DNA of 64,000 bases from Tubulanus polymorphus (lineage: Eukaryota > Nemertea > Palaeonemertea > Tubulaniformes > Tubulanidae): assembly GCF_964204645.1 (NCBI RefSeq), contig NC_134026.1, positions 25,066,650 to 25,130,649 of the forward strand, given 5' to 3'. Positions 1 to 64,000 of the stretch are shown piece by piece. A program made the position numbers and the translations under genes. Numbering within the stretch: position 1 is the stretch's first letter; every line of letters begins with the position of its first letter. Under the pieces are notes generated by a model, which was not told where the DNA came from, ran no database searches, and was given only the letters and a program-made list of their open reading frames with translations.

Positions 1-512
1 TTTGATTCCTGGTGATCACTCCAATTCCCATATCAATAGATATTTGTCATATTTATTTTAGTACCATTTCTCGTTTCGAGAAATGTATTTATGTTGTTTA
101 CTAACATTGTTGTTGTACATGTCGTGTAGGGCTGCGATGGTCGTCCTCTAGCCAAGTTGGAGAGAATTGCCGTGTAATCCTGAGGATTCAGTACTTGAGA
201 ACACTCGGTCTAAAAGCTTTACGATACAATGCCATTACACGCAGAGAATATCCAGAGCGAGTGTCTTGCATTATTCCAATTTAATTGACTGTTTCATCAA
301 CACTGGGTATTGCACAACGCGATCCGCAATTTAGGACCCTAGATTTCATCGTTTTGGTTCTCGTTTGAAGGTTTCGTTATGACATCTGAAGTTACAAGTA
401 GCTTTCGGCCAAGGTGTCGTGTTGGATGACATTGTGTTGATGAATATTTGTGGAGCCCCAGTGTCAATTATTTCTGTGGACATCCTATAGCATTGATTCT
501 TTCTATTTTCAG
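1..512 (+). other. Upstream intron of the neuropeptide GPCR
   Basis: I find no coding exon here. The stretch ends in a polypyrimidine tract and an AG at 511-512, which is the acceptor for the first receptor exon seen. The exons for the extracellular N-terminus, TM1, TM2 and most of TM3 are not present, so they must lie upstream of the window edge. Confidence 0.6.
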
Positions 513-1978
513 CTGGTGTCCATTTCCGTGTCTGTGCTCACTCTGAGCGCCATCTCCGTCGAACGTTGGTACGCCATTTGCCACCCGCTCATGTTTATGA
601 GTACCGCAGCCCGGGCTAGAGCCATTATCTTCATCATCTGGATCGTTTCGCTGCTACTCGGCATTCCCGAACTCGTAACCTTACAAGCCGCGCCCAAGAG
701 ACAACTAGAAGGAGTGTCCGTGCTATTAACGAAGTGCATCCCTAACTGGAACCTTGTGTATCAAAACATTTTTCAGATTAGCATCATGATTGTGCTGTAC
801 ATAATTCCCCTGTCGTTGACGGGATTCTGTTACACGCAAATAGCTCGGTGTCTTTGGATTAATGTCATTCCAGGAGTGTCGGATCAGAGCACTTACGGTA
901 ATTTTCTTATCCGTAAATACTTTTTTAATAAAGTGAATCATCGAATAAATCGAAAAACGAACGGAAAAAGCGAGCTAAAAATTCAATTTGCTATTTTTTC
1001 TGAATGCATTTCATTATCAACTGAACGCGATCCTAGACACACAAAGAAACTTCATTTTTATGAACTTTGGAAAAACATTGTATTATATTCAATACAGCAT
1101 AAGGGAATTGTTCTTGTTTTTTTTTTCTAGCGAATTCTTCGACAAGCCGGGCACAGTCGGATCCTGGGGCCGAAAATCAACTACAATCGCGACGCAAAGC
1201 AGCTAAAATGTTGATAGCTGTTGTAATAATGTTTGCAATATGTTATTTGCCAGTACATTTACTGAACATTCTCAGGTAAGAATCAGATAATTTTCTTTAT
1301 CATCTTAACAGCAAGTGAACTTGAAAACTCCTTTAAAAGTTTCTGAATCCTCTCAGCTGTATATACGTATATATCGTCAACAATTAATAAGATAATTAAC
1401 CCGTGTTCGAGAATTCCTTCAATTTTCTTTTTTATTTGTTGTGTTTTAGATATGCCGGGATCACGAAAAGGATGGGATCAGGAAGCAGGCAAGTTACTGC
1501 CTTGTTTAGTCACTGGCTATGTTACTTCAACAGTGCTATCAATCCTGTCATTTATAATTTCATGAGTGGTAAGTGTGTAACTTAATTTTTCACAGAGATG
1601 TAACTTAATTTTTCACAGAGAATCTTTCGCAGAAGTCTTTACTGCAATTATTGTTTTCTCAAAACGGTTAGAAAATTCACAATTTTTCAAATTGCGTTGA
1701 ATGAATCCACCTTAGGATAGCGGATAACAATTTTTCAGCTTTTGCCCAGTTTGTATCCCGATAAACGATGAAATTGAATTGATGTTTTCGATATTTTATC
1801 TGTTTCAGCGAAATTCCGCAAAGAGTTCTCGTCAGTATGCACGTGCTGTTTCCGTGTGTGCATGCGCGCTGATGCCCATAGACGAGGCTATGGTGACAGT
1901 ATGTACTCATACAAATATACTAACAGCATCAGTCAAACAGAGCAAATCAGTATGAGTGCCATCAAAACTCAAGTGTGA
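513..1978 (+). CDS. Orexin/allatotropin-receptor-like neuropeptide GPCR (5' part outside window)
   Basis: Class A receptor for a neuropeptide, expected at the plasma membrane. Exons: 513-897, 1131-1275, 1450-1568 and 1809-1978, all with GT-AG junctions and matching phases (1, 2, 1). The first exon carries the end of TM3 with SVERWYAICHPL (an ERW form of DRY), TM4 and TM5, then an intracellular-loop motif LWINVIPG that matches the LWxxxIPG of orexin receptors. The second exon holds the third loop and TM6 (RKAAKMLIAVVIMFAICYLP, the family's CYLP form of CWxP). The third has TM7 with NSAINPVIYNFMSG. The last encodes a Cys-rich tail (VCTCCFRVC, probable palmitoylation) and stops at 1976-1978. TM1-TM3 start is missing because of the window edge. 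Known families orexin and allatotropin receptors are homologous, and I cannot separate them from this fragment. A donor inside the last exon may give a different tail (see 4513-4700). Confidence 0.9.
1577..1622 (+). repeat. 23-bp tandem duplication inside a receptor intron
   Basis: Two adjacent units (1577-1599 and 1600-1622) differ at one base. Each contains a pyrimidine tract followed by CACAG, so each resembles a splice acceptor just after the TM7 exon. Confidence 0.8.
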
Positions 1979-4512
1979 TCTGATGACCGCAAAGATTCTC
2001 TCTATTTCTCTTTATAGAAAACGGACTATAATCTATTCTTAAAATATACCGCCATAATCAACGTCATTTCCGGTCAGCATGAAAAGTATAAAAATTGCGT
2101 ACATTTTACACACACACACACATATACATATATATATATATATACATACAGACCGACGGACAGTTTGAATCAATCAGTTATTGTTTGTTACACATTGATG
2201 GAATAGGGTTAACGCATATGTAGAGCCTACATACATAGATAAATGAATAGATAAATACATATATGAATGAATATAATATATATAATCATTATACATAGTT
2301 ATATATATGATATGTGTATTGTGCATGGTACTGGTTTGGTCATTCTGGTTGTCTGATGCTTTTAGATTTAGTGTTCTATGTGTTTAGTTGTCTCGTTACG
2401 TCGTAATATATGAAATGCTACATATACGTACCTGTGCAAAACAAAAAACGTACATCGTGGCGTAGAATTAGTATTTGCCGTCTAACTCATTTTATTTAAG
2501 GTGTTGGCCATATGTAGTCATCACACCGCCAGAATGCTACCAAACCCTTGTCGCGTAATGTAAGTTCTCTTATTTGGTACTGGTGAATGTAAGCTTGGAT
2601 TTAATTCTTCGCAATGCTACTAACTATATATTGTCAACAGCGGCGCCTGCAAATCAACAATTCGTTTCAACTATAATTGCTAAACCCTACACATCCATCA
2701 CATCGTGAACTTTGTTTTGATCTTCAAGTGTGAAATAGTTTGTTTTTTTTACATTTTACGTAAGACACGAAAAAAGAGGATTTTCATAATGATATCAAAA
2801 GCTTACAAGCTACCTAAGAAAGTTCTAAGAATTTGCTGAACTTTCATTCTCCATTTTGAAAATATTCGAATACACGCCCGGTCTCGACAATGACGTTAAA
2901 TCGATAGCTTTTATAAGATCATTTTTCAGTGATTTTATATAATTTCATACAGATATTCTAAGTCGATGTTTGTAAATAAAGAGGGCTATGTTTTTATGGA
3001 TATATTAACGATTTAACGACATCATCAGCGAAATATTGACCTCCGATGAAGGGATAGATTGATTTATTGATTTGTTCGTATATCAGTTGATTGAATTTTT
3101 TCACGACGGCAAACAATTTGCTCGTCCGTAAAAATTCCGAAAAGATAGTATAATATTTTCTCTACCATGAAATGTTTAAGAAAAAAAGGCAGTGACGTTT
3201 GAACCTCGGATTCATCTATAGGCCGAGTAAGGTCGAAAAACTATAGGTTTTCTATAATGTACGTTATTGTTTGTCATTGAAAAAAGATTATCAAGTCAAA
3301 TTCAATTTGACATGTTATATATCCAATAACCTGACGAATCCTATACATATATAATTATGTTACTGGTGGTGAATATTATATACTTATACATTATTGTTAT
3401 ACACAGAAAATTTGTCGTGAAATAAAGTAGTTTAGATTCAGAATGACAGTTAAAAAACTCAGGTTTGTCGTTTCGATGCTGATGAATTTAATTGATTGAA
3501 TTATGTGCCTCAATTTTTTGCTAAATACTCGAGTGTACTGGTCACGTCGTCGAAAATCAGCGAGAGTGCAAAGTTGTAAATTTGTTAACGTTCTTGTGCA
3601 AACAAAGCGGGTACACAGCCTTTGCCGATTGGATTATTGAGTGACTGACGGCTCACAAGGTTACAACGAGAGAACAAGGTTGAATGCGAAGAAGAAATTT
3701 ATACATAAATGATTGGCTGCAATCTCGCAGTTGTACTCACTCGTATTACAACTTCGAAATTGGGAGCGATAAGAAAAATGCCGTCTGGATCTGCGTTATA
3801 TCCTCTTACGAAGTAGCTAGCAATTTGTCACTTTGCTAAAATGTTTTGCGAAGAAATTCGAGTGAGCTGTACGCGGCAAAATCAAATAAAAGACCTCCGG
3901 AAAATGTGTTGAAATAGAAATAAATGGAAGAATCTCGAGAGCCTGAACGGTCGTAATGGAAATTGGCAACCAAGCGGAATGTTATGATAATATCATGTCG
4001 CATATACGTATTATAAAGATATGGCGGATGAAACTAAGTAATTACCAACGAAATACATTCAATCACAGAAAACCAGTAAAAGCATCAGAAATGGTTCAAT
4101 CCCGTTTCAATTAAGCTGACGTGCATTTAATTTGAAACCTAGTATATTTCAATCACCAACAACCACCGCAAGATTACGTGTTGCGGTATTGTACGGGTTT
4201 AAGAAGATCAAGAGTTTAATTGATTAACACGAGTGAAAGTTTCTTTTGCTGTACAAATAACAGAAATACGTAGCATTTTTTCTTCATATCGCCGTTTCGG
4301 GGAAAACTTAGATCAATCAATTTGTAGGAAGGTATCAGAAGAGAATGACAAAAATTCAATACGCCGCTAACAACATACGGATTAGCCTTTTCATGAGATT
4401 AACCAAATTGAATTTCATCAATTAGATCAAATCATTTCTCATTCTTAGTGTTTCAGTAAGTGGACATATCGTTTAACGATCAATACATAACACAACTATG
4501 ATCCTATTTCAG
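1979..4512 (+). other. 3' UTR or alternative intron of the receptor; no gene seen
   Basis: No credible coding sequence on either strand. If the last exon at 1809-1978 is read through, this is 3' UTR and intergenic DNA, with an AATAAA at 2975-2980. If the donor at 1899 is used, it is an intron ending at the AG at 4511-4512. Confidence 0.6.
2107..2146. repeat. (CA)n(TA)n microsatellite
   Basis: A short CA run passes directly into a TA run, with imperfect CATA units at the edges. Confidence 0.9.
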
Positions 4513-4700
4513 ATCACGTTGGATGCCGCGTAAAAAGTTTAGTGCGACGACAAGGAGCAATACGAAAGTCTATCAAGCCGTCACCGTCCCCGACTCCAGC
4601 TACAACTAAACACACGTACTACAGAAACCATACGAACAACAAGAGGAAAGTCGGGAGGTTCAATTACAATAAATGTAAACGAATAGACTGCGGACTGTAA
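4513..4700 (+). CDS. Candidate alternative C-terminal exon of the neuropeptide GPCR
   Basis: A pyrimidine-rich acceptor (AG at 4511-4512) precedes 61 open codons plus TAA (4698-4700). A good donor (GTATGT at 1899) lies inside the receptor's last exon in phase 1. Joining 1898 to 4513 keeps the reading frame and replaces the tail after RRGYGD with a basic tail rich in Lys, Arg, Thr and Pro. A tail swap is common in this receptor class, but here it is inferred only from splice sites and frame. The exon could also be noncoding chance sequence. Confidence 0.4.
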
Positions 4701-6815
4701 ACGAGTTGCTGATAATATGAGAAGATATTTCATGTTCTATGATAAAACACTAACGCTTTTTACAAAAGCAAAAACTGCTTTTTAGACTAGTTCAGAAATG
4801 CCATAAATAACAGTATTTCTTTAATAGCTGACATACAACGTAATACCAATACCGAGTCAATACCAATTAAAGTCGATTAGGTATTCTCGCGAGATCACGC
4901 GATGATAACGACATATTTTTCACTTTTCACTGTATATTCAAGGCTTCTTTTCTGCAAATTGATACAACTTATGTAATCGGTAGCAAAATATTTTTCCTGC
5001 TCCTGGTGAAGAGATTTCCATTGATACGATCCTTTTAGTGGTGTATGTGCGTCCGCATGTTCACTACGTCAGATTACTGATAATCAAATGTATCAAAATA
5101 GTTTCCCTCCTTGTAGCAGCTCTCATGGAAAACTATATCTTAGTATCTATTTTATTCATTATTCATGGAAATATATATTGTGATAGATATAAAATGTATA
5201 TTTCCCTTTTAATCCACGAATTAAATGATCATATAATCATCTGCTTTTTAGTTTTCTTGAGCAACGACCGTTAGACAATATACCAATTATTTCGGCAGTG
5301 AACTTCAGCAGTTGACAAGAGTCGACTGTGGAAGTGGAATTTTTGTTGACTTGAATATTGTTCACTACTATTTCTTGGTATTTGTTTTTTTTCAATTCTT
5401 TCGTTACGAATATAGTACAAATATTGCGTGTCCTACGTAGATACTAATATCTGCTACAAGGCCGCTCTTTCCAACACCAAAATGATACGATGACTAAAGC
5501 CTGATAACTACTATTCATGTTATGACAAAGCGCGATTAAATTTTTAAACGAAACGCAAAGAAGTGGCTCTTGAAGGTATATCTTGTAACGTTTCTTCAAC
5601 GAAAACTTCTTTATGACCGGGCATAATCCCTCTTTGTTGGCCGCCCACACGAGACATCATTAATCAACGAAAATCCTCAAATCCACGGAAAGTGGAATTA
5701 CACGATAAAACACAATGTAACTGTAATTTGCAATCTAAGACGTTGGGCGCTAATCCGATTTAGAAATTTAGCAATTCGGCGTAACATGCATATCTAATTT
5801 GCGCTTAATGAACTCAGGAATAGGTGTATAAAATATTGGTGTTTGGAAATATTTAGTGTTTATGACAGTTCTTGGACAGTTCACTAGTGATTACGGTGTA
5901 TGGTTGTATGCCTACGAAAACATTCCATTCTGGGACATATTCATACTGTCAGTCAATGCTGCGTGGAACTTGGAAAACGAAACGGATTGAAAGAAAAAGA
6001 AATTCAGAGGTATATCTTGCATCCGATCGTTGTCAAGGTATTGGTATTTCTGTCTATGTTGTATGCATACACGCAAAGCTCCCTATATCATTATTGCTAT
6101 TAAGATAAGATTTAGCTTCAAAAACATTTATCGAAGGGATCTAAAAAGTCATCGGGAAGATAAGAGGGTTTTCTACTTTGATCTGTGCCAAGATCACGCC
6201 ATTGACTTGGTATACTTCGATTGTCGATACACCCAGACCTCGTGTCTGATTGACTTCGCGTGCAGTGAAATATAACCCCGGTATTAATCTCAGCCAGAAT
6301 GACATTTAATTAAGTCGAAAACAGTCGAAACTTATCGCAACTCACAGGGGAAAACACCTTGAATAGAAAATAATATACACCGCTATATTTAGGTTTTATC
6401 ATCACCTCGAAATTGCTGAAAGTGTTATGGCTAAAAATCTAATTGAAATTACAACATGAACCAACATTTTGAAGCAGCTAAGCAAACGATCGGAGGTAAT
6501 AAATTCTTAAAACAATGACGTCACGGTGATTGTCTTTCTAGGTAGATGCGTCTGAGGCTCGTACAATACAATGTTGAGAATTTGCTCATAATTAAACAGT
6601 TGGGTACGGTTGGAATTGTTCTCAGTACGCGGCGACGCTCGGTAAACAGCAAGACGGAACCAATACATTTACTCGTTATTGATCACATGGAAGAGAAATT
6701 CTTTTGTTTCACGACGTGTTGTACGTTACCAGTGACGAAATGGCTTCGAATCTAGCGTCGGGAAGCTCTTGAGGTGGCCGGAAATCATAAATGATAAACA
6801 TAGCACAGTCTGAAT
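4701..6815. other. Intergenic, no gene recognised
   Basis: Only short chance reading frames (under about 80 codons), with no recognisable motifs. The last few hundred bases should hold the promoter and 5' UTR of the gene starting at 6816. Confidence 0.6.
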
Positions 6816-9800
6816 ATGTCAGCTACCGTGGAAAGAGTTATTAGTACTGATGTCGAATCTACAAGAAACGAGCCCGACTTGAGTGAAGAGCAATGCCAGA
6901 GTGAAACTGAAATACATACATCAGTGTCCGATAGATATTTAACGTCCGGTTTCAGCAGAAGACCTATTTCTACATTCGGTGATGCAAATCTATTTAGTGA
7001 GAGTTTTACTCACTCGGACGAATCAGGAGAGTTTGAACAATGGGAAACAGATAGCGAAGACTCGAGTTGCGATGAGTCAAATTCTGAACGACTATTATCA
7101 CGATGTCCGTCACGATCTAGCACACGTGAAAATAAGAAACGTTTTGAAACTGGAGGAGGTGACGAAGGAAATGCAAAAGACGTTGTTGTTGATGAACAAA
7201 ATCAGTGTTTATTTGATGATGCTTTTATACATACGAGGGATTTATTGGATGTAGAATATAGTTTATCAGATGATCACACGGACGATTGTATTTGTAGTCG
7301 TTTGACAGATTTAAATGTCAGCAATAAATTGTGCGGCTGGAAGAAAGAACCGAACGATGAAGACGTAAACGAAATAAAAAACAAACACAGCAAGAAAAAT
7401 AGAATTAAATTCTTTGGTACCGGTTATAAGGACGAAATTGAGTTCACATTTAAGCATTATGCAGATTCTAAAGAGTATATCGAACAGTATAGACGTTGTC
7501 ACGTTAGTGGATGGAAAAGAGGAGAGATTCCGATTTTCGGATTGAATGCGCCAGATCCATACATTTCCAAAATCAAAAATATCAGGTAACATATATTTTT
7601 AACTTGAACTAAAATCACTACTTTTACTTGACATTATTGAATTTACGGAACTTGCAATGACCTTCTGATACAAATTTCATTGAAACAGTCACATTTTGTT
7701 GGTCATCGATAAATATTGACAAAAACGTTAGACGCTGTTGAAATGAATTCAGGAAAGATAATGGGGGAAGGTATAACATTAAAGATGAATTTGGAATTTG
7801 TTTTGAAGTCAATAGATTTATTCGTTCATCATTTCGTCTCAAGAAAATTATTTTGAAAATTTTACGTTATACAACAACTCATAAAAGTTTTTTTCTTATC
7901 GTACATATACGTACATAGGCGTACGACTTGTCATGTGATATTTTGTTTTTGCTAGAGGTATTTTAAATTCACGATCCCCAGCTCATTCTGTAATTACAAC
8001 ACTCAGAATTATTGCTGAAAATAAGTCATTTTAAAGCCGACGCACTACAAATACCAGTACAGAGGTTCTATATTGACGTAATTAAATATACATGTCCACA
8101 ATGAATGGATGTGCGAGCGACTGGAAAATTGGTTCTATGAATACTTTAAAACAGAATGTACTGCAAGAGATCGAACAGACGGATAAGATAATACATTATT
8201 CGGCTTAATTCTGGTCATAAATATTTAACGCATATATCTCTTGCCATTAATACATGTTTACCGGTGCTATTACTGCGTGATCACTTGCAAACCCGTTATT
8301 TACTCGAATAGATATATTCCTTATAGGATAATTCTACAATATGCTGTACGTTTAGTCATACAAGATCACTTCGTGAAAGATGACACCATTTTTGAAACGT
8401 CCCCCCCCCCCGAATGAAGATTCCACTTGCATGGCAATGTGTTATTTTGGCCAAGCAGTAATCGCCCCAGTCAGTGTGGCCGAACGCGTTGGCGATCGCT
8501 AATTCACAAATGACAAAAGTCCCGAGATCCTAGAGGTTCAGAATCACCCCACACTTAGACATGATACATAAGATTAGATTTGGTTAAGATATCAGTTTTG
8601 AAAATAATTCCGTGTGAGATCTAATTGGTTTTTGAAACTGATTGTATGCTCTTTGATTATCAAACTGTTCATTCAAATTTAGCTGATCATTCAAACACAA
8701 CAAAATTCACACAAACGTCTTGCTTAAGTTTCCGTTTCCCTTTTCCTATTTCCATTCATATAATACCACGGTTATACATTTTAACCACGTAATAGTGGAT
8801 TAAACATGTGACAAGAAAAACTTCTGTTGAACTTCGGAAGGATCAATAGTATCGATATATAAACTAAATAATATTTTCATTGTTTGTATATTATCAGCTT
8901 CCTTTTCAATAGGATAGAGCTTCTGACAGCAGTAAGCTCTGGATGCCAGGGCAGGTGAGAATGTTTTAGGCAAGGAGGTTGTAGAGGTCTTTACCTCCTT
9001 GCTTGACGAATCAGCACTATTAGTTGTGGCTTTGCACCTGATTAAGTTTTCACACGCAAACACCGGCAATGTTTTTCACAGCTTTATTTGTTGATTTCTG
9101 GAACTCGACTATTTTCTACGAACAACACGTCAGAATTATTCGGATTAATGCATGCTACACAGTCTTCACACCCTTGCCCGGGCAGATCCTAGCATGTTAA
9201 GATTTACTGTATCATTGCTTAGATAGTTGAAAATCCATAGAAGCAAAAACAGTAAAAAAAATCCTATTTTCTGATGAGTAAATTTATTAATTACCGGGGG
9301 CTAAATTTCCCATCTTCAAGACACGGAGTTAGGGATTAAATTTGAGATCATACTCGTATTCATATGATATAAGACTGAAGCTTATTACAAAAATTACATC
9401 ATTTAGATACTTGTATATATTGATTACGCTCGATAGTGCTTTCTTAATGAATATTGAGAATGGATGATATGCTTAAATTTTTGAGTATTCTCTTATATGA
9501 TTTATTTATATGTTTTGCATGTACCTATTCAGAAACCGATATCGAAGTGATTTGATTGATATGGCGTCATACAAAAACCGTCGAGCAAGTATACCGTCAA
9601 CGATGGAAAACGAAAACGGATCAAGGTGAAAATAAAACACATTGGTCATAAAATGTGTCTTATCGATTACATTGAAGCAATATCCCATTTTTTCTAGTCT
9701 TATGGTGACGAATGGTTGCTGTAGCCCATCTAGCGCTGAATCTTCTCCGCGAGGTGGTGAATCGTGTCCAGATGATCTGAATCTTGCTCCCATCAGAAAG

Positions 9801-10454
9801 GTTACCGGTCGAAAGCAGTTTGCAGACAGTTCGTACTACTACTTAGACCTGGCTACACCGAGGACAAATTTCTCATTAGTGCCTACACAAAACTCGAAAA
9901 ATAATACACCAACTGATACCATGAATGAAGAGAACCGAGGATTTACATATGAAAGAGTAGCCACTCCATTACCGGTTGTACGGACCTCTCAAGAAATAGC
10001 GATTGCTACATTACAGCGTCAAGCTGTCATAGACTCGACAATATCCAGCAAAGTGCTTAATGTTGTTTCCGATCCAAACGTTTATGAAAAATATTTGCAA
10101 AAATTGCGGACGTTAGAGCCGGAGACAGGAACGCTAGTATTAGGGAAACCATATTCGATAACCGACCCTCAGAACACTCCGAAATCTACCAGAGATACAA
10201 AAAATATGCAAGTGGGATTATGTGAAGTTTATAGCTCCGGAATTCATCAGTTACCGATATTAGCTAAACCAGTACCTCCGAATCTAGTCACCGTAAATAA
10301 TCAGAATCCACTTAGCAAACTGGATGTACGGGGTTGTCAGATAAAAAGACAGACTAGCTTGGTTGGTACTACTAAACGTAGGAAACAATTACCGGTACCC
10401 GTACAGCGAAGGTACCATTGGACTTCGATGAAGCAGACAAAACTAGGAAATTAA
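6816..10454 (+). CDS. Unrecognised three-exon gene, Ser/Asp/Glu-rich protein of 539 aa
   Basis: Exons 6816-7585, 9533-9625 and 9698-10454; both introns are GT-AG in phase 2 and the total is 1,620 nt. I do not recognise the family. The first 120 residues are acidic and Ser/Thr-rich (DSEDSSCDESNSE), suggesting disorder. A more structured-looking stretch follows around residues 190-257 (FFGTGYKDEIEFTFKHYADS, GWKRGEIPIFGLNAPDPY). The middle exon encodes a basic RNRYRSDLIDMASYKNRR segment. The C-terminal half is polar with few hydrophobic runs and ends in a basic tail (TTKRRKQLPVPVQRRYHW). No signal peptide or membrane segment is visible. The start is the first ATG of the long frame, and an in-frame stop lies upstream. 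The gene converges on MTO1. Splice structure, length and codon use make it a real gene; its function is unknown. Confidence 0.8.
7586..9532 (+). other. Intron 1 of the unrecognised gene
   Basis: A 1.9-kb intron containing an 11-base C run (8401-8411) and a tRNA-like SINE relic (about 8473-8550). A 90-codon open frame on the minus strand (8800-9069) has no ATG near its start, so I do not call it. Confidence 0.7.
8473..8550 (+). repeat. tRNA(Ser/Leu)-like SINE relic
   Basis: The block contains TGTGGCCGAACGCGTTGGCG, resembling the A-box region of a class II tRNA. About 50 bases later comes GAGGTTCAGAATCACCC, a B-box with one inserted base. It lacks a foldable acceptor stem, so it is more likely a decayed SINE head than a working tRNA gene. 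Confidence 0.45.
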
Positions 10455-10542
10455 TTCGATTTGTTTTACGTCTTGGTTTCGAAATCACTAGAATGGTTTG
10501 AAAGAACTGTGTGATATCAAATGTTAATTGTGGAAGACAATC

Positions 10543-10548
10543 AATAAA
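10543..10548 (+). terminator. Polyadenylation signal AATAAA of the unrecognised gene
   Basis: A canonical AATAAA lies 89 bases after the stop codon. Confidence 0.7.
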
Positions 10549-10659
10549 TTTCATTTTCATATAAAGTCGTTAATTTTATTTCAAACACGTTCCTACATGC
10601 AATTTACGCTTTTAGAATTTAATAAAGGCACTTGAAAAAATTGTAGGGGTTCCCAGGTG

Positions 10660-10960
10660 GGACCCCAGGGGCCATGGTTTTGCGTCCTCGCTTTGCAGGG
10701 TTTGATAGCGGCGTGAACTTCGGCGGGAGAAAGAGCGTTGGCTGCAAGCGAAAACAAATTCTTGCTTCAACGGCTCGAAACCTCCGCTTTTGGGCTTTCG
10801 TGCCGTGGCTATTCTCGCTTGCCAGGGGTCCGGTATCGCTACCCGAACTCGCTACCGCGGAACGGCTTTAGCTTAGCGAGTTCGAATCCCTTGACGGGTG
10901 AAGATGGCTTTGACAGTCTCGATGTCATCCGTCAGGTTCGAATCACTGCCGAGGGAGGTT
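10660..10960 (+). repeat. Dispersed repeat with fused A/B-box-like motif, copy 1
   Basis: A GC-rich block in AT-rich DNA. It contains TCGCTTGCCAGGGGTCCGG, then TTTAGCTTAGCGAGTTCGAATCCC (10868-10890), which looks like a tRNA A-box directly joined to a B-box. The same blocks recur in the same order on the minus strand near 58.53-58.66 kb and, more diverged, near 32.4-32.8 kb. A SINE or other mobile repeat is the simplest reading. It sits between two convergent 3' ends. Confidence 0.7.
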
Positions 10961-11133
10961 GTATCTGATAACTCGCTGAAATAATCACACTAAACAATGC
11001 CGTTCTTTTGAGTAGATATAACTATGATCTTTATTGTATCCGATTAAGAACCACTCGTCTACAAAACACACGCAATAAACATACAAAACTACTCCCATCT
11101 TATCACAGATTGTCAACTTATTATCCTGAGATT

Positions 11134-11139
11134 TTTATT
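11134..11139 (-). terminator. Polyadenylation signal of MTO1
   Basis: AATAAA on the minus strand, 55 bases past the MTO1 stop. A second one lies at 11030-11035. Confidence 0.5.
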
Positions 11140-11193
11140 CAGGCATTCACGCGCAAATTAAATTGTTCCTTCTATTTGTGATACCAATCACTG

Positions 11194-14100
11194 TCAGCTA
11201 GATACGAAGTACACGTCTTTCCTTCGATGAGTTCCTTTCCGTAAACGCTTCACATATTTCAACAACAGAACAACACTGGCTGGTGTAACCCCAGGAATCC
11301 GACTAGCTGCAGCAATCTACAGATATAAATCATGTTATTGAATTACCACGACTTCCATTTATATTGTGATTGATGAATTGACTGCAATGTAATTGAAATT
11401 CAAATCGACATGAGAACAAAAAGAGATTATGTGTTAACTTACCGTTTGTGGCCTTGCAGCATCCAGTTTAGATCGCACTTCGTTTGATATACTTAAACTA
11501 CAATAGAGAAATTCAAATAAACATTTTTGAAATGGAATAACAAAAATCCTATTATAATTACTACAATGTACCCACCTGTGATAATCAAGGTCCTCTGGTA
11601 GTAAAAGTTTTTCTTCTTTTTTTACTTCTTCAATTTGTTGCATTTGTTCCTTTAGTGAATTATCATACATGGCTGAAATATCACAGAATAAATACTACAT
11701 ATGTCTCCGAAATATTCTACCTTGAGACTCGTCTTTCATGAACAGCTATTTGTACCTTGGATTTTGAGTTTCAGAGCCACTTGGGGGTTTTCAACAATCA
11801 TATTGAAATCATCTGGAACAGCTGCAGCCAACATTTCACATGTCACGTCGTTTGTACCCAACAAATCAAATGCGCTAAAATAAACATGTTCTTTTTAGGA
11901 AGATTTCAGGAATGAATAGATGCAGGCAGCAGTTGAATTCACAATGGAACATGATCTTTCAATTCATTTGAAATCATTATGAAACAAACGTAAATTACGA
12001 TATTAAGTGATGATTCTGGCTTGGTTTTAGCTTCAGTAATTTTCTCCAGTCTTGCATGGGTCTAGAAATGCCCATCAATCTATGCAAGCAGTCTTCAAAT
12101 ACATCCTTTTGAGCTTTATATTTTCTATATCTGCATTCATTAACACATCCCACATTATACCCTAAAATAGAGAAATAGTCACGAAGTAATTAATTTTGCA
12201 CAGCAACAATCTGAATCGGCCACCTATTCATTTAGATTAGAGCTGTGTACAGTATATAGATGGCAGAGTGGTATATTGTAGCAACCTTATAATTGAATTT
12301 ACCTATTTCTGTTAATCTATCATCCGCATTGTCTGGTCGTAAATGTAGTCGGAATTCGGCTCGACTTGTGAACATTCGGTACGGCTCATTCGTTCCTAAA
12401 GTTGTGAGATCATCGATAAGCACACCCGTATATCCTTCAGATCGACTTACTGTAAGAGCTTCCTTTCCCTGTACTTTACATCCAGCATTTATTCCCGCTA
12501 TGATACCCTATTAGAAAATGTAAAATGTGTGATGACTCGAGCTTTAATCGAAGGATAAAATAGCGAAAATCTATTTGAAGAGCGACAACAGTTCTTTCAT
12601 CAAAGGGATTGGTTTAGAAAGCACTGCTTCGATGTGTGAACCCTGATAACTAAACAAACCTGTGCAGCGGCTTCTTCGTATCCAGTTGTGCCATTAATCT
12701 GACCAGCAAAGAACAGATTGTTGATCTTCTTTGTCTCTAAACTAGTTTTCACCTGGCGTGGATCTATATAATCATACTCGACACCATAACCTGGAGAGTA
12801 CCGGATTACAAAACTGAGACATAGACATACACAATTCTTCTCGGAAATACCTCATATATATTAACGAAGGAGATCTCTATTCTGGTGTGATATGTTCTTA
12901 TTTGGATGTTGAACAGTAGCTATCAAATACCTGGTCTTATCATTTTAGCACTTTCTAATCCTGGTATATAGTTGATAAGTCTTTGCTGAACATCTTCAGG
13001 CAAAGTGCAGCTTATACCATTTGGGTAAACAGTATTGCTCTCAATGCCTAAAAATAACGACATTTTAAAATGATTAAACAATAGATCGATCCCGTGGAAC
13101 ATTATATATTCAATCAGTTTTTACCTTCTGGTTCCAGCCATATTTGATGAGAACGTCCCTCAAATCTCAATATCTTTGACTCTATTGATGGACAATATCT
13201 GAAAAACATAGAAATAACTTTGCATTTACAATGTGGTATGAATGGGAAAAATTAGCATAAATATCCTCAATTTGTCAGGGATGAAAATAGTTCAATCAGT
13301 TACCATAAATGATTTTATGAAAAGTTGAATATCACATACATAAAGAGATTGGAGATGACCTGACAGAAAACCAACAGATAGTGAGCAAATAATTGTACGT
13401 CGGCTTACAAGTTATTCAATACAAGACATACACAGTCATAGTTTGAGGAAAACAGGTAAAATTTTGTTCGGAAGACATCAGATTCCAAATCAACAGCCAA
13501 AATGCAGTGATTGATTCTTTTGGTGAAAATTGACATGGAAGTATGAATAGGTCACTGTTTCCTCTGAAAATCAATTCACTGATACTCTTGCTGCTACCAT
13601 GAGAATACTAAAAGGCAATAAGCAAATTGAAAAATTCTTGATATCTCATGACATTTACGTCAAACATGATTCAATGTAGAAATTTCAGCTTTTGGTCTGC
13701 AGTAAAGCTAGTCTTGATACACGGTACATTTTTCCAGTGACCAGTTCCACTGACTACACTATTAGCATTCTGAACTGTTTTATTGTGACAATATAATGAG
13801 GCTATTCAAAATTTCTTCAGTAGCTTGAGGGCAATTTTGATCTATTATATCCCAGTGAAATGTAGTACATGTAGTAGCTTGGCCAAAAACCTCATAAATG
13901 AACTACAAAATGCTCTATTAGAGACTGGCAATGGCATCATTTATTCCTACCATGTCAGTGATTTATTCAATGGACCAATTTGAGAAAACCCACAGAAGCT
14001 AATGTTGTAAATCTTTAATATGACGTAGATCTGTCTATTTGCAAGTATTCACCTGAGGCAACTTAAGCAGTAGCTTGGGACATGCAAATCCAGAACAAAT

Positions 14101-17100
14101 ACAAATTGTCTTTTTTGCCAGACAAGATATACATTACATAAGTTCTCGAGATGTATAAATACAATCCCTTGGTAATACAGATTTATCCAATAAACCGCAC
14201 AAAAAAGGAGGACCATATAGCTGATGCAATAAATAGAGCCAAAACAAGAAAGAATATGCATATCCAACGATGTTTATGCTGGTGACAACCCTTTATAAAA
14301 TATAATATGAGTACATAAATTCCATACAGACACCAAGTTATGATCAATAAGGTCAAAACTGTCGATGCAATGCACCAAACAAACACTTGTCAATCACGGA
14401 AATGTTTTGATCAATATTTTCATTCATCACTGATTGTAGCCGGGAAGATATCTTTTTAGCCAGCAATAGACTGAAGTACCAGTTTTCTATCTGTGATACA
14501 CATCAGAGATGAAAATATTCCAAGCAATTCAGGACGTTGTGAATGTAATTGAATAAGAGATGGGAAGCCAATGGCTGACAAGCCGAGATCCATAGTGGAT
14601 ATGTCGGATCAGATAAAAGCAAGACAAGAATACCAATGTTGAAGATAGAACACAATTGAATGCTCTTATTAGTGTTGAAATCTAAATTGAGTTCCTTGTA
14701 TATGATGACCATGAACTCGTCCATGAAAACATCATAGATAAGTAGCCTTGGAACTGTGTACAGAATCAAAGAACAACGTTGGATACAGTTTTAACATCAC
14801 CGCTGTCGCTGAAGTTGAACTTTATATAACATTCGTGGAATTAAAGAGATCTTTCAAAGACATTGATTGTCAACAGTATTTCCTGATTACAGTTGCGGGG
14901 AAGCTCAACTTACTCATTGTAATCACGACGATAGGAACGAAACATGACACTGGTTTGGTCTGGTTCCGACAAGAATTTGATTAGCAAAGGGTGAAACCAT
15001 ATGCCAGTCATACCTACCAATAATATAAAGTTCATCACCTTTCTATGAAGTATATGAAAGTCCTATGACTACAATTAAGAAATTGTATAATCATATATTC
15101 CTCTTTTCTTCAGTCACACTGACAATAAGGGTTTTACTATCCATTACAGACCATTAGTATTTATCATAGCTCACCAGAGAATGATAGGACTTTTTGCGAT
15201 TGGGCTCAATTAATCACTGCCGTCAATGGATCAGAACACGTATAGGCACTTAGCTTAATCTCAATTCTGAATACCTAGCCAATCAGCTCAACCGGATAAT
15301 CAGACTCCGCTAAACTGCAAACTCTGCTTTAAAGATTACAAGAATGTTTCACGAGAGATTGATTAAACCCCAAACACCTCTCCAGAACTGACACCAGCAA
15401 TGGCAAATATATTTACATGGCAACATATTACCAGAGCTAATGACATAGCTTTCTACAAATTTTGCTGTGGGGAATGCAGAGATACACACATATATTCAGG
15501 GACTGACAGTAATCTATTCGTCAAAATTGACAAGAGGTGCAGCAGTGAATAGTACTGTACCTATTTCTGCCGACGAGTCTCCGAGCAGACATACTGTTGA
15601 TCAGGGCAATTATGGACACATGTAGTACATGCTCTTATCAAAGTGTCCAATAATGAAAGGTGTCTTCAAGTCACTAGATTAATGATCGATGAATTCAATT
15701 TCCAGGCATAATAGATTTACGGATACTTTGTGAGAACAATTCTCAAGTTGTGTCATCATAGATACGAAAGATTTTCATATCGACAAAGCAACGGTATAAT
15801 GATACCGAACTAGATCCAGAGAGTAGCGGTAAACATGGTGATCTCAAAAAAATCAGGCGATAACCATTTCATGATGGAATCACTGAGCCTTCTAGTCTAG
15901 CTTCATCTTTGCTTCATTTACAGTTGTTAATATTTCATCAGTTGATTTATAGCAAGCACGGAGAGCGCAGATATCCTTCCACTAATGGTTTCCGTTCACT
16001 AGCTTTTTGAGAAGTCATGGCCACATTTGACATTTCTACCAATTATTTGCCATTGAAAAAAATTGATAATCGATATCAATTGTTCAATCATCTCCATCTT
16101 GTTACATGCCACCAGTTGTTCATTACCAACATAATCATGATCCAATAACTTCAATGGTCACTTTTTAAAGATACAAATGCATACCAGAACATATGCTAAT
16201 TACCTAAACATGTTGATTTACCAGAAATATGTCATTTCTAACTACCACACTAGATAATTCATTTATGCGTAATCATTCATTCTTATAAATCAAAGGCTTT
16301 TTTATATTCTGGAAATGGTAGGCCAAGCATTTTATTCATGATGACCTTGCAGTCCTGAATAGCCCTACTGTGGCCATAAAACCTAAACCAGACAGAACTA
16401 AGTAGTCCATTACTGCATGCCTAGGTGATTAGATGCACCATATTGCCACAGTGGTATCACCTAAAGGGCATTTTGTCCAGGATACTGATAATAAATACGT
16501 TGTACAAAAGTCATCAAATAAATGAAACTGTCATCATAGTAGTGTAGTAAGCCACTGACTGAGAATATCTATTTAAAGCAAGTGTCTCCAAAGTGCATGT
16601 GAAATTAAGGTTTTATTAACAAGCCATTATTGACGCAGTTCATTATTAAGAGTTATCATAGATGAGAGCATTCATTTATGGAATCTCGCTACAGTTCATC
16701 TGAACATATTCTAACACTGAAAAATCAAATAAGCAGAACTATTATTAACAAATTCATAAAATTGTTCGATGATGGACTGGATCAGAAAAATTGGTTCGCA
16801 CTAAAAGGAATATGTAAGTGCATTACACGGTGTGCTCAGATACGCCAAGATGTCCTAAAAAATCAAAAGCCCATTACCAGACAGAATTATTAAGCTTTTC
16901 TTAAGTAAAAACCTATGATTATATGCATCTGCTACAAAGCGGAAACATCGTTCAGTAAGCTGTAAGCTAATTATATGAAAACATGGATGCTATATGAAAA
17001 AACAAGCATAAACGAGACATAAGATTGTGTTACCACACATGGTCCAAAATCTTCATATCTTAACCCCTTCTAACTTAAAACTCAGTCAAACCAAGAAGGA

Positions 17101-20100
17101 TGTTGTGAAATACGTCTGAAAGAAATGAGGCTATTTGAGAAGTTACCCAGAGATCTTACTAGCAATGCAGCACTCGTGTTTAGAATTTTTTTTCAAACTA
17201 TTACTAATGTTCCAGTAAATGCAAAATTTTTTATGGTAAAAGCGCCTAGTTTAACTGTGATCACTATTGTAAGCAAAGCCATTTCATACTGTCACATTCC
17301 ATAGAACATTTTTGGCCCTTAATTGGAATTCGACTCTGCATGAGGGTGATGGAAATCTTTTAATTATCCATGCCAATGAGCAACGGTGGAATGGTGGAAC
17401 TGTGACTCCGCTATTGGAGAATGATAGATCAGTCCCCATAGGATTTTGTAGCTTTGTCGGAGTACTGAACTTTATGTCGTCAATATGCGATGGAGTGGAA
17501 ATAACTAGAGAACGCTGAGACCTAATCAGGCTTTACCACATATCGTAATATTTGATGAGAATTTCCTACAAAAGTTCAAGTATCTTGGAAAATTTTGATA
17601 AACCATTGATTTAAAAATATGCATTCACTTCAGGAAATTCAGGAAACAGATAACAACAAGTGATATCACGAATTCATGAATTCAAACTTCTAGTTTCTTT
17701 ACCATAGATAGAATCATTCTGTCATAGGATCAGAGGTAATCAATGTGGCCATTTCTTGCTGCTGTTGAGGAAGCTTCAATTTTCCTTTTTGCTAAATAAC
17801 ACAGAATTAACAAGGCATGCAAGCCTAGTTGGACGGATGCATTGATGGGGAAGGACAGGGACTGATCAGTTGGTGTGATTGACACAGCATCAATCAACTA
17901 GCGTTTTCATTACCTAGAGCATGACCGTTGCGCAGGTTCTGATGAAACTGAGGTTCTCAACCACAGCATCAGCCTGCCCAACTCATCCCTGACTTATATA
18001 ATATACTAATTGATTCCCATGGCTTGAAATGATTCCTCATACATCGGAAGGTTACATTCCATTATAACCGATATTACTCACGTATATCACTCATTTAACT
18101 ACAATACACAAGATGTAAGTCAGTTATAGAGAACTAGTAAAAGTCGCCTTCGTTGAGCAAACAAAATATACTCATTAGGAATAGTTCAGGAGTGCCACGG
18201 TAATTCAAGATTATTCATCCATTCTGAGAGTCTTCTGCAGTGAGTAAGACATCGAGGTAAAACACACGAACCTAATCATTCTTACCAGTAGGGTTTACAA
18301 AAGATATTTCTGACCATGACAACAAGGTATACTGAATAATATGAATTATATGCACCAAACAAATATGAGACAGAAAACAATAGCACATCCGCCCATACTT
18401 AGGTGAACTGTTTAGGTTTGCAGACATTTGTAGAAAAATGCGAATTTTTGACAGGTAGCAACTGTTACTGCTTAACGTTTCTCAAGGAAAAATTAGTTAC
18501 GAATAAGCATCTTAACTTGTACAACACTAGACAGCAAACCGTATGAAACCCCACACTGCAAGAACAATTTTTACAGTACAAGTGGTATTCCTAAATTACT
18601 ATTCCTAAAATTCTAGTATGCTGATTAAAGAATCAGTGCTAAAAGGTTTTAATCAGACAATTCTGAAAGCTGACACGATATTAATGTTCAAGTAATGTAA
18701 AGTTCGCAAATTTCTAGCCATGACATCAGTGATTATTGTTAGCATGTTCAAACAAAAACATTTCACAAGTCTTTACTGTAAAAGTTTTTGTTTTCAATTC
18801 CAGTGGTTAACAGTTGTCGGATGTATAAGAGTCTATCAACGTAAATATATTGCACACGTCTTATAACAAGATTATGCCAATTTGCTGAAGGGCCAGTTCA
18901 GTTGGTTTTGGCCATTTAGCCCGCAGTTATACCAGGCAGAAGGTTGAAATAACCTTAATCAGATGTACAATATATTAGATAATCGATGAAGCCAACTGTT
19001 GCAGCCAGCCGTCATCATTAACCAAGTGGTCAGATGGTCGACATTTGGTTTACAAGCTCAATTTCTGGATTACTGCAACTGAACTAAACAGTCAGCCAGT
19101 CCGGGCTAGAGGGAAACCACTGCGCGAGCTAATTTCATTTCCATGAATCATGTCTAGATTCCGAGATGAGGGGATTTACAGCAAATATCATACAAGGCCC
19201 CAATCAGCTTAATAGGTGTCTCGAGGGCAAAAATAATCGCAAACACTACTCCACTGGGCATTAAGCTGCAGGTTTCTTGTAAAGGGATTGGTGTACATAG
19301 TGAAAATAATGTCATTGTGATTTGAGAGTAAGAATATGAATAAGATGTTGTGGCAGAAATAATTTTCTCAGTCTGACACATATTCCATATATAATGAGAC
19401 TCGGGTGTTCGTGTTGCAAAAAAGGAAAAACAACAATATTTCATCAACTGATTGTTACATGGCATCGTTTTAGAGTCCAATAATGCTGTCAATAACAAAT
19501 TTGATGACACAGATGGAAATGTGATGATTTTAATCAGCTATACATATGACAAGATCCAGTAATATCAACTCAACTGCGTCAAATATGGAAATCATGACAA
19601 CGGCTTAATAATGCTAGCTGTTGATATAGTCGGGAAAAGTTCATCTTACTAACATTGATTACTTGCAAGAACAAGCTTCTGGTGGAATAGACGCTGCCAT
19701 GTCGATTTCTGTCAAATAACCCATCAAGCTTGAAGCTACTGATTGAGAGTCTGTGAATTGATAAAGGGCAGATATGGATAGCTCGGCTATAATGCTCTTC
19801 GGTATTCATTTTGAACTCGGTAATTAGAAAACTTGTAGCCATCAACAAGAGGTCTTCCGCAGCAAGTTGTCAAAAATATTGATATATTTAGGGCCAGAAA
19901 AACTTGGGAAGAATAGGTGATTAAAGATTTTTGAAGAGGTAGGACTAATCAGACGATTGTAAGAAATGCTTCTGTTGATTTAGAATGGTGATAATTTTTG
20001 AAAAATTATCTCGTTGGCAGTTCACGTGTAGTGTTTCTGGCGGTTTGCTGCTAGTGACTACGACGTTGATTTTCGAACAGCTGTATTCCACCGCTGCGAG

Positions 20101-23100
20101 TGCCTGCAACACTGCTGATGTGGTGGTGGTTGCCAGTAGTGAACAACAGTTATAGGATCGCATCGGATATTGTATAAACACAGTGGACTAGTATATTATG
20201 GATTATACATGTGTCATTCACGGTAAGATCAAACGTCAAATGTCTCAAATTTACAGAAGTTCATTCAGTAGATCATACATAAGATTTCTAGTTAATTGAT
20301 TTGGGTTATTATACTGTCGGTATCATTTCACAATACACTTGGCATTATGAAATGAAAAAATATGACAGGTATTGGAGGTTGTCTATGCAGCGGTATGTGT
20401 CCCCAATGTGAGCTAACCGTGGAATGATTAGCGCCATCGGGATACGAGATATTCATTAAATGATATCACATCTGTGACACACTGGTCGTGTCAATGATAA
20501 CATACCACCATAATGAAAACTGGCATAGCATTAACATCGATGTTAATGCACTCATAATTCAATAAACCGCGATTAATCTGTTTTCGCATCTCAACCAAAC
20601 AACTAATTATCACATAGACACGCAGACCAACTTTCAAAATGATATTGACTAATGAAATTAGTCGAATTTTCTAGGTGTAATATCTAAAAATATCTGAATT
20701 AGATAATAGAGTCTAGGATGAAATGAAACATTCATCTTTCTATGATTCTCGATCTAATTTCGATCGAGAAGCTGAGTGGGCTAGTCCACGTAAGACTATT
20801 TGATCATATTTCTTTTTCATCAACTATATTTACATCAACCACTCACGGAATTTCAACCATTTCACCTGCAAACAATGGCTTCACTCCATAGAGTTGGACA
20901 ACAAATCATCACTTTCTACGACATCTTTTTCCATATTACTTATCATTATCCTATATAGACAACTTTCTATCGGTTAAAATCTATATATCGATAAAAGTAC
21001 ATTACGGAATCTATAAGGAGTTTCATCTGTCCACAGAATCGATCACCATATGCAGATATATTTATACAATAAATAGATTGAATATTGAAATCAAGGGATT
21101 ATACGTAATTAATATCCGCACGTAGATGCCTTAAAAAATCATCCCACGATGGTATGTATACGTTAATAGCATACGGGGTATCATGAAGATTTTTTTTTAC
21201 GAGATGTGTCGACAACGACGACGTGTTAATAAATTTTTAGTCAATAATATCCGCAGCGAGTGCGAGAGTGCACATGATAGGCAATAGTCGCAGTGAATGA
21301 AGTACTGAACGTTGTACTGAAGGATAAGTTTATTGATGGGCAAAAATAAATTCAGCCATACGGAATCTTATATATTGCGACCGATCCTAGCTCTTATGAA
21401 GTAGATATTAGCAATGATGAAGCCTCAATCTCCAACAACCATCGTAGCTGTGAAATTGAGCTGGAGTCTTTCATCGATCCGCGCTGTACGTTCTCAACGT
21501 TATTTCGGATCATTTTGCTTCTTATAACGATAGAACATTTAACGATACATAGTTTAAAATGCACGAATCGTCATAGAGTATTTACAGTTGACATTAATGA
21601 AGAGGATCAAATCGTTCATCGCTGAATTATCTCCACTTGAAGGACCAAGTCCAATCGTGATGCGTCCAATTGATTGTATTTAATGACATACACACATATG
21701 TATATATAGGAAGATCACTCTGATCAAAATGTTGGTTCAGGAGATCGTCTGGCAGTCAGACCAAATATAACTAAGTAACTAGAGTGAAGAAATTCCTTGA
21801 TCTTAACAATTCATCAACCTCCAGCAAATCTCAGACATACAAATCTCGCGAACTAATCAAACTTCTTGGTTACGTCGTCTATATAAGATTTGTACCAATT
21901 CTAAGAAATGTTGAGCTCCTCGCTTACATTGTTATACTGTTCCTAAACAAATAAGTAAATGCCATGAAAATTCTTCAGACTTAACACTATAGATGCTATG
22001 TTTAATCTAGGAAGATGTTTCCCATATAACACCTCATTGTTTCCTGGCAAACTCGTATGCTGCCAATCAGTAGAACTTGAGGATATAGTAGAGCAGTACT
22101 TGGTGGAATAAACTCTCATCTAAGAGCAATGCTAACCGGAATATCTGACAGCCATTTTCAGTACAAACTTCTGAAAGAAGGCCTCCAGCAGCAGCAGTCA
22201 GTTCTAAGTTCATCCCATAATTTGAGTTTCCCCAATAAGGTTTATTGCATCGTAGTGTCATAGAGCATATTAGCTTCGTTTGTAAGGGCTTCTCAGCTGG
22301 AGAAAAATAGATTACCCCTATCATACAATCGACATAAATAGCTCAATTTTACTAATAAAATCTGCTATAGAAGCTCTGTAGAATTTTTCATTGATTGATA
22401 ACTGAAAAAAAAGTTCATCCTGGATAATAAAAGGATCCGTCACATGCAACATGACATCAATACAAGATAGAAATCATTTTCGCTATTCAATTATCGAGAT
22501 AAATGTTCCATTCAATCACCTCAGTGATCTACAATCCCCTTTCCAATCAGTACTCATCTAAAAGTGACTAGAAAATGTAAATTTATATTACAAGTCACTA
22601 GCTGGACTGATAAATGTCAATTATCATTATATTTCGACATAAGAAAAGTGATAGTTACGCCATTCAAGACTATCCAACATACAGAAAATTAGGATTTTTA
22701 GTCCTTTTGAAAAATTGGAAGTCCCTGTTCATGGCAAATGATTCTGATATTTGGCGCGACAGTACTTGAACTTTAATTCAGTGATAATTGAGATTTATAT
22801 TGTGTGCACAAGGGGGGATGATATATTTAGATTGCTTCAAGAGATGGCAATCCGTAAGAAGATCCTTAGAAAGTCACCATCACGAGACAGTAACAAACGT
22901 TTCAAGATTCATGGTTTGAAATTAATGAAGTGTCAGTGAAAACTGGCATACTGAACTGGCGATAGTGCGCGATAGAATGTGAAAACTGGACTTGATGTTG
23001 GACTTGTAATACTAAATGATTACCCTCTGCAGTAAGATATGTATTGTCACTTGAAGCAATTTGTAATGAAGATTCAATATTGTGCATTAGAATGTTCTCA

Positions 23101-26100
23101 CGCAAAGCAAGCAAGCATTCCGTTCGTATCTGCGAAGCCATAGCGGAATTACACCTACACTGCATGTGTGTACTATGTAGAACGCAAAAAGAGGGAAACA
23201 TGAAACTGAATCAACCAATAAAATAACCTGTCGCAGCCGCACAATACTTAATGTTCGATAAAAAGATACATACACAGCAACATCGTTTAATTTGAAACGA
23301 TAATTACGACACGCACACACACATACACATACAGATTCATCACAGCATCATTTTCAATGCGTTTCTGGGCACCATTCGTCTTTCACTTTCAGGGAATAAG
23401 TGAGCATCGATTCTGACTGGCAGAAATCCATTGGGAATGGGGTCTCATTAATTTTGTTCATGGATGCTCATGTATATCGTCTCAGTTGTTGGACAGGCAT
23501 CAAAAACTAACAGAAATTCAGGCAGCGATATTTTCTCTTTGAAAAAGTCACTTCACTTACTCTCAACATTTGCTGAAATATTAAAGCATATATCCATGCA
23601 TTGAACAAGTCACCTGCTTGAACACTAAACCACTTAAATGATGGCAGATGTGTGATTGTGCTGTATATTCAGAAGTAAGATCGCATTGGAACAATTCATA
23701 CATATCTGTAAAATAATCCTTAACGATCGAGTTCGCTTAATTCCAGAATATTATAGCTGCGTGGGCAATAAATCCCACAAAGCACATGAAGAATAGAATA
23801 GTACCAATGAACTAAACTTTTAATTGAAAGATACAATTACAGTTCAATCAATTAGAATAATTAATGAGATTCGATGCTGTTCAATATTTCACTGAGCTGG
23901 GATTGCGGGAGAGATGGAGGTTCACGATGATTATTAGTGAATCCAGGATACAGCCCTGGGAAATGCTCAGGCAGAAAATAAAATCCATAATAGATTTTCA
24001 GATATACGAAGCTTTCATCACATATATCAGGCCGATGATGGATTATTACAGTGTCAATAAATGAAGTCTGCGAATGAATATGCACAAATATCTCCATATC
24101 ACTATCAATGATTTGAGATCAAAATCTACAAACCCTTAATCATTTGAAAAAAAAAATGAAAAAAATGGACCAAATAAAAGAAATACAGTTGGTAGTACCA
24201 ATTTTTCCTAGCCATAGAGAGAAAATCAAAATTTCCGTAGCTTTTCTAGGGCCTGGAGAAAAACTTTCCAAAACCTATGGGCACCCTGTCAGACATTATA
24301 TCACATATACTAGCTGGCAAACTGATTTTATATATGATTTTATATTCTGATCATTTGAAGCGGCTTAAATCTCCTACACAAACATATTTAGTAAGTAACA
24401 AAAGAGATATAGGAATGGAATGAGCTGATTAAGCAAAGAGCATTCTTCCCATGTACTGGTTCACTGGAAGAAAAAAACAATGTGAATACCGACAAGAAAT
24501 AAGAGAAGCGGGCTGCCGTTCTCCTGACACTCAGTTATCTTAGAAAATATTGTGCAAAACTTCAATGAGCTACAAATAGGAAAGAACTAAATGTTCATTC
24601 CTCCTTAAGACTGAATGCAATAAAATATAAACCTCCCATTCGAATAAGAGCTCGATGTATGGGATTCTTATTCTAAGTGCTGTCTGGTATAAAATGATGA
24701 CAAGTTGACATTTTTTCATAATGTCAAGAACATCAGCAACCACTGCCAATCGATCGGGACATCGCTTGACATAAGGTTACCGGTTACTGAGGAAGGATGG
24801 CTCAAATCATAGATATAAAAATAATTCATTTTCATATCTCTGTTAGTATTGTTCACCATGTTGGTGATGTACAGAATGAATTCAGCTATTGATGTATCAG
24901 CTGGTTATATTTGCTCAATGATCCAGCTTTTCAATTTCCGTGAACTTTCAATTCTCTAGTTAATCTACTGTTTCACCGTTATGCAGTTAGACACCGATAA
25001 CAATTATCGCAGTCAGAAAAAAGACCAATCTAGATATCTCCCATCCAACAAATATCTCGTACCCAACGCAACAGTTACTTCGGGTATTATTCTATTCGGT
25101 CACCATTTTACTCAGCAAATATTTAAAGAGGCTGGTGTTACTTCATATTGCTTTTAACCCCGATAGACCTCTAGTCTTCACATAACTCAACGATGAGCGC
25201 AGTTGCTCACTGAAAATGAGTAATTTCATAGCACATATTTGTGAACAAATCATACTAAAGTATATAATACATATCTATATATATTTCCATAGTATATCTA
25301 TATGTTTACAACAATTAACACAGGTCAGTCACTGTACTGCTATTTATGGCGATTCTCCATTCTTGTTGAAGAGCAAATAGTAAGTACCCAGTATATTAAG
25401 GACCAGAGGGTCATAACACGGGTACATGAAATAACTCTTTAAGACTCCAGGAGGTAGTAATGCATTATTCCTATAATGGCTATAATGGCTCAGGATAGCA
25501 CTTCTGGAATATGATTAAATGATCATCATATTTGATATAAGTGTGATAATCAACAACTCTCATAAGTGAATAGATAAGATTAACAAATGAACTCTTAGGT
25601 AGGTAAGTGAGATTTGAAGCAGCTGATAATGACAATTATGAAGTATCTAAAAAATATTTGAAAGGTCAAGTATTTAACGACTTTTCTACTCATTATTATG
25701 GAATCAATTGATATAAAAAAATTGATATATTCGTCAGGATAATGAGAAATTGGAGTTCCAAGTAAACCAATGAAAATCTACAACTGGAAATTCAATTGTA
25801 CATTTCAAGTTCGGATTTTACCAAAGGTTAGCAATGCATGACCAGCACTGAATGGCGAACGCATTACTCTTAATCGTTTTATACATATATAAACAGTGAA
25901 AAGTATTGTTTAACTCAATTGTCAAAGTGTTGAAAAGAATGTTAGTCAAATCAGTAACAACAGGTACAAATAGTAATAAACATTTACAAGTACTTTGAAC
26001 TGCTTTATGTTGTACTTTGACAACACATCACCGCTGGAAAAAGGGCCAGATATTTTCAAATATGCCATAGGATTAATACTGCTACAGCTAAGAAAGACAT

Positions 26101-29100
26101 TTTCATAATGCACTGCTACAGCTAAAAAAGACACCTTTCATAATGCACTAAAAACCAAAATGGTTAAGTACTGAAGAGCCGATTGATTCAGAGATCACAG
26201 CCAACGATTGTTTAAGACAGTAGCAGTTAATTCATATTCATAATGCAAATACTTGCCTAGATAACATATATTCATATTGTTTTGCATTATCTAATTCATG
26301 TTTCATGAAATATTGCAGATGTTTTGGAGTATTGATATATAGACGGCACGGTTTGATCAACAGGTGACTTGAAACCAACTACATGAACTACAGTGACATC
26401 ACGACTTGTCCATAGACGGAGGAACGCTATAAATTGATATACAAAAACATTGGCTGTTTTAACATGGAAAAATGTACGAATACCATAAGTGAATTACATG
26501 TAGCAAAGTTTTACTGATATTGATGCACAGTCTTGAGTAGATTCGTGCATCAATCATCCAGTTGATAAGTTGTGTGTGGCTTCATGAATACGCTCAGGAT
26601 ATGGAAATATACAGCTGATTTCAGCTACACGAAATCGAGTCAAAAATGTCCGGACACAATGCATCAATCCACGATGCTGACCACGCTAGCATGGACCAAA
26701 GCGAGGCATTTTACCTCTTCATCATGTCAGCAACTGGTATTTTCCTCAACCTCATTATTATCTTGATATGTGCTATCAAGTCAAGTATGCAACGTATGAC
26801 AAGCGCATTCCTTATTCACGGCTGCATTTTGGACATCGTCAAGTGTGCGTACTGTATCCCGTTCGGCATGAGTATCCTCACCCATGAACCACCTGAGTTT
26901 TGCAAATTCATCGGCGGTTCTTACATCATAGTGATATCTGCTTATATCTTCAATATGATTTGCATGGTGTGCTCGGAAGCGTACAATTTCGCCGATGACC
27001 AGTTTGGAGGTAGTAATACCGGTAATATCTGCTGTGTGATATTCGGAATAGTCATGATATACATAGGCAGTGTCATTTTGCATCTCGGACCAACGATCGT
27101 AGGAGGCAGTTTCCAATTCAATAAAATTCTCGGCCAGTGCGTGTTCGACTATGGACAAACTCCCGCATATGTCATATACATCATGTGGGTTTTAGTCACT
27201 ACTCTTTCGATGGGAGCGATATGCCATTACTTGTGGACATTTTACAAAAACGTCAAGAACCACAACGAACGACGATTAACGAACATAATTCGAGCTTCCA
27301 TGGAACAGGGAACGGTGCCGGACGAGCCGCGTATACCTCCGCATAAAGTACGCAAACTCGTTCAAGATGCGATGAGTCGCGTGCGTTGCTTTACCATCAT
27401 TCTAGTCGTGTTTGTTATTAGTTGGTATCCATTGTTTATAATAACGATTGCCGATCCGAACTTCAACTTTCCGCCGACGATGTACATTATGATGACGCTT
27501 ATCGCGTGGTCGCACGGCACGTTCAATCCCGTCATATTCTTGCTCGTCGATAACAAACTGAATGTGATACGCAACTTAATCTGTCGAAATTGTGATAAAA
27601 CGCCATCCGTGAAAGAAAACTTTCCGCTAATGTCTCCTACGTTCGCTCGCACAAGTTCAATACAAATGTTCGAACGGGTTGGTTGTAGATTATGCCACGA
27701 AGGCAAATCTCACAACACAAATTTATGCAATGGCCGTTTAGGTAATGGCGGCCTTGTGCGCAATAATTCATTCTGTGAAATACACACTGTAAGTGACTGT
27801 TGATGAATTATGTGTTTTCTATGTTAAGATTTCATACTCAGCTCATTGTAAATAGTCATCATTTTATATCAATTTGTATTCTGAGCAGACATTGGGATAT
27901 GTACAATATTTGACGCGTACAATTTGGTTTTATTGAGATTGGTACCTTTATCTCCTATAATCGGAAGGAATCCCAAACATCTCTTTCTCTATCAGTTACG
28001 TCAGTCTTTCTAATCAGATTACATGAAAAGGGTATCAATGTCGTAAAATCAATTCGATGTTCATAGATAATCAGCCGTTCTTTCAAATCCGAAATCCGAT
28101 GTAAATGTCTAAAGACTATTGATACTATTGACAATCCCGTCAGTCTGATCTATTCTTTTCGTAGCAAAATGTCAGCATCGAGTCACGAAAGCTCAAGATT
28201 TGGAAAAAGATGCTGCAAAATTCAAATTTGAAAAGAACTCAGAATGAGTGATTAGATTTAACTATCAATGAACGCTGTTCAAAGATGTTAAAATGGATAT
28301 ACCGGTAAGAATCTCTTGAAATCTAACATTAAATTGGCTTCTATGAAATTACACGTGTGTTGTGCTATTTTCTGAATACAAAATATCCATATCCAAATTG
28401 ATTTAAGGAGACTTAACTTGCAGGTTACGGTATTAGACTACATAACATACCCGTTTGAAAATTGTTTTAATATAAACTTGATGCCATTAGTAGCATTGAT
28501 GAGGTTCAAATAAAATATAGAGCATTTTTGCCCTTTAGCATTTAATCAACCAAACAGCTGTCATAAGGAAATGTCACTTACTTTTTGAAATTTATTGATT
28601 GATTTTGAGTGATCAATTTTCTTGTGAAAGTGATTGTTCTGATTACGTTTGAATCGGCGATGTCTGTTTTGTTATTAGAATACTGTACACCGTTCAACGA
28701 TATACCTGATGAATAAAGTCAAAGTGTATACAACGAAACAAATTCATTTCAGCGTGATCTTTTTCCTAATTGAATGCCACAAATGGAGGCAGAAAATGTA
28801 TCCCAACCAACTCAAGTTGACGTGTATTGGAAAACAATGTCATAAACTAGAATGACCATGAAATCATCTGATTCCTTGAGTGCATGAATACGTATTATTG
28901 TTTATTCATGGCACAACCACTGAGAATTAACCCACCATGATGTGATGTATTGCTTGTTCTAACCAATTTATCCGATGCCTACTCCCAACGTGTCATGCAG
29001 AATGCTTCCCTTCTTATTAATCAAAATACATGTCCATGTCCGTCTGTAACTGAGATCCTCCAGTATCACCAATTGAAGAAAAGACAATGGAACTAATCAA

Positions 29101-31947
29101 CCAAAGAAATAGCAGATGGTTGCTAAACTCCCACTTTGATATTTGATAGGTTACAACGGCCAAATATCAGAGATTAACTCCTTTTCAATCTGTTTGAAAA
29201 CCAAACGGCTATATTTCCAAGAAGCAACACTGAATAAATCATGATTCATGTAGATGTTTTTGTATGAAAGGAAGTAACTAAATTACTCAACAAAATATCG
29301 CCTACTTCCTAGACCGTCATCAACAACTCTAAAAACCTATCTTACCACAGACAGAGGATAAACAGAAAAATCACAGGATCAAAATAACATATCCATATAT
29401 AGATTTTTCCAAATACAAAGCAACTGCTCAAATTTACTGCTACAAGCCATTAAATTGTGGATAGAAAAAGTTGTTAGGGTATGTATTGAGTTACAGCTGT
29501 TATTTGTAAATCCCACAAGAATTGATTTTTGAGATTTCATTTTCTGGTTTGTACAGATATAAACTGCGCAGACAACAATTTGGAAGCATCAAATATTGCA
29601 TTTATCAGATTTCCCGTGATCTCAATGCAGAGAAATTATTGGTCTGGAATTGGTCTGAACACATTAGATTGCCATTTAGGATATTTTATTTCCTCACACA
29701 AAAGACTACAGATCAGAAAAATAGAAAATAAAAACACAACAAAAGTTAAATTTTTCCAAGAAACAGAAAAATTCTGAGAAATAGGTGCAGCACAAGTATT
29801 TAACATACATACTTGAAAAATTCTTTCATCTTTCAAAAGACTCTGAACAACTGATAAATGCAATGCTATCAACTATCATGCAAGAGACAGGCACGTTTTT
29901 ATCTATCAGACGAAACCCATCTCAATGATGAACACAGCCGCACAAGTACCAATAGGACAAAGTTTTCTTATGCTGACAGAACAACATAGAAATGACTACT
30001 AACATGAAAAAATTCATCACTGTGGAGATACCAGAGGCACTTAGTATATATCTATGGATATCTAGACAGCATCGCTAAATAGATGCAATTACCACTACAA
30101 AATGCCACTTTTCTTTCTACGTTAGTTGACAGTCCAGTCACGGAATGGTCAACTGCACTTCACAAAATGAATAATACGGCTAATAGATAACAGAAACAGA
30201 CAAGCGAACAATTCCTTTACTATAGCCATTTTTGATCAATTCATAAATCATTAAATCTAGCTTAGTGTAATATGGCTTAATCATCAACACTTCTAAAAGA
30301 CATTTCCAGGTTGGAATATAAAATAAACGGCATAAAGAAATAATTAATTCCATACAATAAATAAGAACATACATAAATCTCACTACACTACAAGAAGTAA
30401 GACTTGCTGCACAAGGGCACCATCTTTACATATGCAACAGTACTACAGCGTACATACCTTGGTCCACTTGTTTCCTGCATTACATGAATGTTCAGATGAT
30501 TATTTTCTCTGATTAATTTTGCAACTTGCTCATTTGTGTGTGTCAGATAACATTTAACTTGATCAGCAGCCTACAAGCACATATACCGGGCATGAACATG
30601 TTTGTTGTTTAGTCAATAGCCTATGAACAACTTTGGCGTTTCTTACATTAATCCAAACTTTTTCATTAAGAAATGAGAATGGTACAGGTGGATCATCACC
30701 ATACATGGGTTGTACTTTAGAGTAGTCAATGGTATTTCCATCAATTCTTGGTGGAGTACCTACATACAAACATGAAATTCCAATTAATGTTTCAATCAAT
30801 CCATAGTTACCAAAACGCAACTTCCAAGCCATATACTTCTAACAAAAGTTTGTGGAAGAAATTTTTACCAGTTTTCAGCCTTCCAAGAGAAAATCCTGCC
30901 TCTTCAAGGGTCTTCGCTAATCCAATTGCTGGAGCATCCCCAATCCTTCCAGCAGGGTATCTATTCAGGCCAATGTTTATCATACCACGCAGAAAAGTGC
31001 CAGTAGTTAAGATCACACATTCGCTATAAATTCTTTCCCCAGATTCTGAAACAATTTTTAATGAAATGAAGGACTTAGTTACTTTCTAATTCTAGTCAAT
31101 CCAATGTCTAAAAGGATATTGAATAATATATAAACGTAACTATATCTAGAAAATAAGATACCCACCCAAAATGACTCCATTGCATTTATCCTTTCCTTCT
31201 GTAGCTGTTTGAATGATGAGGTCTTCCACCGGAGCAGCAACTATTGTCAAATTAGGAACTTCTTTCAGGAATTTCTGTATATTTTTCTTGTAGATGCTTC
31301 GATCAATCTGTGCTCGGGGTCCCTAAAATTCATAGTTTACCATAACTAAATATGGCTAACTATGTATGGCATTTACAATGCAGTTGAAATCACATAAAAC
31401 TCACCCAAACTGCAGGTCCTTTTCTTTTATTCAAAATCTTGTACTGTATTCCAGACTTATCTGTAATCATATGAAATTAGACATAAAAAATAACACAACA
31501 CAGTAATTTTTCATATGAATCGCATCTACCGGTACCTATTTAATTATATAAATCTTACCACAAATGGCTGCACACACTCCATCAAGTGCATCTATTTCCT
31601 TCATTAAATGTCCTTTGCCTATTCCACCAAATGCAGGATTGCATGACATTTCCCCTGAAAATAGAAAAGCCAATCCTCATAATGTCCTCCAAGTATAACA
31701 AAATATGCAACACAAGGTGGAATTCCACTCATTGATACAAACCCAAAGTTTCTAACTTATGTGTGACCAGTAGCGTTTTTACTCCCATTCTAGCTGATGC
31801 ACAAGCTGCTTCTGTTCCTGCATGACCACCACCGACAATAGTGACTTCATATCTATTATCACACAAAACTGAAGAGGAGAGATATCTTTTTCCAAGCTGC
31901 AACTGGCAGCGGAGTAGATGCTTGGATACCTTGTATGAATACATCAT
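11194..31947 (-). CDS. MTO1: MTO1, mitochondrial tRNA wobble-uridine modification FAD enzyme
   Basis: MTO1 works with GTPBP3 in mitochondria to make the tau-m5U group at U34 of several tRNAs. Sixteen exons (transcript order): 31947-31743, 31654-31559, 31460-31405, 31322-31166, 31045-30869, 30759-30647, 30570-30458, 13198-13125, 13047-12931, 12790-12660, 12507-12303, 12161-11999, 11874-11756, 11672-11576, 11497-11443, 11316-11194. All are GT-AG with matching phases, totalling 2,001 nt or 666 aa, near the usual length. Residues 1-30 form a basic mitochondrial presequence. Then follow the FAD motif [33 protein letters not shown], the [15 protein letters not shown] motif, a [15 protein letters not shown] helix region and the C-terminal [14 protein letters not shown] motif. 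Intron 7 is 17.3 kb and contains another gene on the opposite strand. The start is an ATG-ATG pair at 31947. Confidence 0.97.
13199..26645. other. Large MTO1 intron, part upstream of the nested receptor
   Basis: About 13.4 kb of AT-rich sequence in which I recognise no gene, RNA or clear transposon. Open frames are short and have no protein-like motifs or splice partners. The last part presumably holds the promoter of the nested receptor; an acceptor-like TTTCAG lies just before its ATG, so a noncoding 5' exon is possible. Confidence 0.55.
26078..26146. repeat. 34/35-bp tandem duplication
   Basis: Units 26078-26111 and 26112-26146 both read ACTGCTACAGCTAA...TTTCATAATGC and differ by a few bases and one indel. 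Confidence 0.85.
26646..27803 (+). CDS. Intronless atypical rhodopsin-family GPCR nested in MTO1 intron
   Basis: A 385-aa seven-helix receptor in one exon. N5-A-S is a glycosylation site. TM1 covers about 21-44, TM2 52-78, TM3 86-110, TM4 128-147, TM5 173-198, TM6 248-268 and TM7 278-301. Cys86 and Cys165 fit the conserved TM3-ECL2 disulfide. The TM3 end reads S-E-A-Y (110-113) where DRY is expected. TM6 has SWYP (259-262), lacking the usual Cys but keeping Trp and Pro. TM7 ends NPVIF (294-298), an NPxxF form of NPxxY. A basic third loop (about 200-247) and a Cys-containing tail follow. I cannot assign a ligand or subfamily; it reads as an orphan. It has no frame damage, so a processed pseudogene is unlikely, but retroposition could explain the missing introns. 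It lies antisense within MTO1 intron 7. Confidence 0.88.
   Translation: MSGHNASIHDADHASMDQSEAFYLFIMSATGIFLNLIIILICAIKSSMQRMTSAFLIHGCILDIVKCAYCIPFGMSILTHEPPEFCKFIGGSYIIVISAYIFNMICMVCSEAYNFADDQFGGSNTGNICCVIFGIVMIYIGSVILHLGPTIVGGSFQFNKILGQCVFDYGQTPAYVIYIMWVLVTTLSMGAICHYLWTFYKNVKNHNERRLTNIIRASMEQGTVPDEPRIPPHKVRKLVQDAMSRVRCFTIILVVFVISWYPLFIITIADPNFNFPPTMYIMMTLIAWSHGTFNPVIFLLVDNKLNVIRNLICRNCDKTPSVKENFPLMSPTFARTSSIQMFERVGCRLCHEGKSHNTNLCNGRLGNGGLVRNNSFCEIHTVSDC
27804..30457. other. Large MTO1 intron, part downstream of the nested receptor
   Basis: 3' UTR of the nested receptor followed by AT-rich sequence without a recognised gene. An AATAAA at 28712-28717 is a candidate polyadenylation signal for the receptor. 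The stretch ends at the MTO1 exon 7 donor (minus strand). Confidence 0.5.
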
Positions 31948-33059
31948 CTATTAACAAACGGAAACAAAAGATATCAGAGATATATAAGCTCACTCATTAT
32001 ATTGTTGAATCCTACATAGGCCCCTATCCTATTGAAGAGTAACAGACGTTATGTACAGGTTCTCGTTGGGAACAACGTCTAGGTACTAACTAAACTTATC
32101 AAAGAGAGACAAAATAAATCTTCTTCTTCCATATAGGCTACCGGTACTGTCAGCATCAACTTTATTGATGAATCATACACACTTCTGGTGTGCGCGAAAA
32201 AAAAGGAATAAATATAAGTATCAGAAACTGTCTTATGTTTTTTGTTTAGGAAGTGGATATTTTGCCGATACAGTATCATTTCATTAACTACATATAGCAC
32301 TGAACCTAGCCTAACTCTATCCCTAGCTGTAAAACAGACCCTTAACTTAACTTAACTAGACACAAATCCTATCAAAAAAATTAACCCTATACCTACTGAA
32401 ATAGTTTTGCTATTCTTATTGGGAAGGGATTCGAACTCACTAAAGCTACAGTCGTTCCCTGTACCCGTTGACCTTGTGAGGCATTACTAGCCAACCAGAA
32501 TGATTCCGGTCGTACCAATCACAGCGCTTGTAACAAACAACACTAGGCTTCTGTTGGATTTTCCGTTAAATGGACCAATCATCGAATGTTCTAACCAACA
32601 ACGAAGTATTTTGCAAGTTGATATATGACATCATGCGCAAAAGCGCCAGTCAGTAGGCCTAATGAAATCACGCGTTGTGAGGCCAAGGGGCTGGTGGAAG
32701 CAAATTGTGAAATTAAAATACAGACAGGTTACTGACTAGTTCGGGCAGCGACATCAGACTCCTGACTAGCGAGGATGTGTAGGGCCTGAATATCCAAGGC
32801 TGTCTCCGTAAGATCATTTTGATTTGTACAAATGTATCTTTTCTAATTTGGCCTTTTTTGGGGGGGAATGAGCACTCGCGTAGGCCTTGCCCTTAGGTTG
32901 TTTTCGAGATTTTAAGCGCACAACATGTATATTTGATATGTGAATGAACTAATTAAATGATTATTTTGATTCCCATGAAAACTTACTCAAACCGAGCGTG
33001 TCATAATCAAGAAATTGGGAAATTATCAATTATCGCCTGAATAAAATTTATTTTCCAGA
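31948..33059. other. MTO1 upstream region with repeat copy
   Basis: Should contain the MTO1 promoter and 5' UTR (minus strand). No coding exon is seen. A diverged copy of the A/B-box-like repeat occupies about 32.4-32.8 kb. Confidence 0.5.
32420..32790 (-). repeat. Dispersed repeat with fused A/B-box-like motif, diverged copy
   Basis: Read on the minus strand it has CATCCTCGCTAGTCAGGAG, GCTTCCACCAG and then GTAGCTTTAGTGAGTTCGAATCCC. These match, in order but with an interruption, the copies at 10.66-10.96 kb and 58.53-58.66 kb. Confidence 0.55.
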
Positions 33060-33210
33060 ATTACATGGGCGCGGCCATTTTGATTTGGACAACGAAGCGG
33101 ACAGTTACATCAGTTTTCCCTAATCAACGCTATCGGTCGTGGCCGGTGGCGTTGGTGTTACGGGTGACGGTTACGGTCCTGACACGGACAAACCCGGATA
33201 TTAGAACTTA
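33060..33210 (+). promoter_or_regulatory. GC-rich block, candidate promoter for the first sulfotransferase
   Basis: A local GC/CpG-rich island in AT-rich DNA begins with GGCGCGGCCATTTTG-like sequence (a YY1-type GGCCATTTT core). The sulfotransferase CDS is preceded by an acceptor AG at 37809-37810, so its mRNA must have an upstream noncoding exon. This block is the best candidate location. This is inference only. Confidence 0.35.
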
Positions 33211-36200
33211 AAAATGGGAATTCCCATTATTACACAATCATTCTTTTAATTCGTCACATTTCCGTACTATTCAAAGCAACTTTGCAAATATGGTACTTGT
33301 TTGTCGATTATTCAAGAAAGCTTGCCAGGACCGGGCGTCTAAGTCAAATTTGCAGAATCATCATCTTGTGTTTATTCATCCAAAATTGCTTCTGTTGTGT
33401 TTGTAGGTATAAAAGGTTGAACTAATGTAATGGTATAGTTTGTATTTCTTTCAATATAACATCAACTGATCAATGACGGACTTATTAATATTTGATGACT
33501 TAATAGTCATTGTTGAATAGGGTGGGCTTGAACTCACAGCCAATTGGGGATGCTATACTATTCTTGACATATGCTGCAAGAAATACACATTTTTGTGACA
33601 TCATGATCAATGAAGTCTGTTTGAGCCTTTGTGGTTTTAATTGCAAATACCATTTAGCAACACCTTAGCCAGGGGGCTTTATGTCATTCTTTGTTTGGTT
33701 TGAACTTGGTTTAACGTTTATAGCAACAATATTATTTTATTAGTATTAGGCTATTAGATGATTTTATTGCGCAATTTTTTTGTGGGATGACAAAATATAT
33801 CTATTGTATTCTTTTTTCTATCTAATTTTAGATATGATGTCCTTACCATGAATATCAAATAAAATGGCTCTTTTCCTATGTTAGGGAATACATTGCTAAA
33901 TTGTCTTTAAGAATTTAACCTCTATAACATGGAAATAAATTTGGGCCTATCTAATATATAATTCAACTCTAATCTATTCATTTCATTGTCATCGTTTTGT
34001 AGTGACCAATGTTATTGTAAAACTATCATTTATGTAATTCTTTTTTTCATAAGCGTGAGTGATATATTTGTCCAGTGAGTCGTCTAAATCCTGCGAGAAT
34101 CAATAAATCATTCTGTCTAGCAGTTTATTATGCCACTGGCTCCGTGACATTTTTACGCTATAATTTGGTCTCCTTGCTTTCTAAAGCAGCCCGATGCACG
34201 AGTTTATAGATCCTTTGCGAATAAGCTAGAATGGAATCAAATTCTATTGGGGGAGCAGCATTTTGCCGTGGCGACGTTTTTGGTGCAAATGCAGTCTATT
34301 GATTCACATTGTAGAAGAAGACGAGTATTGAGAACAGTGTATAATCACCTGGGGCATAGTCACTCTGAGCATCCAAATGTCAGAGGTTTTTGATCAGTAG
34401 CAGCAGCTAGGTGATGCTGCGTCATTATGCTACGCTGCTGATAAATGTTCACAGTTAATAAGGGGTATATTCGGAGCACACATACACTATTCATAGGTAC
34501 GTATTGTGATTCAAACATCCACTGTTGACAGTTCATTTGTGATACCTATTGCGGTGATGTATGGCAACATTCTAAGTCCGGTTTCGTCTGACTACCAGAC
34601 ACATGGTTAACTGCCATATACAGTTTTTATGCTCTCATTATTTAACACGGGGTCTGTTGAATTTGGTAAGTTTTTCTTTATTTCGGTATTGTTCTGTGTT
34701 TTAGGTTTCACAAACAGGCGAAACTACTAGTATGTATTAGGCGCCTATGTTTTGTCATCTAATAACTGTCATGATAGGTATTGACTGTATTGAATTACGA
34801 TACATGATTTTCAGCAAATCATTAACGCTTTCACTTATTATCATGCTACATTTTCGGGAATTAAGAAAGCTCGCTACCACTGTTATTATTTGCTCTCGAT
34901 TTTGTTTGAAATCTGTGTGTATTCTCTCGAGTTATAATTTTTTTCTTTTTCAATTTCCACGCACTATCATAGCCAGTTCTCTTTGGAAGATTTGATCTTA
35001 AATCCCCTGCTTTCACAATCATGATATGACAGCTTTTAATACGATTCATCCGCAAATTGGATATGTTTTTAATGGATGAATCATCATGCTTCATTTAAAC
35101 TCCTTAATTTTCCATCATTAGATTATTAATGGTTGCATACAACTGGCCTCGGGTTTATATTAGATTTTGAAAAATATAATCTGATTATGAAATAGTATAT
35201 GATTATGTGAATCAAGAGAAGCTCGGCCTGGTTTTATAAACTAAGGGAGTCTTGGAGAGTTTGACTGAATTCTCCCAGTTTACATTTCGAAAATCTTTCG
35301 ATTTGTTCTATTCTCTTTTCAACAGATATTTTCTAATTTGTTTTCATTGATATGATTTCCTTATCCATTACATTTGAAAGTTACACAGACAGAAAAGTAC
35401 AAAGCCTTAATCAATAGTTTTTGAGCTTGGATCCCAAAGGACTAAGTAGTCATCCACCTCTATCTGGTTGTATAAATTCCCCAGTGAAAATTAACCGTTT
35501 CTATAATCAGGTCTGAATGTTTTCCCACTCAGAGGATTCTGTCTTTGATGGAGATAGATATTGATGAGCTGAGTTGTGTTGTGTTTCAGCGCGTGGGGAA
35601 TTTTTATCTGGTCCAGTGAATTTTTTAGCATCTGCATCGGTTATCTTCATTCTCTCATGGCTGTGGTAAAGAATTGTTCGATCATCTGATGGAGATTTCA
35701 ATGATGCTTTTGAATGATTTTCACAGTTAATTACAATATGCAGTAAGTTGTAATTACTAGTTACAGCTTATATGATAGCATTGGCTAAAGCTGACATTAA
35801 TGATTATGGAGCTGGAGATCAAGGTTGATCATTCGTATATAAATTAATCACAAAATGACCTCATGTAGAACTAAGGACAATTCTTGTCAGGTTGCTTCTA
35901 AACACAATTAACTCTAAATCATAGTGGAAAATTTCAAAATCTGGCCCTTTGCCTCTCCAAGAGTGTTCAAATTACTGTACATTTAGACTGCATATTGCTG
36001 CAGGTCATTCACATTTATCTGAGGATGTCTCGTTTAATGAAATTCTGTGTAGTCTGCTGGAAATCAATGGCTCTGGTTTCTCTTCGAGATGACATTTAGG
36101 ATCTCTCTTCTCAAAAATCTGAGACAATTTTACAACGATTTGCACCAGCCACTGATGATCACAAAGGTAAGGGCTGTGTATAGATATATGCAGTATGTTT

Positions 36201-37810
36201 GAAGCAAAGGGATCAATGCAACCATCCTTTAATCTCGGTAGACTTTGATTTTCATGTAATCACATCTAAAACAATTTATGGCAGGTAGAACACTTAGCTG
36301 GATGGATATGGCTGTACATTTTGATATGATGGGTGTTCTCAGGTGTCTATTATACGTGTCTATAATCATTCAGAATGTCATCACGAGCTTTTTACACCAG
36401 TAAATACAAATTTAGATAGCTTGGTATTCATTTGCTATTTAGGTTATCGCTTATTACCACTAAGTAAAGCAATATCATTTATTCGCGTTCACATCTAAAT
36501 AAAAGTGCCAGCGGTAACTGTGTCCTTTTATGTTGAAATCAGCATTTTAGTAGGTAGTGGTTATAAATTTCATGATATATTTGCTATGTTTCTATGGCAT
36601 CAAAGTAATCATGTCGATAGAATAAGGAAGCTTTATTATGCTGTCATCAAATCACTCTTAATTTCTCTGATCTGCATAGGGTTTACTAAAATTGATTGTT
36701 GAGCTTATTTTACTGGATAGATGATCGAATCAGTTTGTTTGATATGAAATTCAACTATCTGAAATCTACTGAGGGGTAATTGGCTGTTAAGGAAACCTCC
36801 TAGTACACATTCTGTGTCATTATAAATTCATTTTTACCTACAAGCAATCTCATGATTGCTTGTAGGTAGTACTAGTTACAAACTTAGAGCAGTGTTATTC
36901 ATGTTAGATGGAGATATTCATCACAGTTTGTTCTGGACAGTGATGACTCCCACCTCTTAAACCATAGGATGCTGGAACATGCTTATCATCTGTTCAGCGG
37001 GGTCAGTGTTAATAGACTAGCTAGTTGATAATTATCATACCTAATTAGCACTAGTAACAACTGGAAACTTGTATAACGATTCATATGGTTTATGATATTC
37101 CATTGTAATAGGCTGCATGCAAACAATTTTCAAATATTCAGCGAATCTGTTAAATGATATAGCAATTATGTAATCAGGAACGTGTTTTTATAGATCTCTG
37201 TCCATGCTGATAGTTGCATGTCAAATGCTAACTGTGTTCTCTAACAGCAATCTCCTTATTGGATTCCGCTGTGAAATATTAATGTGTGACATACAAATAA
37301 ATCGAGCTAGTCATATTCTTGTTCATATTACCTTGATGGTTGTAGTAAATAGTCACATCTTGCCTGAGAAAAAGATAAAATTACCCTTTCTGATATGTCA
37401 GCTGAATTCTATGCATTGGGACTTTATTTCAATTATCTTATCTCCCATTTGTACCAGATTGGTGTGGCCAATATGAGTAAAGCAAAATGAATTTACTAGC
37501 TGGTTGCTGCCAATTCCCAAAGTTTCATACGGCACATCTATCACTTGTGACTTAAGTATCAGATCACTGTTGTACATGTGTACAACTGACATTGAATGTA
37601 TTTTTAAACATTTTTACCTGACAGATCCTTCAGGCAGATGTTCTTGTGAATGAAACGTACGAAGGTGCCACAATAAGATGGCATAAAAGGTGTACCAGCT
37701 TTCACGGTTATAGATTGGTTTTTCTCCTGCTTTTAATTGGCTTGTCACATAGGATTAAGTAACATCTGCATTTGGTGATTTGATGTAAATTCTGTTTGTT
37801 CTATTTGCAG
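33211..37810 (+). other. Probable 5' UTR intron of the first sulfotransferase; no gene seen
   Basis: AT-rich sequence with only short chance frames. It includes a 15-bp perfect inverted repeat at 36835-36868. The end is a clear acceptor (TTCTATTTGCAG) 48 bases before the sulfotransferase ATG. Confidence 0.45.
36835..36868. repeat. Perfect 15-bp inverted repeat with 4-base loop
   Basis: Arms 36835-36849 and 36854-36868 are exact reverse complements around TCAT. Pairing does not extend beyond the arms, so it is too short for a microRNA precursor. Confidence 0.85.
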
Positions 37811-37858
37811 GTAGCTGTGATAGAAAAGTTGACCTGTGCTTGTGTCTGAGCCTAAGTC

Positions 37859-39545
37859 ATGACCCGCGGGGATAGGTATAAGGTACTTTGTCTAATATTG
37901 GGAGTGGTTGTATTAGTCTATGTTATCCGCGATGCTACGAATACCGGTGGTGGTGACAGGGATATGTTCTTTTCCCGTCGGGTTCTGCGTGGACAGTCTT
38001 TTGACAGCACTGATCATTTGGAGGTGAAGAAACCGAATGAGCTGATTCGTATGGATAAAAACGTGCCAATTATTTGGATAGGCGGCGTGCCGAGAAGTGG
38101 AACAACGCTATCGCGAGCGATTCTCGATGCTCATCCGGATATCCGGTGCGGCGAGGAAACCCGAGTCATTCCACGTATGCTTTTCATGCACTCAAAAATG
38201 CAAATGTCTCAAATTGAAAAAGCTCGTCTAGACGAAGCTAAAGTGACCGAGGATGTTCTGGAGTACGCTCTAGGATCATATATTCTAAGTATTATCGTCA
38301 AACACGGCGAACCCGCTGCTCGACTTTGTAACAAAGACCCATTCACCCTTAAATCAATGGATCTAATAATGAAAATCTTCCCGCAGTCAAAATTCATCTT
38401 AATGATTCGAGATGGAAGGGCCGTGGCACATTCCATCGTCACTCGTAAAATTACCATTTCCGGCTTCGACACGAAAACATACAGTGGGGCTCTTAGAGAC
38501 TGGAATCGGGCAATTCAAGTCATGTATCGTAAATGTCTGAAAATGAGCCATGTGTGTATGCCCCTGTGGTATGAACAATTGGTCATCGATCCCGAGCCTC
38601 AAATGAGAAAAGTTCTTAAGTTCTTAGACATTCCGTGGAATGATATTGTATTGCACCATGAACAAACTATTGGAAAAGAAGGTGGAATTTCACTCTCTAA
38701 GTAAGTGGTGTAGGTGTGTCTTCCCTGACTGAATTTTCCGGCTTATTTCATGAATTGTCTGGTGGTATTGAGACCTTGAAATGATAAACTGACAGTTTGT
38801 TATTCCAAGACTAGAGCATAGAGAATTTTATATCAATGTTCTGATTAGAGAATCCTGGAGATCCTTGTCATGTTTGTTGATGATGAATATTTTTAGAATG
38901 TCGTAATCAATCGGATAAAGCATATGTAGGTGGAGTGAATTTAATTCCAGGATTATTGATAGCGGTTTATATTTTTTCATTCCACTTCCAAAAAGAATAC
39001 TTGAAAATTCTGAACGCAAGCATTATCTATGAAAACCACAAACTTGACTTAAATGAATCAAACCTATAATAAACATTATTATTTGCTCATTAAGGGATGA
39101 AATTTAGCAATTCATTTTTTCATCATCAACACTACCACTTAACAAATTTCCGATGCTTGGGCATATTATATAGAACTTTCTTCTTAGGTTGTCTTCAAGT
39201 TTTTGATTGCAAATAGTCTTCTAATTAAGTTCTGCCATATACCAGTAGATAGAAAAATTTTTGTAAATTAAAAAAGCAAGTTCTCAATCAATTTTTTTTT
39301 TTTTTATAAGGAGAGAAAGATCAACAGACCAGGTGAACAAACCTGTCAACACGGATGCTCTTTACAAATGGATTGAATTGATGCCAAAATCAGTGAAAGA
39401 TAACGCTGGCTCTATTGCGCCAATGTTAAAAGACCTTGGATATGATCCTGACAACCCGATAGTCAATTATGGTACAAAATCTGATGATGCTGTAGCTAAG
39501 GAAGTTGCTGTGCTACAGACGCTTACTGATGATCAAGATTCGTGA
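37859..39545 (+). CDS. TPST: Tyrosylprotein sulfotransferase, copy 1
   Basis: A Golgi type II membrane enzyme that transfers sulfate from PAPS to tyrosines of secreted and membrane proteins. Exons 37859-38700 and 39311-39545 (phase 2) give 358 aa, close to the vertebrate length. A short basic cytosolic N-terminus is followed by a signal anchor at about residues 8-22 (YKVLCLILGVVVLVYVI). The catalytic domain starts with WIGGVPRSGTTLSRAILDAH (5'-phosphosulfate loop) and CGEETR with the catalytic Glu. LMIRDGRAVAHSI is the 3'-phosphate-binding strand, and GGISLSK|RERSTDQVNKPVN spans the intron. The C-terminal LGYDPDNPIVNYG is typical. The ATG at 37859 opens the anchor directly. A paralog lies about 7.4 kb downstream on the same strand. 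Which vertebrate TPST is the ortholog cannot be decided; the duplication looks lineage-specific. Confidence 0.96.
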
Positions 39546-42500
39546 GACCTGCTTTCTGTGTCATGTCATGTATACGCTGTCCTTAGAGTTTAATTTGATG
39601 TATTCTCATTGAATTTGCTGGCTGCCGCGTTTTAAAGTGCCTAACTTAGTTTCGAAATTTAGCCAATTCTGTTCAGTGCAGATTTAGTTGAATTTTACAG
39701 AAAACTCTATTTTCACTTCGACTGAGTTTTGGTAAATGGTTTGATATTTTAAGTTATTTTGACTGTATCTGTTTAAAGGGGCTTTAACTTTTTCATAAAA
39801 AGAATTCCTCTCGCATTTTCTTTATGTTATTGTTGATATTCATCATCTTATGTTAAGATGTGAATTGACCTATTTTGTCTCACTACGTGTCAAAGATTCC
39901 TCCATCCATTCAAATATTTTGGTGTACATTTTTGCATTCGATCGCTAAGTCTAAGCGCAATTTCGATTTCGATTTCTCTCGTTCACCCAAAGGCTCAGTA
40001 TGAACTTCGGAAATAACGAATTTAAACATCATAACAAAGCTAACATAAATCACTGGTAAATTGTAGATATTTTACACGCTACGGGATCATGTAACTAATG
40101 CTTTCAGTTAAAATATTATTGGTTTTTATATTGACTCAGTTGCGTTAACACTATACTTCAATAATGCATTTAAACGTATTGATGTTTTAGTGGTTTTTCC
40201 TGTTTAGCATCGATGATTGATTAAAGTTTCTTTTGTCTTTAATAATAACTCTAATGATAATGTACTTTGGTGCAGAAATTGTTCACTTGCATGTTATTAA
40301 ATTATTTTCCTTGGGTATCTCTAGTCTAGAAGTGACTGGAAGTACGATTTTGATAAACATTCGTGACTGAAATGATTCCTATTCCATTGGATAATGAGCA
40401 ATATTCTGAGGAACTCAGAAAGATTTACTGAATATTTAATAAATGCTCTATTGTTGCTGAGTTGCGAGATTAATTTTGCAATGTATATTTGCCAACCAGT
40501 TAAAAGTCTTGATAGATCTAATTTACATTTTCTGCAATGCCATATTTCAGCTGCGAACATGTCAAAGAAAAGAAGTGTTTTGAGAAACTTAACCAAATAA
40601 TGATGTAAGAAAGATGTTGATCATCTTAACGTTAAGCTGTTGATACAACTGTCAATGGCTCTTCAGAGTTTTGCTTCTGCAATGGGCTTAGTATCTAGAG
40701 CCGCATTCACTGTATAGAAAGGTTCATATAAGCAGATCAATGTTTCATCTGTGGTTCTAAATAAGTATTGACCCCGGAAATTATTCATTCGCTAAATAAT
40801 TCAGTGAATACAAGATGTAACAACTATTGTTGAATTACTTTTAAAGATTTGGATGAATTTTTCGAATCCAGTTTATTTTGATAACTTTCAACTCATCTTA
40901 AACTGCTCCAAAAAGGTGCACAAACATCAATTTGATGATTTTTATAAAAATATACACCATGTTTTTATTTTATAAGTAGTGTTATGAATGGTATGGATGA
41001 ATCTAGTCTAATAATTAACTGTTTGTCTGTGCATGGTTTGTGTAGTCTGTATCTAGTAGTAATTGTCAAGCAAGTGATAGTACTAAAACTCAGACGAATT
41101 CTAAAATGAAGTATGGGGACTACATTGCCATTGCCCTTCACGAGATTTTTAACTGATAAGGCAGTAAGTAATATAACCTAGTCAAAATTGTGATTTCTAG
41201 AAAATTTTCATGTATTTTTATATCAATTAAGGATTTTTTTGAAGCAGTTTATGCTTTTAGAGTTTTGATTCATAGTTTCATTGATGGAGATTAATATTAT
41301 ATGGAAAGGAATCCTTTTTTGTATTCGAGTGATGTATATCAAGCATTCCCTTGGATATTTTGTCTCATTTAAAAAGTTATTTCAAGTATTATTTACTATA
41401 TTCTGTTTGCTCTTCCTTCAGTGCTTCAGTGCCCAGACAATGTTGTCAAGATGGTTTTGTTTGTTGTGTAGTTATATGTCCCAGTGCATTTTAGAGCATT
41501 CAGAATTGCAAATGGGATACAAACATTTTGTATATGAGAATATGATTTGACAAATGTGAATATTTTCTTATAGAGTACCTAAAGATATGCTGTCACTTGG
41601 TTTAGTGATCATACATGTAAATGCTTCGAGTGAAAAATTTGAAGATGGGTAAGAAAATTGAGTTTGAAAAGAAACAACTTGAATTTAGACCGGATTTGAC
41701 CGGATTTCTTCATTTCCCTTCTTGGGTTTATTTTTAGTTCAAGGTTGATGAACTAAAATAACTAAATGATAGAAGAAATAGTTCATGTATAGATAGATAT
41801 GTGAATGAACTTATACTAAACAATATAAGGTGTGGTATATCAGTTATATAATGTTGCTCAAGCTTTATAATTGTGCTTTTATGGTATGAGTAACTATAAC
41901 GAAGCTTATTGATTGGGTAAGAACACAGTACAGCCAAGATGTAATTAAATTATGCTTAACTCAGATTTGACATCATCTCCAAGAGTTGTTGATGCAAGGA
42001 AACTTGTTCCGCAGAATATGAAAAGCCTTTTGTGGGTGCGAGTTCTTAATGAGTCAGTATTGATGAGTGATAAGTTAGTTATATGCGTGCTGTGCTGTGT
42101 GATAAATGCAAAGACATTGCAAGTGGTGAAAATGTAGCGTAGAGATTTGCTAATGAATCGAGTGTTAGCCATGGGAGAGCAGGCGAGATGACAGCCTTTC
42201 AGGGGGTTTCAATAGCACATTTATGACAGGGAAGAAAATACAGCTATTTTTTGTTTGCTTTGTGTTTGTTCCCATAACTTACATGAATCTACTGTTCATT
42301 GCCAAGGACACTATACAATTTGCTGAGATGTTTTAATAGCCGGGATCACACAGAGACGATTTGGCCCTGGCTATCATTTGTGCCGTGCTAAAATTTGTGC
42401 TGTGCCAAATTTGGCCAGGCCCATCTGGTACCCATGTGAACGGTTGTTCCAGACCTAATTTGGCATGGGTCAAAAATGCTTGGTGATCGTGGCTAATGAC

Positions 42501-42598
42501 ATCGAGCACAAATGAAATAACACCATTAATTATCTTTCCAGACGTAAACGCATTTAACAACATCTATTTGTTTATTTTTCTATAGGGTATTTCAACAT
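39546..42598. other. Region between sulfotransferase paralogs, first part
   Basis: 3' UTR of copy 1, then AT-rich sequence without recognisable genes. Around 42.33-42.53 kb there is a short GC-richer block with repeated GCCAAATTTGGC-like palindromes that may be a small mobile repeat, but I cannot define its ends. Confidence 0.45.
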
Positions 42599-42599
42599 T

Positions 42600-43767
42600 C
42601 CTGAGGTATTCAAAGAACCCACACTCATCGATTCTGAACTTTTTAATTTTCTGTCACTGTGACTGAGTATTCTGCCTTATATTACCACATATGACAATTC
42701 AATTCCATCAACCTTTAGGCCATTCTCTCCTTCGTACACGATTTAATTTGCCAAGACAGTGGGTGGCCACTAAATGAAGTTAGTGAAATGGAATTAACTT
42801 GTAGCCACATGTCCAGTCCAACCTCCACAATTCTGGACTTTCTATCTTGTAGTGTACGGGGTATGTACATGATGGAAATGATTACTAAGCTATCGATCTA
42901 CAGCTTTAATTTGGTACCAATTTCTTGTAACAATATTAGATTCCAAATCATCATAATTCTTAAATCTAATTAAGTGTCAAATTTTAGTCTTAATACCTTC
43001 TCTTCTAATGTGGCAAACCCCACTTAGAAATTGAGATGTATGAACATTTTTTTCTGTTGTTATAGCCATGTGAAAAGTCAGTACCAGTCTGTTTCTGTTC
43101 ATTAGAAACATTTTGGATGGAAAAGAATATTAGCTTGCATCCATCAGGCCCAACCGGTCAGTAAATCACCACCTTTCTCCCATCCTGAGGTATTCAAAGA
43201 ACCCACACTCATCGATTCTGAACTTTTTAATTTTCTGTCACTGTGACTGAGTATTCTGCCTTATATTACCACATATGACAATTCAATTCCATCAACCTTT
43301 AGGCCATTCTCTCCTTCGTACACGATTTAATTTGCCAAGACAGTGGGTGGCCACTAAATGAAGTTAGTGAAATGGAATTAACTTGTAGCCACATGTCCAG
43401 TCCAACCTCCACAATTCTGGACTTTCTATCTTGTAGTGTACGGGGTATGTACATGATGGAAATGATTACTAAGCTATCGATCTACAGCTTTAATTTGGTA
43501 CCAATTTCTTGTAACAATATTAGATTCCAAATCATCATAATTCTTAAATCTAATTAAGTGTCAAATTTTAGTCTTAATACCTTCTCTTCTAATGTGGCAA
43601 ACCCCACTTAGAAATTGAGATGTATGAACATTTTTTTCTGTTGTTATAGCCATGTGAAAAGTCAGTACCAGTCTGTTTCTGTTCATTAGAAACATTTTGG
43701 ATGGAAAAGAATATTAGCTTGCATCCATCAGGCCCAACCGGTCAGTAAATCACCACCTTTCTCCCAT
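42600..43767. repeat. Perfect 584-bp tandem duplication
   Basis: Units 42600-43183 and 43184-43767 appear identical base for base when aligned by eye. The junction reads CTCCCAT|CCTGAGG. Each unit carries the same meaningless 61-codon frame. The unit shows no transposon ends, so the cause is either a very recent duplication or an assembly artefact. Confidence 0.95.
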
Positions 43768-46700
43768 CAATTTCCTGTATGCAGAATTCGCTAGGTAAGG
43801 TGTACATTGGTGTATTGCCATCACTGTCCCTGGTGTGATTCAGACTTGCACACTTGTGATTGATGAGTCCCTGAAACACATTCCTCTGCTGACTACACTC
43901 AGTTATCAGACACCGCATTAGCCATTAAATTTCAGGATTATGGCCCCTGTAAATGAGATGGCAAGAGATTTCTTGGCATATAAGTCACATTAATTTGTCA
44001 CTACATCTAAAAGACTCCACTTTGCAGGATTGCTAGAACTGAGTTCACTTTTCAGATCAGCATTTATAGACAAATAAATAAAACTTGCATTCGGGAAAAT
44101 GTCATCCTAAAACTAACTCTTAAACCATCACATACTCGATAATAGTAGATCAGTAAATTGAAGTGTTGCTCTTATTTATAAATGCAACATAATGAAGTCT
44201 GCTAGAAACCCTACAAGAAACAAGATAGCCGTTAGCAGTGAATCAAAGCTTAATTTCATGATACGCAGAGACTTGATATTTCATGCTAATTCGGGCTTTA
44301 AGACAACTATATATTACTCAGTCACCTGACTTTGTGTCATGTTACATGATGATTTATTTGGTGAGGAAGTAAATCAGAAAAGTTTGTTACTTCCAGAGGT
44401 AAATTCAGAAAGATGATTTTATGCGCTATATTTCCTGTACATATGGGCAACCATATCAGCCATCTTTTAGTAAACAACTTTAGTTTTTACTGTCTTTTTA
44501 CTTATGATGATGGTCTCTATACTTTTTACTATTTGTTTAATGGAATATACCATATGCCAATACTCAAAATAAAAATTTTTGTTGATGATTTTGAAAAGGT
44601 CACCCAGTCAGCGAGAAAGCTTTCGCTTTGTCAACTGCAAAGTAATGTGGCATCATTCTGTTGCTATGACAACCAGATTTTAATCCCACTTATTCTTTGT
44701 GGGTAGTCAGAAGTATTTATCACATGATAATATCATGTGATGTCTTTGTAGTGTAACCCCGATTTGGAAGGGGCTACAGGCTCCATAACAATAACATTTG
44801 TACTAAGAGATACCGCGCATGCAGTATTCAAAATGGTCACAATTATATTTTCCCATTTTCAGGATTATATAAACAATGAGCCTCCACATGGGTATATCTA
44901 AATGGCTTATATTTTTTAAATCAGATAACTTATTTGTCAACCCTTCCTAATATAATTGTGTTTTCTTATTTTTGTGAGTATTTTGTATGATTTTCATTCA
45001 TATATGCATTGAGTAGCTATTGAAATTCGCTCTTATGACGACCTACCCTAGAAAGAGATCGAAAGGGTTCATGGCCACTACCTTAATACTGTAGTCCTGT
45101 CAACCATAGATGTATAAACTCTATGTCCATGATCAGATTGATTTACTCAAAGCTTTAACTAACATTGAAAATGCTACGTTGGCACATTGACTGAAGTTGA
45201 TGGTATTTGTATTGAATGAATGTGACATACATCTAAATAATTAATAGGAGCCGGTTACTCCCTAAGCAAGCATGATTTTACTATGTGCGCGGAATAAACT
45301 GTATAATTTTGTGGATGAAATTCAAGATATCGCAATCATTAAAATGCGAATCGATATTGATGGTTTATACGACTGTGTCGTTGATATAATTGCTGCTTTT
45401 AAAAAGATGTATAAACGTATTGCCAATTAGAATCCAGATAGACCTAGTTACAACTTGTTAGTACGATAGTACGAAGTCGATTCAAGAGTTGTTATTCATC
45501 TGGGTTTTGGCATAGGTTTTAGTGTATCTAAACCGTGTTTATGTTGTGAAGTATGAAATGCTATGATATCAGGTAATCTCTAGTCATTATTTCATCATAC
45601 AATAATTCATCCCAATTAACCTAACCAAAACAAATCACCAATACGTGATTTTTTGGGCCAGTAACCATTTCATGAGAAAGAAATTAATGTTGTTTGCGCT
45701 GTGATAAGTTGTCCATCCTGGAATGGGGTGTGGGAATGTGGATTTAAAGGTTTGCAGTTCCCCAAATTAGATTAAATGAATGTGAATTGCTCTATAGCAA
45801 GTATATACATATATATTTATTAATGTCTGAGTCCTGGTGATAACTCGGATATTTGATACTGTTATTGATTATCAAAACAGTATCATTTGGAAATATGTGA
45901 GATATGTAACATAGGCGAATAAATGATGGACTTAAACTATAAAAGTACAAAAGGTGGCTTACAGTTAAATATAACGATCAGAACACTGAATCTGAAGTAT
46001 GGAAACAGCTCTGTCGTTATTCTGTTTTCCAGTATAGACGTTCTAAAGCAAAATATCGTGTGTGCATTTTGTATTTTGTTCATTTGTAATCATTAAGTTA
46101 CTTAATACATGATTGATAATCCTCCATCAGAATATTGTTGTAACTATCGTATCGTACAGTAAACATTGTTAAATGAAATGAAGTTAAATCTGCGTTTCTC
46201 ATCGAGCCATATACATATATGAATATATTGATAATTATGTATACATGTTATTATATAAACGATTATATTATTATGTATATAAAGGAAAAGACTATTTTTT
46301 GTTGTGGAAAAATGTTGGATAATAAAATGACTCCAGTCAGCAACTAAATCTGAATTGTTTTTTAATCTGAGGCGCGGATGGAATACCATGAGGCCAGTCG
46401 TCCCCGAAAAAGTTATCGTCGTCAAAAGGATATATACGACAGTTTTTCGGTAATCCACATATACTGCAAATATCATCCGCCTAAAAGGCGATCTACATCG
46501 GAGCCTCTTACGAGCGGCCGAGGGCACATGGAAATGTTCTGAACACCTATTTCCCGTATAGCTTTGACAGATTGCCTATCATCGATGACACGGCCCTTGT
46601 TTTCAAAGTGATAAAACAGAAATATATTTGTGGCACTTTGATATTTGAAATTATACTCCGATACATAACGTGTGACGTTACCTTCTGTATTGTGCAGATC

Positions 46701-46920
46701 AGACAGGTAATACAACAGCATAACACATGTTGACACCATAAATGGATGGATTATTGAGTCGTGATTATTGTTCGTAAATGTTTTATTGCTTTCCTCATCA
46801 GCTGCTCTCTTGCGGAATTTATAGTTTCGGTAACACATGGAGCCCACCCGCCCCTTACACAGAAGACACTTATACGTAGGTGTACGACTAATGTGTTTGC
46901 TTCCTTAATCCAGTTCCGCC
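43768..46920. other. Region between sulfotransferase paralogs, second part
   Basis: AT-rich sequence with small palindromes (44719-44741) and no clear gene. Overlapping minus-strand open frames at 46144-46847 have no recognised homology. The stretch just before 46921 must hold the promoter of copy 2. Confidence 0.5.
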
Positions 46921-48109
46921 ATGTCTCGTGCTGAAGGGTACAAGATCTTGAGTATATTTTTGGGTTTTGTGATTTTAATCTATGTATTACGCGACTTAAC
47001 AGAAGTTCCGAAAGGCAGCGATGACGAATTTTATATTCGTAAAATATATCAACGACACAGCCAAAAGAAGAACGCCAACGAGTCTTTGAAGCAGGAAGAT
47101 GAAATGGTGTACACGGCAAGCGACGTACCTTTAATTTGGATCGGTGGTGTGCCCAGAAGTGGTACAACATTGTCGCGAGCGCTTCTCGATGCACATCCAG
47201 ATGTTCGTTGTGGAGAAGAGACCCGGGTTATTCCCCAAATGTTGTCATTTCATGCTCGAATGCAAAATTCTGAACTCGAAAAAGCTCGTCTGGATGAAGC
47301 GAAAGTTACTGTCGATGTTATGGAATCCGCCTTGAAGAGTTATATTCTCAGTATCATTGTGAATCACGGAGAACCAGCCCTCAGATACTGTAACAAAGAT
47401 CCGTTCACTTTAAGATCCATGAATCTCATTTTGAGATTATTTCCAAATTCGAAGTTTATCTTAATGGTGAGAGATGGAAGAGCCGTCGTTCATTCAATTA
47501 TTTCTCGTAAAGTTTTAATTTCGGGATTTAACACGGACTCGTACAGCGACGCTTTGAGAGACTGGAACAGAGCGTTTTACTTCATGTACAAACTATGCCT
47601 TCAAAACAGTAAAGTATGTATGCCCGTTCCGTACGAAAAGCTTGTTATAGATCCAGAACCACAACTTCGACGAATTTTCAAATTTTTGGACATTCCTTGG
47701 AATGATATTGTATTACATCACGAACGAACAATTGGAAAACGAGGAGGAGTTTCACTTTCAAGGTATGTCTGTACAGGGTCATCAGGTGCTTTATCAAAAT
47801 TCAAACATTCGTGAACGAATACGAACTGCGGACCATGTTCTATTAGCTTACCTCTCGTCGTTATTCTCCAAAACTCCAAATTTAGATGTATATGTATTTG
47901 ATTCTAGGAAAGAAGCTTCGACGGACCAGGTGAACAAACCCATCAATACAAAAGCCCTTTACGAATGGGTAAAACATATGCCGAAAATGGTCAAGGATAA
48001 TGCAGCAGTCATCGCCCCGATGTTGAAAGTAGTTGGATATGATCCGGATAATCCAGTCGTCAACTACGGAACAAAACCCGAAGAATTGGCTACAGAATCT
48101 ATGGATTAG
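46921..48109 (+). CDS. TPST: Tyrosylprotein sulfotransferase, copy 2
   Basis: Tandem paralog of the gene at 37859. Exons 46921-47762 and 47908-48109 give 347 aa; the single intron interrupts the same codon in the same phase (2) but is only 145 bp against 610 bp. The signal anchor is YKILSIFLGFVILIYVL at residues 7-23. Conserved blocks are WIGGVPRSGTTLSRALLDAH, CGEETRVIP with the catalytic Glu, LMVRDGRAVVHSI and LDIPWNDIVLHHE. The C-terminus has STDQVNKPIN, IAPMLKVVGYDPDNPVVNYG, then ends 11 residues earlier than copy 1. The stem between anchor and catalytic domain differs most between copies. All binding motifs are intact, so both should be active enzymes in the trans-Golgi. There is no sign of decay. 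Confidence 0.96.
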
Positions 48110-49660
48110 AAAGCCGATATATAGCATATCAAACAAGTTTGAGAACTGTAAAATACACGTAGATTTTAATAGAAAAAAGTTTTTGAGGTGCTATCTTTTC
48201 TATAAAAATACAATATAACAAGTATCTTGTATATATTTCAAAGCGTAGTTAGAAATCGATTTGATATGTTTCTACAAATTTTTGATACGTAATTGCAGAA
48301 TTATTTTGGATTATGCAAAGAGCGTTATCTTGATGATGATTTTCCGAGATTCCTTTGGATATCGAGGGTAAGCGATAATTACTTCCTTGAGGCTAGATAC
48401 AATAGCCATCGCACCGTAGCCGCGAAACTGGTCAATGAGTTGCTAGAGCATGCATAATTTAACGCCGAATTGTCTCTGTATCGATGATACTGCCTTAGAA
48501 GAGCAGGCATCCACTTCAGTATCCCTCGAGTTAAACATGTGAAGTACAGCCCTTTGCGGGCTTAGGAATTAATTAAATTGTTGACTGGACTTGTTTGTCA
48601 CATTGATGGATGATAACCAACGGAGGACATCAAATCAATAAGCAACATAGAGAGACAAACTCATATCTCCGATTCGTCGGATTCCGGTGGTATCCAATCT
48701 TCCCAAATGTGCATCAGGCCGTGTTCACATCGCGTGTATAGTCACATGGGAGACGGCACTCGGAGATCTGTAAAGCACAATTTGCAAATTGAAAACGGGA
48801 ACAGACGGCCACATTACGAAATTATTCAGCGTTCTGGATTTTCGACATGATGTGACGCCATTCAGAAAACCCGCTACATTCATTCTCTTTCGATGTTTCA
48901 GGCGATTGAAGAGTAATGCGATGGTTATTTATTTACCAGTCATATTGACAGATCAAACTGAATATAATCAGTATTTGGGATCGGAGGGGATGTTTGTTTT
49001 ACTGATCGATCTGTACGAATTAGAAGTTTGGCGACACTAATGAGGGAAGATCTATGGTGAATCGATTTTCGGGGTCGTGTGTCTATCCGATGTACACATA
49101 TTGAAGAGATAAAGCAGAGCAATCACATATAGACGATATAAGGATAAAGTAATACGACAAATTGCCTTGTAAGATTAACGCTAGCTAGCATTTGATGGTG
49201 GATTACGTGTTGAACATAAGAATCCGAGATTGGAAATGGATGACATGGGCACTCGATGAAGAGAAATGAACTCCCAGCGACATCGCAAAACCCAATGACA
49301 GCCATCCTCCCTCAGCTGGGATTCGCACCTGGGTGGCATTGAGACTACCAATGAGTCCCCGATGCCATCAGGTTTGAATCCCAGCCTAGAGAGGATTTAA
49401 ATCAATATCAACCACAAAAAGATGTAACTACTTTCTTTCATTTTTAATAATATATATGTTTATATTTACAATTAAACATTAATATATTTACAGAAGAATT
49501 TACAAACTCAAATAACCATGTCCTTTATTACACGTTAAATAAATAAATATAATTCATCTTTCAGCCATCAGCACATACATTCAATGTAGCTACTTTTTAA
49601 ATCTGACTAGTCATCTTCCATACACAGTTATTGTTCAATAATATGTCGTAGGCAAAAGAT
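48110..49660. other. Intergenic region after sulfotransferase copy 2
   Basis: No gene recognised. A block at about 49.31-49.40 kb (CTGGGATTCGCACC ... CAGGTTTGAATCCCAGCC) contains two opposed B-box-like motifs, possibly part of another tRNA-derived repeat. Confidence 0.45.
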
Positions 49661-49669
49661 TTTAATCTA

Positions 49670-49875
49670 CAGTAGAACCTGCTCGATCTGGATTATTTTG
49701 GACCAATGATGCAAAAACAGTTCATGAATCTGGATTCAACATCATCCACTAGATCTGGAGATGGATCTTTCTGCACCGTGGAAATAATCAAATCGAAAAA
49801 TTTAGTTGGACTGTACATATCATAGGTCCATATCAAATGTGGATCAAAATAATCTGGATTAAGCAGGCTCTATTG
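49670..49875. mobile_element. Small pogo/Tigger-like MITE
   Basis: The left end reads CAGTAGAACCTGCTCGATCT and the right end is an imperfect inverted copy (AGCAGGCTCTATTG). CAGTNGAACCT followed by a GATTAT-type stretch is typical of pogo/Tigger DNA-transposon ends. A TA precedes the left end. It has no coding capacity. Confidence 0.5.
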
Positions 49876-49889
49876 AACATATTAAACTA

Positions 49890-50060
49890 CAGAAAAAGTC
49901 CTTTATAAAGCCACCGTTGGGACCAATGTAAAACACGGTGTTATAACGAATTTGGTGTTATAAAGACCCGGGTATAAAGAATGGTATTTCCATTGAATTT
50001 TAGTAAAATTGAGCAAATTTGTTCTCGGAGAAATGTTGGCGTTAATTGAGCAGTGGCATT
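49890..50060. mobile_element. Possible second DNA-transposon fragment
   Basis: Contains GGTGTTATAACGAATTTGG repeated as GGTGTTATAAAG, a layout seen at ends of small DNA transposons. Boundaries cannot be set. Confidence 0.25.
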
Positions 50061-50270
50061 AAAAAGGATGGCATCATTATCAACAGACTTCGACTGTAAA
50101 TACAAATGACAGCCATCTTGATCAGAATATCATACTTATATTTCACCCAAAGATCATCAGACATGCATTTATTCAATCATGGGCATTATTGTCATAAAAA
50201 CAGGTCCAGACATAATGAATTCAAATATATGAGACGAGAAGATACACAATATCCGTGTAAGATGATAACG

Positions 50271-50436
50271 AGAGAAATCCCACAATAAATTCAGTACGCC
50301 TAATAAAAGTAATTTACTACAGTAAATGCAGTACGCCTGATGATGGCTAATAGTCTTTAGCCGAAACGTTGCGCAAATATATATACTCTTCTAGTCAAGT
50401 TTCTCGTTTTGGCTGAATTTATTGTGGGTTTTCTCT
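50271..50436 (+). mobile_element. 166-bp fold-back element with hammerhead-like core
   Basis: Terminal inverted repeats 50271-50294 and 50413-50436 match at 23 of 24 bases. Inside, the block CAGTACGCCT occurs twice (50292 and 50328). The second copy runs into CTGATGA (50337-50343), a 6-bp stem GGCTAA/TTAGCC (50345-50350 with 50357-50362) and GAAAC (50363). That is the order of the hammerhead ribozyme core. See the findings. Confidence 0.65.
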
Positions 50437-50438
50437 AG

Positions 50439-50756
50439 TCATTCAAATAGACATCACCATAGATAGAAAATCTAGTTAGCATACATGTATGGTTTACATC
50501 AACTCGATGTTAAAAACGTATGACATGCAAACAAATGTACATGTAGTAGTAAGATTTTTGTCCCAAACCGTCGGTGACAACTGGCATCATACATAAAACT
50601 CAAGATGCAGTTACTTCCAATGCTTCTCATTTCTCAATCCTCTTATAACGCTACGCAAACTAAGTTATTTCATGTGAAAAAACAAATTGCACCTCGCAAA
50701 ATTAATCACGCTGACATTGGGCAGTCTCTACATATTGTATTTAATACCAGTTTATA
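50439..50756 (-). other. 3' UTR of GOSR1 and flank
   Basis: No coding sequence. An ATTAAA on the minus strand lies very close to the stop (50739-50744); an AATAAA is supplied by the right arm of the fold-back element at 50418-50423. Confidence 0.4.
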
Positions 50757-53513
50757 CTAGTGAAATGCGTATAAAAGCAGTAGAATCATACAGATTGATA
50801 TAACTAGTCCCAGTATAATCGAATCCCGTCGTTTGCGAAAATTTATTCGCTGTATCAAACTGTTGATCTGAGGATATCGATCTGAAAGTTTTATTGTCAA
50901 GGAAATGAACCTAAAAATGATGGGAATGGTTACAAAATTGGCCACTGCATGTCAGCACTGTATAATGTAGAGTCAACGCATGGATCTATTATTCAATTAG
51001 ATTAAGCCAAGATTTAGCCCTCATCAGACCATCAAATACTGCGTAGGATAGTAACACGTAGCAGAGGGCAGATAAAAGGATACTTGACAGTGCATTAACT
51101 CGCTGCGTTATGGAATTGAACATGCCTCGCTGCGAAAGCAAGTTTTCTTTTGTTGCCATGGCCACACTGAAAAATGATCCAGAAACAACATATATAAAAC
51201 CGTATCGAATTTCTACATATCAAAGAACAAGTCATCGGAATAAATTTCGGTTTTGTATTAATTTAGAACAAATATCTTACCCTATTTGCTCATCTAATAA
51301 TCGATCGGAACTGAAATAAGATAAATAGTAAATTACCGGTAATAAGGCAATCAATTAAGTAAATAGGGACTGATTTAGTGAAATATTGAAACTAACTGGA
51401 GCCATATCACTTACTTCCTGACGTGTTCATTTTCTTTTAAATACAATTCAGTTCTTCTGTTTAATCCGGATGCATTCTTGTAGGCACTAAAATTGGCATC
51501 GTTGAATGTATAAATTTCAATGAAAAGATCATTATTCTTCAGATACTTACAACAGGACCCAGTTCTACAGGTACTTCAAGTAATTACGACACTGAAATCT
51601 TATTCTATAGCTATGGAACTGGATCTCTAATTCAATAAGAAGCTTACGTACTCAATATCTCTTCTAACCGAGCCCAATAAATCCTCTCGTTCTTTGAAAG
51701 CTGTAATATTTGCTTTTGTTTTTTGAAATTCGTGCGAGTAATCCTGCAATATATCCCGATGTCGTTGTAACGTATGAATCAGAGCTGAACTACCACCATT
51801 CATACCTAATTTCTGAGTATAATCGGCCATATGGTCATTTATTTCCGTCAACTAATTGAGAAGAACAAATTCACGTTACATATTGCAGAAATTTCAAATC
51901 CTGTTAGATTTGCCGAAATCATTTGCCGATTTCGAAATGAAGGATAGATACCTTGGCGAGAAGCTGTTCAATCTGCATAGCCATTGTTTCAAACATATGA
52001 TCACTGCTGGTTTTATTGAGGAGTGGGGATGTGTCACTGAAATAGGAATACAGTAAATAACAACATATTACTAATATGCAGATGCAAACAATTGGTGCAG
52101 CCTCATTCAAACTCATCATAACACACTTATTGAAAATCCAACACACTTATTGGAATCCAATCAACATTAATCATTTAAGGTATCAACATGCAAACCTCAA
52201 TATTTACATATGGCTAAACCAACCCAACCTTCTATACCATTCACTTATACCTTTTATACCATTCGTATATGAATATAAAACGTGATTTACAGAGGATACA
52301 TATCAGTACTTCATCGCGCATTGTAAAAGGCAGAACAACCCAATGATAGTACTGTTATTAGTTTAAGTTCTATCACCATGCCATTCCTACGTTGATATTC
52401 ACGTACCTCGTACTCTCTTCCTCTCTAGTTGAACAAAAATTTTTGTTGATTACCAAATATAGATGTTAATGATTAATAGCCAAGTACCTAATTCTGATAT
52501 AGGTGAATCGTGATGTTTTCTACTCCTACTTACTTGGTACCGCCATAGTCTTTGTAAGAACTGTAACTTGTGCCTAATTTACTGAATGATACCAGTTTCA
52601 AATCAATTTCATTTTCCAGTTGTCTGGCTTGTTTTCGCAAATCTGTAAAATAAATAACAAATAAAATTCACGTAAAACTCTCCGAGACAAAACTAGTCTA
52701 AATGTAGAATGATAACCACACTCAAACGTGGTGAACGGATAATAAGATAAAAACCCACTATCTACAGATTAAAAGAATTTATTTATTCAATCTAAAATAT
52801 ATAGAATACACGACGTTTCGACCTCACCCTAGAAACTTGAATTTCTGAACACAAAAAGGATATTATAAATCAAAAACCGAATAGTGGCGTAGCCAATCAA
52901 TCACGTTTGGAACACTGGACCACTGGTCATCGTTTTAATTATTGAGAATAATAATTGTTTTTAAATTCTTTTAATCTGTAGATAGTGGGTTTTTATCTTA
53001 TTAGTCTAAATGTTTTTTTTTTTACATTTTCTTCTTCCTAAAACTGTGTACCAGCTAGTAGCCTAACGTAGTCAAGCCATGCTACACCATTTTGGTACAC
53101 TTTCTTTTATTAATCGATGCGATCAACAAGAGAACTCCCAGTTCTAAACTAACTAGTCTAGTACCTAGCCGTCATTCCACAAACAACAGTTGTAGGGAAC
53201 TGGTAACAACGACTGTTATTCAGACTATAAACTAATTTGCATGTACATTAGAACCTGAGAACTGTCATAAATAAAACTGTCAGTCTTGATTGAGGCTCAT
53301 GCTCTGGCAAGCGAAGAAGCGAGTCCAGGAAACGTCAACAGAATTATATTGATACTAGCTTTCAGAATGAAATCAAAGCTATATTTAGTATTTCATTTCT
53401 TATATCTGCTTCGGTAAAATATTTTTTTGATGTCCTATCGTGATGCCATCAATAGAATAACCGCAGTAATTTGAAGCATACGTACCTTCCCATTGATTAC
53501 CGAAGTCAGCCAT
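50757..53513 (-). CDS. GOSR1: GOSR1 (GS28), Golgi Qb-SNARE
   Basis: A tail-anchored SNARE for ER-Golgi and intra-Golgi vesicle fusion. Eight exons in transcript order: 53513-53486, 52642-52534, 52036-51952, 51851-51652, 51486-51415, 51310-51281, 51166-51084, 50881-50757. They total 732 nt or 243 aa, near the usual 250. The N-terminal helix has MADFGNQWEDLRKQARQLEN, then DTSPLLNKTSSDHMFETMA and the signature LIHTLQRHRDILQDYSHEF. The SNARE motif runs from about residue 165 (SDRLLDEQIGVAMATKENLL) with the zero-layer Gln in SQRGM. The C-terminal anchor is ILGLVISICMILLLLYAF. Exon 6 is a 30-nt micro-exon. The donor of exon 4 could instead be 3-4 bases downstream together with a shifted acceptor; the chosen pair best fits the family. 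The start lies 165 bp from the TSEN2 stop. Confidence 0.95.
52741..53002. mobile_element. Fold-back element with perfect 40-bp inverted repeats in GOSR1 intron 1
   Basis: Arms 52741-52780 and 52963-53002 are exact reverse complements over 40 bases. A 12-base direct repeat TAGTCTAAATGT occurs at 52694-52705 and 53002-53013, possibly a target-site duplication. The interior carries GGTCGAAACGTCG on the minus strand (52811-52823), similar to the GAAACGT of the element at 50271. It has no coding capacity. Confidence 0.75.
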
Positions 53514-53608
53514 GTTGGCAATTACAGATGGCGCCACGTTACGGCTCAGTGAAATTAGTAAACTAAGGGTTCGCATCCACACCAAGCAAACAAAATAATC
53601 ATTATGAA

Positions 53609-53629
53609 TTTATTCATTTCCAATTTATT
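53609..53629 (-). terminator. Polyadenylation signals between TSEN2 and GOSR1
   Basis: Two AATAAA motifs on the minus strand (53609-53614 and 53624-53629) lie in the 165 bp separating the TSEN2 stop from the GOSR1 start. Confidence 0.55.
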
Positions 53630-53677
53630 ATTCACTAGTTATATTAAATTAATTGATATTCGGATAATAACATTTCT

Positions 53678-56107
53678 TCAGTTTTGATTTGCACGTTCTT
53701 GTGATGGAACCCATCTCTTCAACAGATACTCCTGAATCAGAAAATATAATTTCAGATGATTTCAAATATTAAGTAACAATGGATGAAAAAGCATCAAAAT
53801 AATCAATGGATGGACAATAAATGCATATACCTTTATTTTAAATCCCGAAATACATTTGGGGGATTTTAGATGATCTTCTGTTAGATGACTAGGACGTATG
53901 ACATAACAAAGCATAACATCCTGAAATTTGAAATATTCTTTTTCATACCGATACTGGTTCATCAATTCGTATTCCAGAAAGTTAACATGCCTATCGTATA
54001 GCCATATCTTTACCTTAGCAACATGTTCTGTAAGCCGATCGAATCCAGAAAGTGATGTCCACGTTAAAATGCTGTTTGGTGAGTATTGGTCAGGCAACAG
54101 GCTGTCTTCAGATACCATTAATACTTTCACAGAAAAACTTGAATGGTAGAACGGTGGACCTTGTTTGTAAACAACTGAAAATATATGAAATGCAATCGTT
54201 AAATGAGTGCCATCAATCAATCATCCTCAAGACAGCATTGTGTGTATTACAATTTAAGTTACCAAATTCGCATCCATATTTGAGTCCAGGCTTTGGGACC
54301 CAACCTTTACTTCGTAGATAATGATATACCACATAATTCGAGACAAATGAAGGATGTATTTCACAGAATTTCTGCCACATCTGCCTGAGATTCATTGCCT
54401 GAAAATGAATTTTTTGTTCATGAAAATATAAATTCAGCATCTATCTTAATACCTACTAAAACATTCGCAATCTATTAAAAAATTTTCTTCTTACACTGCC
54501 ATTTGTATCATAAACCAACAAACAACCAAGACCATATGATAGAAAAAATGCCTGCAATTAAATAATTCGATCAATGTAAGCTATTCAAACAAAGATAGGG
54601 AAGATCTAGATAGCATACAATACCTCTTCAAAGAGAAGATAAAGATCTTCAGTAAGCGGATAAGGATCTCTTTTTAATCTCCAATGTGTATCAATTTCAG
54701 TCGCTAGTTCACATCCCTCATCATCTGTGTCAGCATGAACCAGAATGTCTCCATTACTTTCATTGTCCATTTGATAAAATGGTGAAGGTGGGGATTTCAA
54801 ATTTCGATTTTCTTCTGTATTGATTACTTGATAAATTTCACCTGACAGAGACGAGGTTTTTCTGTCATCCAATGAAAGAGTAGAATTAGTATTTCTAGAT
54901 TGTGTGTCAAAATCAGATTCTCCAGAAATGCCACTCCTCGAAACTTTTGGACTAGATTTATCTGTTCTTGAACTAGATACCAGTACTTCACAATTAGTCA
55001 GTTGAAGATCTTTGCGACTATGACCTCTTTTTAAAGAAACCGGTACACTACTTGGCGGAAGAATATTTTTCTTTTTAACCACAAACTCATCCTGAATATT
55101 TTGAACAGTTTCAGGAGATTTCCTCCTTATTTCCAACTGAGCATTTTCTTCATCTTTGTTGAGTTCATCATTCCAAAATCCTTGTTCATCATCATCCCAA
55201 TTCATACTCGCATAGTCTTTTCTATTCATGGGATTACTGCAAGCAATAACATCCGATAAGTCACTGTCTATATAATATCCGCAAGCAGTTTCATTTATTG
55301 ATGAGGTTGGTTCCATCAAAGATTGTGTCAAAGGTTCTTCATTTTCAACTGTAGTAGATAACCAACTCTTTACCGGTGCTTGTTTTACTGACCTGAAATT
55401 TTTCATAAAAACATTTGTGAATGGAGTGGTGCTATGTATAATCATGTATATCAAATAGAAACTAGAAACAATTAGTTTCTCACTTTCCAAAATTTCCCGA
55501 TTCTGTTGCGTTCAATTGAACTTGCAGTTTGACTTCCGGATCATCAAATATTTGAGATTCATTGCTTCTTAAAGCTGACATTTGGGACCAAGTCAAATGA
55601 CGCAGATACCTACAATACAAGTAAATCTATTCATTATTTCTATAGGGACATGTAGATGACAGATCATATGAAAAAATATTGATGATATAGGTCTACCTTC
55701 GTTTGCTTATGATCCTGGGAACTGGATTGTTCTTCTGATGGTCATAACTTGGCTGACTTCTTGAAAAGTTCCCTTTGCCAAAGAAACCCTAAAATTGCAC
55801 GATAAATTCACCACATATCATGGGTACTTCTACAATAATTTCGTTACTTTTATGTGTAGCCTAGGTACCGTACCATTTTGTAAAGCCATTGTTTGTCTCC
55901 AGTGTGTTTAACAACAACACAAGATCCTTCTAAGTAACCAGAATAGATATTCCATCTGGTGATAGATTGCGGTACTCCTGCGATCGATGAAATTGGAACT
56001 GGAAATGGCAATTCATAATTGAAATTCGAGTGTCTCTTGCGACGCACAGCAGTAATAGGCAATTTCGTACATGTAGAGGTAGTAGGTGATGTGACATCAC
56101 GACTCAT
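53678..56107 (-). CDS. TSEN2: TSEN2, catalytic subunit of the tRNA-splicing endonuclease
   Basis: It cuts the 5' exon-intron junction of intron-containing tRNAs in the nucleus, in a complex with TSEN34, TSEN54 and TSEN15. Nine exons in transcript order: 56107-55874, 55788-55697, 55609-55484, 55392-54624, 54551-54495, 54398-54263, 54174-54014, 53920-53831, 53731-53678. They give 572 aa, longer than the human 465. The N-terminus has the family block MGFFGKGNFSRSQPSY. Exon 4 is a long acidic, Ser-rich linker. The nuclease fold holds FCEIHPSFVSNYVVYHYLRS, KGWVPKPGLKYG, and VVYKQGPPFYHSSFSV. The catalytic Tyr (VVY), His (FYH) and Lys (VAK|DVMLCY, at the exon 7/8 junction) are all present. The C-terminus ends with KRWVPSQER. 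The gene diverges from the neighbour starting at 56889. Confidence 0.96.
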
Positions 56108-56888
56108 CTAAAAGATAACAAAAATGTATTCGAATGATTATTATGATATAGCCTTTATTTGACCGAGAGGTTATGACCAAGTTTAGTCTGAATACCAGTC
56201 GTTGTTACGGTTCCCTACAACTTTCAGGAACAACGGCTAGGTACTAGACTAGACCAAGTTATGACTGTCGAAAGCAGCAGTCCAAGTAGCCTATAGTAGA
56301 AAGTTATATTGAAATTGAATTGCTCCTCACAGACAGTCTTTCGACTGCTTCTTGGACCTTTTATGGTGAAATATCTTTTGTTCGCGGAACAGATTTTGTT
56401 TTTGAAAACTATGATGGGCGAGGATTTTATGTACAAAAACAATTAGTCATCATCAAAGTATATGCATGTGACGTCGTGGGGAAAGTACCATTGCATGTCA
56501 TACATTTAGATATTACTTACACTTAAATTACAAGAAAAAGAGAAAATAACATTAGCATGCACCAAAATTGCACGGAAACATATAATAAAGCAAAGTTCTT
56601 TACTCCGAATAGTCAGCGGTAATAGATAATCAACCTAAATAGGTCTAATTACTTTTACTTTAAAGGTATTGAGGACAATCTTAATTTTCGTTCGACGATA
56701 TATTATACGATATTTTTGTTTTCTGAACCATTTATTATCGAAAGATGATATTCGAACGAAACGAACAATCAGTGTTCCTACTATGGCATGTGAGGTCAGT
56801 TCAAGGTCGTTATAGAGCGGGTGGTTTGAAATAAATTACTTCCGGGTACTTTTTTTTCGTGTGAAAATCTTTAATTTCCGACGAAATA
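56108..56888. promoter_or_regulatory. Divergent promoter region between TSEN2 and the 56889 gene
   Basis: About 780 bp separate two oppositely oriented start codons. It must contain both promoters. I see no coding exon; an open frame at 56320-56526 has no support. Confidence 0.5.
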
Positions 56889-57956
56889 ATGGCTAGTCTT
56901 CGCAGGAAAACTATGAGTTTTCGCCGTAAGCGTCAGTACGATTTGGAAGGTGCGAAGGAATCCATAGTTAGAAAGTTTCCGTCCGTTTCCTATTCAAAAA
57001 TAATGTCGCCGGCGCAGCAAGAGGAAGAAGACCAGGCTTCAAATTCAGCATTGGAAATTAAACGGACTCATGCCGCCCTTCTTGTTGAGAGAAATAAGTA
57101 TGATTCAGTGATAGAGACAGTTGCTCCACCGGTACTGGCAATAAATGATGAATTGAATCCGAATGCTAAAACTGAGGAGACGAACGATGAAAACAGCTTC
57201 GCAACTTTTTTGAAAGGAAAATTCACTTCCATTTCACAGGTGAAGAGATTTAGTTTTGAATTTCATTCTACACACTCTCATGGCCGTCATGATGTACAAC
57301 GCTACTTTTACAGCTACTTCGTTTTGTTTCTAATTTATTTCCTGTTATTTTGCAGAAAGTGAAATCTTCAACTAACTACCGACGAACGAGATTGATAAAT
57401 TCACCCGGTACACCAAGGCTTATTGGACGAAGGCGATCCATACGACTTCAAAATAAAACCCCTTTGAAAAGTGTTTGTACCTCCGATGCTGCCAGTAGCT
57501 CTGTTAAATTGAATAAATTTCAAACTCAAAATCAAAAAAGGTTAGTCAAATCATCTACATACCAAGTATAACTGACACTAGTCAGTGAGTTGCCAATTTT
57601 ATAATAATGAATGCACATGTTCATTTCTTTCAGAAGGAATATTTTAAGTCCTGGTCAATTTAATCGTAAAATGGAGGCTGTTACTAAAGGCATTCAGTCC
57701 TTATCAAAACTTGGCGATGGAATCACAACAAAAATCCAAAGACAGAGTTCAAGGCAAGTAATGATTTTAACATCGACTTTTTCTTCAATTGTTTCCTACG
57801 TTGCAGGGATGTTATGGTTTCTAGTCATGAATGTATTTCAGGATTCTGAAAGAAGTAGCTGCAACAACTCGCGAGACTAGGTCGACACCAATGAGACGTC
57901 AATACAGTTATAGGAATGCTGTGACATCTGGTTCGAATGAAAACCTATTATATTAA
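56889..57956 (+). CDS. Unrecognised basic protein with multiple S/T-P sites (256 aa)
   Basis: Exons 56889-57239, 57356-57540, 57634-57753 and 57842-57956, phases 0, 2, 2. The third intron uses a GC donor (AG|GCAAGT at 57754). The protein is strongly basic at the N-terminus (MASLRRKTMSFRRKRQYDLE). It contains minimal CDK sites (MSPAQ, NSPGTPR, KTPLKS, LSPGQF, STPMRR) and an RxxL degron-like RRTRL. A short possible amphipathic helix follows (KMEAVTKGIQSLSKLGDGITTKI). I do not recognise the family. The composition suggests a nuclear, cell-cycle-regulated protein, somewhat like mitotic regulators such as PIMREG, but this is inference. If a GT donor three bases on (57757) were used, translation would end soon after in DSERSSCNNSRD. 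Confidence 0.75.
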
Positions 57957-59029
57957 AAAAAAATTAATTTACTACAAAATGTATGTTTTAGAGTTAGACT
58001 GATCCATGGAGTGTTTACTTATAGCAGTCAAAATTTTTCAAGATCATGTGAAATGTAGCCAAAGTACTGTATACCTTGTGCAATAGATTATCTAAATTAT
58101 TGATCTTTATTATTCAATTTGGCGCTTTAAGATATTTTAGCTTAAATGCATATGTGCATGTACTTGGATGATGTGAAACTTTATTTGGACCTTATGATAT
58201 GTAGTTAGGACTGTCATTTATTTGGGAATATTTATAAAATAAAACTGTAAATGAATAATTAAAGTCTTCTATTGTGACTTTATGTACAGTAATGTTATTA
58301 CCATAGCGGACTACTAAATTCTTATCTTCTTAGCCAAATCAAAAGAAAATCATGGGAAGTTTGAAATAATGATATTTGGGAATTTGAAAAATTTCCTTAA
58401 ATTAGGGAAATATTTGGGAAGTTCATATACATTTTACGTTTCATTTGCCATTTTCTCCAGCGATTTCCCTCGAGAATCACCCTTATTAACCAGTCACCAC
58501 TAAAATGTTGAATAGCATGAGCGCGTATCCATCTTCACCTGTCAATGGATTCGAACCCACTAAGCTAAAGCCGTTGCCCGAACGCCTGGTGGAAGCGAGT
58601 GCGGGAGCGATACCGGACCACTGGCAAGCGAGGATGCCGAACGACTCACGTGCCACAGGAAGTTTTTAAAACAGATTTAACTTTATTCCCGAAGATTTCA
58701 GACCATTAAATATATTGATCAGTATTCTACTAACATCGGACAAGTTAATCGCCCAGGAAGTGATGTGTTCCACCTGCATCTCAATGAGTGTAGCTACATG
58801 AACAACCCAAAATCTTTCTTTTATTTACAAAAACACTCGCCAATATTTATTTATGATACATAGGATCAACCACAAATAATACATGATAATGACATTCTCC
58901 AATTGAATATTCATGATTACATCAGCAATCCAACGTCCAAGAACAATTCTCACTAACTCACACGATATATAGTGTTAGATAATGTCTAATATCCAAGCTG
59001 GAAATATTTGCTGTAGACCTGGCTCGATA
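57957..59029. other. Convergent intergenic region
   Basis: Between two convergent 3' ends. It holds AATAAA at 58238-58243 (+) for the upstream gene, AATAAA on the minus strand at 58820-58825 for BCL7, and a copy of the A/B-box-like repeat between them. Confidence 0.6.
58529..58660 (-). repeat. Dispersed repeat with fused A/B-box-like motif, copy 3
   Basis: On the minus strand: CATCCTCGCTTGCCAGTGG, CCACCAGGCGTTCGG, GGCTTTAGCTTAGTGGGTTC, then GAATCC and GGTGAAGATGG. These blocks match the copy at 10.66-10.96 kb closely and in order. Confidence 0.75.
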
Positions 59030-61580
59030 TCAACTGCTATCGCTGCTTTCATGTGGTTTCATATCAGGCACACTTGCCACCTGCTGAAGTACTGGTGTCA
59101 CTGATTCTGAAACAGTATTACATGTATATCAGCTGAGCCCATATTTAACAAAAAATACAATTCAGAGAACTGTGCTTTTCACATTAATATAGAAAACCAA
59201 AAACAATATATATGTGAAATTTATATGATATTGCGTACACATGTACACGTTTACCTTGACTATCATCATTTTGATTTTCTTTCATATGGTCATTCCTGAT
59301 CATGCTCAATGCTAACAGAAATGAGAAAGAAGAACAGTGTGCACTTTGTTAGGATAAACAGCACATTCAGGTTAAAATACAACATCAACTCATCAAATGT
59401 AACTGTGCAAGTGTAATTTTGGCCAAAACGTGATGATGTCAAGAGATTGACTTCTCTTGCAATAGAATTGCTAAGTAGTAGCATAGTGTGTACCGCCACC
59501 ACTATAAGGAATAAACTCACCCAACCTCATATCAGGATCTCCTTCATTACTGTCTTCTTGTGTTGACGTTTGACTAGACATCGGGTCTGGGAATGACATA
59601 TTTGAGTCTTCATTAAACTCAGAGAACGTGGTTGATTCTTGGGTGGCCTGCGTCATGTTGCTGTCCTCATTGATGAACTTTGTTCCAGCCGATGCTGGAA
59701 ATTCAAATCATAAAAATTAATAGTTAAAATGATCTTGCAATACATTCTTGTAGTTTTTACAGTATATATAGAACAACAACTTAACTACATTAACGCCATT
59801 CACCAAGATGAAAAACAGCCAAACCTCATTTCTAATTGTTTGTATAATCTGAATATTGATTATAATATTGAGCCAAATTGTACAAAACGAGGTTTGACTA
59901 TATGACTGGGTACAAGTACACAACAACATTTAACAACAAGGAGTAAGTGCTACAACTGGAAGTATATGTACATGTAGTTATTTCGGAAACTGGAAGGTGT
60001 AATAATGGAGCAATGTACATTGCTTCTAATTACATATAGGCTAGGTTTATATGACAACAAAGATAATTGAGAGTTCCCATAACCGGAGTTTCTATAATAA
60101 CCAAAAACAATCAATATCTTAATCTTGAAATGTGTACACTGATCTACTGGCTTTGGATTCTTCGATCTCAAAAATTATCAAGTTTGGCAGCATTCCTCAG
60201 AATACACATTTCACTGTCAGATTAAACAAAACATAAAATACTCTAAGAGGGTAAATACTGTTTGTATATTAGCCATCTACATGTACCATTAAAGGTTTTC
60301 GATTCATTATTTTCAGTGTTTAATTTTGAAGGTGTCCTGCTCTGTCGATTATCTGCTTGAAAGTAATACAGCAAATAAATCTACATGCCACAATAATGAA
60401 AACATCGAATTAAGTAAAATAACTAATGTTTTATCAAACAAAAGTATGGTAACCTTATCATTACATAAAAGCGAATTAAGCAAGCAATTTTGAAGAAAAT
60501 TGAACAAACGCAATCATAACGCCTTAAGAAAATTAGAATTAATTACTTACTCAAATCAGAGTTTTTTTCCTTCCCTTTTCCTGGCAATTTTCGGATAAAA
60601 AGTCCTTTTTTCCCTTGTCCCTGAGCAAAGCAAATAAAAAAATTTTTAGGGCGATTTCAACACGACTCTTTTCAAATGTTAATCTCTTGTGAATTTACCT
60701 GGACTGACATAATGGTCTGACTTGTAACTAAAACGATAAATTCAAAGTTATAAAACTAGTCACTCAATCCTCAAAAATCTAGCTATTAAGTGAATAATGT
60801 AGCACTGTTGAAAATGTATTCCTTCATCTCTTATTTGCTATTTTTCATCTTCCATTGATCGCCAGTTTCATCCTGTGACAGCATGTTGTAAGTTACATAC
60901 CTGGAACCCACTTGTATATTTTCATTGTAGTCTCACCAATAGTAACCCATTTTTTCTCCCTATTTAATAATGTCAAACACTGAGGTTAGGTTTAGTGCTA
61001 TAGCCTTAGTTAAAAGATTCGATGGATTACTACAAGCCTCGGTAGTCCAGTGCGACGATACACCGGATGCAAATCCTGAATTTTGCGCTTTATTTTTTCA
61101 AACGCTTTCTCTTGCTCTCTCTGTCAGCAGCATATTAATGTTAATTCATCCTTGCTTGCCAGGGTTTGATTGCCTCCCGCTGAAGCCAACAACACAAACC
61201 CTCAACGCAGACTCTTCATTATTATTGCACTGTTTATTTTATTAGATTCTATTCTGCATGAATTAAGTTTCTTTTATACGTCTCCATACGTTTTACCTAC
61301 TTTTCTTATTTTAAAATTGTGACTTCCTTGAAATCGGAAATCTGATATGTAATTTGTAGAAAATATAAAGATCAACAAAGTCAAAGAATTGAATTAGAAT
61401 TGATACTGAAAGTGACAAAAGATAACAAGCAAACCGGTTGATGCAGACACATACGATACACTCATAACATCACTTTACAAAGTCTTACCATTTTCTCACT
61501 TTATCAATGGCATTTATAACTCGTTTTATGTCTTCTTTAGCTCGGCTCCTTGTTTCTGCGCGTATTGCTCGAGACATCAT
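59030..61580 (-). CDS. BCL7: BCL7 family protein, SWI/SNF (BAF) chromatin-remodelling subunit
   Basis: BCL7 proteins are small accessory subunits of BAF-type chromatin remodellers in the nucleus. Eight exons in transcript order: 61580-61489, 60959-60901, 60727-60699, 60620-60551, 60355-60287, 59694-59521, 59311-59255, 59106-59030. They total 627 nt or 208 aa, equal to vertebrate BCL7 length. The conserved N-terminal domain reads [40 protein letters not shown] and [10 protein letters not shown] across exons 1-3. The rest is a polar, acidic, Ser/Thr/Gln-rich tail ([32 protein letters not shown]), as usual. Two adjacent ATGs occur; the second (61577) gives the canonical MSR start. The exon 5 acceptor has a CAG repeat (NAGNAG-like), so one residue may vary. 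It is head-to-head with DUS4L. Confidence 0.95.
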
Positions 61581-62007
61581 TTGTATTTTCCTTTTCGAAA
61601 AGCGGTTCGACGAGTGACCCTAAATCGAAAGGGATGGCTCCGGAAATACTCAAGCTAACAAGAGTCAGGTAGGCGTGGATATTCTTGGAGCCACCCTATT
61701 CGTAAAATCAGGTAGATGACTTAAGGTCGTTGCGCGATCCACTTCCAAAATACACACAAAATACCAAATTCCGATAATTCTGAGAGTGTATAATTATTGT
61801 TCGATAGTTAAGAGAAAATACGTAGGCCTAGTAGAGAGTAAAAGTGTTTGCAAAAAGAGCCACCACCACCACCAAGAAGGGCAAGCTCAGCTCTTACAGA
61901 CGGATCTCCGCCGATCGAGGCCAATCTCCCACGGCACCACACACACACACACAGCCGGCCAGCGGCACAGTAGACCGAGCAAAAGTTTTGATAATGAAAT
62001 AAACACT
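61581..62007. promoter_or_regulatory. Bidirectional promoter region of BCL7 and DUS4L
   Basis: Only 427 bp separate the two start codons. It contains a CACCACCACCACC run and a short (CA) run, giving an in-frame upstream extension of DUS4L (from 61786) that looks like 5' UTR rather than protein. Confidence 0.6.
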
Positions 62008-63658
62008 ATGGCCGGAACTCGAGATATTGAGGGGAGAATTTCTCCCATAGACATGCTAAAGTCACCAAATTTGACTAAAATATGTGCACCGATGGTACGC
62101 TACTCAAAGTGAGTTATTGTCTTCAACTTGGAGTGATATCTTGACCTATGCCTACAGCATGTACAGGGAGGTTTAACCTGCAAACGGGATATGCAGGCTT
62201 TACCTATAGAGCGATCATGGCTACAATGGGTAATTTTTTAAAGCTTTTACCATTTATGTGATTTGTTTTAATAAGAGCTTTTTGCTGTTCATCTTTTTCA
62301 GACTTGGGTTCCGAACCCTTGTGAAGAAGTATGGTTGTGATCTCACGTTTACACCAATGATAATATCTGACGCTTTTATACAATCAAAGAAAGCAAGAGA
62401 TAGTGATTTCACTACTAACCCTGGTACAGCCTTCCATTCATCTATTCACTTAGGATCAAGAAAGTTTTTACAGCCAATAGTTAGTTATGTCGTTTTTTAT
62501 TTTAGATGATCGTCCCTTAATTGTTCAATTTGCTTCAAAGAATGCCACTGAACTAGCTACTGCTGCCGAAATTGTAGTTCCGTAAGTCATGTGGTCGTCA
62601 TTAATGTGTAGGCCTATTTACTATTTGAAATGTGAAATGATATCTACCAACTTAATGTTACTTTCATCCACAGATTCTCTGATGGTGTGGATTTGAACTG
62701 TGGTTGTCCACAAAGGTATATTTATGTTTAACAGTAATAGTGACAATATTGGATTGTGTGTGGTAATACATGTACTGGTAATGTAGTTAAGTTTCATTGA
62801 TTTTTAGATGGGCAATTGCGGATGGCTATGGGTGCTGCTTATTGAGAAGCCCAGATTTAATTAAAGATATGGTAACGCAAGCAAGAAACAGGGTTCCAGC
62901 TGACTTCACTATATCGATCAAAATTCGCATAGATAAGGACATGAGGTATTTCAACTTGAAATCTGTAGAACACACCACGTTTGAATTTCTCTGGGTTAAC
63001 TGACTAGAATGTTACTCAATTATGCTCATATTCATCGATCAGGAAAACTGTGGACCTTTGTCAAAAAGCTCAAAGCGCTGGTGTATCATGGATTTCAGTT
63101 CACGGACGGACTAAAGATCAGCGGCATCAACCTGTCGATTACAGCACAATCAAAACAGTAAAAGATAGTCTGGATGTACCGGTTGTTGCTAATGGTGATA
63201 TAAAATCGATCTATGATGCGAGGAATGTTCAGAATCTCACTGGAGTTGATGGCAAGTTGTTCTTAGTTGTTTTGGATCATTACATCAAAAAGTACAAAAA
63301 CAGTTTACCTCTGATCAATTTATTTTGATTATTAGGTGTCATGGCTGCAAGAGGTCTTCTGAACAACCCTGCAATGTTTGCTGGATATGATTACACTCCT
63401 ATTGAATGTTTAAAAGATTGGGTATGTTCTGAATTTTGCATGTGCAATTCACTCTAAAATGTATGTGATTAACAATTCAAAACGGTTTAATTGTAGGTGG
63501 ACATTAGTTTATCAGTTGGAACGCATTTTTCTGTATTTCATCATCATATCATGGAGATGTGTGAACAGCTGATGCCTAAATATGAAAAAAGACTATTCAA
63601 TACATTAAGCACAACGTCAGCGGTGTTAGAATATTTAAGAACCAATTATGGTGTATGA
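62008..63658 (+). CDS. DUS4L: DUS4L, tRNA-dihydrouridine synthase 4-like
   Basis: An FMN enzyme reducing uridine to dihydrouridine in tRNA D-loops; the yeast Dus4 relative acts at positions 20a/20b. Eight exons: 62008-62108, 62302-62423, 62506-62581, 62674-62715, 62808-62945, 63043-63251, 63336-63421, 63497-63658. They give 311 aa, like human 317. The order of blocks is KICAPMVRYSKLGFRTLV, CDLTFTPMI, RPLIVQFASKN, DLNCGCPQRWA with the catalytic Cys, IKIRID (substrate Lys), VSWISVHGRTKDQRHQPVDY with the FMN-site His, VVANGDI and DGVMAARGLLNNPAMF. The C-terminal helical part ends AVLEYLRTNYGV. Intron 6 has a GC donor (G|GCAAGT at 63252). The ATG at 62008 was chosen because upstream frame sequence is low-complexity. 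Confidence 0.97.
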
Positions 63659-64000
63659 AAAACGTAAGAGTGATCTGTAGTTATCCAATTTCTTTATACA
63701 GCGGTAATGCATTTGTTACATAAGCCTAGCCATTTTATTTATTTGAATTCTTTCAATTTACTTCACAGATAATGTTTTGACATAAATAAATATTTTTGAA
63801 GTGCACATTTTAATCATGATAGAGCAAAAGTACATATACATATCCATATACATGTACATAAGAATTAGAATAGAGATTTTAGTATGAAGTGTACCAGTAT
63901 GTACTGATTTAGTTACTGATAGCATGAAGATGAAGATTGAGGTAGAGTTTATCTACGTGATTGACAGTTCATCTTGCTAATTGATGTTTCATACATGTAT
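63659..64000 (+). other. DUS4L 3' UTR and flank
   Basis: No coding sequence. AATAAA at 63785-63790, 127 bases after the stop, is the likely polyadenylation signal. Confidence 0.6.

What the first reader, a model, noticed from the sequence alone, without database searches (positions are those of the whole stretch)
50271..50436. Fold-back element carrying a hammerhead-ribozyme-like core
Between 24-bp inverted repeats lies CTGATGA, a 6-bp stem II with a 6-base loop, then GAAAC, in hammerhead order. CGC before the core can pair with GCG after it as stem I, with a very short stem III (ACGT). One extra U sits between CTGATGA and stem II. Minimal hammerheads with tiny stem III occur in Penelope-like retroelements and retrozymes (established). 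That this copy cleaves is inference. The duplicated CAGTACGCCT suggests a dimeric ancestor, as retrozymes have.
Basis: partly seen in the sequence, partly recalled or inferred. Interest (0 to 1): 0.6.

Follow-up and report, generated by a model that had tools for sequence, protein, structure and literature searches.

The report
Penelope retroelement fragment with hammerhead ribozyme
The stretch is a small dead copy of the start of a Penelope-like jumping gene's RNA, pasted in back to back; it carries the hammerhead-ribozyme motif this kind of element is known for, and comparing its many relatives suggests that the ribozyme's cut does not set where inserted copies begin.

Summary
An intact hammerhead core (C3-A9 = 50337-50343, one extra U, 6-bp stem II, GAAAC, stem I CGC/GCG) lies in a fold-back element. 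It is not a retrozyme. It is a 213-bp ORF-less insertion (50228-50440) with a 9-bp target-site duplication (ATTCAAATA), made by a Penelope-like element (PLE) of this 268-Mb eukaryotic genome. The left arm is the reverse complement of the PLE leader end including its 'tail'; the right part is the mRNA leader from the 5' edge of the ribozyme to the other insertion end. The genome holds 525 near-copies of the core and intact PLE ORFs (RT + GIY-YIG). Stems I and II covary at all 11 pairs, the extra U is in 49 of 50 distinct copies, and two PLE families found through their ORFs alone keep the core. Minimal dimer-type hammerheads in PLEs are known, so this is a new member of a known kind. Added here: four PLE families carry TATA at -31/-29 and an initiator at +1, 4-7 nt before the ribozyme; 42 of 79 mapped 5' ends lie at that edge and none within 2 nt of the cut; 37 of 38 complete insertions carry exactly one tailed end. 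Cleavage itself was not tested.

The parts
50219..50227 (.). left target-site duplication ATTCAAATA
50228..50440 (+). whole insertion: ORF-less fold-back derivative of a Penelope-like element
   Evidence: TSD bounds; blastn to full PLE locus L026 at 96% (50329-50436) and 95% (50294-50229, reverse)
50229..50264 (-). PLE 'tail' (about 35 nt between the two alternative 3' end sites), inverted
   Evidence: tail as described in PMC3846280 and PMC11167929
50265..50294 (-). inverted terminal part of the PLE leader (left arm of the fold-back)
50295..50328 (.). junction filler; CAGTACGCCT (50292-50301) overlaps its start and resembles the leader 5' end
   Evidence: sequence; filler differs between copies
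50329..50440 (+). PLE mRNA leader copy from the initiator / 5' edge of the hammerhead to end site 1
50330..50330 (+). predicted +1 (A) of the PLE mRNA; the copy starts here, without the TATA box
   Evidence: inference
50334..50373 (+). minimal type I hammerhead: stem I CGC (50334-50336) / GCG (50371-50373), core CTGATGA 50337-50343, extra U 50344, stem II 50345-50362, GAAAC 50363-50367
50370..50371 (+). predicted cleavage site GUU^GCG (not tested)
   Evidence: hammerhead numbering; inference
50413..50440 (+). right arm of the fold-back (end without tail)
50441..50449 (.). right target-site duplication ATTCAAATA

Best explanation
The element is a non-autonomous by-product of a GIY-YIG-containing Penelope-like retroelement. 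The PLE promoter (TATA at -31, TCA initiator at +1) starts the mRNA a few bases before a minimal type I hammerhead, so the ribozyme is the first ~47 nt of the RNA. The PLE protein cut both DNA strands at a new site and started reverse transcription inside the RNA leader, on one strand at the distal site (leaving the tail) and on the other at the proximal site. Both cDNAs ran towards the RNA 5' end; here the right one reached it and the left stopped early. The two cDNA ends joined head to head with filler, leaving an inverted, promoterless 213-bp copy with a short target duplication. The template was RNA not cut by the hammerhead. The ribozyme probably acts only when two copies pair through the self-complementary ACGU of stem III, or with protein help. 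Shown here: homology, architecture, covariation, insertion ends, one-tail asymmetry. Inferred: transcription start, bilateral target-primed synthesis, dimer or protein-assisted activity.
For: PLE identity: RT and GIY-YIG domains in ORFs of 817 aa without stops, flanked by the same leader; window arms match it at 95-96%. Hammerhead: 27 distinct copies, double changes at all 11 pairs, covariation 0.41 against 0.20 shuffled (0/500) and 0.17 or less when slid; families C and D, found only through their ORFs, keep the core with different complementary stems and a different base at the free position 7. Promoter: TATA-like at -31 or -29 and TCA at +1 in four families. 5' ends: 42 of 79 mapped ends lie 33-47 nt upstream of the cut, 0 within 2 nt of it; family C agrees (ends at 40-46 in most of 11). 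Head-to-head neighbours 54, tail-to-tail 1. One tailed and one untailed end in 37 of 38 insertions. PMC11167929: an Anolis PLE cuts and extends both strands, starts reverse transcription at two internal sites that bound the tail, and its hammerhead is active only with protein and not needed for insertion.
Against: The transcription start is predicted from promoter motifs and insertion ends, not measured. The most frequent family-A end (43 nt from the cut) is two bases upstream of the predicted +1, so junction microhomology or a slightly different start must be invoked. The monomer's minimum-energy fold is a rod hairpin, not a hammerhead. Copies were read from lists limited to the first ~100 places.
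Confidence: 0.85

Rival explanations
1. It is a retrozyme: a small non-autonomous retroelement whose hammerheads cut a multimeric transcript into units that circularise and are copied back.
For: Size (213 bp) within the 170-400 nt range of animal retrozymes (PMC7229834); a hammerhead; a short repeat CAGTACGCCT.
Against: No tandem monomers; architecture is head-to-head inverted (54 to 1); minimal not canonical type I hammerhead; no insertion ends at the ribozyme cut; the arms match a full PLE at 95-96%. Rfam Hammerhead_1 finds nothing in the genome, but its control was also silent.
Confidence: 0.04
2. A DNA-transposon fold-back or MITE that captured a hammerhead-like hairpin.
For: Terminal inverted repeats and a target-site duplication.
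Against: The arms end at two different fixed sites of the PLE leader (one with tail, one without) in 37 of 38 insertions, which a transposase acting on identical ends would not give; every part outside the filler matches the PLE.
Confidence: 0.02
3. The conserved motif is a protein-binding hairpin of the PLE leader, no longer a ribozyme; the hammerhead likeness is a relic.
For: The monomer folds best as a rod hairpin; insertion ends ignore the cut; in the Anolis PLE the ribozyme is not needed for insertion (PMC11167929).
Against: Two families found through the ORF keep the core bases while both stems change sequence and only the free position 7 varies; related PLE hammerheads are reported to cleave with protein (PMC11167929) and as dimers (Lunse et al. 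2017, cited in PMC7761336, not read here).
Confidence: 0.2
4. The inverted structure comes from self-priming on an antisense RNA template, as proposed for Adineta vaga Penelope elements (PMC3846280), rather than from two cDNAs primed on the two target strands.
For: Head-to-head arrangement and palindromic junctions, as in A. vaga; the authors considered this the best reading in 2013.
Against: Self-priming should copy the same end on both arms; instead one arm has the tail and the other stops at the proximal site. An Anolis PLE protein extends both target strands in vitro (PMC11167929).
Confidence: 0.12

Closest known systems
Minimal hammerhead ribozymes of Penelope-like elements (Cervera and de la Pena 2014; Lunse et al. 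2017; both known here through citing papers such as PMC7761336)
   Same: Type I order, full core, stem III reduced to the self-complementary ACGU, located in PLE pLTRs, very many genomic copies.
   Different: The nearly invariant extra U after A9 could be checked here only in this genome; these families are new members.
Poseidon PLE of Anolis carolinensis (PAc; PMC11167929)
   Same: Hammerhead in the leader just before two internal RT start sites that bound a tail; GIY-YIG plus RT protein. The paper's statement that G8 precedes the start codon at the start of stem II implies the same CUGAUGAUGG with an extra U (my inference).
   Different: In PAc the hammerhead straddles the ORF start; in family A the ORF ATG lies at +152, just past the tail. 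Cleavage was not tested here.
Penelope elements of Adineta vaga (PMC3846280)
   Same: Inverted head-to-head pLTRs, tail on one of them, TSDs of 8-10 bp, TATA plus initiator, palindrome at the pLTR 5' end.
   Different: That paper does not mention hammerheads and favours antisense self-priming; here the tail is on exactly one end in 37 of 38 insertions and 5' ends map to the initiator.
Animal non-LTR retrozymes (PMC7229834)
   Same: Small, non-coding, contain a type I hammerhead.
   Different: Retrozymes are tandem repeats with canonical hammerheads and circular RNAs; this is an inverted PLE fragment with a minimal hammerhead.

Membership tests
Penelope-like elements (EN+) | single ORF with reverse transcriptase and GIY-YIG endonuclease in the autonomous relatives | tested here: met
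   RVT_1 (best E 6e-8) and GIY-YIG (E 5e-6) in L025/L026; 817-aa open frames. RVT_1 is slightly below the Pfam cut-off in one of the two fragments.
Penelope-like elements (EN+) | pLTRs in tandem or inverted, with optional 30-40-nt tail | tested here: met
   tandem spacing 2857 nt, head-to-head pairs, 35-nt tail
Penelope-like elements (EN+) | short variable target-site duplication | tested here: met
   mostly 9-15 bp including microhomology; ATTCAAATA in the window
Penelope-like elements (EN+) | RT phylogenetically in the PLE/telomerase clade | not tested
   no tree was built; assignment rests on RT + GIY-YIG + pLTR + tail
Hammerhead ribozyme (minimal type I, PLE type) | core C3 U4 G5 A6 N7 G8 A9 / G12 A13 A14 | tested here: met
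   window sequence; kept in families C and D chosen through the ORF, N7 variable
Hammerhead ribozyme (minimal type I, PLE type) | stems I and II supported by covariation | tested here: met
   all 11 pairs with double changes
Hammerhead ribozyme (minimal type I, PLE type) | stem III reduced to a self-complementary ACGU, dimer geometry | tested here: met
   GAAACGUU in the window and GAAACGU in the ORF-anchored families C and D; GAAACGT was part of the search pattern
Hammerhead ribozyme (minimal type I, PLE type) | self-cleavage at the predicted site | not testable with these tools
   no bench data; the monomer folds as a rod
Rfam Hammerhead_1 / Hammerhead_3 | score above the gathering cut-off | tested here: not met
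   no match; controls were silent, so the genome-wide negatives are weak
Retrozyme (animal non-LTR) | tandem repeat units of about 170-400 bp with canonical type I hammerheads | tested here: not met
   single inverted element; minimal hammerhead
Retrozyme (animal non-LTR) | circular RNA intermediate | not testable with these tools
   no RNA data

The most novel reading that the evidence does not exclude
Insertion ends in this genome record the PLE mechanism in vivo: each insertion uses both RT start sites, one per target strand, and both cDNAs run off at an uncut mRNA 5' end that lies directly at the hammerhead. The ribozyme would then be a 5'-terminal leader element acting at another step (for example on read-through or tandem transcripts, or as a dimer), not the maker of the insertion template.
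Probability: 0.45. Interest if true: 0.6.

Novelty: new member of a known kind. Interest (0 to 1): 0.38.

Why it matters
[quoted passage not shown] One genome with hundreds of copies makes part of that testable: insertion ends point to the predicted transcription start and not to the ribozyme cut, in line with the in vitro result for the Anolis element. The near-strict one-tail asymmetry limits models of how PLE proteins handle two target strands. The window element itself is an ordinary dead copy without promoter or ORF.

Tried and rejected
Rfam hammerhead models: no hits. COX1 search to place the organism: no match, host unidentified. One pattern for unusual cores was one base off in length and was discarded. 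Rejected: retrozyme dimer (inverted, minimal hammerhead, ends not at the cut), MITE (unequal fixed ends). Conservation of the core inside the 50-copy set is not counted as evidence, since those copies were chosen by the core; only stems, the extra U and the ORF-anchored families are. Some end-6 nt downstream of the cut lie in AT repeats and may be false. Original papers on PLE hammerheads (PMC4209133, PMC5785218) are not held and were used only through citing papers.

Full report
Observation. The sequence reads as described. The core is CTGATGA 50337-50343, T 50344, stem II 50345-50362 with a 6-nt loop, GAAAC 50363-50367, GTT 50368-50370, then GCG, which pairs with CGC 50334-50336. Stem III is only the palindrome ACGU, so it can form between two copies but not within one. 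The exact CTGATGA-N19-GAAAC pattern occurs once in the window. In the genome, a gapped form gives 1274 matches against 56 for the reversed control, and the 32-nt core with up to three mismatches gives 525 against 0.

What it is. A DNA search with 50240-50460 returned at least 91 matches. Most cover 50329-50442 at about 95%, and the best-preserved sit beside ORFs with reverse transcriptase and GIY-YIG domains, in units whose hammerheads repeat every 2857 nt: a Penelope-like element with tandem pLTRs. Segment 50229-50294 is the reverse complement of the end of the same leader, including a 35-nt tail. The insertion is 50228-50440, flanked by ATTCAAATA on both sides. It has no ORF and lacks the TATA box that full pLTRs have, so it is probably silent (inference). 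The repeated CAGTACGCCT lies at the start of the junction filler; other copies of the family have other filler, so it is best read as a template-jump product, not as a dimeric ancestor (inference).

Is it a hammerhead? From fetched copies, 50 distinct 47-nt motifs were taken; 49 have U after A9. On 27 distinct ones, all 11 pairs of stems I and II show changes on both sides; the covariation score is 0.41 against 0.20 in shuffles (0 of 500 reach it) and at most 0.17 when the partner is slid. These copies were picked by the core pattern, so core conservation was tested separately: PLE ORFs 52-100% identical to family A were located by protein, and regions upstream of ten of them were read. Family C (69% identical) has CTGAAGA-T-GACTAT/ATAGTC-GAAAC with a 6-bp stem I (TTATTC/GAATAA). 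Family D (54%) has CTGACGA-T-GATCTC/GAGATC-GAAAC with CACAC/GTGT. Only the free position 7 of the core differs. Several of the ten loci had no leader in the fetched stretch. Rfam hammerhead models did not detect any of these. The monomer's best fold is a rod, consistent with dimer or protein-assisted action as reported for PLE hammerheads. [quoted passage not shown]

Promoter and leader. In families A, B, C and D a TATA-like box lies at -31 or -29 of a TCA initiator that is 7, 7, 7 and 4 nt before C3 (for family D the TCA was chosen to fit). In family A the cut is at +41, the two insertion end sites at about +115 and +149, and the ORF ATG at +152. TATA plus initiator in PLE pLTRs was noted before (PMC3846280).

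Where insertions end. With an anchor downstream of the cut, so independent of the ribozyme, 97 distinct family-A copies were read; 79 have a mapped 5' end. Of these, 42 fall 33-47 nt upstream of the cut, at the ribozyme's 5' edge, and none within 2 nt of the cut. In family C most of 11 ends lie 40-46 nt upstream and none at the cut. Head-to-head neighbours number 54 against 1 tail-to-tail, with spacings peaking near two start-to-anchor distances and none at two cut-to-anchor distances. Thus the inserted copies were templated by RNA not cut at this site (inference). The commonest family-A end is two bases beyond the predicted +1; in part of the cases this is explained by the partner strand sharing TCAG.

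One tail per insertion. Among 38 insertions with both arms, 37 have one end at site 1 and the other at site 2; the 38th (L033) is a degraded copy whose left arm continues into tail sequence. The tail on one of two inverted pLTRs is known (PMC3846280), and an Anolis PLE protein extends both target strands from two internal RNA sites that bound the tail (PMC11167929). The near-strict one-each rule seen here suggests that each site is used once per insertion; this is inference.

Verdict. Known kind, new member. The window copy is ordinary; the family-wide end map is the part a specialist would use.

Noticed in passing
L001-L133 (family A insertions): 37 of 38 complete head-to-head PLE insertions carry exactly one tailed and one untailed end.
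   Followed up: partly
L160:32-132: Near-perfect palindromic family-C fold-backs score as microRNA precursors in Rfam (MIR7994, mir-4662; E to 8e-12 but below gathering score), a possible source of false miRNA calls.
   Followed up: no
window 37856-38704 and 46909-47814: Two related sulfotransferase-domain ORFs on the same strand, about 9 kb apart, probably a local duplication; motifs resemble tyrosylprotein sulfotransferase (Pfam Sulfotransfer_3; the finer name is from reading).
   Followed up: partly
window 444-1130 and 26619-27803: ORFs with rhodopsin-family 7TM receptor domains.
   Followed up: no
L018:1650-2563 and one family-C neighbour pair on the list: Rare tail-to-tail neighbours against 54 head-to-head; probably separate insertions.
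   Followed up: no
window 50343-50370 and families A and B: The extra U makes an AUG (A9-U-G) in the core; in family A it opens a 5-codon frame ending in stem II, in family B about 19 codons, so the ribozyme leader carries a short upstream ORF (read from sequence).
   Followed up: no
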